DNA from: Onishia taeanensis
GTDB taxonomy: Bacteria; Pseudomonadota; Gammaproteobacteria; Pseudomonadales; Halomonadaceae
NCBI RefSeq assembly: GCF_003268885.1
Contig: NZ_QLSX01000015.1
Coordinates: 9,908-72,939, forward strand
Length of the DNA stretch: 63,032 nucleotides
Reading direction: 5' to 3'
Below are positions 1-63,032 of the stretch, piece by piece. Under the pieces are notes generated by a model. It saw only the letters and a list, made by a program, of their open reading frames with translations, searched no databases and was not told the DNA's origin. Within the stretch, counting starts at the first letter, position 1; each line of letters begins with the position of its first letter. The translations under genes and the position numbers were made by a program.

Positions 1-1181
<1,181 letters not shown>

Positions 1182-1254
1182 GCTTATTCCTTCACCGTGG
1201 CGGACAAGCTCGTAAACAACTCACCCGATGACCGCGATGTGCAGCTGCTTGATG

Positions 1255-1518
1255 TCACTCAGGGGGCGTATTCCTTGATTTGATAGAGCCGTTGTCACAA
1301 CAGGCGTCGAACTGCTTCTTACGCCAAATCGCATAAATGGTCAGGCCGATGAAGAAGGCCAGGGCCGGCAATAACACAACGTCGAGATAGCCCGTCAGCG
1401 CCGCCAGGCCCACCGTGCCAAGCAGGATCACCAGGATCGGCGTAAAGCAGCACAATGCCACCAGGACGGTGCCGATCACGCTCACGCGCAGCAGGGTCTT
1501 GGGATTCTTCATGATCAC
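1255..1518 (-). CDS. merF: Mercuric ion transporter MerF
   Basis: An 87-residue two-helix inner-membrane protein of the mercury uptake pathway. It is close to canonical plasmid MerF: the Cys pair in helix 1 (ALCCFTP), the GLAALTGYLD turn, and the cytoplasmic pair in FDACCDNG. It takes Hg(II) from periplasmic MerP and delivers it to MerA. The first codons overlap the merP stop by 4 bp (ATGA type). The start could be codon 1 or Met3 (MKNPKTLL), the usual MerF N-terminus. It is unusual that MerT, MerF and a second MerF-like protein all occur in one operon. Confidence 0.95.
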   Translation of the reverse strand: MIMKNPKTLLRVSVIGTVLVALCCFTPILVILLGTVGLAALTGYLDVVLLPALAFFIGLTIYAIWRKKQFDACCDNGSIKSRNTPPE

Positions 1519-1811
1519 TCTCGATCCGCTTGCGAGGATGTCGGGGTTGATGGATACCCAGCGTTGGTGGTGGCTTCGGTCAATGCCTCCACCGACGTTC
1601 GGGCGTCGTCAAAGGTGACCACGGCCTCGAGATCCGCGTAGCTCACGTCGACTTGCGAGACGCCGTCCACCTTGTTGAGGGCGGCCTTGACGGTGATCGG
1701 GCAGGCGGCACAGGTCATGCCCGGCACCGACAGCTTCACGGTCTGCAGGGCCGCTAAGGCGGGCGTGCTGAGCAGGGCGAGTAGCGCGATGAAGGCGAAA
1801 CGAGCTTTCAT
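1515..1811 (-). CDS. merP: Periplasmic mercury-binding protein MerP
   Basis: A 98-residue HMA-fold protein that scavenges Hg(II) in the periplasm and hands it to MerT or MerF. A Sec signal peptide occupies the first 20 residues (cleavage after TPALA). The mature domain has the conserved GMTCAACPITVKAAL metal-binding motif. An AGGAG ribosome-binding site precedes ATG 1811, and merT ends 13 bp upstream. The length, motif and position between merT and merF match standard mer operons. Confidence 0.97.
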   Translation of the reverse strand: MKARFAFIALLALLSTPALAALQTVKLSVPGMTCAACPITVKAALNKVDGVSQVDVSYADLEAVVTFDDARTSVEALTEATTNAGYPSTPTSSQADRE

Positions 1812-1824
1812 GGTAGATCTCCTT

Positions 1825-2175
1825 TTAATAGAACAGGGGCAAGACGTAGGGGAATACCAGGGCGATTAGCACCAGCAGCAATACGAGCCAGAAGATCGCC
1901 TTGTAGCCCGTCCTGACCCGTGGCACGGCACACACCTCTCCCGGCTGGCACTTTTCCACTGGCCGAAAGACGCGACGCCAGGCGAAGAACATCGCCATCA
2001 GCGCGACGCCGATAAAGAGCGGGCGATAGGGCTCCAGCGACGCCAGATTGCTGATCCAGGCGCCGGAAACGCCCAGCGTGATCAGAACCAGCGGGCCGAG
2101 GCAACACGCCGAGGCCAGGAGGGCCGCGACTCCTCCGGCGGCCAGGGGTCCTCGCCCCGTTTTAGATGTCCGCAT
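1825..2175 (-). CDS. merT: Mercuric transport protein MerT
   Basis: A 116-residue inner-membrane Hg(II) importer with three predicted helices. The helix 1 Cys pair is in SACCLGPL and the cytoplasmic loop pair in KCQPGEVC, as in Tn501/Tn21 MerT. A longer open frame reaches further upstream, but the start at 2175 (MRTSK) gives the standard length, has AAAGGAG 8 bp before it, and lies downstream of the mer promoter; a longer form would run through the operator. First gene of the minus-strand mer operon. Confidence 0.96.
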   Translation of the reverse strand: MRTSKTGRGPLAAGGVAALLASACCLGPLVLITLGVSGAWISNLASLEPYRPLFIGVALMAMFFAWRRVFRPVEKCQPGEVCAVPRVRTGYKAIFWLVLLLVLIALVFPYVLPLFY

Positions 2176-2212
2176 TGACGATTCTCCTTTCGGGATGGGG
2201 GGAGCTACGATA

Positions 2213-2243
2213 AGGTTACTTCCGTAGCTTGGTACGGAGTCAA
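2213..2243 (-). promoter_or_regulatory. merT promoter and MerR operator
   Basis: Reading on the minus strand: -35 TTGACT (2238-2243), a 19-bp spacer, and -10 TAACCT (2213-2218). The overlong spacer is the hallmark of MerR-activated promoters. Inside it is an imperfect dyad, CCGTA-N6-TACGG (2222-2237), almost identical to the Tn501/Tn21 operator. It lies directly between divergent merT and merR, so MerR can both activate PmerT and repress its own gene. Confidence 0.93.
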
Positions 2244-2248
2244 GCATC

Positions 2249-2695
2249 ATGAAGAGACATGCAGATAAAGTGGCGGACACCATGACCATTGGCGGCCTGG
2301 CCAAAGCGGCCGGCGTCAATGTCGAGACAATCCGCTATTACCAGCGACGAGGGCTATTATCGGAGCCCGAACGACCTCCCGGAGGTATTCGACGCTATAG
2401 TGCCGCCGATATCGACAGGTTGACGTTCGTGAAAACGGCGCAGCAGCTAGGCTTTAGTCTGGATGAGATCAGTGACCTACTTCGGCTGGAAGATGGCGCC
2501 CACTGTCAAGAAGCCAGTGCTCTCGCAGAGCACAAGTTAGGGGACGTTCGCGAGAAGATCGACAGGCTTGAAAGAATTGAGAAGGTGCTGAGCGAAATGG
2601 TCGACCGATGCCATGCAAAACAAGGCAATATCACTTGCCCGCTAATTGCGTCATTGCATGAAGGGCTCAGAGAAGCAGAAGACCCAAGGGAGTAA
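2249..2695 (+). CDS. merR: Mercury-responsive regulator MerR
   Basis: A 148-residue MerR-family activator. The N-terminal winged helix ([19 protein letters not shown], about 13-31) binds the operator. The long dimerisation helix and metal loop carry the three Hg ligands Cys86, Cys121 and Cys130 ([21 protein letters not shown]), equivalent to Cys82/117/126 of Tn501 MerR. The start at 2249 has GGAG 9 bp upstream, overlapping the operator; ATG 2282 is an alternative with a weaker site. Divergent from the mer operon it controls. Confidence 0.96.
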
Positions 2696-2821
2696 CTCAC
2701 CTTCAGTTCGTAGAAAACAACGCGGTCAAAGAGTCGCGATCATCTATGGACCATGTCGACAAGGAAAGTTTGCATGACTAGCTTGCCTGACAACATCCTT
2801 CACCTTCCCGAGTACCACGTC

Positions 2822-3675
2822 CTAGGTTTTGTCTGAAAAGTCTGCACGCAAACAACGGTCTATGCAGGCCAGGCATACCAACGCCTTGAAACTGCTGGCG
2901 AGCTTGTCATAGCGCGTGCAGACACGGCGTAGTTCCTTGATTCAGCCGATGCAACGCTCGATGACGTTTCTTTCCCGGTAGCGCGGCTTGTCAAATCCCC
3001 TGGACGCCCCCGGCCGTGGCTTTCGGAGCATCTTGCGTCTGGCAATGATCGGCTTCATCCGGTGGCGGTCGCAGTACCGGCGGAGGGAATCACTGTCGTA
3101 GCCTTTGTCCGCCACGATGTATCGGCAACGTTTACGTGGTCGTCCCACTCGCCCAGGCAAATGGACGTGCTCCATGGTAGGAACAAAGTGGCGGGTATCC
3201 GAATCCTGCCCCGGCGACACGGTGAACGTTAGTGGCCAGCCATGCCGATCGCAAAGCATGTGGATCTTGGTAGTCAGGCCGCCTCGACTGCGCCCCAGCG
3301 CATGGTCTATGGGTTCTTTCGATCCCCCTTTTTGCCGCCTCCAGAGGCAGCCCGGGTGGCCCGGATCGAGGTGGAATCGATCATCCAGGTATCCAAATCC
3401 ATCAGCCCGTCTTCCCGTAGCTTGAGATGTAGCCGATTCAGGATAGCCTCGAAGGTGCCATCGTCTCGCCATTGCCGGAAGCGGTCATAGACGGTCTTCC
3501 AGGGACCATACCGCTCTGGGAGATCGCGCCATTTGGTGCCTGAGCACAGGATCCAGAAGATCCCGTTCAGCACTTGGCGGTCATCCCGGAGCGGGCGGCC
3601 CATTGTCTGAGGCGGTGAGACGATGTCTTCGGTCATCTGCCAGCTTGCGTCTGAGAGTTCGTGACATCCTGCCAT
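2822..3675 (-). pseudogene. IS5-family DDE transposase, two frames plus premature stop
   Basis: The first frame (3675 to 3307) has the N-terminal domain and first catalytic Asp (WMIDSTSIRA). The second, in the -1 frame (joined near 3330, ending 2942), has IVADKGYDSD and the terminal Glu region YRERNVIERCIG. The switch lies at an A5G5 run (minus-strand reading, 3324-3333), where this group normally makes OrfAB by programmed -1 slippage, so the shift itself may be functional. At 2942-2944, however, a TGA interrupts a frame that continues as recognisable transposase C-terminus to 2822. A Trp codon there (TGG) would restore it. Probably inactive. Confidence 0.85.
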
Positions 3676-3738
3676 GCATCACCTATGCAGTTACGGCATC
3701 GGAAACATTAGCAAATCAGACTTTTCGGACAAAACCTA
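2823..3738 (-). mobile_element. IS5-family (IS427-like) insertion sequence, degenerate
   Basis: Terminal inverted repeats match at 19 of 20 positions: GGTTTTGTCTGAAAAGTCTG at 2825-2844 and its near-complement at 3717-3736. They are flanked by a TA target duplication (2823-2824 and 3737-3738), giving an element of about 912 bp. It carries two overlapping transposase frames. It lies immediately downstream of merR and separates the mer operon from the rest of the island. The transposase has a nonsense codon, so this copy is probably immobile on its own. Confidence 0.9.
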
Positions 3739-4331
3739 ACAACTGCCCCGTCATGCACCTTGTTGCCTTAACTCATTGCTATCGCCATTCTTCCTGCTCG
3801 CGCTCGTCTTACTGCTAACCTAGAACGCCACGAGCGTGGCATCTGTGCGCCCCTTCAGCGGCGTAGCGCGCCGTAAGGAGCTAGGCCCCAATGCACAGAG
3901 CCAAGTTCATACGGCATGCCCTTCCATATAGCCAGCATAGCCAACATGTGTGACTCCAACACCCAAGAAGGCGACCATTTTATCCTGTACCTCGATGACC
4001 TAATTGCTCGGCATGTGTATGGAACTGGAGAACGGCGCCAGAGAGGGCCTCAATCCGGTTCCGCACAGGGCTGCGGTTGCGATATGAAGCCACCCGATAG
4101 TTCGCCCCCTATGTCGGCGATTACTGGGAAATCTTATGCCGACATGGCTGACTTGGCTCGTGCCTCGTGGGATGCCACCGGGGATACTGGCGTCGTCACC
4201 GGCGTGAAGATGTGGCTCTTATCCAGCCCTAACGTCATAATGGTTCGCGCTGAGGCCTCATAAAATATGCGAAGAATCAGGATCTCTCGGTCCTGACCCT
4301 GCGATGCGCTCTAGGTCAGAGAAAGGGAGAC
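3739..4331. other. 593-bp gap without a supportable gene
   Basis: The open frames here lack convincing ribosome-binding sites and match no family I recognise. The stretch may hold eroded mobile DNA, since it follows the IS5 element. Its end contains an inverted repeat TGACC (4294-4298) / GGTCA (4314-4318), 14 bp before the next gene. This could be a regulator site, though its spacing to the start codon leaves no room for a normal leader. Confidence 0.5.
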
Positions 4332-5078
4332 ATGGTTAGCCCGCACAAGATCGATACTGGCGCCCCGAAACGCCTTTCCCGTGCTTCATGGCGACGCATC
4401 ATGTTGGGCATGGCGGTACTTACCGTTTTTCTCGCCACCGCTCTGGTGCTGTGGCGAACCGGCATGCTGGATGCCTTGCTGGCCGGCGACACCCTCGAAC
4501 AGGCAGTGATACGGCTTGGCCCATTCGGTCCAGCACTGGTCGTTGGCCTAATGATGATCGCCATCGTCATGAGCCCGATCCCAAGTGCCCCGATCGCGCT
4601 CGCTGCCGGCGCGGCCTATGGTCATGTCTGGGGCACACTTTACGTGGCCATCGGCTCCGAGGCCGGCGCGCTCATCGCCTTCGCCATTTCCCGCCTGCTA
4701 GGATATGACGCGATGAGAGCCTGGTTGGGCATGCGTCCCTCCAGCGGTCTTCTTCATCGTTTCATCACCTCCCAGAACGCCCTGATGGCCGCCGTTTTCG
4801 TGACCCGGCTGATGCCGTTCCTTTCCTTCGACGTCGTCAGCTATGCGGCCGGCCTCTCGCCCCTCAAGGCCTGGCGCTTCGCCATCGCGACGCTGCTCGG
4901 CGTCATGCCGGCGAGTTTCCTGCTGGCGCATTTCGGCAACGAACTCGCCTCCGACGATCTGCGCCGTGCGGGCCTAACGGTGCTCGCGCTCGGCACCCTC
5001 ACTCTGCTGCCGCTGGCCTGGAAGGCGGCGCCGACACGCTACCGATCCGCCCTCAAGCGCTTGCTGCATCTGAGGTAG
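4332..5078 (+). CDS. TVP38/TMEM64-family (VTT/DedA-like) membrane protein
   Basis: A 248-residue polytopic inner-membrane protein. The central VTT/SNARE-associated domain is recognisable: the re-entrant SPIPSAPIALAAGAAYG motif (about 77-94), GSEAGALIAFAISRLLG, then FVTRLMPFLSFDVVSYAAGL. A basic N-terminus precedes helix 1. GAAAGGGAG lies just before ATG 4332. Relatives are often found beside mercury and other metal resistance genes and are thought to be lipid scramblases or proton-coupled transporters. The substrate here is unknown; position suggests a metal-island role. Monocistronic. Confidence 0.85.
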   Translation: MVSPHKIDTGAPKRLSRASWRRIMLGMAVLTVFLATALVLWRTGMLDALLAGDTLEQAVIRLGPFGPALVVGLMMIAIVMSPIPSAPIALAAGAAYGHVWGTLYVAIGSEAGALIAFAISRLLGYDAMRAWLGMRPSSGLLHRFITSQNALMAAVFVTRLMPFLSFDVVSYAAGLSPLKAWRFAIATLLGVMPASFLLAHFGNELASDDLRRAGLTVLALGTLTLLPLAWKAAPTRYRSALKRLLHLR

Positions 5079-5472
5079 CCGGTCAGCGTCTCACCAAACA
5101 CCCGCTGAGGCCGGCTATGACTTGCACCCCGGACATTTCTCGCTGACGTATCCATGACATCCACAACAGTAGCTCCCATTCAGCCTTGGTTCAGCTTTGT
5201 CGCCCAGGCTGATGGCGTGCGACGTAGGAGTGAGAATTGCATAACCGTGATCCAGGACTGGTGCTGCCCACCCTCTAGCGGCACACCACAATTTGACCAT
5301 TGGGTAACACAAGGGTTGTAGGATACTCACACATGATAAGTGGAGGCTCCGCCTGCATCATCCGGGCTGCTCCGTTCTGCGAGCCCCGTCCGGAACGATC
5401 AGAAAATCGCCCCCCTGCAGGGAAATGACGCTAGCGAGGTCATGACGACACAGACAAGAAGGAGTGCTCCAC
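5079..5472. other. 394-bp gap holding a MerR-type promoter
   Basis: The only feature I support here is the promoter/operator at 5293-5323, described separately. A minus-strand frame ending in a Cys-rich tail (5115-5330) starts inside that operator, has no ribosome-binding site and is not called. About 150 bp of leader separates the promoter from the next gene; it contains no obvious structure. Confidence 0.5.
5293..5323 (+). promoter_or_regulatory. MerR-type metal-responsive promoter (site 1 of 3)
   Basis: -35 TTGACC (5293-5298), a 19-bp spacer starting ATTGGGTAACACAAGGG, and -10 GTAGGA (5318-5323). The overlong spacer is typical of MerR/CueR-activated promoters. Its core closely matches the site before the cop operon (CTTGGGCAACACACAGG), with the same -35. 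It points right, toward the small HMA-like gene at 5473. Predicted from sequence only; the cognate regulator is not identifiable in the window. Confidence 0.65.
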
Positions 5473-5811
5473 ATGTCCAAGAATGAACTCCGTCTAGGCG
5501 TGAATGAGATCCATCTAGTGACGCGTAAGTTGAAGCTCGAGCCCTGCGATGCCGATGCGTTACGTCTGGCCATCGCACAGATAGACGAGCTATTCGGACT
5601 GCAACGCGTCACCTACGACACCGACAAGTGCAAGCTCATCATGGCCTATGACGGGTCGCGGCTGTGCATCGACCATATCGAAGCGATCCTCGCCCGGCAC
5701 GCCATTGAGATCAGTCACGGCTGGTGGAACCGCTTCAAGGAAGACCACTACCGGTTCGTCGACCAGAACATCAAGGACAATGCCAACAAGGAGCCCTGGA
5801 GCTGTCATTGA
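5473..5811 (+). CDS. Small HMA-like-fold protein without CxxC
   Basis: A soluble 112-residue protein, unassigned. The pattern from about residue 10 to 80 alternates strand-helix-strand-strand-helix-strand (NEIHLVTRKLKLEP, helix ALRLAIAQIDELFG, LQRVTYDTDKCKLIMAYDG, helix CIDHIEAILARHAI, EISHG), as in HMA/ferredoxin-like metallochaperones. The canonical CxxC loop is absent; Cys residues are scattered. AAGGAG ends 8 bp before ATG 5473; an in-frame GTG at 5464 overlaps that site and is unlikely. It is preceded by a MerR-type promoter, so metal-induced expression is inferred. The fold call is from pattern only. Confidence 0.65.
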   Translation: MSKNELRLGVNEIHLVTRKLKLEPCDADALRLAIAQIDELFGLQRVTYDTDKCKLIMAYDGSRLCIDHIEAILARHAIEISHGWWNRFKEDHYRFVDQNIKDNANKEPWSCH

Positions 5812-5967
5812 CGGCTCCCGTCGTCACCGACGCCAGGTCGTTCCACGCGGCATCGATGGTGCGGAGTGCCCCGTATTTACGTCAGACGAAGATCCCCCAC
5901 TGTCAAGCTAGTTGGAGCCTCAGCGGCTGATAGACTCTGAACCCTGGAGGGGCGAGACGAGGCTCCG

Positions 5968-6257
5968 ATGAAGTAATCCGACGAGCGCCGGGAAGCTATC
6001 CTCAAGAAGCTATTCCCGCCCCATAACCGCACGGTCGCGGAGGTAGCTGAGGAAGAAGGTATCTCGGCGACCACGTTGTACAACTGGCGGAATAAGGCCC
6101 GGAAAGCGGGTCGTCTGCTGCCCGACCAGGCGGATGATCCCGAAGGCTAGAGCTGATGTGACAAATTCCATGCCGTGCGTGAAATGGCCGCGCTGAGTGA
6201 CGCCGAGCTGGCCGAATACTACCGGCAGCGTGGTTTGTACCCTGATTAGTTCCAGCA
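5968..6257 (+). pseudogene. IS3-type transposase OrfA remnant
   Basis: Translating from ATG 5968 gives an OrfA-like helix-turn-helix protein (LKKLFPPHNRTVAEVAEEEG, then ISATTLYNWRNKARKAG) followed by a typical second block (MAALSDAELAEYYRQRGLYP). It has an in-frame TAA at codon 3 and TAG/TGA stops before and after the second block. No OrfB follows. It is the eroded left part of an insertion sequence immediately upstream of the complex I-like operon. The rest of 5812-6350 shows no gene. Confidence 0.75.
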
Positions 6258-6350
6258 TTGAACGTGCGTCAAGCGTTCGGGCGATGGGCCAAGCAACGCC
6301 CACCGGATCATAGATTTCACCGACGTGTAACTGGCTACTCTGGAGGAATA

Positions 6351-6713
6351 ATGAACGCTACGCAGCAATACGTTCTGCTACTTGGCCTGGCGCTGGGTAC
6401 CGTGGGTATGGTGCTTTCCCTTTACAGCTTGTCCCGCGCCATAGGCCCGACACGCGGGGAGCCGGGCAAGGATGTGCCGGCGAGTTCCGGAGTCCTGTCG
6501 CGGGATCCGGTATGGGGGCGGTATCACGCTCGTTACTATGGATACGCGTTGCTGTTTCTGGCTTTCGATATGGAGATGGCATTCATGTACCCGTGGGCCG
6601 TTGTGTACAAGGAAGTAGGAATGGTTGCCTTGCTTGATATGGGCGTGTTTCTTGCCATTCTTTTTCTCGGTCTGCTCTACGGGTGGAGTCAGGGGGCTTT
6701 CAGGCGGCAATGA
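6351..6713 (+). CDS. Complex I-like subunit A (NuoA/NdhC family)
   Basis: A 120-residue protein with three predicted membrane helices, homologous to complex I subunit A, which clamps the quinone-site loop against subunits H and J. The family signature is kept: RYYGYALLFLAFDMEMAF then MYPWAV, with the acidic pair Asp73/Glu75. The usual Cys of the first loop (YECG in NuoA) is missing; the loop reads RDPVWGRYH. GGAGG stands 6 bp before ATG 6351; a longer frame from 6258 includes IS debris. First gene of an eight-gene operon. Its stop overlaps the next start (ATGA). Not the housekeeping NuoA, given the neighbours. Confidence 0.9.
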   Translation: MNATQQYVLLLGLALGTVGMVLSLYSLSRAIGPTRGEPGKDVPASSGVLSRDPVWGRYHARYYGYALLFLAFDMEMAFMYPWAVVYKEVGMVALLDMGVFLAILFLGLLYGWSQGAFRRQ

Positions 6714-8668
6714 GTTCTGATCCAGCAATAAACCTAACGGGCGCACGGCAGAAACGTTACTCAGTGCTGCAGAAGCTGGTTTCCCGGGCCCTGGCGCGTA
6801 ACCTGAGCTGTCTGATCGTTCCGGGCCCGGAAGTGGCCCTGGCGCATGGTCTGGACGTGACTGCAGCAGGCTTGCGCATTGCAACCACGCCACGCGATGC
6901 CAGCGTGCTTCTGATTGTCGGAGATCTGCCCGGGAAAATGGGGGATGCCGTGGCAGTGCTCTACGCGCAGATGCCCCGGCCGCGCGCGATTCTCATGGTA
7001 GGCGGGCAGACACCGTCGACTTTATCGGGTGACGATATCTCCTCAGACCTCTCGCAAGAAGATCTGACCGAAGCCGTAGGTCAGCTAAAGCGGGCATTGG
7101 CTGACGGTGCCTTTACAGACTCGCCGGAGGATTTCGACGCCTCTGTAATGCACGCCAGGATCGAGTATGTCTGCCCCATGCATCCCGAAGTTGTGGAGGA
7201 TGAGCCGGGTAGCTGCCCCAAATGTGGCATGGACCTGGTAGCCCGCGAAGCCGGGGAGTCAACCCCTGACGGCGGCAGCGATCATGAACATCACGAAGAT
7301 CACGAACACCATGGCCACGAACACGAGCATTGCCATGACCAGGAGCACCAGAGCCACCATGAGCACCAGAGCCACCATGAGCACCAGAGCCACCATGGGC
7401 ATCATGAGCATCATGATGGCCATGATCAGGACCACGGCCACGACCACGACCACGACCACAATAACGAACACCAACCGGAACACGCTCCCGAAAATGCTGG
7501 GACCGAATATACCTGCCCCATGCACCCCGAAATTGTTCGGGACGAACCGGGCAGCTGCCCGAAGTGCGGCATGGATCTGGTAGTCCGTGAATCTGACGAC
7601 CACTCAGAACATGAACATTCCGGCCATGATCACGGTGAACACGATCACGGTGAACACGATCACGGTGGGCATGATCATGAAGGACATGATCATGGTTCCT
7701 CGGGATTCATGTCCATGATTGAAGTCACCAAAGACCTGCCGCGCAGCGCCGACGGCCTGCAGATGGACTGGCTTGAGGTGCCGTTCGGTCCGGTCTTCCC
7801 TGGCTTGCCCGGCGGACTGAAGTTGACGCTGACCCTTGATGGTGACGGCGTAACGGAGGGGCAGGCGATCTCCCTGGTGGGGGTGACCAGCAAAGGTGAC
7901 AATGTTGAAGAAAGTGAAGAGATGGATGCCGAGACCTTCATTGCGTATCTGTCAGCTGCAATTCCGCTCGCGCCGGTGAGCTACCGTCTTTTGGCTTGTC
8001 TGGCAATAGAGCAAGCGGCAGGACTGGAGGACGATTCGGCAAACGCCGGTGCCCGCACTGGCGCCCTTGAGCGTGAGCGCATCGCCAGTCATCTTGGCTG
8101 GCTGGCTCAGTTAGGGCGCCAGCTCGGCTTCGCCTGGCTGACGCAACGGGCTTCAACTCTGCAACTGCAAGTCAGAGAGGCTAACCGGGACAGTCTTGCT
8201 GCCCTGGAGCCAGCGCTGCGTACATTGGGTACCCGCCTTGAACGAACGCCTTTGCTTAAATCGCGGCTGATGGGAGTCGGTATACTGCCAACGGAATCTT
8301 CTGGTTTGCGCGGCCCCGTAGCGAGTGCTGCCAACGAAGGCGGAGATGCCTGGGCGCGCCTGTGGCAGCGCCTGGCCGAAATTTCGGCCAGCCTTGACCT
8401 TATAAAGTCGGGCGCAGAACCGGAGCTGCCGGTTCTGCGCGACGTTGGCGATGTGTCAGGAACCGGTGAGGCAACCGTTGACACTCCGCGCGGCGAGGCC
8501 CGGCTAAGTCTGAAACTGGAGCGCGGCCATGTTAAGTCATACGAGCTGGACACCGCCTGCAGTCACCATATCGGCCTGGTCCCGAAGCTTGTCGAGGGCC
8601 AGGAACTGGGCGATGCGCTGCTGGCAGTCGGGTCACTGGACCTTTCGCCCTGGGAGGTGACTTCGTGA
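6710..8668 (+). CDS. Fused NuoB-like / HMBD x2 / His-rich / NuoD-like protein
   Basis: A soluble 652-residue fusion. Residues 15-100 follow NuoB (VSRALARNLSCLIVPGP; ATTPRDASVLLIVGDLPGKM; YAQMPRPRAILMVGG), but the N2-cluster Cys are gone: the CC pair is SC, and the MGSC and PGCPP positions are lost. Two HMBD domains (about 153-178 and 267-291) each have CPMHPE and a second CPKCGM pair. Between and after them are His/Asp/Glu tracts (191-262, 296-329) with dozens of His. Residues 357-652 follow NuoD (PGGLKLTLTLDGDG; IASHLGWLAQLGRQLG; GVGILP; DTPRGEARLSL), without the N-terminal His and Tyr quinone-site segments. Start 6710 overlaps subunit A; the earlier GTG 6683 is less likely. Likely a metal-binding dock for the membrane arm, not an electron-transfer module. 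Confidence 0.88.
   Translation: MSSDPAINLTGARQKRYSVLQKLVSRALARNLSCLIVPGPEVALAHGLDVTAAGLRIATTPRDASVLLIVGDLPGKMGDAVAVLYAQMPRPRAILMVGGQTPSTLSGDDISSDLSQEDLTEAVGQLKRALADGAFTDSPEDFDASVMHARIEYVCPMHPEVVEDEPGSCPKCGMDLVAREAGESTPDGGSDHEHHEDHEHHGHEHEHCHDQEHQSHHEHQSHHEHQSHHGHHEHHDGHDQDHGHDHDHDHNNEHQPEHAPENAGTEYTCPMHPEIVRDEPGSCPKCGMDLVVRESDDHSEHEHSGHDHGEHDHGEHDHGGHDHEGHDHGSSGFMSMIEVTKDLPRSADGLQMDWLEVPFGPVFPGLPGGLKLTLTLDGDGVTEGQAISLVGVTSKGDNVEESEEMDAETFIAYLSAAIPLAPVSYRLLACLAIEQAAGLEDDSANAGARTGALERERIASHLGWLAQLGRQLGFAWLTQRASTLQLQVREANRDSLAALEPALRTLGTRLERTPLLKSRLMGVGILPTESSGLRGPVASAANEGGDAWARLWQRLAEISASLDLIKSGAEPELPVLRDVGDVSGTGEATVDTPRGEARLSLKLERGHVKSYELDTACSHHIGLVPKLVEGQELGDALLAVGSLDLSPWEVTS
7343..7396 (+). 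repeat. In-frame 18-bp tandem repeat, three units
   Basis: Three exact copies of GAGCACCAGAGCCACCAT (7343-7360, 7361-7378, 7379-7396), each coding EHQSHH in the first His-rich tract of the fusion protein. Exact nucleotide identity points to recent slippage, so the number of metal-binding repeats may vary between strains. A second, 15-bp in-frame repeat coding GEHDH units lies at about 7627-7670. Confidence 0.9.
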
Positions 8669-9561
8669 CTGTCGCCATCGTTTTGCTCGCGCTGCTTGGC
8701 AGCGCCTGGCTGCTGGCTGTGATTGAGGGCTGGATGGCCACTGGGCGTCTGAGTCCGGCGGCGCCGCTGTTCAACGGCCTGGCTCACCTCGGACGTGAAT
8801 CTATTGTGCCGCGCTCGCCGGACCGGGTCTTTTTCGAGGCGGCGCCGGTGCTGCTATTGGTCGTAGCAGTGCTTGGCATGGCGGTCCTGCCGCTGGCGCC
8901 GGATCTGATCATCGCGGACCTGGGCACCGGCGCGCTCTTCATCAACGCGGCCCTGGCCTATGTGCTGGTCGCGGTGATCATGGCTGGCTGGGGGCCGGAT
9001 GGCGCCTACGCGATGATCGGCGGCTGGCGTTTTCTGGGCCAGCTTATTGCCTATTCCATGCTTATTGTCATGCCGATCACGGCCGTGGCCATGCGTGCAG
9101 AGTCCCTGGTGAACACCGCGATCGTTGGTTCCCAGAGCAGCTTGTGGAACATCGTCTACCAGCCTCTGGGCTTCGTGCTGTTTTTCATTGCCGCCATGGC
9201 GCTGGCGTTCCGTGCCCCCTTCGATCTGCCCACCGCAGAAGGGGAGCTTGGCGGAGGTGTGGACGCCGAGTACACCGGGGTGCGCCTGGCAGTGCTGCGC
9301 CTGGCCCGACTGACGCTGGTGGTTACTCTGGCTTCGGCGACCACGGTGTTTTACCTCGGCGGCTGGCATGGCCCGCTGCTGCCGCCCTGGGCCTGGAGCC
9401 TGATCAAGACCCTGGCCGTAGCCGTGTCGATGCTGCTCGTCGGTCGCTACCTGCCACGCATTCGCGAGGCGGATCTGATGCGGTGGTGCTGGATTATGGG
9501 CATCCCCCTGGCACTGGTTAATATCATTATTGTCGGTTTACTGATCCTGGTGGTTCCCTAA
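8665..9561 (+). CDS. Complex I-like subunit H (NuoH family)
   Basis: A 298-residue membrane protein of about eight helices, homologous to NuoH, which links the quinone cavity to the proton channels. Conserved features include the ESIVPRSPDRVFFEAAP segment (36-65) and AFRAPFDLPTAEGELGGG with AEYTG (181-205). The nearly invariant Glu of the SYE motif (E. coli 'AQTLSYE') is Ser131 here (LIAYSML). The GTG start at 8665 follows GGGAGGTGA and overlaps the previous stop. The conserved acidic APFDLPxAEGEL loop suggests ion translocation is kept; the missing Glu suggests altered coupling. Confidence 0.9.
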   Translation: MTVAIVLLALLGSAWLLAVIEGWMATGRLSPAAPLFNGLAHLGRESIVPRSPDRVFFEAAPVLLLVVAVLGMAVLPLAPDLIIADLGTGALFINAALAYVLVAVIMAGWGPDGAYAMIGGWRFLGQLIAYSMLIVMPITAVAMRAESLVNTAIVGSQSSLWNIVYQPLGFVLFFIAAMALAFRAPFDLPTAEGELGGGVDAEYTGVRLAVLRLARLTLVVTLASATTVFYLGGWHGPLLPPWAWSLIKTLAVAVSMLLVGRYLPRIREADLMRWCWIMGIPLALVNIIIVGLLILVVP

Positions 9562-10097
9562 TGTACGCACAGGCTTTTTTTGTCGCTGTGTTCGGGCTGG
9601 CCGCAATCGGCTTCGGCCTGGTGGTGTTTCGCACATCGTCCATGGTCCGTTCCGCACTGGCGCTGTTGTTTTCGCAGACCGCCGTCGGCTGCATGTTTCT
9701 GGCGATGCAGACCGAATTTCTGGGTGTACTGCAGATCATGATGATGGCCACGGAGATGAGCATCATGGCCATCTTCATGGTGATGTTCATGATGGATCCC
9801 GGTGGGCTTGGCGGTATGGATATGAGCCACCAGAAGCGCTTCTCGATCGGTGCCGGGGTCAGTGCCGCCGTTGTTGCCATCGCCATTGCACTGCTGTCCG
9901 ACTGGGGTCCCTTGGCGGACCAGGTGCCGGACGCGGAGGCGCAGACACGGGCGCTGGGCATGGAGCTGCTCGGGCGCTCGATGATGATCTTCGAAACCGC
10001 TGGCATCACCATCCTGACCGCGATGATTGCGGCCACGGCGGTGGCAATTCCGGTGCAGAACCTGGCGAGTAAAAACGACAAGGAGTCATCGGAATGA
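9561..10097 (+). CDS. Complex I-like subunit J (NuoJ family)
   Basis: A 178-residue protein with five predicted helices, homologous to NuoJ, whose third helix changes form during the complex I cycle. The core (FSQTAVGCMFLAMQTEFLGV then LQIMMMATEMSIMAIFMVMF) aligns with the family's helix 2-3 region but is very Met-rich and lacks the usual VYVGAI wording, so this is a divergent member. ATG 9561 overlaps the previous stop by one base (TAATG). The next gene starts inside its last codons. Identity rests on this core and on the gene order H-J-K. Confidence 0.85.
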   Translation: MYAQAFFVAVFGLAAIGFGLVVFRTSSMVRSALALLFSQTAVGCMFLAMQTEFLGVLQIMMMATEMSIMAIFMVMFMMDPGGLGGMDMSHQKRFSIGAGVSAAVVAIAIALLSDWGPLADQVPDAEAQTRALGMELLGRSMMIFETAGITILTAMIAATAVAIPVQNLASKNDKESSE

Positions 10098-10405
10098 CCG
10101 CAGTTCTGATAGTAGCGCTTCTGATCGGCGCAATACTCTTCGGTATCGGTATCTATGGCGCACTGTCCCAGACCAATCTGGTGATGATCATGATGGGCGT
10201 GGAGCTAATGCTGGCGGGCGCGATGGTGAACCTGGTCGCTTTCTGGCGCTTTCTGCACCCAGAAGCCTATTCCGGCCAGATGTTTGTGCTGGTGGTGATG
10301 ACGGTTATGGCGCTGGAGATGGCGGTCGGCTTTGGCATTGCCATCGCCCGCTTCCGGGCCAAGGGCTCGGTAGAGATGGAAGAAGCGCAGGACCTTAAAG
10401 GATGA
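10094..10405 (+). CDS. Complex I-like subunit K (NuoK family)
   Basis: A 103-residue, three-helix protein homologous to NuoK and MrpC. Both buried glutamates needed for proton pumping in NuoK are present: Glu37 (IMMGVELMLAGA) and Glu75 (TVMALEMAVGFG). Other family features are QTNLVMI and GQMFVLVVMTVMALE. It starts at ATG 10094 with AAGGAG upstream, overlapping the J stop by 4 bp, and itself overlaps the L start by 4 bp. Retention of both glutamates argues for a working ion path. Confidence 0.92.
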   Translation: MTAVLIVALLIGAILFGIGIYGALSQTNLVMIMMGVELMLAGAMVNLVAFWRFLHPEAYSGQMFVLVVMTVMALEMAVGFGIAIARFRAKGSVEMEEAQDLKG

Positions 10406-12225
10406 ATGCAGTGGTCCTGCCGATATTACCGCCGCTGATCGCCGCCCTGGCCGTGTTGATACTGCGCCGGTGGCCGCCTGCACTGGCCCTGGCTGGCGCA
10501 ACGCTCAGCCTGGCGGGAAGCCTCTGGCTTCTGGCCCGGGTGGCTAGTGGTCAGACCGAAACCCTACTTATGCCCGGTCTGCCGGACATGCCACTGCGAC
10601 TGGTCGGCGTGCCGCTTACGGCGTTATTGGCCGTGACGGTGGCCACGGTGGGTACATTCGTGCTGATCCATGCCGTCGGTTACATGAAGCGAGGGTCTGG
10701 TCAGGCGCGCTTCTACGCCGTAATGTCCCTGTTCCTGGCCGCCATGCAGGCGCTGGTGCTGGCCGGCGACTGGGTTCTGCTGCTGGCGGCCTGGGAACTG
10801 ATCGGCCTCTGCAGTTACCTGCTGATCGGCTTCTGGTTCCAGCGGCCCGAAGCCGCGAACGCAGCCAGCCGCGCTTTCCTCTATACCCGCAGCGCAGATC
10901 TCGGGCTTTACGTTGCGGTATTCATACTTATCGGGTCGGCAGGTACCAGTGAGATTGCCGTCTCCCTGACCGCTGGTGGTAGTGCCTCGACCGCGGCCGG
11001 GCTTCTGTTACTGCTGGCCGCCATGGGCAAGTCGGCCCAGGTTCCCCTGCAGGACTGGCTGATGCGCGCCATGGCGGGCCCGACACCGGTCTCGGCGTTG
11101 TTGCACTCGGCCACGCTGGTGGCGGCGGGCGCGATCCTGCTGATCCGCTCGGCCCCGCTGCTGACTCCTGAAGCGCTTTTCGCCATTGGGCTTGTTGGTG
11201 GCGTTACCACGGTGGCAGCCGGGGTGATTGCGCTGGCCGAGCGTGATCTCAAACGCCTGCTCGCGGCTTCTACGGCCAGTCAGTACGGCCTGATGCTGAT
11301 CGCAGTGAGCGCCGGGGTTCCGCTGGCCGCCCTGTTGCACTTGCTCGCCCATGCTGCCATCAAGAGCAGCCTGTTCCTGGCTGCCGGTGATTTCCAGCAT
11401 GCGCGTGGCGATACCACTTTCGATCGGCTGAAGGGCGTTGGCCGCTCCAGACCCTGGGCCTTCGCTGGCTTTGCTCTGGCGGCGCTGGCACTGGCTGGCA
11501 TTCCACCGCTGAGCGGGTTCTTCTCCAAGGATGCGGTTATCACCGCCGCTCTGTCTGCACAGGGCGCCGTCTGGCTCGGCCCTCTGGCCCTGGCAGGCAC
11601 TCTGCTGACCGGCGCCTATATGGCCCGGGCTTTACGCTTGCTCTGGCAGAGCTCCGGCGATACCCGGCCGGTCGCCGGTACTGGCTGGATGCGCGCTGGC
11701 ATCTGGGGTCTGGCGATCCCCGCCGCAGGCCTGGGTCTGGCCTTTGGTCCACTCGAAACAATGCTTGATCTGCCGGTGCCGGAAACCACAGGTATCGGCG
11801 CCATATTGTCCGGACTCGTCGCCGCCTTGGGTGGTCTGGCGCTGGGCTGGCTAGTGCCGGTCAAGCGTCTGCTTGGGCCTGCCCATCAATGGGCAGCATC
11901 GGGGCTAGTGGTTGCGGGCGGGCTCACCGCCTGGGTAGGTCGGCCCGTAATGGCTGTTGCCCGGCGGTGTGACCGTCTGGAAGGCCACCTTTATGCGGCC
12001 GCGCTTGGCGTCGGTCGCGCCAATCTGGCGGTGGGTCGCTGGGTTCGGGGCGGGGATGAGCGTGGTATCGACGGTCTGATCTTCGCCCTGGTGGCCGGTG
12101 TGCGGGCCCTGGGCGCGCGGGCGAGAACCCTGCAAAGCGGCCTGATCCATCACAGCCTGGCGATCAGCGCCGTAGCCACCGCTGTGCTCCTTGTCATCCT
12201 GTTTTCAGCTTCACTGAGTTTCTAA
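10402..12225 (+). CDS. Complex I-like antiporter subunit L (NuoL family)
   Basis: A 607-residue polytopic protein of the Mrp-type antiporter family. Key ion-path residues are present: Glu132 (AAWELIGLCSYLLIGFW), Lys210 (AMGKSAQVPLQDWLMRAMAG), Lys321 (AHAAIKSSLFLAAG) and Lys376-Asp377 (GFFSKDAV). Length equals NuoL, leaving room for the lateral helix and final anchor at the C-terminus. A run of positive residues in the last 130 residues may be the lateral arm. It starts 4 bp inside nuoK. In complex I this is the distal proton channel; MrpA and formate hydrogenlyase subunits are relatives. Confidence 0.93.
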   Translation: MNAVVLPILPPLIAALAVLILRRWPPALALAGATLSLAGSLWLLARVASGQTETLLMPGLPDMPLRLVGVPLTALLAVTVATVGTFVLIHAVGYMKRGSGQARFYAVMSLFLAAMQALVLAGDWVLLLAAWELIGLCSYLLIGFWFQRPEAANAASRAFLYTRSADLGLYVAVFILIGSAGTSEIAVSLTAGGSASTAAGLLLLLAAMGKSAQVPLQDWLMRAMAGPTPVSALLHSATLVAAGAILLIRSAPLLTPEALFAIGLVGGVTTVAAGVIALAERDLKRLLAASTASQYGLMLIAVSAGVPLAALLHLLAHAAIKSSLFLAAGDFQHARGDTTFDRLKGVGRSRPWAFAGFALAALALAGIPPLSGFFSKDAVITAALSAQGAVWLGPLALAGTLLTGAYMARALRLLWQSSGDTRPVAGTGWMRAGIWGLAIPAAGLGLAFGPLETMLDLPVPETTGIGAILSGLVAALGGLALGWLVPVKRLLGPAHQWAASGLVVAGGLTAWVGRPVMAVARRCDRLEGHLYAAALGVGRANLAVGRWVRGGDERGIDGLIFALVAGVRALGARARTLQSGLIHHSLAISAVATAVLLVILFSASLSF

Positions 12226-12240
12226 AGGAACCCTGTATTC

Positions 12241-13710
12241 ATGCTACCACTCGTATCTCTGACCTTGTTTTTGCCTCTCGCCGGCGCCGTGCTGATTCTG
12301 TGTTTGCCGAAGCCGACGGCGCGGACAGTGCATGGCATAGCGATCGTCAGTGCCGCCCTGACTCTGGTCGGCGCTCTGGCCATGTGGCTGCAGGGGGTGA
12401 GTGGTGAGGGCTTTTCCCAGGTTGAAGAGCTGGAATGGATGCCGGCCATCGGCGCCGCTTATCGGGTCGGGGTTGATGGCATAAGCCTGCCGCTGGTGCT
12501 ACTGAGTGCCGTGCTTTTCCTGGTTGCACTCATCTACGCCTCGTCGCTTCGCGATCGCCCGCGGGCCTACGTGGCCCTGGTCCTGCTTCTTGAGACCACG
12601 GCGATCGGTACCTTTACCGCCCTGGACGGGATTCTGTTCTATGTGTTCTTTGAAGTTTCCCTGGTGTCGATGTATTTCATGATCGCAGGGTGGGGACACG
12701 AAGACAGGCAACGTGCAGCGCTGATGTTCTTTATCTACACCCTGCTGGGCAGCCTGCCATTGTTGCTTGCTATTCTGGGGCTTTACCTCGGCAGCCCTGA
12801 TCCTACCTTCGATATGCGGGCCTGGATTGCCCATCCTCCGCTGGAGGGGGCGGCGGCCATGTGGGCGCTGATCGCCATGCTGATTACCTTTGCGGTCAAG
12901 ATTCCCGCCGTACCGTTGCATACCTGGCTGCCGGCAGCCCATGTTCAGGCGTCGACCGTTGGTAGCGTCATCCTGGCTGGCATCATGTTGAAATTCGGGA
13001 CTTACGGGCTTGTGCGCTTCGCCCTGCAAATGACCCCTGACGCTTTCCGCGAAGCCGGAATCGTTGTTCTGTTCTTCGGTGTCGTCAGCGCGATTTACGG
13101 CGCCTTTGCCGCCCTGGCACAGACGGATCTCAAGCGCCTGGTGGCCTATACCTCAGTCAACCACATGGGCTACGTGATCGTCGGCGTCGCCGCGGCTGCG
13201 CTAACACTGGATCCTGCCGTGCGTGCCACCGCTCTGGACGGTGCCGTGCTGCAGATGTTCAGTCACGGTCTGGTCACCGGTGCCCTGTTTTTCCTGGTGG
13301 GCATGATCCAGGAGCGTGCCCAGACCCGCGAAATGAGCGAGTTTGGTGGCCTGCTCAAAACAGTTCCGCTGCTTGGCTGGCTCTTTGTGCTGGCAGCTTT
13401 CGCGTCTCTGGGTCTCCCGGGCCTCGCGCACTTCCCGGCTGAGTTCCAGATATTCCTCGCGACTCTCGGTACCACTCCCATTGCCGTTATCGTGATTCTG
13501 GGCATTGCCATTATCGCCGGAACCTTTCTCAAGGCACTGCGTGAAACCTTTCTGGGTGAGCCCCGGGAGCGCTGGAATAAAATGCCGGATCTGAGCCCGC
13601 GCGAAATTCTCGCTGTGGCGCCCCTGCTAGTGCTCACTGTCGCCACAGGTGTTGCGCCGTCCTGGGTGCTGGACATCATTCACCGGACCACATCGGTACT
13701 GGTGCTGTAA
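12241..13710 (+). CDS. Complex I-like antiporter subunit M (NuoM family)
   Basis: A 489-residue polytopic proton-channel subunit. Conserved residues: Glu138 (YVFFEVSLVSMYFMIAGWG), Lys220 (TFAVKIPAVPLHTWLPAAH) and Lys251 (GIMLKFGTYGLVRF), plus QTDLKRLVAYTSVNHMGYV and QMFSHGLVTGALF. AAAGGA stands 9 bp before ATG 12241; a 15-bp gap after L is the only non-overlapping junction in the operon. The sequence is nearly canonical NuoM, so the membrane arm is probably functional. Confidence 0.94.
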   Translation: MLPLVSLTLFLPLAGAVLILCLPKPTARTVHGIAIVSAALTLVGALAMWLQGVSGEGFSQVEELEWMPAIGAAYRVGVDGISLPLVLLSAVLFLVALIYASSLRDRPRAYVALVLLLETTAIGTFTALDGILFYVFFEVSLVSMYFMIAGWGHEDRQRAALMFFIYTLLGSLPLLLAILGLYLGSPDPTFDMRAWIAHPPLEGAAAMWALIAMLITFAVKIPAVPLHTWLPAAHVQASTVGSVILAGIMLKFGTYGLVRFALQMTPDAFREAGIVVLFFGVVSAIYGAFAALAQTDLKRLVAYTSVNHMGYVIVGVAAAALTLDPAVRATALDGAVLQMFSHGLVTGALFFLVGMIQERAQTREMSEFGGLLKTVPLLGWLFVLAAFASLGLPGLAHFPAEFQIFLATLGTTPIAVIVILGIAIIAGTFLKALRETFLGEPRERWNKMPDLSPREILAVAPLLVLTVATGVAPSWVLDIIHRTTSVLVL

Positions 13711-15074
13711 TGGGTCGAGATCTCGCATTATTAATCCCGGAAATTGCCGTCCTGTTGACGGCTGTCGGTGCGCTGATCGCGGAAATGCTGCGCCGACCCC
13801 GAATTTCGCTGGCTGTCGCCGTCATCGGCTTGCTCGTTGCCACGGGGCTGACCCTGCGCCTGCTGGGCACAGACACAACGGTGTTTGGAGGCAGCTTTCG
13901 AATCGATGCTCTGAGCATCTGGGCCAAGCTTATTTTGCTGCCTGCTACAGTGCTTTCGATGCTGTTGGCGCGGGTGGATGTTCGGGGGAGCGCCCGCGAA
14001 GGTACGGTCTATAGCCTGCTGATCTTTGCCACCCTCGGCGCCCTGGTTCTGGCAGGGGCAGGGGATACCATGTTCCTGGTACTGGGTACACTGCTGACCG
14101 GCCTGGCCACCTTTGCCCTGGTTGCCTATCCGGATACTGATCCGGCGACCGAAGCTGCGATGAAATTCTTTGTATTCGCTTCGGTCACCACATCGATCAT
14201 GATTTTCGGCCTGAGTTACTGGTTCGGCGCTTCGGGCTCCACACTGATTGCCGATCTGCCGGGGATGGATACGATGCCGATGGCTGTCATTCTCGGGTTC
14301 GTGGCTGTTGTTGTTGGTCTGGGCTACAAGGCATCGCTGGTTCCGTTTCATTTCTGGGCGCCAGATGCCTACGAGGGCGGGCCCCTCTCGATTGCAGCTT
14401 ATCTGTCTGTAGTGCCCAAGGTTGGCGCCCTGTTTGCGCTAACGCAGGTGGTTCGTGACCTGCCCCCGGAAACCGGTTGGACTGCCGTCATTGCGGGCCT
14501 CGCGGTTCTCAGCATGACCTATGGCTATCTCGCTGCACTGGTGCAGGACAACGTCATCCGGCTGCTGGCCTATTCGTCGATTGCCCAGTCCGGTTATTTT
14601 CTTCTGGGCATTGTGGCGGTGGGCTCAAGTGAGCTTGCACTACCATCGATCATTCTGTTTGCCGCCGCCTATGCGGCCATGAACCTGGGTGCTTTCGCGG
14701 TTGCCGCCGCAACCGGGCGCACTCTGAACGATTTTGACGGGCTGGGACGTGCACGGCCGATTATGGGTATTGCAATGGTGATCTTCCTGCTGTCGCTGGT
14801 CGGCATTCCGCCGCTGGCCGGCTTCGTCGGCAAATTCATGCTCTTTGCTGCTGCCATCGACGTCCAGTTCACCTGGCTGGCAATCATAGCGATCGTCAAC
14901 AGCGTGCTCTCGCTCGCGGTGTATCTACGCATCGTAGTGCCAATGTACCGGACGGCGGAAAAGACAACCATTTCACCGGGCACATGGCCCGGCATCGTGG
15001 TCATGATCACGTTTGCCGCCACATTGATCATCGGACTGGCCGCTCAGATTTTCCTAGCGGGACTGGCGACGTGA
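13710..15074 (+). CDS. Complex I-like antiporter subunit N (NuoN family)
   Basis: A 454-residue polytopic subunit. It keeps Lys207 (GLGYKASLVPFHFWAPDAYEG), Lys237 (SVVPKVGALFAL) and QDNVIRLLAYSSIAQSGYF. The helix 5 glutamate common in NuoN (E. coli Glu133, 'GLE') is absent: the matching segment reads FLVLGTLLTGL (122-132). ATG 13710 shares a base with the M stop. Last gene of the operon; a weak hairpin (15187-15208, 7-bp stem, no T-run) follows. The loss of one channel Glu while others stay suggests modified stoichiometry or ion choice. Confidence 0.92.
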   Translation: MGRDLALLIPEIAVLLTAVGALIAEMLRRPRISLAVAVIGLLVATGLTLRLLGTDTTVFGGSFRIDALSIWAKLILLPATVLSMLLARVDVRGSAREGTVYSLLIFATLGALVLAGAGDTMFLVLGTLLTGLATFALVAYPDTDPATEAAMKFFVFASVTTSIMIFGLSYWFGASGSTLIADLPGMDTMPMAVILGFVAVVVGLGYKASLVPFHFWAPDAYEGGPLSIAAYLSVVPKVGALFALTQVVRDLPPETGWTAVIAGLAVLSMTYGYLAALVQDNVIRLLAYSSIAQSGYFLLGIVAVGSSELALPSIILFAAAYAAMNLGAFAVAAATGRTLNDFDGLGRARPIMGIAMVIFLLSLVGIPPLAGFVGKFMLFAAAIDVQFTWLAIIAIVNSVLSLAVYLRIVVPMYRTAEKTTISPGTWPGIVVMITFAATLIIGLAAQIFLAGLAT

Positions 15075-15272
15075 TCGGACTCGCTATCAAAACGTCCGAG
15101 ACCATAGACTCACGGACTGGCGGAGCATCTAGGTATCGTTCTTTAGGCTTTGACACCTGGACTCAGGACAATAAACTTCTTATAGCTGCGCCTCTCCTTA
15201 TAGGCGCATCAGCAGGTTAGCAGTATTTCGGAGGTCGGGCTCACGGGTCTATGTAGTTATAACCCGGCAATT

Positions 15273-15732
15273 TCACAGATCATCCATCCTCCCCGTCTGA
15301 CGAACAAGGCGCATTGCTTCGTGTTGCTCCAGCTCAAGAAGGGATTCGAGTAATTCCTTTGCTTCAGGAATTTCTGCCTTACCTATGAGGTTGCGATAAA
15401 GGTCCGTCACCTGATCATGGAAATCGAAGATTTCCCGGCAGATCTCATTGAAACCCAGCGCAGCATAGGGTGCATCACAGGTTCGATGCGTACGGATCGG
15501 GCTTGTGTTCCAGATGATCATATATATAGGTATTCAATGCTTTGGGGGCGGCTCGACGCTTGAACTCTCTGACAACAAATTCCATCTCATTCTCATGATC
15601 CGCCAGATAAGTAAGCAGCATCCTGGCACGCTCTTCTTCATTATGATCGGCACAATGAGAAAGACAGCGTGCCAGATTCTCATGAAGCTGGCGTGTCCAG
15701 TCGACCAGATCACCAAACGTTTTTACCTCCAT
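15273..15732 (-). pseudogene. Frameshifted four-helix metal-binding-like protein (paralogue of 25438 gene)
   Basis: Two frames together match the intact 152-residue protein at 25438-25896 end to end. The first (15732 to about 15490) covers MEVKTFGDLVDWTRQLHENL to YIYDHLEHKP. The second (about 15510 to 15273) covers CDAPYAALGFNEICREIFDF to the C-terminus (EQHEAMRL). One base change in the CATCGAACCTGTGATG stretch would rejoin them. The start has AGGAG upstream and lies 18 bp after the APC permease gene, so they form an operon. Conserved His, Glu and Cys positions suggest a ferritin- or hemerythrin-like bundle, but I cannot assign the family. A sequencing error is the alternative to real decay. 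Confidence 0.75.
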
Positions 15733-15750
15733 GATCCTGCTCCTCTGAAA

Positions 15751-17088
15751 TCAGTGGGAATGCATGTTGTCGCTGTGATTTGATGATTCTTTACGAGACA
15801 GAAAGAGACGTTCGCCAACCAAGATAGCCGCCATGACAACCGATGCTACTATCAGCACCAGGGGATCTGTCGTCGCTTTTACCCAAAGGAAGCCTGCCAG
15901 CACGACGACATCCAGCAGTATCGCAATAACCAGCACGATTGGGTTGGCACCGACTTCCTTGCGAAGATGACGCAACACCCCCCAATGAATAGCGATATCC
16001 ATGATCAAGTAAAAGATGATACCAAGTGCGGCGATACGGCTAAGGTCAAAAAATGCCGTCAGAACCAAACCAAGCACGACGGTATAGACCAGGGTATGCT
16101 TCTGGATACTTCCTGGCATATGAAAGTGACGATGCGGCACCAGTTCCATTTCCGTCAGCATTGCCAACATGCGTGAGACTGCAAATATACTGGCAATGAT
16201 GCCACCCGCGGTGGCCAGCATGGCAAGAATGACGGTAAACCAAACGGCGGCCTCTCCAAAAGCCGGCCGCGCAGCAGCCGCAAGTGAATAGTCTTTAGTT
16301 TCGATGATTTCCGTCAGGGACAAGTTACTCGCTACTGCAAACCCCACCAACGCATAGATAACGACGCAAAAACCGATCGATATCATGATCGCCCTGCCGA
16401 CATTGCGATGGGGATCTTTTATCTCTGAGCCACTGTTGGTAATCGTCGTGAACCCCTTGAAGGCCAGAATACCCAACGCAGTCGCACCCAGAAAGCCTGT
16501 AAAAGACCCCTCAGGAGCCGATGCCGAGGTTTCCATACCGACGGAGTCGGCGAATATGACACCGACGACGCCAAACAATAGAATCCCACCAATTTTTATG
16601 AACCCGATTACTGATGCAACGCCCTGGATCAACTTGTTGGCGGTGAGGTTGATTAAGAATGCAGAAATAAGCAGCGCCACACCCAGTAGAGGCACATACA
16701 GAGACCTATCTCCTAGATCGAAGAGTTCAAGTGTGTAGGACCCGAAGGTTCTCGCCAGGAAACTCTGAGCGATCACCATGGAGAAATACATCAAGAGCGC
16801 ATGAAAAGCGGTAGGTAGCGTCGATCCATAAGCTTTCTGCAGATACATGCCGATCCCACCTGCCGAAGGATAGGCATTAGACATCTTCACATAGGAGTAG
16901 GCACTGAAGGAGACGATTAGTGCCGATGACAAGAAGGCAAGAGGGAAAAGCGCTCCCGTCATCTCGGCCATCTGTCCTGTCAAGGCAAATATGCCAGCTC
17001 CAATCATGACCCCGGTCCCTAAAGCAATCGCGCCGACCAGAGACAGGCTATCTTTTTTATATTGTGGCGTTCTATCCATTGGCTCCAT
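15751..17088 (-). CDS. APC-superfamily amino acid/polyamine permease
   Basis: A 445-residue inner-membrane transporter with about 12 helices. The substrate-binding helix 1 motif GTGVMIGAGIFALTG (24-38) and helix 6 region GILAFKGFTTITNSGSEI are typical of the APC family (YfnA/CAT-type branch). A His-rich tail (HSDNMHSH) ends the protein. ATG 17088 has AGGAG 7 bp upstream. The substrate is not predictable. It is followed by the frameshifted four-helix gene, an arrangement that suggests a stress-linked unit. The 17089-17305 gap has no gene. Confidence 0.88.
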   Translation of the reverse strand: MEPMDRTPQYKKDSLSLVGAIALGTGVMIGAGIFALTGQMAEMTGALFPLAFLSSALIVSFSAYSYVKMSNAYPSAGGIGMYLQKAYGSTLPTAFHALLMYFSMVIAQSFLARTFGSYTLELFDLGDRSLYVPLLGVALLISAFLINLTANKLIQGVASVIGFIKIGGILLFGVVGVIFADSVGMETSASAPEGSFTGFLGATALGILAFKGFTTITNSGSEIKDPHRNVGRAIMISIGFCVVIYALVGFAVASNLSLTEIIETKDYSLAAAARPAFGEAAVWFTVILAMLATAGGIIASIFAVSRMLAMLTEMELVPHRHFHMPGSIQKHTLVYTVVLGLVLTAFFDLSRIAALGIIFYLIMDIAIHWGVLRHLRKEVGANPIVLVIAILLDVVVLAGFLWVKATTDPLVLIVASVVMAAILVGERLFLSRKESSNHSDNMHSH

Positions 17089-17305
17089 TATCTTTCTCCT
17101 AGCAGTTCACCTTGCGTCTCATCGATGCTTGGTTCCCGTGCCGATCTAGTACAGGCCGATCCCCTTCTCGATCACGCAGTAGATGCCAGTCAGCCATGCG
17201 ACGATTCATGCCACACCCAATCGATGGCATATAACCGGCCTGGCCATGCCCCCCTGATGTGCGCTAGCTGCCATGAATCCTTCTCGATCGTAAGAAGAAA
17301 TAATT

Positions 17306-18376
17306 CTATCGCGTGTCCAGTGAGATCTGGTGACCTATTCCATCGAGCGAAATGGTGTATAGAACCTCGAGAGAAGCCGGGTCGAGCACCCAGAGCTTGC
17401 TTTCCTCACGACTGGTGACAAGCAGCCGGCCATCATCCGGTACCACCGCCAGATGGTAAGGGGCCGTGGACAGGGTGATACTCTGCCGAGTCCCGTCGTC
17501 GAGCGTAATCCGGACTAACCGATCATCGCCCTGGCTGGTCGCGTAGAGGATTTGCCCATCTGGGCTCAGACCGACACCATGGGGGGCATCGCCGACCTCA
17601 TATTCGCCCGTCACGCTGCCGGCAGGCAGATCGATCACGACGACGCGTCCGGCCGAGTCATCATTGACATAGAGCCGCTGATTGTCGCGTGAGAGCACCA
17701 TATGCTCCGGGCTGCCGCCGACACGCAGGTTTCGCTCAACGAACCAGTGCTGAGTGTCGATTTCGCTGACCGTCCCGTTACCCGCGTTGCTGACCAGCAG
17801 CGACTGACCGTCTTCGCTTTCGACGACGTAGTTCGGATTCGGACCCGTTGCCACCGTCTCGATATGCTTTCCGGAATCCAGCGACACGACGCTGATGCTG
17901 CCCCCCATGGGATGAGTCGAGACGGCATAGCGACCATCGGCCGTCACCAGCACATGATGAACCGGGCCGGGAACTTCCAGCTTTCGCACAATGGCATTGG
18001 TGGTCGTATCCATCATATACAGCACGCCGGTGTTCTGCTGATTGGCCGCTGACTTTTCTCCGCCACCGTGATGGGCCGCATGTTCGTCTTCCGTCACGCC
18101 CTCCGGGGGGCTGACGTTTTCCTTCGTATCGCGTGGTGTGAGGCTGCCGGCGATCAGGTAGCGACCGTCCGGCGTTAGTGCAGAACCGTGCGTATTGAGG
18201 GTATTCGGAATGGAGGGCATCACCTGGTAGCTCTCCAGGTCAATGACGCCAATGGCATCTGCCGAGCCCATCGGCACGAAGGCGCGACTACCGGCTGCCA
18301 TCGCGGCCATCGATGCGCCCAGCATGACCCCTGCCACGATTGCGTTGAGCCATTGCTTCGTTGATTTGCGTTCCAT
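17306..18376 (-). CDS. Secreted YVTN/NHL-type beta-propeller protein
   Basis: A 356-residue exported protein. A Sec signal peptide (MERKSTKQWLNAIVAGVMLG, cleavage after AMAA) is followed by seven-bladed propeller repeats recognisable as DGRYLIAG, DGRYAVST, DGQSLLVS, NQRLYVND, DGQILYAT and DGRLLVTS. A His-containing loop (EDEHAAHHGGG, about 96-106) interrupts the first blades. The start at 18376 has AAAGAGG; the longer frame from 18442 would mask the signal. It lies 116 bp after copA on the same strand, so a periplasmic copper-binding or sensing role is inferred. Relatives are annotated as YncE-like or surface proteins of unknown role. Confidence 0.8.
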   Translation of the reverse strand: MERKSTKQWLNAIVAGVMLGASMAAMAAGSRAFVPMGSADAIGVIDLESYQVMPSIPNTLNTHGSALTPDGRYLIAGSLTPRDTKENVSPPEGVTEDEHAAHHGGGEKSAANQQNTGVLYMMDTTTNAIVRKLEVPGPVHHVLVTADGRYAVSTHPMGGSISVVSLDSGKHIETVATGPNPNYVVESEDGQSLLVSNAGNGTVSEIDTQHWFVERNLRVGGSPEHMVLSRDNQRLYVNDDSAGRVVVIDLPAGSVTGEYEVGDAPHGVGLSPDGQILYATSQGDDRLVRITLDDGTRQSITLSTAPYHLAVVPDDGRLLVTSREESKLWVLDPASLEVLYTISLDGIGHQISLDTR

Positions 18377-18492
18377 GCTGGCACCTCTTTGCTGGATACG
18401 CCGCGGGACGTAGGCCCCATAGGGGCGATGCCCACACAGCACTTAGTTGTTGGGTCCCGAGAAGAAGTCCTAGCGCTTGTCCTCGACCATGG

Positions 18493-20964
18493 TCAGATCT
18501 TCACCCGACGCAGCCGCAGCGAATTCGTGACCACCGACAAGGACGACGCGCTCATCGCAAAGGCGGCGAACATCGGCGAGATAAGGATACCGAGGAACGG
18601 AAACAGGACCCCGGCCGCGACAGGCACGCCGGCCCCGTTGTAGATCAGCGCGAAGAACAGGTTCTGCTTGATGTTGCGCATCGTGGCCAGCGACAACTTG
18701 CGGGCCCGCACGATGCCGTCGAGATTGCCCTTGACCAGGGTGAAGCTTGCGCTTTCGATCGCCACGTCGGCGCCGGTGCCCATGGCGATGCCGACATCGG
18801 CCTGAGCCAGGGCGGGGGCATCATTGACCCCGTCGCCCGCCATCGCCACCTTGCGGCCTTGTTCCTGCAGTTCACGGATGATGCGGGCCTTGTCTTCAGG
18901 CATCACATCAGCGCGGATCTCGTCGATGCCCAGTCGCCCAGCCACCGCTTTCGCCGTCCGCTCGTTGTCGCCCGTCGCCATGATGATGCGGAAGCCCAGT
19001 TGGTGCAGCGCCTTCAGTGCCTCGGGCGTTGTCTCCTTCACCGGGTCGGCGACACTGACCAGACCCGCGATGGCGCCGTCGAGTACGACGAACATCACCG
19101 TCTCGCCCTGGTCACGGCGGTCATTGGCGGTGTCCGACAGCTTGCCGCCGTCGAGGCCCAGTTCGGCCATCAGCTTGGCATTACCCAGCGCCACCGGCTT
19201 GCCGTCGACCACACCCTTGACGCCCATGCCGGTCACGGCCTCGAAATCGCTGGCATCGGCGAGTGTCACCCCACGTTCCTCGGCGCCGCCTACAATCGCC
19301 TCGGCCAGCGGGTGTTCGGAGCCGCGCTCCAGACTGGCCGCCAGGCGTAGCACCTCGGCCTCGTCATGCCCCTCTTCCGGCAACACCGCCACCAGCTTCG
19401 GTTTGCCCTCGGTCAGGGTGCCGGTCTTGTCGACCATCAACGTATCGACCTTGGCAAAACGCTCCAACGCCTCGGCATTCTTGATCAGCACTCCCAGCTG
19501 GGCGCCGCGCCCGGTGGCCGTCATGATCGACATCGGCGTGGCCAAGCCCAGCGCACAGGGACAGGCGATGATCAGTACCGCCACCGCCGAGACCAGCGCA
19601 TAGGACAGCGCCGGCGCCGGCCCCCAGATCGCCCAGGCGATGAAGGAGAGAATGGCGACGCCGATCACCGCAGGGACGAACGTGCCCGCCACCTTGTCGG
19701 CGAACTTCTGGATCGGCGCGCGGGAGCGCTGGGCATTTGCCACCATCTCGACGATCTGGCTGAGCATGGTATCGGCGCCGACACGGGTGGCTTCCATGAC
19801 CAGACTGCCGGTGCCATTGATCGTGGCCCCGGTGACCTTGTCGCCGTCGACCTTTTCCACAGGCACCGGCTCGCCCGTGATCATCGACTCGTCGATCGAG
19901 GAGCGGCCTTCGACCACCACGCCGTCCACCGGCACCTTGTCACCCGGCCGCACCCGCAGGTGATCACCCACCTGCACGTCATCCAGCGCGACCTCTTCTT
20001 CGCTGCCATCGGGCCGGATCACCCGCGCGGTCTTGGCAGCCATGTCCAGCAGCGCGCGAATCGCTTTGCCGGTGCCTTCACGGGCGCGCAACTCCATCAC
20101 CTGACCCAGCAGGACCAGCGCGACGATCACCGCAGCGGCCTCGAAATAGACGCCGACATTGCCGCTCTCGTCGCGAAAGCCCTCGGGAAAGATGCCCGGC
20201 GCCAGCAGCGCGACGATGCTGAACAGATAGGCCGAGCCGACTCCCATGGCGATCAGGCTGAACATGTTAAGATTCATCGTCCGAAAAGAGTTGACACCGC
20301 GGACGAAGAACGGCCAGCCCGACCACAGGATCACCGGCGTCGCCAGGACGAATTCGATCCACAGCGTGGTGCGCTCGCCGAAAACGTCGCGGATCGCCGT
20401 GAGGCCCAGGAAGGGAGACATCGTCAGCACCAGCAACGGGACCGTGAAGATGGCCGCGACCCAGAAGCGCCGGGTGAAGTCGATCAGCTCGGGATTCGGC
20501 CCCTCATCGCCGACCGCCGACGATTCCAGCTCCAGCCCCATGCCGCACAACGGGCAAGCGCCGGGGGCGGTCTGGCGCACCTCGGGGTGCATCGGGCAAG
20601 TGTAGACGGCGCCGGCATGCCCGGCCGGCACCTTGTCGTACTTGCCGCCACGCACCGGCGTACTAGCCTCATGGTTGGCATTATGGTCCGCCTCGTGCTC
20701 GTGACACTGGTCGTGGACAGTATCGTCATGGCCGGCGAGGGCCTTTGGGTCATCGCTTACCACGGGCACGAGGTGCATGCCGCATTTCGGGCAGTCACCC
20801 GGCTGGTTGGCCACCACCTCCGGGTGCATCGGACAGATGTACTGGTCGACACTCTGGTGGTCTCCCTGGCAGCCGGCAGAGACGTGGTCCGTCTCGCCAC
20901 TGCCTCGTGCTGATACATCATGCGATGCATGCCCGTGACAATGGTCGTGCTGATCTTGTTTCAT
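18493..20964 (-). CDS. copA: Copper-exporting P1B-type ATPase with two HMBD domains
   Basis: An 823-residue inner-membrane Cu(I)/Ag(I) efflux ATPase. The N-terminus is His-rich with two HMBD zinc-ribbon-like domains (42-66, 121-145; each CPMHPE plus a second Cys pair) in place of the usual HMA domains. Then come eight predicted helices with the transport motif CPC (468-470), phosphorylation site DKTGT (512-516), SEHPL (549-553), GDGVND (710-715) and [15 protein letters not shown] (804-818), which marks the Cu(I) subtype. GGAG precedes ATG 20964. It follows the SHOCT gene by 91 bp, behind a MerR-type promoter. The HMBD domains are of the same type as in the complex I-like fusion protein. Confidence 0.95.
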
Positions 20965-21055
20965 GGAATCGTCTCCGTCGCCTTCATTGGCAGATGGAAT
21001 CTCAGGATCGCCTGTTCCGTGATCGATTTGTCGCCATGGTGCTCATGCAGATCCA

Positions 21056-21310
21056 TCAATGACGCAGATCGTTCCTGCGTTGCTCGTATTCCTCACGGTC
21101 GATCTCTCCCCGGGCATAGCGTTCTTGAAGAAGGTCCAGTGCCGTTGGCCGCGGCGGGTCCATGGCGTCGCCCCGCCCCCGGCTCAGGCGACGTACCAAG
21201 AAAACGGCCAAGGCGATAACGGCGCCCCAGAACAGCACCATCATGAACCCGCCGAAGAGCACATGCCCCCAGCCATCGTTGCCCATATACCCCATCATAT
21301 CGCCCCACAT
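21056..21310 (-). CDS. SHOCT-domain small membrane protein
   Basis: An 84-residue protein with one membrane helix (GHVLFGGFMMVLFWGAVIAL) after a Met/Gly/Trp-rich N-terminus (MWGDMMGYMGNDGWG), and a C-terminal SHOCT motif (LLQERYARGEIDREEYEQRR). Such proteins often accompany copper-resistance genes; function unknown, with Met-rich termini perhaps binding Cu(I). Start 21310 has AAAGGAG; the longer frame to 21379 crosses the promoter. First gene of the cop operon. Confidence 0.85.
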   Translation of the reverse strand: MWGDMMGYMGNDGWGHVLFGGFMMVLFWGAVIALAVFLVRRLSRGRGDAMDPPRPTALDLLQERYARGEIDREEYEQRRNDLRH

Positions 21311-21348
21311 GGTCGGATCTCCTTTCGTCATGAGGCACTCTGATGTCA

Positions 21349-21379
21349 GGCTAAGACCTGTGTGTTGCCCAAGGGTCAA
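21349..21379 (-). promoter_or_regulatory. MerR-type promoter of the cop operon (site 2 of 3)
   Basis: Minus strand: -35 TTGACC (21374-21379), 19-bp spacer CTTGGGCAACACACAGGTC, -10 TTAGCC (21349-21354). GACC/GGTC arms give partial dyad symmetry across the spacer. It lies about 40 bp before the SHOCT gene and has the shape of CueR/MerR-activated promoters. Near-copy of the sites at 5293 and 22912. Confidence 0.75.
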
Positions 21380-21485
21380 GCTGAAGAGGCGAACGCATGC
21401 AGCTCTCGACTTCGGTCAACGTTCGGCCTGGATCATGGCATTTCGGCCTTAAGTGGCCGCCACTCCGGGATTCTGGCAAGAGCTC

Positions 21486-22160
21486 TTAGTGCCGCCCTGC
21501 CTGCTCATCATGAGAAATACGTGATCCATCGGCTAGCGTTCGCCACTGCCCCCAGCGAGGAATGAACATCGGCACCCTCCGCTGATAGGCGCGATAGGCG
21601 TCACCGAAATGGGCCAGCATCTGCTGTTCCTCGCGATGGGCCAGCCAGGCATAGGTGATTACGATCAACGGAAACAAACCAACCGAGAATAGCGTTGGCC
21701 AATGCACCACCCCCTCACCGAACAAGGCGATGAACAAACCCGTGTATTGCGGATGCCGTACGAGGGCATACAGTCCTCCGGTAACCAGGCGGTCCTCGCG
21801 CCGTGCCTTGTAGACTTGCCGCCAGCCTTGGATAAAGATCCCGATACCGGTAAACGCCAGTCCATAACCGAGCAGCATGGAGACAAGCATGCCGGTTTCT
21901 CCCAGCCCCACCAGCGTCGACCAGAGACTGGCGCTAACATACTCGCTATCCAGGCCGAAGAAACGCACCAGCAGATAGATAGTGAGTGGAAAGCCATACA
22001 TCTCGGCGTAGAGCGCGATGATGAAGGCCTGCACCGCGCCGGCACCGGCCCATTCGCGCCAGTTCTTCGGTGCGAAATAGCGATAGAAGAACCAGGACAC
22101 CAAGACGATGACGATCAGCGCGAGGCCCCAGGCCCCGGTATGATTGATGGATTCGTTCAT
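21486..22160 (-). CDS. Isoprenylcysteine carboxyl methyltransferase-family membrane protein
   Basis: A 224-residue inner-membrane protein with about six helices, of the ICMT/PEMT methyltransferase family. The C-terminal signature is clear: TGGLYALVRHPQYTGLFIAL (the RHPxY SAM-site motif) and AHREEQQMLAHFGDAYRAYQ. The true substrate in bacteria is unknown; lipids or small thiols are possible. It is third in an operon with the DUF5676 and YHS proteins (3-bp gap), a set that commonly travels with copper-resistance genes. Confidence 0.85.
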   Translation of the reverse strand: MNESINHTGAWGLALIVIVLVSWFFYRYFAPKNWREWAGAGAVQAFIIALYAEMYGFPLTIYLLVRFFGLDSEYVSASLWSTLVGLGETGMLVSMLLGYGLAFTGIGIFIQGWRQVYKARREDRLVTGGLYALVRHPQYTGLFIALFGEGVVHWPTLFSVGLFPLIVITYAWLAHREEQQMLAHFGDAYRAYQRRVPMFIPRWGQWRTLADGSRISHDEQAGRH

Positions 22161-22163
22161 AGC

Positions 22164-22508
22164 CTAGGCTCCGCTGTGCCGGTGGAGGCGTGTGACAAAG
22201 AAGTTGTAGAGCGGGCCGAAGACCAGGGCCACGTACCAGCCGTAGCCGAAGCTTTCAGCCAGGCCCAGGAAAAAACTTGGCCAACTCAACCAGGTGAAGC
22301 CAGGCAGGAATCGCAACCAGCTTTCGTACATCGCCTGGTCGGGAAACAGCAAGTCGAAGCCGACACATAGGATGAAGGTCACTGCCAGAAATAGCCCCAG
22401 GCTCATCCCCAGTGCGATCACGGGAATCCGCGGCGCGGCTTGACCCGGCAAGGGCGTGCCATGACGCGACCTGGGCTTGGCCATCGGAGCTGGATCGACG
22501 TCAGGCAT
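22164..22508 (-). CDS. DUF5676-like membrane protein
   Basis: A 114-residue protein with two long hydrophobic segments (ALGMSLGLFLAVTFILCVGF; SWPSFFLGLAESFGYGWYVA) and a GPLYNFF end, the pattern of DUF5676 proteins found beside copper and mercury genes. The start at 22508 has GGAG and overlaps the YHS gene end by 8 bp; Met at 22484 is an alternative. Function unknown; coupling to the YHS protein suggests a shared metal-related role. Confidence 0.75.
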   Translation of the reverse strand: MPDVDPAPMAKPRSRHGTPLPGQAAPRIPVIALGMSLGLFLAVTFILCVGFDLLFPDQAMYESWLRFLPGFTWLSWPSFFLGLAESFGYGWYVALVFGPLYNFFVTRLHRHSGA

Positions 22509-22854
22509 CTTGGTTCTCCAGTTGGGCTGGCCGACTTTCGGTATCCGGGCTGACATATTGCTCGGGCGCTGCCTCGAAGCGTTCCCGACAGTCACGCGAA
22601 CAGAAGTAATAGACGGAACCGTCGTGGACGCTCGGCTTGGCCTTCTCGGTGCTAACGGTCTTGCCGCAGACAGGATCCACGTCTTCGGCTGGCGGAATCC
22701 AGCGCGGGCCTTCGGAGGCCGCCCGGCTCTCTGACGCCACCTCGCCATGCTTGCCCTTGTCACGGCCATGCCCCATCACGTGAGCACCGCAGCCGAAGCG
22801 CATCATCAGGAAGATGAGTCCTGCCCAGAGCATGAAATACACCAGTTCGTTCAT
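22501..22854 (-). CDS. Membrane-anchored YHS-domain protein
   Basis: A 117-residue protein. One N-terminal helix (LVYFMLWAGLIFLMMRFGCG) is followed by a His/Lys-rich linker (HVMGHGRDKGKHG) and a YHS domain (about 60-103) with DPVCGKTV and YYFCSRDCRERF, the Cys set that binds heavy metals in this family. AAAGGAG lies before ATG 22854. First gene of a three-gene operon under a MerR-type promoter. Likely binds copper or mercury at the membrane; metal inferred from context. Confidence 0.87.
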   Translation of the reverse strand: MNELVYFMLWAGLIFLMMRFGCGAHVMGHGRDKGKHGEVASESRAASEGPRWIPPAEDVDPVCGKTVSTEKAKPSVHDGSVYYFCSRDCRERFEAAPEQYVSPDTESRPAQLENQDA

Positions 22855-22911
22855 CGCCCTTCTCCTTTATCATCAACGCCTCACCGCTGGACGCCAGCGA
22901 GCTCGATGCCA

Positions 22912-22942
22912 GTCTGAGGCCTATGGGCAACCCAAGAGGCAA
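22912..22942 (-). promoter_or_regulatory. MerR-type promoter of the YHS operon (site 3 of 3)
   Basis: Minus strand: -35 TTGCCT (22937-22942), 19-bp spacer CTTGGGTTGCCCATAGGCC, -10 TCAGAC (22912-22917). The GCCT/AGGC arms form a dyad. It matches the cop-operon site in the CTTGGG core, spacing and -10 context, and lies 58 bp before the YHS gene. Weaker -35 than the other two sites. Confidence 0.65.
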
Positions 22943-23335
22943 GCAGAACGAGATGTCACGTACTGCGATGCGATTCTTATCCCTAGAAAGCGTATCCCGC
23001 CAAGCTGAATCGATGCTGAATGCTGATCTTCGACTCCCGGCGAGTATCACTCTCCCGTCCCTATCTAGCGATCGGAGGCACCCATTCTTCTGCGGTCACC
23101 GTAAGCGGCCTGTGACCGCGCGGCCTGTCGAGGCTTATCTGTGAGTCAGTGCAGTCAGGGGCGGCGGGTGCCAAAGCAAGTGATCGAACACCGCACGATT
23201 AGGCCTAGCTAACTGGACTCAGCCTGGTTTCAGCTTCGCCCTCTACACTAAAAAAAGACAGTAAGAGGTGTCTCATCGAGCATCTCTGCGTGCCGCCCTC
23301 AGAGTGGTGACGGCTCTCGATTCCAGGAGGCGATC
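22943..23335. other. 393-bp stretch without a supportable gene
   Basis: Between the YHS promoter and the next plus-strand gene I see no frame with both a ribosome-binding site and a recognisable product. A plus-strand promoter for the DUF3141 unit must lie here; TACACT followed by an A-run near 23244-23258 is a possible -10 region, not a firm call. Confidence 0.4.
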
Positions 23336-23500
23336 ATGAAACAACGACGCTTTCTCATCGGCGCGTCGAAGGTAGGAGGTTGCATAGGGGCGACATTCAC
23401 GACGGAACCAACACCGATCAATCTGGAGGTTCCGCCTTACCGTTTCCTGTCCGAGGCTCGAGTCAAGATCGGCGTCGACCCCCAATCAATGACAGCCTAA
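23336..23500 (+). CDS. Possible 54-residue small protein
   Basis: ATG 23336 is preceded by a strong AGGAGG at the ideal distance and opens a 54-codon frame (begins MKQRRFLIGASKVGGCIGA, ends VDPQSMTA) that stops 19 bp before the DUF3141 gene. The product is basic at its start, with no clear helix or family. It could be a real small protein, a leader that couples translation to the next gene, or the N-terminal stub of a lost gene. Confidence 0.4.
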   Translation: MKQRRFLIGASKVGGCIGATFTTEPTPINLEVPPYRFLSEARVKIGVDPQSMTA

Positions 23501-23519
23501 TACCGAGAGGCAAGTCACC

Positions 23520-25265
23520 ATGACCGCCAACACAGCGACAGACAAGGCACCAACGGTCCGCCGGGCCAAGCGCAAGCGCCAACCGGCAGCATCACAAGAG
23601 CTGCCCGAGCAGATGGCCGCACCCGGTCCAGATGAGGTTACTGTCCCAAGCAACGCAGCAACGGAACTGCTCGCCTATCAGGGCGACCTGTGGCGGCGCG
23701 GTCTGCGCTACCTGGATACCCTGCGTGAGCGCGCCGATAAAATGCTCGAACATGAGCAGGCGGGTAAGCCGCCACTGCTCGACTTCGACTACGAGATGAT
23801 CCTCGATGGTCGGCAACTGGCGCGGCCTGCCAACTATGCCCTGCTGCGCATCACCCGGGTCGGCGACGACTGCCTGGAGGACTGTCTCGACGAGAGCAAG
23901 CCGCCGGTCATGATCATCGATCCCCGCGCGGGTCATGGGCCCGGCATCGGTGGCTTCAAGCGCGACTCCGAGGTGGGCATGGCGCTCCACTTGGGGCACC
24001 CGGTCTACTTCGTGATCTTCTTCCCCGAGCCCGTTGCCGGGCAGACTCTGGAGGATGTGCAGCATGTCCTGCGACGCTTCGTCGAGACCCTGGGGGAGCG
24101 TCACCCCGGCAAGCCGCCGGTGCTCTACGGCAACTGCCAGGCGGTCTGGGCCATCGTCCTGCTCTCCGCAGACTGTGAGGGCCTGGTCGGGCCGGCAGTT
24201 CTCAACGGCTCGCCGTTGTCCTACTGGTCCGGCGAATCCGGGGTCAATCCCATGCGCCTGGCCGGCGGGCTGCTGGGAGGGGCCTGGCTGACCCACCTGA
24301 TAGCAGACCTAGGAGACGGGCGCTTCGACGGCGCCCATCTGGCCGCCAACTTCGAGAGCCTCAAGCCGGCGAATACCTTGTGGCAGAAAGACTACCAGCT
24401 GTTTGCCGACATCGACGGCCAGCGCGAGCGGTTCCTGGCGTTCGAGCGCTGGTGGGCGGGTTTCTATACGCTAAGCAAGGAGGAGATCACCGCCATCGTC
24501 GAAAACCTGTTCATCGGCAACAAGCTCGAGCGTGGTGAACTGCAGATCTGCCCGGGGTGTACCGTCGACCTCAAGCACATCCGCAACCCGCTGGTGATCT
24601 TCGCCTCCAGCGGCGACAACATCACCCCGCCCCACCAGGCACTCAAGGCCGCTGGCCAGCGCATCATCTATCTGCTCAATCCGCATGTCGGCCATCTGGG
24701 GATCTTCGTTTCCGCCAAGGTCGCACGGCTGGAGCACCGGGCGATCCTCGAGAGCGTCGGCGAGCTGAATGACCTCGCGCCGGGGCTCTACGAGATGAAG
24801 ATCGACAACCCCACCGGCGATCCCGACTGCCACAAGCCGCAGTTTCAGGTGCACTTCGAGGAGCGCCGCGTGGAGGAGCTGGACTACCCCGAGCAGGAAC
24901 CGGCGTTCGAGCAGGTAAAAGCACTTTCCACGCACAATGTGGCCCTCTACGAGACCTTCGTCGGGCCCTGGGTACGATTGTTCGTTACACCTTGGTCCGC
25001 CGAGGCACTGCGTCAACTGCATCCGGCGCGGACCAGCCGGCTGATATTCTCGGAGCGGTTCGCGCCCTGGATGGGCAGCGTGAAGTGGCTGGCCGAGATA
25101 GTGGAGACCATGCCAACGCCGGTCGATAGCAACAATCCCTATCGGCAATGGGAGACCTTGATGAGCGAGGCGATCACCTCGACGCTGACGCTTGCCGGCA
25201 CGAGTCGCGACAGCGTCTTCGAGATGGTGTTCAAGGGGCTCTATGGCCGTCGCCCAGCCCGATGA
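23520..25265 (+). CDS. DUF3141 protein, PhaC-like alpha/beta hydrolase
   Basis: A 581-residue cytoplasmic protein. The core (about 90-400) resembles PHA synthase/alpha-beta hydrolases: nucleophile elbow YGNCQAVWA with Cys206, acid loop FASSGDNITPP with Asp366, and His in NPHVGHLGIF (His389 or His392). These could form a Cys-Asp-His triad. A long, charged C-terminal part is specific to DUF3141. GAGAGG precedes ATG 23520. Downstream is a four-helix protein whose frameshifted paralogue lies at 15273. Members of this family are often near PHA or phosphotransacetylase genes; the reaction is not known. Confidence 0.85.
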   Translation: MTANTATDKAPTVRRAKRKRQPAASQELPEQMAAPGPDEVTVPSNAATELLAYQGDLWRRGLRYLDTLRERADKMLEHEQAGKPPLLDFDYEMILDGRQLARPANYALLRITRVGDDCLEDCLDESKPPVMIIDPRAGHGPGIGGFKRDSEVGMALHLGHPVYFVIFFPEPVAGQTLEDVQHVLRRFVETLGERHPGKPPVLYGNCQAVWAIVLLSADCEGLVGPAVLNGSPLSYWSGESGVNPMRLAGGLLGGAWLTHLIADLGDGRFDGAHLAANFESLKPANTLWQKDYQLFADIDGQRERFLAFERWWAGFYTLSKEEITAIVENLFIGNKLERGELQICPGCTVDLKHIRNPLVIFASSGDNITPPHQALKAAGQRIIYLLNPHVGHLGIFVSAKVARLEHRAILESVGELNDLAPGLYEMKIDNPTGDPDCHKPQFQVHFEERRVEELDYPEQEPAFEQVKALSTHNVALYETFVGPWVRLFVTPWSAEALRQLHPARTSRLIFSERFAPWMGSVKWLAEIVETMPTPVDSNNPYRQWETLMSEAITSTLTLAGTSRDSVFEMVFKGLYGRRPAR

Positions 25266-25437
25266 GTCGCGGCCCTACAGGGGCCAATGGATAGATCGAG
25301 GTCATTCACACCCTGCGCCAGCCGTACTTGATGCGAGTCATGGGCCAAGGCATCCGGCAAGGGTATCCTGCGAGAACCACCGCTTTGGTGCAGGCCTATC
25401 GCCGACCAAGCATCCTATAACACAAGAGGGCGTCAAC

Positions 25438-25896
25438 ATGCAAGTCGAAACCTTTCAGGATCTCATCGACTGGACCCGGGAGCTCCATGGCTTCCTGGCC
25501 AAGTGCCTGCAGCACTGCTCTGTACAGCAAGATGAACCCCGGGCCAAAGCGCTGCTTGAGTACCTTGCCACTCATGAAGCGAACCTGGAAAGTACCGTGG
25601 CGAGCTTCGAGCAGCAGGCCGATCCCAAGGCCCTGCATACCTGGGTCTATGACTACTTGCCCCATCCGCCCATCTCGCCCCATCAGGAGTGTGACCTGCC
25701 CTACGCCAACATGAGTTTTGATGAGATCTGTCGTGAGGTATTCGCCTTCCATGATCAGGTCGTCGAGCTGTATCAATATCTAGAAGGCCGCGCCGAGATC
25801 CCCGAGGCACGCACCTTGATCCAGCAGCTGCTGAAGATGGAGGAACACGAGGCGATGCGACTTTCCCAACAGGCCAATCGCGCCAGAGACCTGTAA
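25438..25896 (+). CDS. Four-helix protein, ferritin/hemerythrin-like, unassigned
   Basis: A soluble, mostly helical protein of 152 residues. Positions shared with the paralogue at 15273-15732 include His17, Cys23, His26, His46-Glu47, Cys85, EICRE (96-100), FHDQV (104-108), AEIPEA and His137-Glu138. Such paired Glu/His in helices resemble di-iron bundles, but I do not recognise the family. AAGAGGG precedes ATG 25438; the longer upstream frame lacks a site. It lies 172 bp after the DUF3141 gene, so the two may work together, perhaps in storage or stress. Confidence 0.75.
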   Translation: MQVETFQDLIDWTRELHGFLAKCLQHCSVQQDEPRAKALLEYLATHEANLESTVASFEQQADPKALHTWVYDYLPHPPISPHQECDLPYANMSFDEICREVFAFHDQVVELYQYLEGRAEIPEARTLIQQLLKMEEHEAMRLSQQANRARDL

Positions 25897-26005
25897 GCGT
25901 GTATCTTGCTGAGGCCACAGCGCGCCATCATCGTCAATGCGGGTATCGGTGGAGCGGTACTGATGGTGATCCCATTTGCTACGTCGCACTGAAGGAAAGT
26001 GACTC

Positions 26006-26728
26006 GTGGAAACGCTCTCGTCCATTGGACTGATCGGCGCCCTCGTCGGCGGGCTGCTGTCGTTTTTCTCGCCCTGCACCCTGCCACTGCTGCCCGCCTA
26101 TCTGTCGGTAGTCACCGGCGGCAGTGCCGGCAAGGCGGATCGGCGCTTCGAGGCGTTGCTGCTGAGCACCTTCTTCGTCTTCGGATTCAGCGTGGTCTTC
26201 ATCCTGATGGGCCTGGGTGTGACCAGCATCGGCCAGCTTCTGCGCGGCTATCGTCAGGAGCTCAACTGGATCACCGGCAGCATTGTCATCGTGCTCGGCC
26301 TGTTCATGACCGGCGTGTTCCGACTGCCCGCCCTACAGCGCAGCTTTCAGTGGTCGCCCGAGTTGCGAGGGGGCTCCCCCATGGCAGCAACCTTCTTCGG
26401 CGTTTCCTTCGCCATCGGCTGGACGCCCTGCATCGGCCCGATCCTGGGCGCCATCCTGATGGCCACCTCGACCACCGCCAATGCCCAGGCCGGCATGCTC
26501 TATCTTGCGACGTACTCGATGGGATTGGCCCTACCCTTCCTGGCCAGCACACTGCTGCTCAACAAGTTCAGCCGCTATCGGGGCAGTCTGGGCAAGTGGA
26601 GTGCCTATGCCCGTCCGATCGCAGGCGTGATCCTGATTCTGATGGGGCTTCTGATCGTCTCAGGGACGCTAACCAGGCTCTCCAGCATGCTGGTGGACTG
26701 GTTCCCGGCCCTTGCCACCATAGGCTAA
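26006..26728 (+). CDS. CcdA-family thiol/disulfide transmembrane electron carrier
   Basis: A 240-residue, six-helix inner-membrane protein of the CcdA/DsbD family, which moves reducing equivalents from cytoplasmic thioredoxin to periplasmic partners. The two redox Cys are present in their Pro contexts: Cys24 (FFSPCTLPLLPAYLS) and Cys142 (IGWTPCIGPILGAIL). GTG start at 26006 after GAAGGAAAG. Last gene before the tRNA-Ser gene. In a metal island it may keep Cys-rich periplasmic metal proteins reduced; a cytochrome c role is equally possible. Confidence 0.9.
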   Translation: METLSSIGLIGALVGGLLSFFSPCTLPLLPAYLSVVTGGSAGKADRRFEALLLSTFFVFGFSVVFILMGLGVTSIGQLLRGYRQELNWITGSIVIVLGLFMTGVFRLPALQRSFQWSPELRGGSPMAATFFGVSFAIGWTPCIGPILGAILMATSTTANAQAGMLYLATYSMGLALPFLASTLLLNKFSRYRGSLGKWSAYARPIAGVILILMGLLIVSGTLTRLSSMLVDWFPALATIG

Positions 26729-26916
26729 ATGCTGCCTTCCTGAGACATCTTACCCTTTACACCACCCAATTCGGCACGGGTGAAACCCTACCAAGGATAC
26801 TCAGTGCGCAGTTCGTGGCACAGAACCGTAAGCTCGGGTGGCAGTGATGAGCCGGAGACCTAACAGGAGAAATTGTCCGTGCTAGTCCAACTACATCTTG
26901 TAGGAGCCAGGTACAA

Positions 26917-26938
26917 AGTATGGGCTAGAGTATGGGCT
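26917..26938. repeat. 10-bp direct repeat, two copies, near tRNA-Ser
   Basis: AGTATGGGCT at 26917-26926 and 26929-26938, period 12 bp, located 56 bp from the 3' end of the tRNA-Ser gene. Short spaced repeats like these occur next to integrase attachment sites, but no integrase gene is present here. Recorded as possible remains of an island junction. Confidence 0.45.
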
Positions 26939-26954
26939 GATAGAATTTAGACAT

Positions 26955-26980
26955 AAAAAAAGCCGCTGAAATCAGCGGCT
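26955..26980 (-). terminator. Intrinsic terminator after tRNA-Ser
   Basis: Minus-strand hairpin AGCCGCTGA/TCAGCGGCT (26961-26980) followed by a run of six T (26955-26960). It lies 14 bp beyond the tRNA 3' end and fits as its terminator. Confidence 0.9.
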
Positions 26981-26993
26981 TATCTTTGTTTGG

Positions 26994-27083
26994 TGGCGGA
27001 GGGACAGGGATTCGAACCCTGGGTAGGTATTAGCCTACGCCGGTTTTCAAGACCGGTGCATTAAACCGCTCTGCCATCCCTCC
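26994..27083 (-). tRNA. serT: tRNA-Ser (anticodon UGA)
   Basis: A 90-nt class II tRNA with encoded CCA. The acceptor stem pairs GGAGGGA with TCCCTCC. The anticodon loop reads CTTGAAA, giving UGA, which decodes UCA serine codons. The long variable arm (GTAGGCTAATACCTAC) and T-arm GGTTCGAATCC are standard. The 3' end faces the metal island, as expected if the island had used it as an integration site. Confidence 0.96.
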
Positions 27084-27177
27084 GGCTTACGGATGCATAT
27101 ACTACCAGCTTCGCTTGATTCGTCAAGAGGCAGTTTGCGATCAATGCGTTACGACACAATGTCGCAACGGCCTGTGC

Positions 27178-28893
27178 CTAATAGTAGAGGCGCAGACCGA
27201 CCCGGGTGATCTGATTACCGCGCATTTCGCTGACGACCCAGTGGAAGCCGTGCCAATCCACGTCATCGCCCACTACCGGATGCCCGCCGACGCGCAGTGA
27301 CACGTATTCACCCAGCGTCATCTCCTGTTCACCGGGGCTTAACGTCAGGCCATAGGCCTCGGCCACGTCCGACATCAAGGCATCACCTTGCAGGGTAAAG
27401 GTGCCAAAGAAGGCGCGGGCGCGCTCAAGGTGAGCATCGCCATTGAAAAGACGATTCAGGGCCGGCAGGTCATCACTTCGGCCGATGACGCAGACCACAT
27501 CTCCCTCACGTAGCCGAGTGCTGCCCTTGGGATGCAGCATCACATGCTGACGAAACATGGCCGAGATCAGAGCCCCCGAAGGAAAACGCAGCAGACGAAT
27601 CGGCACATCGTTCAGGGCCTGATCCTCGACCTTATAGACGAACATTTCATAGTCGTTCTCCGGCAATACGCCGAGCGGTCCGCGGCGGTTCGGCGTGATC
27701 GTGGCGGGGACCTCGACCTTCATCCATCGTGCCATGAAGGGCAATGAGCCGCCCTGAATCAGCAGCGACAGCAGCACCACCGCAAAAGCGACATTGAAAT
27801 ACAGCGAAGCGTTCTCGACGCCGCCGATAACCGGGAAGATGGCCAGCACGATCGGCACAGCACCACGCAGCCCCACCCAGGAAATGAAACCGACTTCCCG
27901 CCAGCGAAACTTGAAGAAAGGCTTGATCGCGATCAGTACCGCCAGCGGACGCGCCACGAAAATCAGCGCGAGCGCGACCATCAGCGACGGTAGCGCGAAC
28001 TCGAATACCTCACTTGGGTTAACCAGAAGCCCCAGCACCAGGAACAGCCCGATCTGGCTGAGCCATGCCAGGCCGTCGTGGACTGGCAGGATGAAATCAA
28101 GATGGCGCCCTGGCTGATTGCCAATCATCAGCCCCGTTAAATAGATGGCGAGGAAGCCGCTACCGCCCAGCCAACTGGTGGCGCCGAACACAAAGAAACC
28201 GAGTGCCAGCGCCAGCAGCGAATAAAGCCCCGGTGCCAGGTCCAACCAGCGCAGCAGGCGCGCGATGCACCAGCCGGCCCCCAGGCCGATCGCCAGGCCC
28301 AGGCCAAACTGGGACAGCAGGAACATCAGGGTGCCGGTCACGCCCCCCAGATCACCGACCAGCAGTTCGACCAGTGTCAGCGTCAGGAAAATCGCCATTG
28401 GGTCGTTGGTGCCGGATTCGATTTCGAGCGTGGCCCCCACCCTCTCGTTCAGGTTGATGCCCTGACCGCCAAGCATCGAAAACACGGCCGCGGCATCGGT
28501 AGAGCCGACAATGGCCCCGACCAGCAAGCCCTGGATCAGGGTAAGGTCGAAGACCCACATGGCAATCAGCCCCACCACGCCACTGGTGATGAAAACACCC
28601 AGGGTGGCAAGCGACAATGCAGGCTTGAAGCCCACGCGGAAGGTTTTCAAACGGGTGCGCAGGCCACCATCGAGCAGGATCATGGCGAGCGCCAGGTGGC
28701 CGATCAGAAAGGCCAGGGAGTAGTCATCGAACTTGATGCCCAGTACCCCTTCCTCGCCGGCAAGCATGCCAAGGCCGAGAAAGATAACCAGCAGAGGAAG
28801 CCCAAACAGGGTGGACAGGCGGCTTGCGAGGATGCTCAAGGCAATCAAAAAACCACTGAGCAGAAAGAGGGTGTTGATGCTGTCCATGATCAT
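27178..28893 (-). CDS. nhaP2: K+/H+ antiporter NhaP2 (CvrA)
   Basis: A 571-residue CPA1-family antiporter. The first about 400 residues make 12-13 helices, with the ion-site GTNDPMAIFLTL (Asn-Asp pair) and VGSTDAAAVFSML. A TrkA-C domain (about 415-490; RLREGDVVCVIGRSD) and a C-terminal CorC/HlyC-type domain regulate transport. Start 28893 or Met3 (28887). It swaps cytoplasmic K+ for protons, useful in fluctuating salinity. First housekeeping gene after the tRNA. Confidence 0.92.
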   Translation of the reverse strand: MIMDSINTLFLLSGFLIALSILASRLSTLFGLPLLVIFLGLGMLAGEEGVLGIKFDDYSLAFLIGHLALAMILLDGGLRTRLKTFRVGFKPALSLATLGVFITSGVVGLIAMWVFDLTLIQGLLVGAIVGSTDAAAVFSMLGGQGINLNERVGATLEIESGTNDPMAIFLTLTLVELLVGDLGGVTGTLMFLLSQFGLGLAIGLGAGWCIARLLRWLDLAPGLYSLLALALGFFVFGATSWLGGSGFLAIYLTGLMIGNQPGRHLDFILPVHDGLAWLSQIGLFLVLGLLVNPSEVFEFALPSLMVALALIFVARPLAVLIAIKPFFKFRWREVGFISWVGLRGAVPIVLAIFPVIGGVENASLYFNVAFAVVLLSLLIQGGSLPFMARWMKVEVPATITPNRRGPLGVLPENDYEMFVYKVEDQALNDVPIRLLRFPSGALISAMFRQHVMLHPKGSTRLREGDVVCVIGRSDDLPALNRLFNGDAHLERARAFFGTFTLQGDALMSDVAEAYGLTLSPGEQEMTLGEYVSLRVGGHPVVGDDVDWHGFHWVVSEMRGNQITRVGLRLYY

Positions 28894-29053
28894 CCGTGGT
28901 CAAGCCAAACCAGCATGTATTATGTCACAGCCACGTGAAGCCAGCGACGTACTCACGCGGCAGCGGGTGGCTCATACATGCTCAAGAGGGATAAACTACT
29001 ACCGAATTGGCCGATGGGCCCGACAAACCCTTTGCCTTGGGAGTCCTCAGTTG

Positions 29054-30280
29054 ATGACAACGTGTTCGATGCTGCCATTCAGGCGCACCGCCCGACTCAC
29101 GAGGCTGATGCTAGCCATGCTGCTGGCGGCGACATTGGCGATCGCTCCCGCCTGGGCCCAGTCGGCCGACGACAAGACGCAGACTCAAGCGCCGTCGGCT
29201 TCAGACGAAGCCTCGACAGAAGCGTCGCCGCAACCCTCTCCGCAATCCTTGCCTGGCGAGGCCGCAAGCGGCGACTCACCGAGTGCATCCAAACAAGATG
29301 CCCCCTCCGGCAGTGAGCCCAAGACAACGGAGACAGTCATCGAAGTTCCCTCGGTGGTGCAGGGGTCTCCTGAACCCATAGAGCCGCCGCCGACACGCGA
29401 ATTGCGCTTGGTGCTCGACTGGTACCCATCGCCCCAGCACGCCGCTCTGCTGATTGCAAAGGCGCATGGTGAACTCAAGCGTCGTGGAGTGTCGCTGACC
29501 ATCACCACCCCGGCTGACCCCAGCGTGCCGGCGAAACTGGTGGCAGCCGGACGTGCCGATCTGGCGGTAGGACGCGAGCCGCAACTGCACATGCTGATCG
29601 ACAAGGGACTACCGCTGGTGCGTGTCGCCACCCTGATTGACACCCCGCTTTCTTCCCTGATCGTCCGTGAAGACAGCGACATCACCGACATCACTGACCT
29701 GGCGGGCAAGACCCTAGGCTATGCCTTTCAGGACAGCATCAACCCCGTACTTGCGACGATGCTGAATCATCACGGCATGACGTTAAACGACGTAACGCTC
29801 GAGAAAATCGACTTTGCCATGGTGCGCGCACTTGCCGAGAAGAGCGTCGACGCATTAATTGGCGCACCTCGCAACGTCATACCGGCGCTGCTCGGCCAGG
29901 AAGGCGTTCCCACCCGCCGCTTCCTCCCCGAGGAGCACGGCCTGCCGCTGCATGACGGCCTGGTACTGATCGCCAACCGGGACCACCTGAATGCCAAGCG
30001 CGATGACATCGACCATTTGCTTGGTGCTCTCGAGGAGGCCACCAATTGGATGATCAACCACCCGGATGAGGCTTGGGCCCTGCTCGTCAATCAGGAGCCA
30101 AGCCTTGAGAGCGACGCCAATCAGCAAGCCTGGGAGGCAAGCCTTAGACGCATGTCGCCAAGCCCAGCCATGCTGAATGACAGTCGCTACGCCAGTTTTG
30201 AACACTTCCTGAAGAAAAAGGCATTCATCGACGAGATCACTTCGTTAAAACGTCTCGCCGTGGACCCTGGCTCGTCGTAA
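29054..30280 (+). CDS. NMT1/ThiY-type ABC substrate-binding protein
   Basis: A 408-residue exported protein. The signal peptide (RLMLAMLLAATLAIAPAWA, cleaved before Q) is followed by a Ser/Pro/Glu-rich linker of about 70 residues and an NMT1-like periplasmic binding fold (LRLVLDWYPSPQHAALLIAK; VAAGRADLAVG; DLAGKTLGYA). The LDWYPSPQHA wording resembles pyrimidine-precursor binding proteins (ThiY), but no permease or ATPase lies next to it. GGGAG precedes ATG 29054; upstream extension of the frame is non-coding. The long linker is unusual. Start may also be Met6. Confidence 0.8.
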   Translation: MTTCSMLPFRRTARLTRLMLAMLLAATLAIAPAWAQSADDKTQTQAPSASDEASTEASPQPSPQSLPGEAASGDSPSASKQDAPSGSEPKTTETVIEVPSVVQGSPEPIEPPPTRELRLVLDWYPSPQHAALLIAKAHGELKRRGVSLTITTPADPSVPAKLVAAGRADLAVGREPQLHMLIDKGLPLVRVATLIDTPLSSLIVREDSDITDITDLAGKTLGYAFQDSINPVLATMLNHHGMTLNDVTLEKIDFAMVRALAEKSVDALIGAPRNVIPALLGQEGVPTRRFLPEEHGLPLHDGLVLIANRDHLNAKRDDIDHLLGALEEATNWMINHPDEAWALLVNQEPSLESDANQQAWEASLRRMSPSPAMLNDSRYASFEHFLKKKAFIDEITSLKRLAVDPGSS

Positions 30281-30310
30281 GCATTACCGTTCACCATCAG
30301 GAAGGGCCAT

Positions 30311-31747
30311 ATGACCAAGGTTTTTCTGGATCTGGAAACCACCGGGACACGCACCACTCGGGATAGAATCACCGAGATCGCCGCCCTGAAGGTTGAAGAA
30401 GACTGTGTGGTGGAGCGGTTCGTGCAGCTGGTCAACCCGGGCCAACCGATTCCCGCGCAGATCCAGCGCCTGACCGGCATTTCGGATGCGATGGTGGCAG
30501 ATGCCCCACGCTTTGCTGACCTGGCCGACGCCTTGCGCGACTTTCTCGGTGACGCCGAACTCGTCGCGCATAACATGCGCTTCGACTACGGCTTTCTGCG
30601 CAACGAGTTTGCTCGCGCTGATATCTCTTTTCGCGCCTCGACGATCTGCACCCTCAAGCTGTCCCGGCGCCTGGCGCCCGAACACCCACACCACAACCTG
30701 GATGCCTTGATCGAACGTCACGGACTTACCGGCCATCAGCGTCACCGAGCCGAAGGCGATGCCGAGGCGTTGCTCGCACTTTGGCAGCACTGGCAACACC
30801 AGGTGGATGGCGATCACTTCGCCTCCCTGATCGCTGGTCAGCGACGTATGCCGAGCCTGCCAAACCAGCTCGACCCCGGTTTACTGCAGGAGATCCCTGA
30901 ACGCCCCGGGGTCTATCTGTTCTATGGGCACAATCGCTTGCCGCTCTATATCGGCAAGAGCGTCAATCTGCGTGCCCGGGTGTTGTCGCACTTCCATGAC
31001 GACCTGAGTCAGGACCGCAAGATGCGGCTCACCCAGCAGATTCAGGATCTGGAGTGGCAGGAGACGGCAGGCGATCTGGGGGCCCAGCTTCTCGAAGCAC
31101 GGTTGATCAAGACCCAGCTTCCCATCATGAATCGTCGGCTGCGTCGCCAAGGCCGGCTGATGGGTTGGCAATGGCCGCAAGGCGAGAAGGCGCCGAGGCT
31201 GGTGGCGGCTGAGGAAATCACGACGCACCCGCAGGTACCGTTGTACGGCCTATTTCGCGCCGCCAAAGAGGCACGGCAGGCACTCAAGCAAATCGCCGAG
31301 CACCATGGGCTCTGCCCGCGCCTGTTGGGACTGGAAAAGGGACGCGGGCGCTGCTTCTCGAGCCAACTGGGGCGCTGTCGTGGCGCCTGCCACGGCGAAG
31401 AACCCAGAGACGTCCACGACGCTCGCGCTCGGGAGGCCCTGGAAAGGCTACGGGTGCAGCACTGGCCCTGGCCCGGCCGAGTCGCCATCGGCGAGGGTAC
31501 CGCTGCCAATGCCGAGGGCACGCTGGCTTGGCACCTGGTCGATCATTGGTGCTATCTGGGCAGCGTCGAAACCCTGGATGAAGCGTCTCTGGCGGCACTC
31601 GACGACCAGCCGGTTGCCTTCGATATCGACACCTACAAGATCCTCAGCCGCGCCCTGGGTAAACACAGGGATGGGGACAAAGCCGATGCATCGCTGACAA
31701 TTCACCGGCTGGACAGCGACGATGCCCCTCAGCCGCGAGAGGACTAA
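30311..31747 (+). CDS. DnaQ-like exonuclease fused to Cho/UvrC GIY-YIG nuclease
   Basis: A 478-residue, two-nuclease fusion. Residues 1-165 are a DEDDh 3'-5' exonuclease (FLDLETTG with Asp7/Glu9; HNMRFDYGF; HRAEGDAEALL). Residues about 197-275 are a GIY-YIG domain (PGVYLFYGHNRLPLYIGKS; NLRARVLSHF) as in Cho and UvrC. A Cys-rich segment follows (LCPRLLGLEKGRGRCFSSQL), as in Cho. Probably acts in nucleotide excision repair by nicking and trimming damaged strands. Stand-alone gene with GAAGGGCC upstream. Confidence 0.9.
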   Translation: MTKVFLDLETTGTRTTRDRITEIAALKVEEDCVVERFVQLVNPGQPIPAQIQRLTGISDAMVADAPRFADLADALRDFLGDAELVAHNMRFDYGFLRNEFARADISFRASTICTLKLSRRLAPEHPHHNLDALIERHGLTGHQRHRAEGDAEALLALWQHWQHQVDGDHFASLIAGQRRMPSLPNQLDPGLLQEIPERPGVYLFYGHNRLPLYIGKSVNLRARVLSHFHDDLSQDRKMRLTQQIQDLEWQETAGDLGAQLLEARLIKTQLPIMNRRLRRQGRLMGWQWPQGEKAPRLVAAEEITTHPQVPLYGLFRAAKEARQALKQIAEHHGLCPRLLGLEKGRGRCFSSQLGRCRGACHGEEPRDVHDARAREALERLRVQHWPWPGRVAIGEGTAANAEGTLAWHLVDHWCYLGSVETLDEASLAALDDQPVAFDIDTYKILSRALGKHRDGDKADASLTIHRLDSDDAPQPRED

Positions 31748-32520
31748 TCGAGCGACTCGATAAACTCGCTCACGGACCGCTGGAAGGCCGTGGGTTGCTC
31801 GGCATGCAGCCAGTGACCGGCATCCAGGGTCGCAATCTGCGCTGACGGCAATACCTCTTTAACCGCCGGCACCAGGTCATCGGTCACGTAATTCGAACGT
31901 CCGCCGCGCAGCAGCAGGCTCGGGCCTTCGAAGGCGCCCTGCCCGGCCGGCTCGCCACGAATGTCTTCATACCCCGCCTCGATCTGATCGAGCCCGATCC
32001 GCCAGCGCATGCCGCCCGCCTCATCACGCTCCAGGTTGGTCGCCAGAAACATGCGAATCGCTTTTTCGTCGATGTACTCGGCCATCAAGGCGTCGACCTC
32101 ACGGCGGTTGGCCGGGTCGCTTGCCTCGACATGGCGCAATGCCTTGAAGATCTCATCGTGACCGTGGTCGTAGGTGACCGGGGCGATATCGGCGATGATC
32201 AGCGAGGCAACGCGCTCAGGCGCCAGGCGCGCCAGGCTCATGGCAACCTTGCCACCCATCGAGTGCCCCAACAGATGACAGCGTGCGATCTCCAGGCGGT
32301 CCAGCGCCGCCAGCACATCCTCGGCCATGGCCTGGTAGGCCATGCCTTCCAGATGCGGCGATCGTCCGTGATTTCGCAGGTCCAGCGCCACCACTCGGTG
32401 GCGACGCTCCCACTGTTTGACGTGAGAACGCCAGTTGTCGGCGCTGCCCAGCAGGCCATGAATGACCACCAGCGGCGTGCCTTCTCCGCCGCTGTCGAGG
32501 GTATGCAATTCCGCTGTCAT
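31744..32520 (-). CDS. ybfF: Alpha/beta hydrolase, YbfF-like esterase
   Basis: A 258-residue serine hydrolase. Oxyanion region HGLLGSADNW (21-30), nucleophile elbow GHSMGGKVAM with Ser87, catalytic His236 in DAGHWLHAEQP. YbfF-type enzymes hydrolyse short acyl or palmitoyl-CoA-like esters in vitro; physiological role unclear. Convergent with the nuclease gene, sharing 4 bp at their ends. Confidence 0.88.
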   Translation of the reverse strand: MTAELHTLDSGGEGTPLVVIHGLLGSADNWRSHVKQWERRHRVVALDLRNHGRSPHLEGMAYQAMAEDVLAALDRLEIARCHLLGHSMGGKVAMSLARLAPERVASLIIADIAPVTYDHGHDEIFKALRHVEASDPANRREVDALMAEYIDEKAIRMFLATNLERDEAGGMRWRIGLDQIEAGYEDIRGEPAGQGAFEGPSLLLRGGRSNYVTDDLVPAVKEVLPSAQIATLDAGHWLHAEQPTAFQRSVSEFIESLD

Positions 32521-32605
32521 GAGATCTCCTCTATCGATGAGGGACGGTGAACGTCAGTGAAAGCCCGTGAAAGACATAAAGCAAAGCCGGTAACCGTCCC
32601 AGGCG

Positions 32606-33280
32606 TCACCTGGCCATTGCCGGATCGCGATCGCGTTGCCCCGTCCAGGCCACCAGACGGCGACTCAGCCAGCCAAGCAGCAGACCGTAAAGCGGCAGGA
32701 ACAACAGCAGGCTGATGCCGAGCTTGATGCTGTAATCGACCCAGGCAATTTCCGGCCAGTTTTCGGCCATGAAGGCATCCGGGCTTTCGTGGAAGGCGAT
32801 CGAGAAAAAGGCGAAGGTGTCCGCCAGATTGCCAAACAGCGTCGACACCGCCGGTGCGACCCACCAGGCACGCAGGCGCCGCAACCGGTCGAAGACCTGA
32901 ATATCCATCAACTGGCCCAACACATAGGCCATGAAACTCGCCAGGGCAATGCGCCCCACGAACAGGTTCCACTCCGTCAGAGCCCCGAATCCAGCAAAAC
33001 TGCCCTGAGGGAAGATCACCGACACGCCGTAAGACACCAGCAGCGCCGGTAGCATCACCCGGGCAATGATCATTCGCGCCGGCCCCTTGCCAAAGAGTCG
33101 CACCGTCAGATCAGTGGCAAGAAAAATGAACGGGAAGCTGAACGCGCCCCAGGTGGTATGGAAACCAAACAGCGTGAAAGGCAGTTGAACGAGATAGTTG
33201 CTGGCGGCAACCACCGTAATATGAAATGCCACCAGAATGGCCATGCAGCGGCTGGCTTGGGCGGGGGTCAACGTGAACAT
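32606..33280 (-). CDS. yhhQ: 7-deazaguanine precursor transporter YhhQ
   Basis: A 224-residue, six-helix vitamin-uptake-type protein (COG1738). Typical elements are NYLVQLPFTLFGFHTTWGAF, FIFLATDLTVRLFG and VSTLFGNLADTFAFFSIAF. Homologues import preQ0/preQ1 for queuosine synthesis. AAAAAGGTG precedes ATG 33280. It follows the alanine symporter on the same strand but beyond a strong hairpin, so probably has its own promoter. Confidence 0.9.
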   Translation of the reverse strand: MFTLTPAQASRCMAILVAFHITVVAASNYLVQLPFTLFGFHTTWGAFSFPFIFLATDLTVRLFGKGPARMIIARVMLPALLVSYGVSVIFPQGSFAGFGALTEWNLFVGRIALASFMAYVLGQLMDIQVFDRLRRLRAWWVAPAVSTLFGNLADTFAFFSIAFHESPDAFMAENWPEIAWVDYSIKLGISLLLFLPLYGLLLGWLSRRLVAWTGQRDRDPAMAR

Positions 33281-33328
33281 CGGTCACCTTTTTGGAAAAC
33301 GGAGGGGTGAGGGAACCCTCGAAACACA

Positions 33329-33356
33329 GGGCGCCACGGCATAAGCCGTGGCGCCC
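33329..33356 (-). terminator. Strong hairpin after the alanine symporter gene
   Basis: A perfect 12-bp stem GGGCGCCACGGC/GCCGTGGCGCCC with a 4-base loop (33329-33356). On the minus strand it is followed by TGTGTTTC, a weak T-rich tail. Placed 46 bp after the symporter stop; likely its terminator. Confidence 0.7.
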
Positions 33357-33402
33357 TTCGTGCAGATCAGTATACCCGCTCACCCGAAGGGGTGAAACGC
33401 GC

Positions 33403-34899
33403 TTAGCGCGCCTGAGCGGGCTGGTTGCTCTCGGATGTGGCCGAGGCATCGCGCTCGGGCCAAGCCTTGGGATCAACCTTGCCGGCAAGCTTGGGGAAGC
33501 GGCGCGGATCAAAGACCGGCTCCACGCCGGCGCGCATCTGGCGGTCGTAATCCTTGAACAGCGCCACGGCCAGCGGCGACAACAGCAGAATCGCCACCAG
33601 GTTGATCAGCGCCATCATGCCCATCGACAGGTCGGCGAAGCCCCAGATGGCCTTCAGGCTACTCACCGAGCCGATCATCACCATTGCCAACACCGCCAGG
33701 CGGTAAATAAATACCGCAGTACGTGCGCGGCGCGGACCGGCCAGATACTCGATATTGCTCTCGCCATAGGAGTAATTGGCAATCACCGAGGTGAAGGCGA
33801 ACAGCAGGATGGCCACAGCGATGAACATGCCACCCCAATCGCCCACGTGAGAAGACAGCGCCATCTGAGTGAGCTGAATGCCGTTGGGTGAATCACCGCT
33901 GTCCATCATCGGGCCGGAGATGATGATGATCGCCGCCGTCGCGGTGCAGATCACCAGAGTGTCGAGGAAGACCCCAAGCATCTGGATGAAGCCCTGGGCC
34001 GCCGGATGGTTCGGTGTCGTGCTGGCGGTCGCAGCGGCATTGGGCGCCGAGCCCATACCGGCTTCGTTGGAGAACAGGCCGCGCTTGATGCCCTGCATCA
34101 TGGCCTGTGCCACGGCATAGCCCACCGCGCCACCAGCGGCTTGCTCGATGCCAAAGGCACTGCGCAGGATGGTCATGATCGCACCCGGCAGTTCGGACGC
34201 ATTCATTGCCACCACGACCAGGGCCAGAGCGAGATACAGCACCGCCATCAGCGGCACGATCAGCTCGGCAACCTTGGCGATCGATTTCAGTCCACCGAAA
34301 ATGATCGGCGTGACGACCACCACCAGGGCCACACCCACAATCCAGGTCGGCACTTCAAAGGCCTGCTCCATGGCAAGTGCAATGGAGTTGGCCTGCACAC
34401 TGTTGAAGGCAAGGCCGAAAGCGATGATCAGGCACACCGAGAATGCCGTAGCCAGCCAGCGGGAGCCGAGCCCACGCTCAATATAGTAGGCCGGACCACC
34501 GCGAAACGTCTGGTCACCGTGATTGACCTTATAGGCCTGTGCCAGGGTCGACTCGACGAAACTGGTCGACATGCCGACGATGGCCGTCATCCACATCCAG
34601 AAGACAGCGCCGGGACCACCGAAGTAGATCGCGACCGCCACACCGGCCAGGTTGCCAGTACCCACCCGCGCAGCCAGGCTGGTCGACAGGGCCTGGAAGG
34701 AAGAGATGCCTTCGCCGCCTTCACGAGAGCGCCTGAGCAGCTTGAACATGTGACCGAAATAACGGAACTGAACGCCGCCGGTCATGATGGTGAATAGCAG
34801 ACCGGCACCGATCAGTAGATAGATCAGCACGCTGCCCCAGATCAGGCCGTTGCCGGCGCTGACCAGTTGGGTAAAGAGATCAGAGAATGAAACATCCAT
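33403..34899 (-). CDS. Alanine/glycine:cation symporter (AGCS family)
   Basis: A 498-residue, about 11-helix Na+-coupled transporter of small amino acids. AGCS signatures are seen: SLAARVGTGNLAGVAVAIYF, GGPGAVFWMWM, FRGGPAYYIERGLGSRW and LFSNEAGMGSAPNAAATA. The start at 34899 (MDVSFSDLF) matches family N-termini; the frame to 34965 lacks a site. Likely takes up alanine or glycine using the sodium gradient. Monocistronic; divergent from nhaC. Confidence 0.92.
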   Translation of the reverse strand: MDVSFSDLFTQLVSAGNGLIWGSVLIYLLIGAGLLFTIMTGGVQFRYFGHMFKLLRRSREGGEGISSFQALSTSLAARVGTGNLAGVAVAIYFGGPGAVFWMWMTAIVGMSTSFVESTLAQAYKVNHGDQTFRGGPAYYIERGLGSRWLATAFSVCLIIAFGLAFNSVQANSIALAMEQAFEVPTWIVGVALVVVVTPIIFGGLKSIAKVAELIVPLMAVLYLALALVVVAMNASELPGAIMTILRSAFGIEQAAGGAVGYAVAQAMMQGIKRGLFSNEAGMGSAPNAAATASTTPNHPAAQGFIQMLGVFLDTLVICTATAAIIIISGPMMDSGDSPNGIQLTQMALSSHVGDWGGMFIAVAILLFAFTSVIANYSYGESNIEYLAGPRRARTAVFIYRLAVLAMVMIGSVSSLKAIWGFADLSMGMMALINLVAILLLSPLAVALFKDYDRQMRAGVEPVFDPRRFPKLAGKVDPKAWPERDASATSESNQPAQAR

Positions 34900-35156
34900 G
34901 GTAACGCTGGGCACCCTGTGTCGTGTTGGTGCCCGCCATTCTTCATAGAATGGATTTATGCGCAAGTATCTCCATGAAACGAGGTTTCTTGTCGCCCATC
35001 CGCCAGGCTTTCACGTATCCGCCCTATTTTTTACTGTGGCTACCTTTCGTGTCTTTCTCCCACCCCGCCACTCGGGCATAATCCGCGCCCCAGTGCCGCT
35101 GTATCATTCTCTTCTATAAAAAATCGCGCCCTGCGCCCGACACGATATCAATCATC

Positions 35157-36761
35157 ATGGAACTGACCTCACACGCCACCTCGTATCTGTCCTTGCTGGC
35201 ACCGCTGGTCGCCATCGGCATGGCAGTGATCACCCGTCGCGTACTGCTCTCGCTGACGATGGGCAGCCTGGTCGGCGACCTGCTGCTCAATGACTTCCAG
35301 CCGCTGGCGACCCTTGAAAGCCTTGCCAGACGGCTGATCGGCGTGTTCTGGACATTGCCCGAGAGCGATGCCACCGGCCTAGGTAACGCCAACATCTGGA
35401 ACCTTTCCATCCTTGCTTTCCTGCTGCTGCTGGGCGCCATGGTGGCACTGGTCACCCTGTCCGGCGGCACCAGAGCCTTCGGTGAATGGGCACGTGAACA
35501 CGTCAGAACTCGCCGTGGCGCTCAGGTCACCACGGTCGTGCTGGGAGCGGTCATTTTCATTGATGACTACTTCAATAGCCTGGCAGTGGGCAACATCAGT
35601 CGCCCGCTGACCGACCGCCAGGGTATCTCCCGCGCCAAGCTGGCCTACCTGATCGATTCCACTGCTGCGCCGGTTTGCGTGATCACCCCGATCTCCAGCT
35701 GGGGCGCCTACATCATCAGCCTGGTCGGCGGTGTACTCACCGCCCATGCAGTCACCGATATCACGGCGCTGCAGGCCTTTCTGGAAATATCAGCGCTGAA
35801 TTTCTATGCCATCAGCGCCTTGGTGCTGGTCCTGCTCAGCGCCTGGCTGGATCTGGATATCGGCGCCATGCGCCGCCATTCCGACATGGCCCGCCAAGGC
35901 CAGGTGTTCGACGCCTCGCGCGGCGAGCCGCCCGGCAACCTGACCATCGAAGAGGCGCAAGGCGGCCGCACCCGTGACCTGCTGCTGCCGATCCTGATTC
36001 TGGTAGCGGCCACCGTGGCGATGATCTTCTACACCGGGGCGGCGGCACTCGATGCCGATGGCCTCACCTTCAGCCTGCTTGGCGCCTTCGAGCAGACCGA
36101 CGTCGCTCGATCGCTGCTGGTCGGCGGCGCCGTGGCGCTGCTCGCCACCCTCGCCATGTTGTGGCCTCGCTCGTCGGTGCGCCGTCGCACGGGATTGGCC
36201 CTGCTGCACGGCATTCACAGCATGTTGCCGGCGGTGTACACCCTGGTACTGGCCTGGCTGTTGACCGGCATCATCTCGGATCTGGGCACGGGCGCTTACC
36301 TGGCAAGCCTCGTCGAAGGTGTCCTTGCCGCCCAATGGTTGCCAATGCTGCTGTTCGTGCTCGCTGGCATCATGGCGTTCGCCACCGGCACCAGTTGGGG
36401 CACCTTTGGCATCATGCTGCCCATCGCCGGCGACATGGCCGCCGCCACGGATCTCGCCATGCTGCTGCCGATGATGGGGGCGGTGCTGGCCGGCGCCGTT
36501 TTCGGCGATCACTGCTCACCGATTTCCGACACCACCATCCTGTCCTCCACCGGCGCTGCCTGCCATCACATCGATCATGTACTCACCCAGCTGCCCTATG
36601 CCGGCCTGGGGGCGTTGTCCACCCTCGCCGGCTATCTGACGCTTGGCCTTGGCGGCACAAACCTCCTGGCCCTGATCGTGACACTGGCTACCCTTTCACT
36701 TGCCGTGGCCTGGCAACACCAGCGCCAACTGAATAGCCGACAGAGCCAGGCGACGGCCTGA
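35157..36761 (+). CDS. NhaC-family Na+/H+ antiporter
   Basis: A 534-residue polytopic antiporter of the NhaC/COG1757 family. Characteristic segments: VTTVVLGAVIFIDDYFNSLA (Asp-Asp pair), IDSTAAPVCVITPISSWGAY, MAFATGTSWGTFGIMLPIAG and AGAVFGDHCSPISDTTILSS. It exports Na+ in exchange for protons and suits a saline habitat. ATG 35157 has no strong ribosome-binding site. A strong terminator follows. Confidence 0.9.
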   Translation: MELTSHATSYLSLLAPLVAIGMAVITRRVLLSLTMGSLVGDLLLNDFQPLATLESLARRLIGVFWTLPESDATGLGNANIWNLSILAFLLLLGAMVALVTLSGGTRAFGEWAREHVRTRRGAQVTTVVLGAVIFIDDYFNSLAVGNISRPLTDRQGISRAKLAYLIDSTAAPVCVITPISSWGAYIISLVGGVLTAHAVTDITALQAFLEISALNFYAISALVLVLLSAWLDLDIGAMRRHSDMARQGQVFDASRGEPPGNLTIEEAQGGRTRDLLLPILILVAATVAMIFYTGAAALDADGLTFSLLGAFEQTDVARSLLVGGAVALLATLAMLWPRSSVRRRTGLALLHGIHSMLPAVYTLVLAWLLTGIISDLGTGAYLASLVEGVLAAQWLPMLLFVLAGIMAFATGTSWGTFGIMLPIAGDMAAATDLAMLLPMMGAVLAGAVFGDHCSPISDTTILSSTGAACHHIDHVLTQLPYAGLGALSTLAGYLTLGLGGTNLLALIVTLATLSLAVAWQHQRQLNSRQSQATA

Positions 36762-36811
36762 CACAAGCCTGTTGGATATTTAAAAGCTACCCCATCTGCC
36801 GACATGCCATA

Positions 36812-36845
36812 AAAAAGGCCGCCCTCTCTAGAGGGCGGCCTTTTT
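36812..36845. terminator. Bidirectional intrinsic terminator between nhaC and prpE
   Basis: A 15-bp perfect stem with TCTA loop: A-run plus GGCCGCCCTC, then GAGGGCGGCC plus T-run (36812-36845). The A and T runs serve both strands, ending nhaC (+) and prpE (-). Confidence 0.93.
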
Positions 36846-36949
36846 GCTTTGCAGGCCTTGGGTGCGTGGCGGCGCTCACCGCCCCTACTGGCGATTAGGC
36901 AGCGCCATGCACCCATGGCTCGCTTGAGACCCGGTGTCTTCCAAGGCTA

Positions 36950-38863
36950 TTAGTCCCGTGGCTTGGCCTGCGCGGCCAGCCCCAGGTCACGGTCGCACAT
37001 CAAGTCATGCACTTCCTGCAGGCTGGTCGGATCATCGATGGTAGAGGGAATCGAGAATTCCTTACCATCGGCGATGGTGCGCAGCAGCTTGCGCAGGATC
37101 TTGCCCGAACGGGTCTTGGGCAGACGATTGACCACCAACACCTGCTTGAGGCTGGCAATGGCGCCGATTCGCTCGCGCACCAGCGCAATCAACGCCTCCT
37201 CGAGGGCCGGCTCATCGCCGTCGAAACCGTCCTTGGGAATGACGAGGCCTACCGGCACCTGCCCCTTGAGCGCATCGTGAATGCCGATCACCGCGCACTC
37301 GGCCACCGCCGGGTGACCCCCAAGCACTTCTTCCATCTCGCCGGTGGAAAGCCTATGCCCGGCCACGTTAATGACGTCATCGGTGCGCCCCATGATGAAC
37401 AGGTACCCTTCATCGTCGAAGTGGCCGCCATCACCGGTCAGATAAGCGCCCGGGAAGGCCGACATATAGGCATGCTGAAAGCGCACCGGGTCGCCCCATA
37501 TGCCCACCAGGCAGCCGGGCGGCATTGGCTCACGAATCACCACGCTGCCTTCTTGTCCCGCCGCGACCGGGTCGCCATCGCGCCCCAGCACCTGCACATT
37601 GAAGCCGGGTACAGGGAAGGTCGCCGAGCCTGCCTTGCTAGGCATGGGGGCCAGCCCCTGAAGATTGGCGACAATCGGCCAGCCGGTCTCGGTCTGCCAC
37701 CAGTGGTCGATCACGGGAATCTTCAACAGATCATTCAGCCAATAGTACGTCGGCGGGTCGAGCCGCTCACCGGCCAGGAACAGCGACTTGAGGCAGGAAA
37801 TGTCGTATTTCTCTAGCCACTTGCCGTCCGGGTCTTCTTTCTTGATGGCACGAAAGGCCGTAGGTGCGGTAAAGAACGTCTTCACGCCGTATTCGGCGAT
37901 CAAGCGCCAAAAGGCGCCGGCATCGGGCGTTCGCACCGGCTTGCCTTCATAGACAAGGGTGGTGCAGCCACGCAGCAGTGGCGCATAGACGATGTAGGAA
38001 TGCCCCACCACCCAGCCAACGTCAGAGGCCGAAAAGAACACTTCACCAGGCGCCATGTCGTAGATGACGTCCATTGAATAGTGAAGGGCCACGGCGTGGC
38101 CGCCATTATCACGCACCACGCCTTTGGGCTTGCCGGTAGTGCCAGATGTGTAAAGTATATACAACGGGTCGGTCGCCTTGACCGGCACGCAAGGAGCCGG
38201 CTCTGCCTGAGCAACCAGAGACGCCCAGTCATGGTCTCGAGCCCCCAGCTTTGCAATGGCCTGATCGCGCTGCAGAATGACGCAGGCCTCAGGCTGGTGC
38301 TGGCTCTGCGCCAGCGCTTCATCAAGCATTGGCTTATAGGGAATGACCCGGTCGATCTCAATGCCGCAGGAGGCGGCTATTACCACCTTGGGCTCAGCAT
38401 CGTCGATGCGCAGGGCAAGTTCGTGAGGGGCGAAACCGCCAAACACCACCGAATGGATGGCCCCCAGCCGAGCGCAGGCATACATGGCTACGAGGGCTTC
38501 GGGGACCATGGGCATGTAAATCACCACACGATCGCCTTTGCTGACTCCTAACCCGGCCAGCGCACCGGCAAACACTGCCACCTCATCACGCATTTCACGA
38601 TAGCTAAGACGTCTACGCTGCCCGGTGACGGGAGAATCCCACAGCACAGCAGCCTGCTGCCCACGGCCCTGCTCGACATGATAATCCAGGGCGGCATGGC
38701 AGGTGTTCATCTCGCCATCCACGAACCAGCGCGCATGGCCATGCTCGTCATAGTCGAGAATCGTCTTGGGCGGGGTGATCCAGGGAATGCGATGGGACTG
38801 TTCTGCCCAAAAAGACTCGGGGCGATCGATGGCATGACGATAGGTGTCTTGATAGCGGCTCAT
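36950..38863 (-). CDS. prpE: Propionyl-CoA synthetase PrpE
   Basis: A 637-residue AMP-forming acyl-CoA synthetase closest to PrpE: start SRYQDTYRHAIDRPESFWAE, adenylate motif YILYTSGTTGKPKGVVRDNG, LTGDGGHFDDEGYLFIMGRT, and LPKTRSGKILRK, whose last Lys is the usual acetylation site. It activates propionate (and acetate less well) for the methylcitrate or PHA pathways. AAGGTA precedes ATG 38863. Acetyl-CoA synthetase is the alternative; the DNGGHAV and HWWQTETGWPI wording favours PrpE. Confidence 0.9.
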   Translation of the reverse strand: MSRYQDTYRHAIDRPESFWAEQSHRIPWITPPKTILDYDEHGHARWFVDGEMNTCHAALDYHVEQGRGQQAAVLWDSPVTGQRRRLSYREMRDEVAVFAGALAGLGVSKGDRVVIYMPMVPEALVAMYACARLGAIHSVVFGGFAPHELALRIDDAEPKVVIAASCGIEIDRVIPYKPMLDEALAQSQHQPEACVILQRDQAIAKLGARDHDWASLVAQAEPAPCVPVKATDPLYILYTSGTTGKPKGVVRDNGGHAVALHYSMDVIYDMAPGEVFFSASDVGWVVGHSYIVYAPLLRGCTTLVYEGKPVRTPDAGAFWRLIAEYGVKTFFTAPTAFRAIKKEDPDGKWLEKYDISCLKSLFLAGERLDPPTYYWLNDLLKIPVIDHWWQTETGWPIVANLQGLAPMPSKAGSATFPVPGFNVQVLGRDGDPVAAGQEGSVVIREPMPPGCLVGIWGDPVRFQHAYMSAFPGAYLTGDGGHFDDEGYLFIMGRTDDVINVAGHRLSTGEMEEVLGGHPAVAECAVIGIHDALKGQVPVGLVIPKDGFDGDEPALEEALIALVRERIGAIASLKQVLVVNRLPKTRSGKILRKLLRTIADGKEFSIPSTIDDPTSLQEVHDLMCDRDLGLAAQAKPRD

Positions 38864-39350
38864 GGCAGTACCTTAAATGGAAATGAGCATCCTGGGTGTA
38901 CACAGAGAAGTAGCCACATGCGGCCTCTGTGCGAACCGATTGTTGACACTCTAGAGGTTTTGCCACGATTTTCTCTGCGACAATGGGCTAACCATTCGCC
39001 TTTACGCCAAAATTGTTGACAACGGTCAAGGTATCGGTGGCTGTCATTGGTGCATGCCGCCCCGCTTGTAGACGTTGATACTGCGTTGGCCTTAAGGGAT
39101 TCATGCTTGCAGTGTTAATAAAACTTTACTAAACCCATATTGATGATTCGCTTAATGAAGCGACAAAATCCGTCCGATTGCCCAGTAGGCAGCATCGTTA
39201 TTGACCGACGAGCATCGTGATGAACGACACGCTTGGTGCCGTCCAACAGCCAGGGAAGGTGATCTTTCGGCATTACCCTAACCTGCGTGTTCTGCATGCG
39301 CCGCTGACGATCCGTCAGGCGCACGGACCGCACAGCCAGGAGGTCACTTC
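38864..39350. other. 487-bp divergent intergenic region
   Basis: Lies between prpE (-) and the ArsR gene (+), so both promoters should be here. An AT-rich patch around 39105-39160 could hold one. No recognisable gene; a 72-codon minus-strand frame (39115-39333) has no supporting signal. Confidence 0.5.
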
Positions 39351-39677
39351 ATGAGCTCGCGACAACCCGCCATTCAACTGCTCGAAGCCGGCGACACCGT
39401 CTTGAGCGCGGCGACTTCGTTGCTCAAGGCCATGGCAAACGAGAACCGGCTTCGCATTCTCTGCCTGCTCGACGGGGCCGAGCTCTCTGTTTCCGAGCTC
39501 AACGCCCGCTTGAGCCTCAGTCAATCGGCGCTTTCTCAGCATCTGGCGATTCTTCGCCGCGAAGGCATGGTCACCACGAGACGCGCGTCACAGACCATCT
39601 ATTACTCGTTAAAGGGCAACCAGGCGAGGGTCATCATCGACGCCATCAGCCGCCTTTACCTGGGCAACCCTGCCTGA
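39351..39677 (+). CDS. ArsR-family winged-helix repressor
   Basis: A 108-residue ArsR/SmtB-type regulator. The DNA-binding part is clear: LLKAMANENRLRILCLLDGA, SVSELNARLSLSQSALSQHL, AILRREGMVTTRRASQTIYY. Only one Cys is present (Cys38) and the alpha-3 CxC metal site of ArsR is lacking, so it is closer to the non-metal or BigR/SqrR-like branch, which uses a pair of Cys; sensing is unclear. AGGAGG stands before ATG 39351. No obvious target gene next to it. Confidence 0.87.
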   Translation: MSSRQPAIQLLEAGDTVLSAATSLLKAMANENRLRILCLLDGAELSVSELNARLSLSQSALSQHLAILRREGMVTTRRASQTIYYSLKGNQARVIIDAISRLYLGNPA

Positions 39678-39705
39678 AGCACCAAGCACAGCTGTCGTTG
39701 AACGC

Positions 39706-39737
39706 AAAACGCCCCGAGCCAAGCCTCGAGGCGTTTT
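39706..39737 (+). terminator. Intrinsic terminator after the ArsR gene
   Basis: Hairpin AAAACGCCCCGAG/CTCGAGGCGTTTT with one mismatch (39706-39737), followed by CTTTTG. It ends the ArsR transcript; the A-run on the other side allows it to act for sohB as well. Confidence 0.85.
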
Positions 39738-39827
39738 CTTTTGCAGCATCGGTCATATGCTCGGCGCGGCTACTTGGCCAGTGCGTGCGAGAGGCCAGCC
39801 CAAGCTCACCTGTCCCAGGTCATCGCC

Positions 39828-40862
39828 CTAGCGCTTGAGCCATCGGCTGGCGTCAACGGCCTCCAGCAGCCTTGTGACACCGCGCTCCACGCCCGCCGAG
39901 AGTGACAGCCCCAGGCGCTCGGGAAGCCTCTTCTGCGCTTCCAGTCGCACCGAAAGTACCCGTGCGTCCTGCATACGAGCCAGCAGGTACGCATCGCTGG
40001 TCATGACCTCATCGGCCAACCCTTTGTCGACGGCCTCTCGGCCATACCATATCTCACCGGTCGCCAGCTGCTCGATATCCATTGACGGACGCCGTTCGGC
40101 GATATGGCGCTTGAACAGCTCATGGGTATGTTCGATATCGGCAAGAAACTTGTCTCGACCCTCTTCGGTATTCTCGCCCAGCACCGTCAGCGTGCGCTTG
40201 TAGCGGCCGGCGGTCAGCACTTCGACATCGACATCATGGCGTTTGAGCAGACGATGCACATTGGGTACCTGCGCCACTACCCCAATCGAGCCCAGCACCG
40301 CGAAGGGGGCGACCTGCAACCGGTCTGCGCAGCAGGCCATCATGTAGCCGCCGCTAGCGGCCACCTTGTCGACGCAGATCCGAGTCAGGACGCCCGCATC
40401 ACGCAAACGATCCAGCTGCGCGGCAGCGAGACCATAGGCATGCACCAGGCCTCCCGCAGACTCGAGGCGCAACACCACTTCATCGCCCTCAGCAACGACG
40501 TCCAGCAAGGCGGAAATTTCCTCGGCAAGACGCACCGTCCCCGAGGCCTTCAGATCACCGTGGAAGTCGAGTACCCAGACATTGCCGCAGGGGGATTCTT
40601 CGCCGTTTTTCTTGCGCGAATGCTTATCGTCGCGACGAAAGCCCTTGAGCAGCCGCTTGCGGCCCTGTGGCTCGGTCACCGCCATTTTCAGGCGCCGTAC
40701 CCGCTTGCGCTGACGAAGGTTGAGCTCTTCGACGCGCAGTTGTGAGCCCGCTTCCCCCTGACCACGACCTTTACTTACCATGACCATGATGGCCGCCAGC
40801 ATCGCCAGCAATGTCAGGACCTGAGCAAAGAACAGGGCGTAGTCCTGTATCCATTCGTTCAC
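39828..40862 (-). CDS. sohB: Inner-membrane serine protease SohB
   Basis: A 344-residue S49-family peptidase. An N-terminal anchor (ALFFAQVLTLLAMLAAIMVM) is followed by a basic linker and the protease domain. The catalytic dyad is Ser170 (VAASGGYMMACCADR) and Lys222 (TAGRYKRTL). GTG start with AAGGAG. Probably degrades membrane or periplasmic proteins. Length and anchor match SohB rather than the longer SppA. Confidence 0.92.
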   Translation of the reverse strand: MNEWIQDYALFFAQVLTLLAMLAAIMVMVSKGRGQGEAGSQLRVEELNLRQRKRVRRLKMAVTEPQGRKRLLKGFRRDDKHSRKKNGEESPCGNVWVLDFHGDLKASGTVRLAEEISALLDVVAEGDEVVLRLESAGGLVHAYGLAAAQLDRLRDAGVLTRICVDKVAASGGYMMACCADRLQVAPFAVLGSIGVVAQVPNVHRLLKRHDVDVEVLTAGRYKRTLTVLGENTEEGRDKFLADIEHTHELFKRHIAERRPSMDIEQLATGEIWYGREAVDKGLADEVMTSDAYLLARMQDARVLSVRLEAQKRLPERLGLSLSAGVERGVTRLLEAVDASRWLKR

Positions 40863-41069
40863 TGCGATCTCCTTGAGTACGCGTCTTATCAGTCAGTTGA
40901 TTCCATCATTCTGCCGGCAAACGGGAAAGCTTTTCATCAGGTTGACATATAAAGTCTTGATCAGAACGCTCGTTTTAAATAGCCTCAACCACTATAGTAG
41001 TCGTCCGTGCCAATACCGTTTTCATCGCTGAACTCGTCACAGCTGAACTCGTCATAAACAGGATTCGTC

Positions 41070-41381
41070 ATGACCGACAATGTACTCGAGAAACTCCAGA
41101 CACGCTTCGACCCTCAGGCGGCACAAGGCATGGACGATGTATTCCAGTTCCATTTCAGCGACAAGGGCAACTACTATCTGGTGGTCAAGGATGGCAGTCT
41201 GGATATCCTAGAAGGCGAGCACGAAGACCCGTCAGTGACGCTGACGATGTCCAGCGACACACTTAAGGGCGTGATGAGCGGTGATATTAGTGGCATGAGC
41301 GCCTTCATGAGCGGCCAGCTCAAAGCCACCGGCAACATCATGCTGGCCACGCGCCTGAATAGCCTGTTCCCCAGCCGTTAA
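41070..41381 (+). CDS. SCP2 sterol-binding domain protein
   Basis: A 103-residue single-domain SCP2 protein: DDVFQFHFSDKGNYYLVVKD, EDPSVTLTMSSDTLKGVMSG, FMSGQLKATGNIMLATRL. The fold forms a lipid-binding tunnel; bacterial members are thought to bind fatty acyl groups. Monocistronic. A 14-bp tandem repeat follows at 41459. Confidence 0.9.
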   Translation: MTDNVLEKLQTRFDPQAAQGMDDVFQFHFSDKGNYYLVVKDGSLDILEGEHEDPSVTLTMSSDTLKGVMSGDISGMSAFMSGQLKATGNIMLATRLNSLFPSR

Positions 41382-41458
41382 GCCGGCTCGACGGGTTGCC
41401 ATCCGCTAGCCTTTGCCGATGGCAACGTCCGTAGGATTGTCGACGAGCTACTCTCACA

Positions 41459-41527
41459 GCCCTATCCACAAAGCCCTATCCGCAACGCCCTATCCGCAAC
41501 GCCCTATCCGCAACGCCCTAGCCGCAC
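41459..41527. repeat. 14-bp tandem repeat, about five units
   Basis: Units of GCCCTATCCGCAAC: three exact (41473-41514), one degenerate before (GCCCTATCCACAAA, 41459-41472) and one after (GCCCTAGCCGCAC). It lies in the gap between the SCP2 gene and the end of nudC. No stop-free long frame or stem is implied; looks like slippage-generated spacer DNA. Confidence 0.9.
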
Positions 41528-41592
41528 AGACCTGCCTGCGAAGCACTCTTGGCAAACGCGTGTCTGCAACACACTACCCTACCCTGACTGTC

Positions 41593-42378
41593 TCATTGAC
41601 CGCGGGCAGAGACAGATTTGAGATGTGTGTCGATCAACTGCCGGGAGATGGAAAATGTGGGCGGCAGTTCGGGCAGATTCTCCGGCAAGAACCATGCAGC
41701 ATCGGCGATTTCCCGATCATCGATGCGAATATCACGGCTCGCCGCTTCGGCGAAGTACCCTAGCATCAGCGAGTGCGGGAACGGCCAGGCCTGGCTGCGG
41801 AAATAGCTGGTCCGCCCGACCGAGACCCCCACCTCTTCAAAGACCTCGCGCCGTACGGCCTCTTCTGCCGACTCCCCCGGTTCGATAAACCCCGCAAGGG
41901 TTGAATAACGCCCCACCGGAAAACGCGGACTGCGTCCCAGCAACATGGCGTCACCGTGGGTCACCAGCGTGATGATGCAGGGGGAGATGCGGGGATAGTT
42001 GCGGTGCCCGCAGGCATCACAATGCATCGCGAACTCCCAGGCAACATGCCGCGCACGGCTCCCACAGCGGCCGCAGAAGCGGTGATTCTGCCACCAGCTG
42101 GCGACCTGCAACGCGGTCGACAGCAGCGGAAAATAGGCGTGAGGCATGTTCGCCAGCCAGGCACGGCCATCAGGCCAGTCTTCGGCGGCCTGAGGATTGT
42201 CATCATCGAATACCAGCGCGACCGGCTCATCGCGCCAGTAGCCCAGAGGCAAGGCCTCGGAGGACCAGGGGCCGGGACCCTGAAGGGGGGTGCCATCAAC
42301 CCCGGGGGCAATTCGGCCGCGATGTAGGTGAAGCGTCCATCCGGACGTCGCCCCCTTGGGGAGAATACGTTGAAACAT
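41593..42378 (-). CDS. nudC: NAD+ diphosphatase / RNA decapping NudC
   Basis: A 261-residue Nudix hydrolase. A zinc ribbon (Cys102, 105, 120, 123: FCGRCGSR, HCDACGHRNYPR) precedes the Nudix box (163-185; GFIEPGESAEEAV with REVFEEVGV) and the NADH-specific SQAWPFPHSLM motif. It cleaves NAD(H) to NMN(H) and AMP and removes NAD caps from RNA. ATG 42378 shares a base with the dnaQ stop (TGATG), hence translational coupling. Confidence 0.93.
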   Translation of the reverse strand: MFQRILPKGATSGWTLHLHRGRIAPGVDGTPLQGPGPWSSEALPLGYWRDEPVALVFDDDNPQAAEDWPDGRAWLANMPHAYFPLLSTALQVASWWQNHRFCGRCGSRARHVAWEFAMHCDACGHRNYPRISPCIITLVTHGDAMLLGRSPRFPVGRYSTLAGFIEPGESAEEAVRREVFEEVGVSVGRTSYFRSQAWPFPHSLMLGYFAEAASRDIRIDDREIADAAWFLPENLPELPPTFSISRQLIDTHLKSVSARGQ

Positions 42379-43148
42379 CAGTGCGCCTCGCCTTCGGCAG
42401 AGCCAGGTGCCGGCGACCATCCGGGCAAACTGTCCCAGGCACACTCTCCTGATGCCTCGCGAATGCCCGCCAGCTTGGCATGATGCGCCGCCAACTCGGC
42501 GTCGTTGGGCGCTACGACCGCAAGGCGAGGCCGCTGTTCGTCCAGGCGCCGGATGCCGCTGCTTTGCTGGGAGTTTTCTTGCTCATTGCTGGACTGCGCA
42601 TCGAGGGTCAGCGCCGTTTGCCCACCGGTCATGTGCAGATAGACATCGGCCAGGATCTCAGCGTCCAGCAAGGCGCCGTGCAGCACTCGGTGGCCGTTTT
42701 CGATCTGGTAGCGCTTGCACAAGGCATCGAGGCTATTGCGCTGCCCCGGGTGCATCTTGCGCGCCATGACCAGGGTGTCGAGGATCCGGCAATGCTCGGC
42801 GACGGGCCCGAGGGTCACGCTGCGCTTGGCGTTGAGCAGCGAAAGCTCATTATCGATGAAGCCAACATCGAAGGGCGCATTGTGAATGACCAGTTCGGCA
42901 CCTTCGATGAAAGCCCAGAATTCATCGGCGATGGCCGCAAAGACCGGTTCGTCGGCTACCCGCTCATTGGTAATGCCGTGAATCCCGATCGCTTCTTCTT
43001 CGATCGCCCGCTGCGGGTTGATGAACTGATGATAGGTCCGCCCGGTCAGGCGCCGGTTGATCATCTCCACCCCCCCGATCTCGATCAGGCGATGTCCATC
43101 ACGAGGGTCGATGCCAGTGGTCTCGGTATCAAGAATGATCTGACGCAT
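42378..43148 (-). CDS. dnaQ: DNA polymerase III epsilon subunit
   Basis: A 256-residue proofreading 3'-5' exonuclease. Exo motifs: ILDTETTG (Asp7, Glu9), HNAPFDVGF (Asp94) and HGALLDAE (His157, Asp162). A clamp-binding QTALTL (177-182) sits after the nuclease domain as in E. coli. The C-terminal tail should bind the alpha subunit. Adjacent rnhA on the same strand (190 bp upstream) is the common gammaproteobacterial order. Confidence 0.95.
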   Translation of the reverse strand: MRQIILDTETTGIDPRDGHRLIEIGGVEMINRRLTGRTYHQFINPQRAIEEEAIGIHGITNERVADEPVFAAIADEFWAFIEGAELVIHNAPFDVGFIDNELSLLNAKRSVTLGPVAEHCRILDTLVMARKMHPGQRNSLDALCKRYQIENGHRVLHGALLDAEILADVYLHMTGGQTALTLDAQSSNEQENSQQSSGIRRLDEQRPRLAVVAPNDAELAAHHAKLAGIREASGECAWDSLPGWSPAPGSAEGEAH

Positions 43149-43337
43149 GGTGTCTCTCTTTCTAGGAACGGGCTTTCTGGGTCGCGGCGGACGCTGATAA
43201 CCGCGCCGGCATGAAGCGCAGTCGGTTCTAAAGACTGTCGTCGTTCTAAAGAGTGCTGAACGACGCTAATGCTGAACGGTGCTGAAGAGCGATGTAGGCC
43301 AAAGGCGTTGCAGCCGCCGCATGAGGGAGAACGGACT

Positions 43338-43799
43338 TCAGGCGCGCGACGCCTGGTGTTCGTCAATGGCCTCATTGGCCAGGGCATCGGCCGCTTCATT
43401 GCCAGGGTGGCCGCTATGCCCCTTGACCCAGTGCCACTCGATGCGGTGACGGTGAGTCTCGGCCAGCAGTTCTTTCCATAGTTCGGCGTTTTTCACCGGC
43501 TGACGAGAGGCCGTTTTCCAGCCCTTCTTTTGCCAGCCGTGGATCCACTCGGTGATGCCTTTGCGCAGGTATTGTGAGTCGGTCCACAGTTCCACCTGGC
43601 ATTCTCGCTTGAGCTCGCGCAGCGCCATGATCGCCGCCATCAGCTCCATGCGGTTATTGGTGGTTCTGGCTTCAAACCCCTTGAGGCGTTTCTCGTGATC
43701 ACCGCTTTTCATGAGAGCTCCCCACCCTCCCGGGCCAGGATTGCCACGACAGGCTCCATCGGTATAAATCGTTACGCGGGGCAGTGCGGTGTCAGTCAC
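43338..43799 (-). CDS. rnhA: Ribonuclease HI
   Basis: A 153-residue enzyme that removes RNA from RNA-DNA hybrids. All acidic active-site residues are in context: [42 protein letters not shown], and GNEAADALA, with [12 protein letters not shown] before it. Overlaps the upstream methyltransferase gene by 8 bp. Confidence 0.96.
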
Positions 43800-44565
43800 C
43801 CTCGGTCATCCTATCGGGTTGTCGTGCCAGGCCGGTGGCGCGCCCCATGCCGGCGGCTCCCAGCGAAGAGCCGAGTGTCAGGCGTGGCCGCTGAACCGTT
43901 GCCAGCTGCGAACGCCGCCGGGCACGTATCATGAACGTATCCCCGAGCGGCAGATTGTAGCGCCGCCCCAGGGCCTCGAGACCGGCATTGCGGGGTGCAC
44001 CGCCAGGCCAGTGAAAACCGCAGTAGTCTACCCGCTCGATCTCGAAATCGACAAATGCCAGCCAGTCCTTCAGCCGGCCCGGGGTGCGCCAGTGTCCGCA
44101 CCACGGCAACCGTCGGCGCCTTTTCGGCAGTAGACGACTCCAACCGGAGACTCCCTGGGGGCTCCAGCCAAAGATGAGCAAACGGCCATCATCCGCCGTG
44201 ACCCTGGCCGCTTCCTGCAGGACATGATGGGGCTGATCGACCACTTCAAGCAGATGGTGAATCACCACCAGCGACAGGGATTCATCCGGCAAGGGGAGCT
44301 GGTTGGGCGTGCAAACCAGCGTAGAGGGGTGTTCGGCCAGTTCTCGGGTCGGCGACCACTGCATGGCATGATTGATCGGGCACATGTCGGTAAGACGGGG
44401 CGCCATGCCAAGCTCGAGGCTATGGGCACCAAACAGCCGCTCGCACACCGGTCCCAGGCAGGCGCGCTCGGCGGCCCAGTGCGCGCGACCATCCTCAGTG
44501 GACCAGTAGCGGCGGGCGTCTCGTACCATTTGTGCCAGCAATATCGGATCTGGTGAATTTGACAC
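43792..44565 (-). CDS. Class I SAM-dependent methyltransferase (YafS-like)
   Basis: A 257-residue protein preceding rnhA, like E. coli yafS. The SAM-binding fold is weakly marked: an N-terminal region [14 protein letters not shown], then [20 protein letters not shown] and [21 protein letters not shown], then [14 protein letters not shown], as in Methyltransf_11 proteins. Substrate unknown. Translationally coupled to rnhA. Confidence 0.82.
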
Positions 44566-45022
44566 GCTATGCCGAAGCCTCCAAAGTAGCGACTATTTTT
44601 GACGTCGGCCACCTAGCCTTTATCCAGAGTGGCCTGCCATGGAGTGGCGGCAGACTGGCAAGTTCGTTCCTTTTGAACGTACTGTCTGTCTCGAACGGCC
44701 TCTGTATTGCACAGGGTCCTTTTGACACCAAGAACCGGTTCGATTGCCGCCGCCACCAGACATCGCTCTCTAAAGTACTGGGTACTGTCAGGATTCAAGG
44801 CAGAATCGCCATGCCGACAGCGTCATGGCTCAATCAGGATGATGGCGCGAGCAGATGGTACTGAGGCAGATGGTACTGAGATAGTACTGCAGGGACAGCT
44901 AATGCATAAAGACGTCACCTAGCGTCACCATGCTCGTCTGGCCACCCGTTCGCAACTGCTGAAAGCAATATAGCAGCAGGCGCCGCCCGACATGACGCAG
45001 CCATAACCGAGGACACTACCCC
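44566..45022. other. 457-bp divergent intergenic region
   Basis: Between the methyltransferase gene (-) and gloB (+). No frame with a convincing start or family match. A short imperfect direct repeat (CAGATGGTACTGAG, twice near 44851-44881) is present. Promoters for both neighbours must lie here. Confidence 0.45.
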
Positions 45023-45790
45023 ATGCTGAGCGTGACACCGATCCCGGCCTTCAACGACAACTACATCTGGCTCCTTCGCCAGGACACCAGCGACAAGGTG
45101 ACGGTTGTCGACCCGGGCGATGCTGCGCCGGTCATCGAGATCCTTGAGCGCGAGGGTTTGACGCTTGCCTCAATCCTTATTACCCATCATCACCATGACC
45201 ACACCGGCGGACTTCCCGAGCTGATCGAGCGCTATCACCCCCGCGTGATCGGCCCGGACAACCCGCGCATCGACGGCATCGACGAGCGCTTGGGCGACGG
45301 CGACGAATGCTTGGTGATGGGCCGCCGCTTCGAAGTGATAGCGGTACCTGGCCACACCCTTGATCATATCGCCTTCTTCGCAGCCGGTGTGCCACCGCTG
45401 CTGTTCTGTGGTGACACGCTGTTCTCAGGGGGCTGTGGCCGACTATTCGAGGGCACGGCAGAGCAGATGCATGCCTCGCTGTCTCGCCTAGTCGCCCTGC
45501 CCGGCGACACCTTGGTGTTCGCTGCTCACGAATACACGCTGGCCAACCTGCGTTTTGCCAAGGCGGCCGATCCAGATAATACGCTGCTGGATGCCTATCA
45601 GCGCGACTGTCAACGCGCCCGTGAGCTGGAGCGCCCGACGCTTCCCAGCAACATGGCCCGCGAACTGCAGATCAACCCCTTCCTGCGCAGCGATCAGCCC
45701 GGCGTTCAGCGGGCTGCCGGCTCACAAGGTGATGCCGACACCCCCCTCGCCACCTTTACCACGTTGCGCGCCTGGAAGGATGCCTTTTAA
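45023..45790 (+). CDS. gloB: Hydroxyacylglutathione hydrolase (glyoxalase II)
   Basis: A 255-residue metallo-beta-lactamase-fold enzyme hydrolysing S-lactoylglutathione in methylglyoxal detoxification. Metal ligands: THHHHDHTGG, VPGHTLDHIAFF, LLFCGDTLFSGGCGRLFEGT, and FAAHEYTLANLRFA. The C-terminal RELERPTLPSNM region binds glutathione. Followed by mltD after 68 bp, the usual gammaproteobacterial neighbour. Confidence 0.95.
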   Translation: MLSVTPIPAFNDNYIWLLRQDTSDKVTVVDPGDAAPVIEILEREGLTLASILITHHHHDHTGGLPELIERYHPRVIGPDNPRIDGIDERLGDGDECLVMGRRFEVIAVPGHTLDHIAFFAAGVPPLLFCGDTLFSGGCGRLFEGTAEQMHASLSRLVALPGDTLVFAAHEYTLANLRFAKAADPDNTLLDAYQRDCQRARELERPTLPSNMARELQINPFLRSDQPGVQRAAGSQGDADTPLATFTTLRAWKDAF

Positions 45791-45858
45791 GTCATCCCGA
45801 TCCTGATTCCATTGCCCCTGGACGCAGCACTCTAGCGCCCTCGAGGACCCCTACTTCT

Positions 45859-47034
45859 ATGTCAACCTATATCACTGCGCGGCGCCGGGCCATTTGCCTG
45901 GCCGGTACGCTTTTCATCAGCAGCATGACGCTGGCTGCCGTAACCGCCAAAGCCAGCACTTTTCACCCAGGCCAGGCAGCCAGCGGAGAACGCCAGGGCC
46001 TTCAGGTTATCGACCAGACGAACAAGACGTTCTGGGATGCCCTGCTCCTCGAGCCACCGGGATTCTGGGAAGTACTGCGCCAGCGCTTTGCCTGGCAGGA
46101 TCAGATCGATCATCCCCGCGTACAGGAGTGGATCGATCATTATCAGCAACATCCCGAAAGCATCGCCGACATCATCGAACGCTCGCGGCCGTGGATGCAC
46201 TGGATCACCAGTCGAGTGGAAGCTCGTGGTCTGCCCGGCGAGATCGCGCTCCTGCCCTTCATCGAGAGTGCCTACGATCCCAAGGCACGCAGCCATCGGG
46301 GCGCATCCGGCCTTTGGCAGTTCATGCCGCGTACGGGTGACGCCCTCGGGCTGACCCGCACCCGCGGCTATGACGGCCGCCTGGACGTGGTCGCCGCCAC
46401 CGAAGCGGCGCTGGACTACCTCGAAGGGCAGGCCGCACAGTGGTATGAGGGCGATATGGAACTCTCGTTGGCGGCTTACAATGCGGGTGCTGGCACGGTC
46501 AATCGAGCCCGCCGTGACGCAGCGAGCCGGGGCGAGCCGACCGACTATTGGCATCTTCGCCTGCCCGGCGAAACCATGAACTATGTGCCCAAATTGCTGG
46601 CGATCTCGGCGATCATCAATGATCCCGACCGCTATGCGCTGTCTCTGCCGACCATCAACAATAGGCCTACCGTCGCCGCGGTCGAGGTCGACGTGCCGCT
46701 GAGTCTCGAGCGCCTCGCGAAGATGGCCGACGTCAGCGTGCGCCGCCTGAAATCGCTCAACCCGGGCCACCTGGATGGCTTCGTTGATCCAGCTTACACG
46801 CCTGAGCTGGTAGTACCTGCTGACGCCAAGGATACCCTGCTGGCCAACCTGGATGGCGTTTCCACCGGCACCGTCCGCTATGTGGTTCGCCGTGGCGACA
46901 ATCTTTCGGTCATCGCCGACCAGCACAACGTCAGCCTGGCGTCCCTTCGCCAACGCAACGGCCTCAATGGTGACATGATCCGCGCCGGTCAGACGCTTTA
47001 CATTCCCAATCAGACGATTCTTGCCTCCAACTAG
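45859..47034 (+). CDS. mltD: Membrane-bound lytic murein transglycosylase D
   Basis: A 391-residue exported muramidase. After a signal-like N-terminus (ICLAGTLFISSMTLAAVTA) comes the SLT domain with catalytic Glu136 (LLPFIESAYDPKARSH), GASGLWQFMPRTG and LAAYNAGAGTVNRA. One LysM domain (about 343-387; YVVRRGDNLSVIADQHNVS) ends the protein, fewer than the two in E. coli MltD. No lipobox Cys is evident. Remodels peptidoglycan. Confidence 0.92.
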   Translation: MSTYITARRRAICLAGTLFISSMTLAAVTAKASTFHPGQAASGERQGLQVIDQTNKTFWDALLLEPPGFWEVLRQRFAWQDQIDHPRVQEWIDHYQQHPESIADIIERSRPWMHWITSRVEARGLPGEIALLPFIESAYDPKARSHRGASGLWQFMPRTGDALGLTRTRGYDGRLDVVAATEAALDYLEGQAAQWYEGDMELSLAAYNAGAGTVNRARRDAASRGEPTDYWHLRLPGETMNYVPKLLAISAIINDPDRYALSLPTINNRPTVAAVEVDVPLSLERLAKMADVSVRRLKSLNPGHLDGFVDPAYTPELVVPADAKDTLLANLDGVSTGTVRYVVRRGDNLSVIADQHNVSLASLRQRNGLNGDMIRAGQTLYIPNQTILASN

Positions 47035-47242
47035 GCGTTGGCTGATCCCCAGCTAGACATGGCCTGAGTGCTGATGAGGCCACACCGGAAAAGCCTCTTC
47101 GGCTGACCGGCCCCTCGCCCCCTGGGGCAAGGGGCGTGGTGGGACTCAATAGAGTTTACAAGTAGCGCGCCGGCTGACACTTTAGCGGCTGGGCTCACGT
47201 CATCAGAGGTGAGCCGCCTGACCGGATTCAAGGACGTCACCG

Positions 47243-49108
47243 ATGACCACTGCTGCTCTTCCCCCTCGCACCCGATCATCTCGCTGCCGCTTCACGGCCC
47301 CCTGGATCGCCATGGCTGGCCTGGTCCTTCCCGCCGTCGCACTGGCATCGCCCAAGGTAGCTACCGTGCATGGCCTGGCGCTTTATGGGGAGCCCGCCCT
47401 GCCCGCGGATTTCAGCCATTTTTCCTACGTCAATCCCGAGGCACCCAAGGGGGGCAGCCTGTTGCGGGCCGCGATCGGCGGCAGCTTCGACTCCACCAAT
47501 CCCTTCATCGTGCGAGGAACGCCCGCCGCCGGCCTGAACCAGATCTATGACACCCTGCTCGAGAGCAACCCCAACGAGACCTTCTCGAGCTATGGGCTGC
47601 TGGCCGAGGGCATCCGTCTTGACCCACAGCGCCGCTGGATCGAGTTCGACCTGCGCCCCGAAGCGCGCTTTCATGACGGCGAGCCGGTCGAGGCCAGCGA
47701 CGTGGTGTTCAGTTTCGAGACGCTGACTGAGAAGGGCCAGCCCTTCTATGCGGGCTACTACGAAGACGTGACCAAGGTGCGAGCGCTGGATGGCGACACC
47801 GTGCGCTTCGAGTTCGCGCCCAATAATTCCCGCGAACTGCCGTTGATCATTGGTCAACTGCCGATCCTGCCCGAACATTACTGGGCCGATCGCGACTTCA
47901 CCGCCACCACGCTGGACCCGCTGCTGGGCTCGGGGCCATATCGAATCAGCGAGGTACAGCCGGGCCGACGCATTGTCTATGAGCGAGTCGAGGACTATTG
48001 GGGCAAGGACCTGTCTGTGAACCAGGGTCGTCACAATATCGACGAGCTGGTCTATGACTATTATCGGGATCAGACCGTTGCCCTAGAGGCCTTCAAGGCC
48101 GGCAACCTGGACATGCGCATCGAGTCCAGTGCTCGCCAGTGGGCCACCGCCTATGACTTCCCGGCTGCCGAGAACGGCCTCGTCAAGCAGCTGAACATAC
48201 ACGATGGCCAACCCTCGGGCATGCAGGCCTATGTGATGAACCTGCGCCGTGAAACCTTCAAGGATCCCCGGGTCCGAGAGGCCATCAATCTGGCCTTCGA
48301 CTTCTCCTGGCTCAACGACAATCTGTTCTATGGTGCCTATGAGCGCACCGAAAGCTTCTTCGAGAACTCGCCCATGGCGGCCAGCGGTCTGCCCTCCGAG
48401 GACGAGCTCGCGCTTCTTGAGCCCCTCAGGGATCAACTGCCCGCATCAGTTTTCGAGACCCCGCTGCCGCTTGAAGAACCTGAAAAGCTGCGCCCGCGCC
48501 TGGCCAAGGCCCTGGAGCTGCTCAACGAGGCCGGCTATGTAGTGCGTGAAGGGGTGATGACGCAGGTGGAAACCGGCGAGCCGCTGAGCCTAGAAGTGCT
48601 CCTCTACGACACCCAGTTCGAACGGGTCGTCCAACCACTGCTGCGCAACCTGGCCCGGCTAGGAGTGCAAGGCGACATCCGCATCGTCGACGTCAACCAG
48701 TACCTGAACCGCCTGCGTAACTTCGATTACGACATGATTGTCGGCAGCTTCCCGCAGTCGAACAATCCCGGCAACGAGCAGCGTGAATACTGGACCAGTG
48801 CCTATGCTAACAAGCCCCAGAGTCGCAACCTCATCGGCCTGGAAAACCCGGCCATTGATTCGCTGGTCGAGACACTGATTCGCGCCGACAGCCGCGAAGA
48901 GCTGAATACCGCCGCCCGCGCCCTGGACCGCGTACTGCGCCATGGATTCTATGTGGTGCCTCAGTGGTATCTCGACAAGACGCGCATCGCGCTGTGGGAT
49001 ATGTTCGACTATCCCCAGCCGTTTCCAGAGTACAATCTGGACCTGTCTGCCTGGTGGGTCGACCCGGAACGGGAGGCCGAAATCCGCAAGCGACAGCGCA
49101 GCCGCTGA
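47243..49108 (+). CDS. yejA: Peptide ABC transporter substrate-binding protein YejA
   Basis: A 621-residue periplasmic binding protein (SBP_bac_5). Signal peptide about 1-35 (PWIAMAGLVLPAVALA). YejA-like features: FSHFSYVNPEAPKGG, AAIGGSFDSTNPFIVRGTP, RFHDGEPVEASDVVFSFETL, and YYDYYRDQTVALEAFKAGN. It captures peptides (microcin C-like or others) for YejBEF. A 289-bp gap with a GACCGGC/GCCGGTC hairpin (49319-49339) separates it from yejB and may set its higher expression. Confidence 0.92.
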   Translation: MTTAALPPRTRSSRCRFTAPWIAMAGLVLPAVALASPKVATVHGLALYGEPALPADFSHFSYVNPEAPKGGSLLRAAIGGSFDSTNPFIVRGTPAAGLNQIYDTLLESNPNETFSSYGLLAEGIRLDPQRRWIEFDLRPEARFHDGEPVEASDVVFSFETLTEKGQPFYAGYYEDVTKVRALDGDTVRFEFAPNNSRELPLIIGQLPILPEHYWADRDFTATTLDPLLGSGPYRISEVQPGRRIVYERVEDYWGKDLSVNQGRHNIDELVYDYYRDQTVALEAFKAGNLDMRIESSARQWATAYDFPAAENGLVKQLNIHDGQPSGMQAYVMNLRRETFKDPRVREAINLAFDFSWLNDNLFYGAYERTESFFENSPMAASGLPSEDELALLEPLRDQLPASVFETPLPLEEPEKLRPRLAKALELLNEAGYVVREGVMTQVETGEPLSLEVLLYDTQFERVVQPLLRNLARLGVQGDIRIVDVNQYLNRLRNFDYDMIVGSFPQSNNPGNEQREYWTSAYANKPQSRNLIGLENPAIDSLVETLIRADSREELNTAARALDRVLRHGFYVVPQWYLDKTRIALWDMFDYPQPFPEYNLDLSAWWVDPEREAEIRKRQRSR

Positions 49109-49397
49109 CCTAGACTGCCCTCTGGGCCAGGCCGGACAGTTTGTGCCTGAAGATGAGTGCGTAAATAAAGACGGGAGCTTACATGCTGGTGCCTAGGTTC
49201 TCTGACTTAAGCTCTGTTGCTTAGGCCCTGATGGCCCTGATGCTTAGCTTCTGGTGCGGGCTGAAGACGTTGCATTGATATGGCCCGTCGTCCCCATTTC
49301 CGCGGTCTGATCAAACAAGACCGGCGATAAAGGCCGGTCATACTCGATCAGGGTCGCTTCACAGACATTATTGCTGGAACGCTGAAAAGGACTCTTC

Positions 49398-50468
49398 GTG
49401 GCTTCCTATGTCCTTCGCCGCCTGCTGCTGATGATCCCTACCCTGCTGGGGATCCTGCTGCTCAACTTCATCATTGTGCAGGCTGCCCCTGGCGGCCCCA
49501 TCGACCAGATGCTGGCACGCAGCCAGGGCCTGGACAGTTCGGCCAGCACCCGCCTCGATGGCGGCGGTGGCGATAGCGTCAAGGGCGAGTCCCGCGGCTC
49601 GCGGGGCGTCGAGGAGCGCTTCATCGCCCAGCTCGAGGAGCAATTCGGCTTCGACAAACCCGCTCATGAGCGGTTTTTCGACATGCTCCACGACTACGCC
49701 ACCTTCGATTTCGGCGAGAGCTTCTTCCGCGACCGGCCGGTGGTCGACCTGATGGTCGAGCGCCTGCCGGTGTCGATATCGCTGGGGCTATGGACGACGC
49801 TGCTGGTCTATCTGATCTCGATCCCGCTGGGGGTGCGCAAGGCCCTGCGTCACGGCTCGCCCTTCGATGTCTGGACGTCAGGCCTGGTGATCGTCGGCTA
49901 TGCCATTCCCGGCTTCCTGTTCGCGATCCTGCTGATCGTGCTCTTTGCCGGCGGCAGCTACTTCGATGTCTTCCCGCTGCGCGGCCTGACGTCACCGGAC
50001 TTCGACACCCTTTCGGCCTGGGGCAAGGTCAAGGACTACTTCTGGCATATCTCGTTGCCGGTGCTGGCCTCGGCCATCGGCAGCTTCGCCACCCTGACCA
50101 TGCTGACCAAGAACAGCTTCCTCGACGAGATTCACAAGCAGTACGTGCTGACCGCTCGAGCCAAGGGCGCCGGCGATCATCAGGTGCTCTACGGCCACGT
50201 CTTCCGCAACGCCATGCTGATCATCATCGCCGGGCTGCCCTCGGCGCTGATCGGCATCTTCTTCACCGGCTCACTGCTGATCGAGGTCATCTTCTCGCTC
50301 AACGGCCTCGGGCTGCTCGGCTTCGAGGCGGTGATGCAGCGTGATTACCCGGTGATCTTCGGCACCCTCTACCTTTACACGCTGATCGGCCTGGTGCTTA
50401 AACTGATCTCCGATTTGACCTACGTATGGGTCGACCCGCGCATCGACTTCGCAACGAGGGAGGCGTGA
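49398..50468 (+). CDS. yejB: Peptide ABC transporter permease YejB
   Basis: A 356-residue inner-membrane permease of the OppB type with about six helices: [20 protein letters not shown] at the start, [12 protein letters not shown], and the coupling loop [21 protein letters not shown] charged insertion after residue 50 ([17 protein letters not shown]) is normal for YejB. Start: GTG 49398 with AAAGGA upstream. The stop shares a base with the yejE start. Confidence 0.93.
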
Positions 50469-51586
50469 TGCGCATCTTCACACGCTTTTATCAGTCCCTG
50501 TCGCCGATCACACGCCGCCGCCTGGCCGTTTTCCACGGCAACCGCCGGGCCCGGCTGTCGCTCTGGCTGTTTCTGTTCATGTTCATCTTGAGCCTCGGCG
50601 CCGAACTGATCGCCAATGACAAACCGCTGGTGATGCAGTATCAGGGCGACTGGTATGTGCCGCTGCTGGTCGACTATCCGGAGACCGAGTTCGGCGGTTT
50701 TCTGCCCACCGCCACCGACTACCGTGACCCCTATGTGCGCGAAGCCATCGAGGACGACGGCTGGATGCTGTGGCCACCGATCCCCTTCTCCTACCAGACG
50801 CTGGACATGGAGCTCACCCGGCCGGCACCTTCCTCGCCCGACGGGCGTCATTGGCTGGGTACCGACGACCAGGGCCGCGATGTGCTGGCGCGGGTGATCT
50901 ATGGTTTTCGCCTGTCGGTGGTCTTCGCCCTGGTGCTGACCATTGGCTCGCTGACCCTGGGCGTGGTGATCGGCGGCGTACAGGGTTACTTTGGGGGCAA
51001 GGTCGATCTGATCGGCCAGCGGCTGATCGAGATCTGGTCGGGGCTGCCGGTGCTATTCCTGCTGATCATTCTGGCAAGTCTGGTGCAGCCCAATCTGTGG
51101 TGGCTGCTCGGCATCATGCTGCTGTTCTCCTGGCTGGGCCTGGTCGACGTGGTGCGCGCCGAGTTTCTACGCGCGCGCAACCTCGAATATGTGCGCGCCG
51201 CCAAGGCCATGGGCCTGCCCTCGCACCTGATCATGTGGCGTCATGTGCTGCCCAATGCCATGGTCGCCACCCTGACCTTTATCCCCTTCCTGTTCACTGG
51301 CGCCATCACCACTCTGACCGCTCTGGATTTCCTTGGCTTCGGCCTGCCGCCAGGCTCGCCGTCGCTTGGCGAACTGGTGGCCCAGGGCAAGAACAACCTG
51401 CAGGCGCCATGGCTCGGCATCACCGCTTTCGTGAGCCTGTCGCTGATGCTCTCGCTGCTGGTATTTATTGGCGAAGGGCTGCGCGATGCGTTCGATCCGC
51501 GCCATATCCAGACCAGCCCCAAGGCACCCGCCTCGACAACGTCTGCGACCACGCATGACGCCGCCAGGAGCACGGACGATGCCTGA
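50468..51586 (+). CDS. yejE: Peptide ABC transporter permease YejE
   Basis: A 372-residue OppC-type permease. The N-terminus fits YejE: PITRRRLAVFHGNRRARLSL then WLFLFMFILSLGAELIAND. Permease core: WLGTDDQGRDVLARVIYGFR and the EAA-like loop VRAAKAMGLPSHLIMWRHVL. Start ATG 50468 overlaps the yejB stop (TGATG); the longer frame lies inside yejB. The C-terminal Thr/Ser-rich tail overlaps yejF by 8 bp. Confidence 0.93.
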   Translation: MRIFTRFYQSLSPITRRRLAVFHGNRRARLSLWLFLFMFILSLGAELIANDKPLVMQYQGDWYVPLLVDYPETEFGGFLPTATDYRDPYVREAIEDDGWMLWPPIPFSYQTLDMELTRPAPSSPDGRHWLGTDDQGRDVLARVIYGFRLSVVFALVLTIGSLTLGVVIGGVQGYFGGKVDLIGQRLIEIWSGLPVLFLLIILASLVQPNLWWLLGIMLLFSWLGLVDVVRAEFLRARNLEYVRAAKAMGLPSHLIMWRHVLPNAMVATLTFIPFLFTGAITTLTALDFLGFGLPPGSPSLGELVAQGKNNLQAPWLGITAFVSLSLMLSLLVFIGEGLRDAFDPRHIQTSPKAPASTTSATTHDAARSTDDA

Positions 51587-53243
51587 AACGACGCCTAGAA
51601 ACCCGTCACAAACCCAGTCACAGACACTGCCTGAAGCCGGGCTCCCGCACACTCATACCCGACCGCTGCTGCGTCTGGACGACCTGACCATCGACTTCGA
51701 CGGCGAGAGGGTCGTGGATTCGCTGTCGCTGCATATCCATTCAGGCGAAGCGCTGGCCCTGGTCGGCGAATCCGGCTCAGGCAAGTCGGTCAGCGCTTTG
51801 GGGGCCATGAACCTGCTGCCTGACAATGCCAGCGTCACCGGGCAGCGCCAGCTTGGTGATACCGATCTGGCTACGCTGAAAAGGCGCGACTGGCAGGGCC
51901 TGCTTGGCAGTCGAGTTGGCTTCGTTTTTCAGGAGCCCATGACCTCGCTGAACCCGCTGCATACCGTCGAGAAACAGATCGGCGAGACCCTGCGCCTGCA
52001 CCAGGGCCTCAGCGGCAAGGCCGCCCGCGCCAGGGCCAGGGAGCTGCTTATCCAGGTCAAGCTGCCTCGGCCGGACGAACTGCTGGATGCCTGGCCCCAC
52101 CAGCTGTCAGGCGGCCAGCGCCAGCGAGTGATGATCGCCATGGCGATCGCCAATGAACCGGAGCTGCTGATCGCCGATGAGCCGACGACGGCACTCGATG
52201 TCACCGTGCAGCAGGATATCCTGGCCCTGCTCAGAGAGCTTCGCGAGCGCCACGGCATGGGCATGCTGCTGATCACCCATGACCTGAACCTGGTGCGCCG
52301 CCATGCCGATCGGGTCTGCGTGCTCTATCACGGTCGTGAGCAGGAAACCGGCCCGGTGGAACGCGTCTTTCGCGATCCGCAGAGCCACTACACCCGCACG
52401 CTACTGAATGCCGAGCCACAGGGCCGGCCACGCCCCATCGGCAGCCCCCCCGTGCTGATGGCGGCGAGAGCCTTACGGGTAGCCTTTTCGCGCCCCAAGC
52501 GCCTCTTCTCTCGGAACCCACCGCCCTTCGTGGCCGTGCGGCCGCTCGACCTGACCCTGCGCCGCGGCGAGACCCTAGGCATCGTCGGAGAGTCCGGTTC
52601 CGGCAAGACCACCTTAGCCATGGCGCTGCTTCGCCTGACGGCCAGTGATGGCGAAATCGACTTCGCCGGGGAGCGGCTGGATACGCTCAGCGGCAAGGCT
52701 TTGCGCCAGCAGCGCCGACGCTTCCAGATCGTCTTCCAGGACCCCTATGGCTCGCTGTCACCGCGCCTGCCGGTGGCCAAGATCATCAGCGAAGGGCTGC
52801 GTTTTCATCATCCCGAGCTCGATGATGCCGAAGTCGAACGGCGCGTCCAGGCGACGCTGCTCGAGGTCGGGCTGCCCGCCGACTGCGCCTCTCGCTATCC
52901 CCATGAGTTCTCCGGTGGTCAACGCCAGCGCATTGCCGTGGCCCGGGCCATCATTCTCGAGCCGGAGCTGGTCGTGCTCGATGAACCTACATCGGCGCTG
53001 GACCGTACCGTGCAGAAACAGCTGGTCGAGCTGCTCGGGGATTTGCAGGCCCGGCGCGGGCTGAGCTACCTGTTCATCAGCCATGACCTGGCCGTGGTGC
53101 GCGCCATGGCCCACCGGGTCATGGTGATGAAGGATGGCGACGTGGTCGAGGAAGGCTCAAGCGAGCAGGTGCTGGGCGCACCTCAAACGCCCTACACCCG
53201 GGCGCTGGTCGACGCCGCCGGCCTGACACCGACAACCGGCTGA
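51579..53243 (+). CDS. yejF: Peptide ABC transporter dual ATPase YejF
   Basis: A 554-residue protein with two ABC domains in tandem. Walker A at GESGSGKSVSA and GESGSGKTTLA; signatures LSGGQRQRVMIAMAIANEPE and FSGGQRQRIAVARAIILEPE; Walker B LLIADEPTTALD and LVVLDEPTSALD. AGGAG precedes ATG 51579, 8 bp inside yejE. Powers YejABE. Ends 50 bp before the TPP riboswitch. Confidence 0.94.
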   Translation: MPETTPRNPSQTQSQTLPEAGLPHTHTRPLLRLDDLTIDFDGERVVDSLSLHIHSGEALALVGESGSGKSVSALGAMNLLPDNASVTGQRQLGDTDLATLKRRDWQGLLGSRVGFVFQEPMTSLNPLHTVEKQIGETLRLHQGLSGKAARARARELLIQVKLPRPDELLDAWPHQLSGGQRQRVMIAMAIANEPELLIADEPTTALDVTVQQDILALLRELRERHGMGMLLITHDLNLVRRHADRVCVLYHGREQETGPVERVFRDPQSHYTRTLLNAEPQGRPRPIGSPPVLMAARALRVAFSRPKRLFSRNPPPFVAVRPLDLTLRRGETLGIVGESGSGKTTLAMALLRLTASDGEIDFAGERLDTLSGKALRQQRRRFQIVFQDPYGSLSPRLPVAKIISEGLRFHHPELDDAEVERRVQATLLEVGLPADCASRYPHEFSGGQRQRIAVARAIILEPELVVLDEPTSALDRTVQKQLVELLGDLQARRGLSYLFISHDLAVVRAMAHRVMVMKDGDVVEEGSSEQVLGAPQTPYTRALVDAAGLTPTTG

Positions 53244-53292
53244 TTCGGGCTGGGCTTTACAGCCAGCCGATCGGCAGAGATAGTGTGCACAC

Positions 53293-53372
53293 TGACGACA
53301 GGGGCGCCGGCACTCGCCGGCTGAGAGGCACCCTTCGAACCTGACCCGGATAATGCCGGCGGAGGGAGTCGT
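53293..53372 (+). promoter_or_regulatory. TPP riboswitch (THI element)
   Basis: Conserved core segments in order: GGCTGAGAGGCACCC, TTCGAACCTGACCCGG, ATAATGCCGGCGGAGGGA. Binding thiamine pyrophosphate should shut off thiM-thiE. Just downstream are two stems: GTGTGGC/GCCACAC (about 53371-53401) and GCCTCC/GGAGGC (53406-53422), the second covering the thiM ribosome-binding site, so control is probably at translation. Confidence 0.95.
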
Positions 53373-53425
53373 GTGGCGGGCGCGCCCAACGCCTGCCACA
53401 CGATCGCCTCCGCTCAGGAGGCCCG

Positions 53426-54226
53426 ATGACCACGATTGACCCCACTGCTCATCTGACGCGAGTCCGCGAGACGGCGCCGCTGATTCACAACATCACCAAC
53501 TTCGTCGCCATGAATGCCATGGCCAATGTGCTGCTAGCTATCGGCGCGTCGCCGGCCATGGTGCATGCGCGAGAGGAAGCCGCCGAGTTCGCCGGACTGG
53601 CCCGCGCCCTGACCATCAATATCGGTACGCTGTCACCGCATTGGGTCGAGGCCATGCTCGAGGCTGCAAGCGCCGCCCGAGCGGCCGGCACGCCTTGGGT
53701 ACTGGATCCGGTCGCGGTGGGTGCCACCGCCTATCGCCGCAAGACCGCCCGTCAGCTGATTGCCCTGTCACCCACGGTAATACGCGGCAATGCCTCCGAG
53801 ATCATTGCCCTGGCCACCGAGAGCGCGAGTGGCCGAGGCGTCGACAGCACCGATGCCGCCGACAGCGCCCGCGACGCGGCCCTGCAACTGGCCGGGAAGA
53901 CCGGCGCCGTGGTCGCCGTCACCGGCGAGCAGGATCTCGTCACCGACGGCGAGCGCCTGGTATGGGTCGAGGGCGGCCATCCGCTGATGCCCAAGGTCAC
54001 AACCCTTGGCTGTTCGCTGACCGGGGTCGTCGCCGCCTTCATCGCCGAGGCCGAGGACCCCTTTGTGGCGACCGTCGCGGCCCTTGCCTGCTATGCTAGG
54101 GCCGGCGAACTGGCCGGCCAGGAAGCCAGAGGTCCCGGCAGCTTCTCGGTCGCCTTTCTCGACGCCCTCTATGGACTCGACGCGCCAGCGCTGGCGGATC
54201 GCCACCTGGAGATCCGCCATGTGTAA
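53426..54226 (+). CDS. thiM: Hydroxyethylthiazole kinase
   Basis: A 266-residue ribokinase-like salvage enzyme phosphorylating the thiazole moiety of thiamine. Family motifs: PLIHNITNFVAMNAMANVLL near the start, GTPWVLDPVAVGATAYR, VIRGNASEIIALA, and the catalytic TLGCSLTGVVAAFIA region (Cys as in ThiM). Preceded by the TPP riboswitch and AGGAGG. Its last 8 bp overlap thiE. Confidence 0.95.
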   Translation: MTTIDPTAHLTRVRETAPLIHNITNFVAMNAMANVLLAIGASPAMVHAREEAAEFAGLARALTINIGTLSPHWVEAMLEAASAARAAGTPWVLDPVAVGATAYRRKTARQLIALSPTVIRGNASEIIALATESASGRGVDSTDAADSARDAALQLAGKTGAVVAVTGEQDLVTDGERLVWVEGGHPLMPKVTTLGCSLTGVVAAFIAEAEDPFVATVAALACYARAGELAGQEARGPGSFSVAFLDALYGLDAPALADRHLEIRHV

Positions 54227-54860
54227 TCACAGCCCATCCAAGGCATTCGACCTGTCCCTGTACCTTGTGACCGATGCCGCGCTTTGCGCAAAAGCAGGGC
54301 TCATCGATACCGTACTTGCCGCCGTGCGCGGCGGCGTGACGATGGTTCAGTTGCGCAACAAGACAGCAAGCGATGCTGAACTCATCGTGCAGGCCCGCCG
54401 GCTCATGGCCGCGCTTCACGGCACCGGCGTCCCGCTGATCATTAACGACCGCCTGGACGTCGCCATTGCCGCCGGCGCCGACGGCCTGCACATCGGCCAG
54501 GGGGACGGCGACGTGGCCGAAGCACGCCGGCAGCTGGGGCCCGATGCCATCCTGGGGCTCTCGGTCGAAAACAGCATCCAGCTCGCCGCTCTCGATCCGC
54601 AAGGACTGGATTACCTTGGCATAGGCCCGGTGTTCGCCACCGCTAGCAAGCAAGATCATGCGCCGCCGCTGGGCCTTGAAGGTCTCACCGAATTAGCGGC
54701 ATCAAGCCCGCTGCCGACTGTCGCCATCGGCGGCTTGAACGCGAGCCATGTCGAGGCCATCCGACAATCGGGCGCTAATGGACTGGCGGTAATCTCCGCG
54801 ATCTGCGGTCAACCCGATCCGCAAGCTGCTGCCACGGCATTTGGCCATCCGCTTTCATAG
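54219..54860 (+). CDS. thiE: Thiamine-phosphate synthase
   Basis: A 213-residue TIM-barrel enzyme joining HMP-PP and thiazole phosphate. Signatures: LYLVTDAALC, GGVTMVQLRNKTASDAEL, LIINDRLDVAIAAGADGLHI with GQGD, YLGIGPVFATASKQDH and VAIGGLNASHV. Start ATG 54219 inside the thiM end; the longer frame is a shadow of thiM. Together with thiM it forms a thiazole-salvage pair. Confidence 0.95.
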   Translation: MCNHSPSKAFDLSLYLVTDAALCAKAGLIDTVLAAVRGGVTMVQLRNKTASDAELIVQARRLMAALHGTGVPLIINDRLDVAIAAGADGLHIGQGDGDVAEARRQLGPDAILGLSVENSIQLAALDPQGLDYLGIGPVFATASKQDHAPPLGLEGLTELAASSPLPTVAIGGLNASHVEAIRQSGANGLAVISAICGQPDPQAAATAFGHPLS

Positions 54861-55081
54861 CCTGGCGAAGGCCACTGGCTCAACTCTCCCCTGAGCCCCG
54901 CGCCCTATGCCCTGCGTCCTGCGTCCTGCGGGTTTCCAACTTTGGATGTTTATCTTACTGAGCGAATACGGTGAAACCCCATCCTTTTCTCATGGAACGG
55001 CTACGCTGAGTGCAGGCAGAAACGCTGCCTAGCCTGGCGTGATACGTCAGGTCACCTAGACCGAAACTGGGAGACGCAGAA

Positions 55082-55495
55082 ATGAAGATGCTGACGCAAA
55101 GTGCCGGCCGCTGGTTAACTGCGCTAGCGCTGACGATGCTCGCCATGCCGGCCATTGCCATGGAGGGAGTCGGTTTTGCGACGCCGGAGGACGGTGCCGA
55201 GGTATCGAATCCGGTACAGGTGGAAATGGAAGTCATGGGCATGCAGGTCAAGCCCGCGGGCACCATGGAGGAAGGCACCGGCCATCATCATCTGATCATT
55301 GATGCCGGGCCGGTGGCCAAGGGTGAGGTCATTCCTGCCGATGATAGCCATATCCACTTTGGCGGCGGCCAAACCAGCTACGAACTCAGCCTGCCACCGG
55401 GCGAACACACTCTGACGCTTCAATTCGCCGATGGCGAACACCAGTCTTATGGCCCTGACTGGTCAAGCACCATCACCGTAACCGTTGTCGAATAA
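55082..55495 (+). CDS. DUF4399 exported protein
   Basis: A 137-residue periplasmic protein. Signal peptide ends at MPAIA (about residue 26). The DUF4399 domain shows VGFATPEDGAEVSNPVQVEM, EEGTGHHHLIIDAGP, DDSHIHFGGGQTSYELSLPP and GEHTLTLQFADGEHQSYGP. The HHH and HIH clusters might bind metal; function unknown. Confidence 0.88.
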   Translation: MKMLTQSAGRWLTALALTMLAMPAIAMEGVGFATPEDGAEVSNPVQVEMEVMGMQVKPAGTMEEGTGHHHLIIDAGPVAKGEVIPADDSHIHFGGGQTSYELSLPPGEHTLTLQFADGEHQSYGPDWSSTITVTVVE

Positions 55496-55497
55496 CC

Positions 55498-55863
55498 CTA
55501 TTTAGGCTCACCATTGGATTCCCTGTCGGTGAGCCTGATTTCCTGCAGCGCGACATGGTGCTTCAAGGCCAGAAAAGCGACTTCATCACGACTTTCCTTC
55601 ACCGCCAGACGATGGATCGCCAGTCGTCTTGGCAGGAAAAGCAGTTCCACCAGCCCCCAGGCGGCTCCGATGGCTGGCAGAACCCACCACCATTGCCAAG
55701 ACCGCTCCAGGACAGCTTCCATTCCCCACACCGCTGCCGGAGACAATAGAGCCCCCAACATAAACTGATGGATACCAAGGAAACGGTTGCTTGAGATCAT
55801 CTGACGTTGCAACAACTTAGGCGACCTGGCGGCAGGCAGCGAGGATAAGTTCATCTCGGGCAT
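55498..55863 (-). CDS. Small hypothetical membrane protein
   Basis: A protein of at most 121 residues with two hydrophobic segments (FMLGALLSPAAVWGMEAV; WWWVLPAIGAAWGLVELLFL) and a charged C-terminal helix. No family recognised. No clear ribosome-binding site before 55863; starts at Met4 (55854) or Met22 (MISSNRFLG) are possible. Convergent with the DUF4399 gene, 2 bp apart at their ends. Confidence 0.55.
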   Translation of the reverse strand: MPEMNLSSLPAARSPKLLQRQMISSNRFLGIHQFMLGALLSPAAVWGMEAVLERSWQWWWVLPAIGAAWGLVELLFLPRRLAIHRLAVKESRDEVAFLALKHHVALQEIRLTDRESNGEPK

Positions 55864-56062
55864 AAAGGATGGAAAACTATTCAGAGCAATGGGATGTGAC
55901 CACCATGATCCTGCAGAAAACGCCCGAAGAAGGGACGAAAAGGAAGTACATTTGTAGGTAATTTCATTTACTTACAATAAACTACCTGGTCATAAACTTC
56001 CGCACCGCCTGACTTCGCCAGGCGACATCTTCGTCAGTCCCATCCTAATCGATTCATGCTTC

Positions 56063-57208
56063 TTACACCGCCTTCATGGCAAGCCGTTGCAGACTCTCCA
56101 TGAGTTTTTCGCGCTGCGCGATGTAGGAGTATTGCTGAACGTAAGTGGCAAGCTCACTCCCCACGTCCGTCTCTTCTTGATCGAGCAGCAAACCAATCCG
56201 GTCTGCCCATTCGGCACTGGACGCCTCGTGATGCATCACCAAATCAGGATACGTATCCGCCAGCAGCTCGGATGCACCAACACGATCGGAAACCAGCACA
56301 GGCGTGGCGCAGGCCATGGCCTCCGCTACCACCAATCCAAACTCTTCGATGTGGGCTGGTAGAACGAACAAGTCCAGGGCGCCAAACACAGTCTCGACGT
56401 CAGGCATGGTCGAGCGCCAGATGATGCGCTCGGCGACTCCCGCATCCTGGGCCTGCTGCTGATATTCCGCCGCCTTGTCTTTTCCAACCACCAGGAAACG
56501 GTAGCGCCCCGGAGCTTGGCGTTGGAGTTCAGCTGCCATCTCGACGAAACCCCTGGCATTTCGCTTAGCGAAATTTCCCGAGGTGACGAGACCAATCAGC
56601 TTTTCATCCTTGGCCACGCCAAGTTCCTCGCGCATAGACGTTCGGTTGGCACGGGCTCGGTTCACATTGAACTGCTGAGGATCGTATCCCGGATAGCTAA
56701 CCTCAATCTTGGCAGGGTCGATGCCATAGCGATGCGACAGCTCATTGCCCATCAACCGCGAATTGACGACCACTTGACGAAACTTCCCGCCACCGAGCAC
56801 ATGGTCATGTATCGAGGCGACTTCATGTTGTGCAGGAAGCTCCCGCCCGCGGATATATTGCTCGGCCAGGTGGACGCAGTTATGCAAATACAGGGTATCC
56901 GCCGTTTCGCAATCGCCATGGCTCAACAAGACGTCGGGGCGATTCCGGCGACACCAGGACTGCACGCGTCGATTGAACCAGAATCGCCGAAAAGCGCCCT
57001 TGAATGGCCAACGCCACAGCTTGACCAATGAAGCGCCGTGGCCCGCCACGGCCTCAGCATTGCCACGCTCGACCAGCAGTGATACCTCGAACCCCAAGTC
57101 ATTGAGGAGTGTTGCCTGTGCCAGGGCAACGCGACTGGCACCCGTGGATTTTTCCACCTGCCGAATCGCGATTGCCGCCCGTCGAGCTCTGGAGCGCGCA
57201 GCACTCAT
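56063..57208 (-). CDS. Family 4 glycosyltransferase
   Basis: A 381-residue GT-B retaining glycosyltransferase. The C-terminal Rossmann domain has [35 protein letters not shown], and the sugar-nucleotide motif [40 protein letters not shown] marks the N-terminal domain. It transfers a sugar during surface-polysaccharide or LPS-core synthesis; linkage unknown. Start ATG 57208 overlaps the ugd stop (ATGA). Last gene of the minus-strand polysaccharide set. Confidence 0.88.
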
Positions 57209-58551
57209 GCCGAAGCAGAGGCCAGAGAGTCACCACGGCCGACGGCGTAGTACATCAGGCCCGCATCCTTGACGGCCTTCGGCGAGAAAAGGTTGCGCCC
57301 GTCGACCACCACCGGCATGGCGAGCTGAGCCTTGAGCCAGTCGAAGTCGAGAATGCGGAATTCCTTCCACTCGGTACAAATGACCAGCGCATCCGCGCCC
57401 TTCACGGCCTGAATGCGATCGGCTACCAGCACCAGGTCATCGCGATCCCCATAGATGCGCCGACATTCCTTCATGGCCTCCGGATCATAGGCCTGCACTC
57501 TGGCGCCGGCAGCCCACAGCGCTTCCATGACGTCGCGGCTCGGGGCATCGCGCATGTCATCGGTGTTGGGCTTGAAGGATAGCCCCCACAGGGCGATCGT
57601 CTTGCCCGCCAGGTCGCCGTCGAAGGCCTGATTAAGCTTGGCGAACAGGGTGCTCTTCTGGCGACGATTGACGTTCTCGACGGCATTGAGCAGTTCGGCC
57701 GGGTAGTCGACCTCGCTGGCGGTCCGCGCCAACGCCTGCACGTCCTTGGGGAAGCAGGAGCCGCCGTAACCACAGCCCGGATAGATGAAGTGATAGCCGA
57801 TACGCGGATCGCTGCCGATGCCTTGGCGTACCTGTTCGACATCGGCACCCAGCCGCTCGGCCAGGTTGGCGATCTCATTCATGAAGCTGATCTTGGTGGC
57901 CAGCATAGCGTTGGCGGCGTACTTGGTTAGCTCGGCGGCCCGCACGTCCATGAACATCATCTTTTCATGGTTGCGGTTATAGGGCCCGTAGCACTCGCGC
58001 ATCAGCTCTTTGACGCGCTCGGAATCGGTCCCGACCACGATGCGGGCGCCACCACTGAAGTCCTCGATGGCTGCGCCTTCCTTGAGGAATTCCGGGTTGG
58101 AGCAGACATCGAAGTCGATTTCCACGCCACGCTCGGCAAGCGTGCTGGCGACAGCGCCACGGACGCGGTCGGCGGTGCCTACCGGCACGGTGGACTTGTC
58201 GACGATGACCTTGTGCTCGTCCATGTGCTCGCCGATGGTCTTGGCCACCGCCAGCACGTACTTGAGGTCGGCGCTGCCGTCCTCGTCCGGCGGCGTGCCG
58301 ACGGCGATGAACTGCAACTCGCCGTGTGCCACCGCGGCAGCTGGATCGGTGGTGAAACGCAGCCGCCCTGCCGCCACGTTGGCCGTCACCATGGACTCGA
58401 GACCCGGCTCGTAGATCGGAATCTCGCCCTCATGCAGGCGAGCAATCTTGTCGGCATCCACGTCCATGCAGATGACGTCATGCCCCACATCGGCCAGGCA
58501 GGTTCCGGTGACCAGGCCCACGTATCCTGTGCCGAAAATGGTGATTTTCAT
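57205..58551 (-). CDS. ugd: UDP-glucose 6-dehydrogenase
   Basis: A 448-residue enzyme oxidising UDP-glucose to UDP-glucuronate with NAD. N-terminal Rossmann motif [20 protein letters not shown], catalytic Cys in [18 protein letters not shown], and Lys in [20 protein letters not shown]. Start 58551 (MKITIFG) has AGGAG; the longer frame adds an unlikely leader. The product feeds the neighbouring epimerase. Confidence 0.95.
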
Positions 58552-58712
58552 GTCGCTACTCCTGCCAATAAATAACCTGTAAGCCCCTGGCAACCCGCGC
58601 CTAACCGCTTACGCCCAGGCACATGCCGTTTCGGGCAGGGATGTTACACATGCAAAGGCAGAATGGGTATGGTGGCCGACCGCCAGCATGACGAGGACCA
58701 TGATAATGGCAC

Positions 58713-60059
58713 TCATCGCGGCTTGCCGACAAAAGCGTCGGCAACGTAACCCCGGCCGGCACGGCCACCTTCCTGGCATAGCGCACGCTGCTCTTCCCGC
58801 TTCAGAATTACCCAGCAACCGATACTCAGGCCAAGGTAACCGCTCAGGCCGTGCACATCTCGCAGCATGGATTGCGACAGCCCAAAGACAATGAACGCCA
58901 AGGGCGTCATCAAGCCCGCCATGGCCAAGACCCTCACCCCTGGAGAGCTGGCAGCAAGCCGTCGAGAGAACAGGTACAGAGGCACGCCATAAAGAAGTGC
59001 CAACCCCAAGAGCCCCAGCACACCCCTTCTAGCCGCCGTATCGATAATGTCGCTATGCAACTGATCATAGTAACTGACGCCGGGATGCAGGATATGGCTT
59101 GCCACCAAGGCATCACGGGCGGATTCCAGGCGACCCTCCCCCCATCCTGTCCACGGGCGCGCTGCGAAGAGCTGCAAACCGCCGCGCCACATCTCCAAAC
59201 GAAGGCCGACTGACCCATCACGATCTTCACCCTGCCAGTATTTCTGGGCGTCTGCGACGGCAGCGACCAGGCGGTGACTGACTCCCGTTTCAGGAATAGC
59301 CACCAGCATGACAACCAAAAGTAGGACACCAGACCCAACATATCGCGCAACCGGCCGTGGGCGTTCTTTCCTGGGCATCTGGCGAAAGGCCACATAGAGC
59401 ATCAACGCGAGTAATGGCACGGCCAACCAGCCGCCACGTGTGCCGGATAGCAACGATGCCAACAGACCAGCCATGCCGCCAGCCACAGCTAGCCAGAGAC
59501 AGTAACGGCGAGAGGAGTGCTGAAGCTGAGGGAGCCGGTAAATCCACCAAAGTGTTGCCAGCCAGGAGAGAAAGCCGAGCAGCAAGGCCAGATTGCCAAA
59601 CGGAATAGCATTCATGTCATTGCTGGCGCGTGAGTACAAAAGGATCAGTCTTTCAAACAGCGCAATCAGGCCTGCCGCCAAGGCACCGCTCGAAAGCCCC
59701 AGCCACCAATGACGCGCTGCCGGGCCATGAAAACGTAACCATACCAGCAAGACAGCGCCCAAAATGGGCCACAGCGGCAGCCCTATGCCATTCCCCGTGG
59801 CGGATTCCGGCCATTTAAGGGTCCGGACGATATCGCCTAGCCAACTGGCAGCGAAAGCCAGCAACGCCAGGCACCACAACCCGTCTTCCCAGTCCAGTCG
59901 TGGGGTTCCTGTCGTCACGGCTCCCGCTAACGCTGCCATCAGACACGCGCCCAGACACAGCAGTGGCACCAGCGCATACCCTCCGGGCACCACGATCAGC
60001 ATCGCCAGAAAAGCAAACAATAGCCGGCTATTGAGCCGGTGCCACATCTCGGTGGTCAT
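58713..60059 (-). CDS. O-antigen ligase/polymerase-family membrane protein
   Basis: A 448-residue polytopic protein with about 10-12 helices and a large periplasmic loop (GEDRDGSVGLRLEMWRGGLQ, FAARPWTGWGEGRLESARDA) typical of Wzy_C/WaaL proteins. GTRGGWLAVPLLALML matches the conserved Arg-containing helix turn. It ligates or polymerises lipid-linked glycans. Start at Met6 of the open frame (60059) seems best; 60074 is possible. Confidence 0.82.
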   Translation of the reverse strand: MTTEMWHRLNSRLLFAFLAMLIVVPGGYALVPLLCLGACLMAALAGAVTTGTPRLDWEDGLWCLALLAFAASWLGDIVRTLKWPESATGNGIGLPLWPILGAVLLVWLRFHGPAARHWWLGLSSGALAAGLIALFERLILLYSRASNDMNAIPFGNLALLLGFLSWLATLWWIYRLPQLQHSSRRYCLWLAVAGGMAGLLASLLSGTRGGWLAVPLLALMLYVAFRQMPRKERPRPVARYVGSGVLLLVVMLVAIPETGVSHRLVAAVADAQKYWQGEDRDGSVGLRLEMWRGGLQLFAARPWTGWGEGRLESARDALVASHILHPGVSYYDQLHSDIIDTAARRGVLGLLGLALLYGVPLYLFSRRLAASSPGVRVLAMAGLMTPLAFIVFGLSQSMLRDVHGLSGYLGLSIGCWVILKREEQRALCQEGGRAGRGYVADAFVGKPR

Positions 60060-60096
60060 CGACCCCGCCTGCATTTATACATAGGGATGACACACG

Positions 60097-61104
60097 TCAA
60101 ACCCGATGATAATCGCGATACCAGGCGACGAACCGCTTGGCCCCCTCCCAGACGTCTACTCGTGGCTGATAGCCGATCACTTGATAGAGCGCCTCGGTGT
60201 CGGCAAAGGTATGCGGCACATCACCAGGCTGCATGGGAAGAAAATTGCATTCGGCTCGCTTGCCGACCGCCCCTTCAAGCGCATGGATAAAATCCATCAA
60301 TCTGACGGGGCTTCCATGCCCGATGTTGTAAAGGGCATAGGGGGCGCTACTGCTCTCCGGCCCGGCCGAAGAAGGGTGCCAGTCACTGTCACGCTGTGGC
60401 ACAACCTCGACAATGCGCGCGATGCTTTCGACGATATCGTCGATGTAGGTGAAGTCACGTGACATATCCCCATGGTTGTAGACGTCGATCGGCCGCCCTT
60501 CCAGAATCGCTTTGGTGAACATGAACATCGCCATGTCCGGTCGTCCCCATGGCCCATAGACCGTGAAAAACCGTAAGCCCGTGGTGGGCAGGTCATAAAG
60601 ATGGGAGTAGGTATGGGCCATCAGTTCGTTGGCCTTTTTGGTTGCCGCATAGAGACTGACCGGGTGGTCGACACTGTCCCGAGTAGAAAACGGTACCGTT
60701 TCGTTCATGCCATAGACTGAGCTGGATGAGGCATAAACGAGGTGCTTCACTCCATGATGTCGGCAGCACTCAAGCACATTGAGATACCCCATCAGGTTGG
60801 CATCGACATAGGCATGAGGATTGTCCAGCGAAAAGCGCACCCCTGCCTGGGCGGCGAGATGGATGACCCTGTCAAAGCCATGCTGTGAAAACAGTCCCGT
60901 CATGCCCTCCCGATCACAGAGGTCCAGTCTGACGAAATGGATATCCTCATACTCCGACAGGACATTCAGTCGTGCCTGCTTGAGCGATACATCATAATAA
61001 TCATTGAGGTTATCGATCCCGACAATCTGGTGCCCCCTGCCGGAAAGCCGCCTGGCTAATGAAAAGCCAATGAAACCTGCCATGCCCGTGATCAAAAGCT
61101 TCAT
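60097..61104 (-). CDS. NAD-dependent sugar epimerase (UDP-glucuronate 4-epimerase type)
   Basis: A 335-residue extended SDR protein: TGMAGFIGFSLARRLSGRGH, Asp31 for NAD ribose, catalytic SSSSVYG and Tyr152-x3-Lys156 (SLYAATKKANE), FTVYGPWGRPDMAMF. This pattern, with GVRFSLDNPHAYVDANLMGY, fits UDP-glucuronate 4-epimerases, which would use the Ugd product to make UDP-galacturonate. First gene of the minus-strand polysaccharide set. Confidence 0.9.
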   Translation of the reverse strand: MKLLITGMAGFIGFSLARRLSGRGHQIVGIDNLNDYYDVSLKQARLNVLSEYEDIHFVRLDLCDREGMTGLFSQHGFDRVIHLAAQAGVRFSLDNPHAYVDANLMGYLNVLECCRHHGVKHLVYASSSSVYGMNETVPFSTRDSVDHPVSLYAATKKANELMAHTYSHLYDLPTTGLRFFTVYGPWGRPDMAMFMFTKAILEGRPIDVYNHGDMSRDFTYIDDIVESIARIVEVVPQRDSDWHPSSAGPESSSAPYALYNIGHGSPVRLMDFIHALEGAVGKRAECNFLPMQPGDVPHTFADTEALYQVIGYQPRVDVWEGAKRFVAWYRDYHRV

Positions 61105-61683
61105 ATCAATTTCCTGATGAGGAGCCTGAGAGCCCTACTAATGCTGTATGACAGACGTGTCCGATTCTGATCTAAGGGACCAACGTTCATCACCAAAAAA
61201 CTGTCTGCTTACCACTTCAAACCACCCACGAGGTTAGACCACCTGCCAACTTTCCACCTTCCAACCTACCGCCCGCCAACCGAAAAAGAAGCCAGGCCGC
61301 GGTGACTAAGGTCATCAAACGATTAGTTTCATAATGCTTCAGGGTACTATCATAAAGCATGCGAACGCTCGCTGATAATTAAAAAAATGATACTTATGTC
61401 ATTAACACTCTATTTCTTATCTCAACTTTCTCAGCCATCAATGGACTAGAAAAACCATCTTGGGAAGATTGCTTACGCCTTTTATCATATGACAACACAA
61501 GGTTACAGCACAACACAAAATAGCACGACGAATGTACGGCATGCAGCTAGAGACAGTCAAAAGTTGCTTTATACACAGAATGCAACGAAACAATTTATAC
61601 AATAACTATAAAAAATAACTATAAAAAATGCGATTCAAGAAAAAAGAATAACCGCATATAAATACAGGGATAAGGGTGAAATA
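61105..61683. other. 579-bp AT-rich divergent region
   Basis: Much richer in A and T than the rest of the window, especially 61360-61680, and without a supportable frame. It separates the epimerase operon (-) from the wbpM-type gene (+). It holds the ops-like element listed separately and must contain both promoters; such AT-rich leaders are usual at polysaccharide loci. Confidence 0.7.
61263..61273 (-). promoter_or_regulatory. ops-like element (RfaH recruitment)
   Basis: Minus strand GGCGGTAGGTT, matching the ops core GGCGGTAG exactly and differing from the E. coli element in the next two bases. It lies about 160 bp before the epimerase gene in the leader of a long polysaccharide operon, the normal place for RfaH-dependent antitermination. 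Rest of a JUMPstart sequence is not clear, so this is a candidate. Confidence 0.5.
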
Positions 61684-62709
61684 ATGTGTAAATCAATTGA
61701 TTACATTTTCAGGTTGCCTCGTGTATACAAGCGACTCATCCAGGTATTGGTTGACTCTACCTCCCTGACGCTGAGCTTTTTGTTGGCGATGCTGATAAAG
61801 TTCGAACATTGGGACAAGGTACTGGATAGGGAAACCTGGCTGGCATTCTTTATTACGCTCCCCGTCAGTATCTACTATTTCGTCAGACTAGGGTTTTATC
61901 GCGCAGTCATTCGATACATCAATCAACGCGCCCTAAAAACCATCGTGCAAGGACTGGTCGCTACGACGCTGACACTTATCGCCGTCAGTTTCGCAATGGG
62001 GACGCCATCTCCCATCACCATTTCCGTGGTCTTTTTCCTGCTGGCATTCGTGAGTATTGGCGGTATCCGTTACCTGCTTCGCTCAGCCTACAGAAGGGCA
62101 AGCATCAAGAACCGAACACGTGTCGTGATATACGGCGCCGGAGCCGCCGGGGCCCACCTGGTCAACTCACTGAAACATAGCGATCAACATGTCCCGGTGG
62201 CCTTCGTGGATGACTGGCGAGGTATGCATGGCACAAATGTCGAAGGACTAGAAGTGTACTCTCCGGCGCAGGTAGGCCAGCTTATCAATGACTACAGCGT
62301 AGAGCAGATCCTATTGGCGATTCCCAGCGCGACCAGGGCGAGGAGACGGGCCATCCTGAATGCTCTAGAGCCACTGATGATCCCCGTGCAAACCGTGCCG
62401 GGTACGGCCGACATCGTCGCCGGACGCGCGAGAATCAACGACATCCGCAATGTGACCGTCGAGGATCTGCTGGGACGCGATCCCGTGCCACCGCAGCCGT
62501 TACTGATGCAGGCCAACATCCTGGGCAAGGTCGTGATGGTGACTGGAGCAGGCGGCTCGATAGGTTCCGAGCTGAGCCGGCAGATTCTGCTACAGCAGCC
62601 GCGCCAGCTGCTGCTGCTGGATGTCTGTGAGTATGCCCTTTACCGGGTGGAGCAAGAAATCAAGGCACTTGCTGAACGCCATCATCTCGATATTTCCATC
62701 AACCCCTGA
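61684..62709 (+). pseudogene. WbpM/FlaA1-family nucleotide-sugar dehydratase, cut by IS1380 element
   Basis: The first 339 or so residues of a protein normally of over 600. Four N-terminal helices (LIQVLVDSTSLTLSFLLAML onward), a CoA-binding-like Rossmann domain (VVIYGAGAAGAHLVNSLKHS) and the start of the SDR domain (VMVTGAGGSIGSELSRQILL) are present. The reading ends HHLDISINP-stop, the final residues coming from inserted DNA; intact relatives continue with a conserved block after 'ISI'. The catalytic Lys/Asp/Tyr part is missing here, so no enzyme is made. It would initiate polysaccharide precursor synthesis. Confidence 0.9.
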
Positions 62710-63032
62710 TATTCACCGGGCAGCCCTGAAAATGAAGATGGCGGTTGGTATCCTGCTGATAAATCAGAAAGTTCCTGGCAGAACCTGATTCAGGAGGACC
62801 AACCGCCATGGGTGAAACCCTAACGACCTGGTCGCCGTCCTGCAACGGCTCCGTCAACGTCCAGCTCAGCGGCGAGCGTGCTACCAGCGACAGCGGTGCC
62901 TTGCTGCTGCGTGAAGCCCTCGATAACAGCGGCGTGATCGAGGCGCTGGAGGACAACCTGGTCGATCGACGCCACCCGCTGCGCATCCGTCATTCGCTGG
63001 CCAGTCAGCTGCGCACCCTGGTGCTTCAGCGG
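62700..63032 (+). mobile_element. IS1380-family element (left part)
   Basis: Begins within about 62700-62706 (CCCTGATATTCACCGGGCAG) and runs off the window. It holds about 100 bp of leader and the transposase start. Position inside a disrupted wbpM-type gene shows it is a true insertion. The right end and target duplication are outside the window. Confidence 0.88.
62808..63032 (+). CDS. IS1380-family transposase (partial, N-terminal)
   Basis: The first 75 codons of a DDE transposase: VNVQLSGERATSDSGALLLR, EALDNSGVIEALEDNLVD, RRHPLRIRHSLASQLRTLVL. The DSGALLLREAL stretch is typical of IS1380 transposases, which are about 440-470 residues long. AGGAGG lies before ATG 62808. Continues beyond the window. 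Confidence 0.9.
   Translation, partial: MGETLTTWSPSCNGSVNVQLSGERATSDSGALLLREALDNSGVIEALEDNLVDRRHPLRIRHSLASQLRTLVLQR

Follow-up and report, generated by a model that had tools for sequence, protein, structure and literature searches.

The locus considered here, from Onishia taeanensis, raises the question of what the membrane arm of respiratory complex I (NDH-1) may be doing when it is encoded together with a metal-binding chimera in place of the redox subunits. The window, by which we mean the whole analysed stretch of 63,032 nucleotides, carries at 6351–15074, all on the plus strand, eight genes in the order A, fusion, H, J, K, L, M, N, i.e. seven complex I membrane subunits and one soluble chimera. 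Each of the membrane subunits passes curated cut-offs in the Pfam search: NuoA-like (6351–6713; PF00507, E = 1e-25), NuoH-like (8665–9561; PF00146, E = 2e-58), NuoJ-like (9561–10097; PF00499, E = 4e-19), NuoK-like (10094–10405; PF00420, E = 2e-18), NuoL-like (10402–12225; PF00361, E = 5e-60), NuoM-like (12241–13710; NCBIfam TIGR01972, over its cut-off) and NuoN-like (13710–15074; PF00361, E = 5e-52). Six of the seven gene junctions are overlaps of 1–4 bases (A/fusion 6710–6713, fusion/H 8665–8668, H/J 9561, J/K 10094–10097, K/L 10402–10405 and M/N 13710), and L and M are separated by a gap of 15 bases. Gene A starts with the ATG at 6351, preceded by a GGAGG ribosome-binding site. The fusion gene (6710–8668) most likely starts with the ATG at 6710 rather than with the GTG at 6683 given in the open reading frame list, and its product is therefore about 652 amino acids long; residue numbers of the fusion are counted here from 6683. 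Upstream of A we found no element common to all 27 loci compared; a GATCA...TTTCACGGACGTGTAA-like stretch was noticed there by eye in a few gammaproteobacteria.

The fusion protein consists of six parts. A truncated NuoB-like domain (6779–7015, residues ~33–111), identified by alignment and an NCBIfam NuoB match at residues 51–109, is followed by a first HMBD (7163–7246, with coordinates set from its YVCPMHPE motif), a His-rich linker (7280–7468), a second HMBD (7505–7588), which matches the N-terminal arms of copper ATPases, another His-rich linker (7595–7702) and a NuoD-like domain (7706–8665). The HMBDs are well supported (PF19335, E = 3e-26) and display the YxCPMHPE...CPKCGM motif. The NuoB and NuoD (residues 365–484) matches in NCBIfam are both below the cut-offs, and the C-terminus has a weak Complex1_49kDa match in Pfam. 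In an AlphaFold2 model of the fusion (mean pLDDT 74.9), the NuoB-like and NuoD-like cores are mostly predicted with pLDDT above 80 and the HMBDs with about 77–90, while both linkers, with values below 50, are predicted to be disordered. The top Foldseek matches of the model are NuoD-type subunits (E ~5e-15).

Is the complex still able to carry out the chemistry of NDH-1? With queries from E. coli and Phyllobacterium, tblastn detected none of nuoB, C, D, E, F, G and I in the first 22 kb of the window, and the same search recovered all seven in each of three control operons. Nor does the whole genome of Onishia taeanensis contain NuoB, C or D, there being no match to PF00346, PF01058 or PF00329 at E ≤ 0.001; its two PF01512 matches are presumably of the RnfC and FdsB types. 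For a broader view we aligned 90 fusions (from 80 related loci, the window and nine plasmid copies), which yielded 90 NuoD-like domains and 76 NuoB-like domains, the latter set leaving out 14 rows that were cut by a contig end, short or devoid of a clear HMBD motif. At the positions C63, C64, C129 and C158 of E. coli NuoB, which we take to be those of the ligands of cluster N2, the first cysteine is retained in 35 of the 76 domains and the other three in none, so at least three of the four are gone in every case. The GPxHPxxHG motif of the NuoD quinone site reads FGPxF in 90/90 domains and GPxH in none, i.e. phenylalanine stands in place of the quinone-site histidine; the column aligned with the quinone-site tyrosine is not tyrosine in the window either, with the alignment being loose in that stretch.

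The NuoD-like domain shares features also with the group 4 systems (Mbh, Mbs, formate hydrogenlyase, Ehr). Among PDB sequences it is closest to MbhL, Foldseek matches its fold to HycE and MbsL, and its loss of ligands recalls Ehr, which has likewise lost its catalytic ligands. The operon differs from group 4 by its NDH-1-type membrane arm (A, H, J, K, L, M, N), by the inserted metal domains and by lacking the CxxC pair that binds Ni-Fe in group 4 [NiFe] hydrogenases (0/90 domains). We consider it improbable that the complex remains a redox enzyme, whether fed with electrons by another protein (e.g. one like SQR or NDH-2) or employing the HMBD metal as a redox centre in Cu or Hg reduction, with the quinone bound at another site. 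An SQR/NDH-2-like flavoprotein does adjoin five loci, and cytochrome c and multicopper oxidase genes are annotated near several plasmid copies; however, the N2 ligands, the quinone-site histidine and CxxC are all missing, and the flavoprotein is found at just five of the 90 loci clustered. Borrowing of a redox arm from the host NDH-1 is rejected as a general mode, because NuoD is absent (E ≤ 1e-20) from 15 of 50 host genomes (50 of those harbouring the 80 loci) as well as from the genome of Onishia taeanensis itself. True nuo genes lie near three of the 80 loci (L051, L056 and L061), and one weak NuoG-type tblastn match was obtained at a fourth (L112).

The operon is not a chance assembly, as indicated by its recurrence and the signature of selection. 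A genome scan found 137 relatives, the best 80 of which were kept; of the 58 kept loci long enough to accommodate the operon, 57 have all eight genes in the same order, and nine further HMBD-type copies reside on plasmids. The genes are under purifying selection, with dN/dS of 0.03–0.25 in the comparisons yielding a value (for the fusion, the NuoD-like part only). Broken copies do occur: one in Marinobacter (L040), a remnant in Xanthobacter (L017), one with the fusion annotated as two pieces (L026) and one with an insertion sequence (L019). These would fit a decaying, functionless second NDH-1 that rides with metal islands, but this notion is contradicted by selection and conservation, including new motifs that are invariant (such as that in NuoJ described below), and we reject it as extremely unlikely. 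The original prediction, made from the letters of the DNA, had held that eight genes stand in nuo order with six overlapping junctions, that C, E, F, G and I are absent with degenerate B and D fused around two HMBDs and His tracts, and that the product is not an NADH dehydrogenase; all of this is borne out by the above results. Neither of the observations that it had named as speaking against it was made: homologues of the fusion do not regularly neighbour complete nuoEFGI sets, and no relative has intact N2 ligands that would mark the window copy as a decayed NDH-1.

The operon family is horizontally spread and mobile between phyla; the tree includes three NDH-1 sequences, and host NuoM, sought in the control windows, is not represented in it. 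A sister clade without HMBDs exists, its plasmid-borne members having the same gene order, and in one such cousin (L033) no BD gene is annotated. Metal loading by HMBDs therefore cannot be the ancestral core function. The scan patterns were derived from the HMBD-type D domain, so the HMBD-free cousins are under-sampled. A link to phages was discarded, since none of the 75 matches of the patterns to viral contigs was confirmed. Membership in a known defence system was discarded as well, PADLOC having matched none of the three proteins, out of eight, that were submitted.

Most proton-path residues of the membrane arm have been preserved. In all eight operons compared (the window and seven others) we found L E144, K229 and K399, M K234, K265 and E407, N K247 and K395, K E36 and E72, and A E81; M E144 is replaced by Asp in four cousins and N K217 by Glu in one locus (L020). 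However, the TM5 glutamate of NuoN (E133 in E. coli) has given way to Leu, Val or another residue in all 11 family and cousin sequences aligned, NuoH E157 is not kept in most of the eight operons and the acidic loop is kept only partly, so that the proton-conducting apparatus departs in part from the usual design.

The subunits A, J and K have moreover been enriched in methionine. The TM3 segment of NuoJ (9723–9794, plus strand; GVLQIMMMATEMSIMAIFMVMFMM) has nine methionines in 78/78 copies versus two to four in 33/33 NDH-1 controls, and its pi-bulge motif reads M-A-T-E in all the former versus Y-x-G-A in all the latter (78 of 81 rows, those with less than 40% identity or not found being dropped; controls comprising three reference operons and, from 60 genomes examined of which 54 matched, the 30 with the best scores). 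Gained methionines occupy 23 of 402 residues in J, K and A compared with 19 of 1848 in H, L, M and N (Fisher p = 6e-8; 14 to 23 controls per subunit), NuoA positions being counted from 6348, one codon ahead of the true start, and the methionine at the start of the A alignment (M2) being excluded. The enrichment persists (p = 2e-7) upon omission of J M77, which may reflect an alignment shift of a methionine also present in NDH-1. In E. coli, J Gly61 in the TM3 pi-bulge, A Asp79 and H Glu157 are described as facing a single E-channel cavity (PMC8357420). The gained methionines lie at and near those acids through which the quinone chamber of NDH-1 is connected with its pumps, as in the NuoA stretch FDMEMAFMYPW, and their gathering in the ‘E-channel’ subunits A, J and K is a new observation. 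Much of the enrichment is common to the HMBD-free sister clade, with 16 of the 23 gained methionines of A/J/K, and none of the five of H, occurring in all eight HMBD-free cousins. Placement of the nine NuoJ TM3 methionines on a single helix face was not supported (p = 0.72, and p = 0.33 in a second test), and the structure model of NuoJ is too poor to be of use (pLDDT 61.8).

The layout as such is not new. The original prediction knew of no described system of this kind, and this has to be corrected, since the order A-hypothetical-H-J-K-L-M-N has been published as a partial NDH-1 operon of marine actinomycetes (PMC6676996), the ‘NDH-1 partial 2’ of Penn & Jensen 2012, reported also from Kocuria and Streptomyces and read in print as a proton/sodium pump serving marine or osmotic adaptation. 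This order equals that of the 57 loci and of the HMBD-free plasmid cousins. From the layout we infer that the published operon and the present one belong to one family, the Salinispora, Kocuria and Streptomyces copies being known to us by description. The published passages concerned do not mention HMBDs, a BD fusion, the methionine pattern or a link to metals, and our literature search, mostly outside subscription papers, returned no description of the HMBD fusion and none of a role for metals.

The published reading has a counterpart for the whole family, namely a proton/sodium machine for cation homeostasis (osmotic, pH or salt) used in an Mrp-like manner, with BD as a structural cap and the HMBD and His tracts regulating or buffering. 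Mrp antiporters likewise employ antiporter-type subunits free of redox chemistry, although their MrpA–G set does not match the present A, BD, H, J, K, L, M, N, which includes NuoA, NuoH and BD. Consistent with such a machine are the retention of the membrane subunits and most pump residues, the HMBD-free cousins, the recurrence of an APC-type permease as a neighbour (in the window at 15751–17088, minus strand) and the many host genera that are marine or halophilic by name; against this, hosts also include Brevundimonas and Arthrobacter, which we take to be non-marine. The loss of the NuoN TM5 glutamate, the methionine gain in both clades and the Cys, Met and His columns of the first HMBD, invariant in 44/44 sequences, fit it less well, and we regard it as possible but rather doubtful.

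The gene neighbourhood bears on the same choice. Metal-resistance markers occur near 14 of 20 operon copies versus one of 20 true nuoD windows from the same genomes (p = 4e-5), an association at odds with a purely osmotic role. Of the 35 genomes in which NuoD is present, 20 enter the comparison, the two loci next to true nuo operons being excluded, and among the 20 fusion loci seven span less than 20 kb; the marker set is not blind, because its queries came from the window itself and from the neighbourhoods of plasmid copies of the same family. Conversely, 39 of the 80 loci showed no metal marker, which suits the cation-homeostasis reading, and in several gammaproteobacterial MAGs the operon sits amid ordinary chromosomal genes. 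As regards the mercury/copper setting named in the original prediction, the window contains mer genes on mixed strands (936–2695; two MerF-like, a MerP-like, MerT (−) and MerR (+)) and a P1B-type ATPase with two HMBDs (18493–20964, minus strand), but MerT was matched at 0/80 other loci, so that the mercury link is local, and across the family the association is with copper-type genes. P1B-type copper ATPases with an N-terminal HMBD (3rfu, 8ovl) have this domain and a His-rich stretch in common with the fusion, which differs in lacking an ATPase domain and in having the stretch set between the NuoB-like and NuoD-like cores.

Compared with NDH-1, then, the operon retains all seven membrane subunits, arranged as in nuo, along with most proton-path residues of L, M, N, K and A, and NuoB-like and NuoD-like domains; it differs by lacking C, E, F, G, I, the N2 ligands and the quinone-site histidine, by having B and D fused with HMBDs, by the methionine-rich A, J and K, and by MATE for YxGA in NuoJ TM3 and the lost NuoN glutamate. 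That many bacteria possess a complex I relative without its electron parts and with metal-binding parts suggests re-use for metals such as copper, not respiration. The explanation we tentatively prefer, short of conviction, is a redox-free complex-I-type machine that would couple proton flow to the binding or movement of a soft metal. The metal ion, most likely Cu+ and perhaps Ag+ or Hg2+, would replace electrons and quinone as the partner of proton movement. The HMBD/His arm may gather cytosolic metal above the former quinone chamber and pass it to the methionine-rich former E-channel, where either proton flux via L, M and N would expel it (antiport) or its occupancy would gate the proton flux. 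With more reserve we put forward the specific version of an exporter of Cu+ or Ag+ driven by the proton-motive force, loaded by the HMBD/His arm, conducting through A, J and K and exchanging protons via the antiporter-type subunits. Our confidence in both is lowered by the absence of the TM5 glutamate from NuoN. Metal may act as a coupling or gating agent, as the original prediction had centrally suggested, and the methionine-rich subunits and the metal-gene neighbours support this.

It has long been asked how complex I transmits its chemistry to proton pumps that lie far away. In the natural complex described here, the pumps persist together with most of the acid chain, but the electrons, Fe-S clusters and quinone site are gone, and methionines and metal-binding domains have been built into the coupling subunits. 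We know of no metal-handling system of such a kind elsewhere; if our explanation is true, one has been hidden under the annotation ‘NADH-quinone oxidoreductase’. Should a metal drive the pumps, gate them or be driven by them, quinone chemistry would be dispensable for coupling, and A/J/K of a metal-coupled complex would represent a testable switch.

The operon on the plus strand at positions 6351-15074 of the window encodes a complex I relative that is redox-free and carries metal-binding domains and Met-rich coupling subunits. Its eight genes overlap at six of the seven junctions, and the seven membrane subunits (A, H, J, K, L, M and N) all exceed the Pfam cut-offs. Between A and H, on the same strand, lies a chimeric gene encoding a shortened NuoB-like domain, an HMBD, a His-rich linker, a second HMBD, another His-rich linker and a NuoD-like domain. 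The structure of this fusion protein predicted by AlphaFold2 with 44 sequences (mean pLDDT 74.9) is confident for the B- and D-like cores, shows the HMBDs as ordered and has low confidence in the linkers; a Foldseek search with the model retrieved NuoD-type subunits of formate hydrogenlyase and complex I (E ~5e-15), and the second HMBD region matched the N-terminal arms of copper ATPases. D domains 100% identical to that of the window occur in Halomonas and Onishia kin. Around residues 549-552 of the window fusion, ~23 residues (SDARxxDPxYxxLGFE) found in most of the relatives displayed are absent, as they also are from the Marinobacter locus L040. In gene L (window 11957-12014), 25 residues of the C-terminal part are absent from the window and locus L035 and present in L036, L037, L041 and L047, the surrounding C-terminal region looking repeat-like and variable. 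By eye, a GATCA...TTTCACGGACGTGTAA-like stretch can be discerned ahead of gene A, in the window just before 6350 and likewise in loci L042, L046, L048 and L057, a possible regulatory site in a few gammaproteobacteria. The two-frame ORFs at 2942-3675 on the minus strand, between the mer genes and the operon, we take to be transposase-like.

Both ends of the fusion have lost redox residues. E. coli NuoB C63 is retained in 35 of 76 B-like domains, and C64, C129 and C158 in none of them; all 90 D-like domains (80 loci, the window and nine plasmid copies) lack CxxC and have GPxF in place of the quinone-site GPxH. With the N2 cysteines and the quinone histidine gone, and the operon falling outside NDH-1 by the membership tests applied, the original prediction that this is not an NADH dehydrogenase is borne out, yet the operon clearly shares its ancestry with NDH-1. 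The arrangement named there as telling against it, homologues regularly beside complete nuo sets, was looked for with a search that detected all seven genes in three control operons, and true nuo genes outside the fusion were found in just three of the 80 loci: in Marinobacter L056 and L061 they start at most ~3 kb downstream of N of the redox-free operon, and in L051 the end of nuoI lies at the locus edge. A further locus, L112, gave a single weak NuoG-type match. A redox arm might alternatively be borrowed from the host NDH-1 in the 35 of 50 tested host genomes where NuoD is present (E<=1e-20); NuoD is absent from the other 15, so borrowing cannot be the general mode. No NuoB, NuoC or NuoD was found in the window's own genome (3.7 Mb in 30 contigs), whose two PF01512 proteins are presumably RnfC and a formate-dehydrogenase beta subunit.

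The membrane subunits A, J and K have gained methionines. The third transmembrane helix of NuoJ, which reads GVLQIMMMATEMSIMAIFMVMFMM in 59 of 78 copies, contains nine Met in all 78, as against two to four in the aligned helix of 33 NDH-1 controls (the 30 best-scoring of 54 matching genomes plus three reference operons); Y-x-G-A, invariant in these controls, is replaced by M-A-T-E at the same place. Counting as gained any Met column with a frequency of >=90% in the family and <=10% in controls, we obtained 14 for J, six for K, three for A, five for H, one for L, eight for M and five for N, i.e. 23 per 402 residues in J, K and A vs 19 per 1848 elsewhere (p 6e-8, or 2e-7 without one J column that may reflect an alignment shift). 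All eight cousins, i.e. relatives without HMBDs, share 16 of the 23 columns in J, K and A and none of the five in H. Several gained Met adjoin E-channel acids (D-M-E-M in A, L-E-M in K and T-E-M in J). According to an excerpt of PMC8357420, Gly61 of E. coli J (the TM3 pi-bulge), Asp79 of A and Glu157 of H face one hydrophilic E-channel cavity. A single Met face along NuoJ TM3 received no support, and the predicted NuoJ structure was poor. The proton path is constant across the window and seven compared operons at E144, K229 and K399 of L, K234, K265 and E407 of M, K247 and K395 of N, E36 and E72 of K, and E81 of A; E144 of M is Asp in four cousins and K217 of N is Glu in one operon. The proton machinery thus seems mostly retained, but the substitution of the NuoN TM5 Glu (E. 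coli E133) in every family and cousin sequence aligned, together with the loss, for the most part, of NuoH E157 and of pieces of the NuoH acidic loop, argues that the pump is not of a fully standard kind.

From 84,980 genomes, scanning yielded 177 pattern matches and 137 relatives, the best 80 of which were kept; these include Marinobacter, Halomonas, Alcanivorax, Neopusillimonas, Rhodobacterales, Brevundimonas, gammaproteobacterial MAGs and Actinomycetota. All eight genes stand in order in 57 of the 58 kept loci long enough for the operon, the sole exception being L040 of Marinobacter salarius R9SW1, where the operon is apparently broken: H departs from the sequence of the family, and N went undetected. 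A single ORF spans B and D in 69 of the 80 loci (a contig end cuts seven of the remaining 11), and strict HMBD motifs number from zero to seven per locus. By tblastn, at least 80% of the fusion is covered by matches on seven plasmids, from Roseovarius, Paracoccus, Sulfitobacter, Nitratireductor and Rubrobacter, and the order A, fusion, H, J, K, L, M, N recurs in each of nine HMBD-type plasmid copies, where the annotation splits the fusion in L026 (two pieces) and H in L024. On the Xanthobacter autotrophicus Py2 plasmid (L017) the operon is reduced to A and a short NuoB-like piece. Two of five same-genus close relatives tested (G002 and G005) have the operon, and none of the other 50-odd family or order genomes examined has a full match. 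A 23-base NuoJ-motif pattern hit 14 of 369 gammaproteobacterial genomes, and the pattern reversed, used as a control, hit none. The window shares 87-89% DNA identity with Marinobacter L041 or Neopusillimonas L047 over stretches between 7.6 and 15.05 kb of the window, which we count as a sign of transfer between classes; dN/dS is 0.03-0.25 in the comparisons that yielded a value, with the fusion represented by its D-like part.

An HMBD-free version of the operon occurs on plasmids of Mycobacterium, Arthrobacter, Rhodococcus, Pseudarthrobacter, Halomonas, Roseivivax and Acuticoccus. Its BD-like protein has ~290-440 aa (an insertion sequence interrupts it in Pseudarthrobacter), with a linker that is His/Met-rich in actinobacteria and a GGEGMMGGVPYGRPMAM-type segment in proteobacteria; for Rhodopseudomonas L033 the annotation shows A-H-J-K-L-M-N and no BD gene. 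In a tree of M, with long branches and with three NDH-1 sequences and two N paralogues as outgroups, the HMBD clade (100/99) is sister to the HMBD-free clade (96/92), L033 lying outside (94/85). A partial nuoAHJKLMN operon of marine actinomycetes is described in excerpts of Penn and Jensen 2012 (PMC3314556), Sun 2018 (PMC6002675), PMC6676996 and PMC8622039, whose authors interpret it as a pump for protons or sodium that is of use in seawater. As excerpted, PMC6676996, the Streptomyces SM17/SM18 paper, lists the genes as nuoA, hypothetical protein, nuoH, J, K, L, M, N, i.e. the same gene order with one hypothetical gene between A and H, so the original statement that no such layout had been described does not hold. 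The excerpt also places the operon in a strain whose source was copper-rich mine fluids, while a table excerpted from PMC6002675 lists it for a Kocuria strain labelled 'copper miner'. BD homology, HMBDs and a metal role go unmentioned in the excerpts of all four papers.

About half of the copies lie in a metal-gene neighbourhood. Metal markers (P1B ATPase, multicopper oxidase, CopB, CusA, CsoR, DUF305, CDF and MerT) occur in 41 of the 80 loci and, among the 39 loci with a length of 20 kb or more, in 27; in 20 paired genomes they accompany 14 fusion loci vs one true-nuoD window (p 4e-5), a test that was not blind since the queries were picked from the window and the plasmid copies. The co-occurrence with mer and cop genes that was proposed as a check is seen, for about half of the copies, with copper-type and other metal markers. 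For mercury it is not seen: MerT gave a match in the window but no match in any of the 80 loci, making mercury a local trait. By clustering, the recurrent neighbours include a P1B ATPase (17 loci, 15 lineages) and, labelled through cluster membership of annotated plasmid genes, a PcoA-type oxidase (21 loci, 12 lineages) and a PcoB-type protein (21 loci, 11 lineages). An APC permease (24 loci, 12 lineages), located in the window at 15751-17088 on the minus strand and annotated also next to the HMBD-free cousins L018 and L032, is a possible functional partner. A DUF6629 protein adjoins the operon in L100 (6089-6859, minus strand) and recurs in ten loci, and an SQR/NDH-2-like flavoprotein is found near five (L073, where it lies at 7323-8507 on the plus strand, L077, L087, L097 and L112), immediately upstream of the operon in some gammaproteobacterial MAGs. 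Several gammaproteobacterial MAG copies are chromosomal and have no recurrent metal or Pco-type neighbours, which counts against the metal link.

Metal coupling is the best single reading, and we put it forward tentatively; its main rival, a cation-homeostasis machine, is somewhat less likely. A soft metal would bind the HMBD/His arm and then pass to, or act on, the Met-rich A/J/K region, where it would be coupled to proton flux in the antiporter-type subunits, serving either export against protons or a gate. The system is real, widespread and under selection, and it may work by the same long-range coupling as NDH-1.
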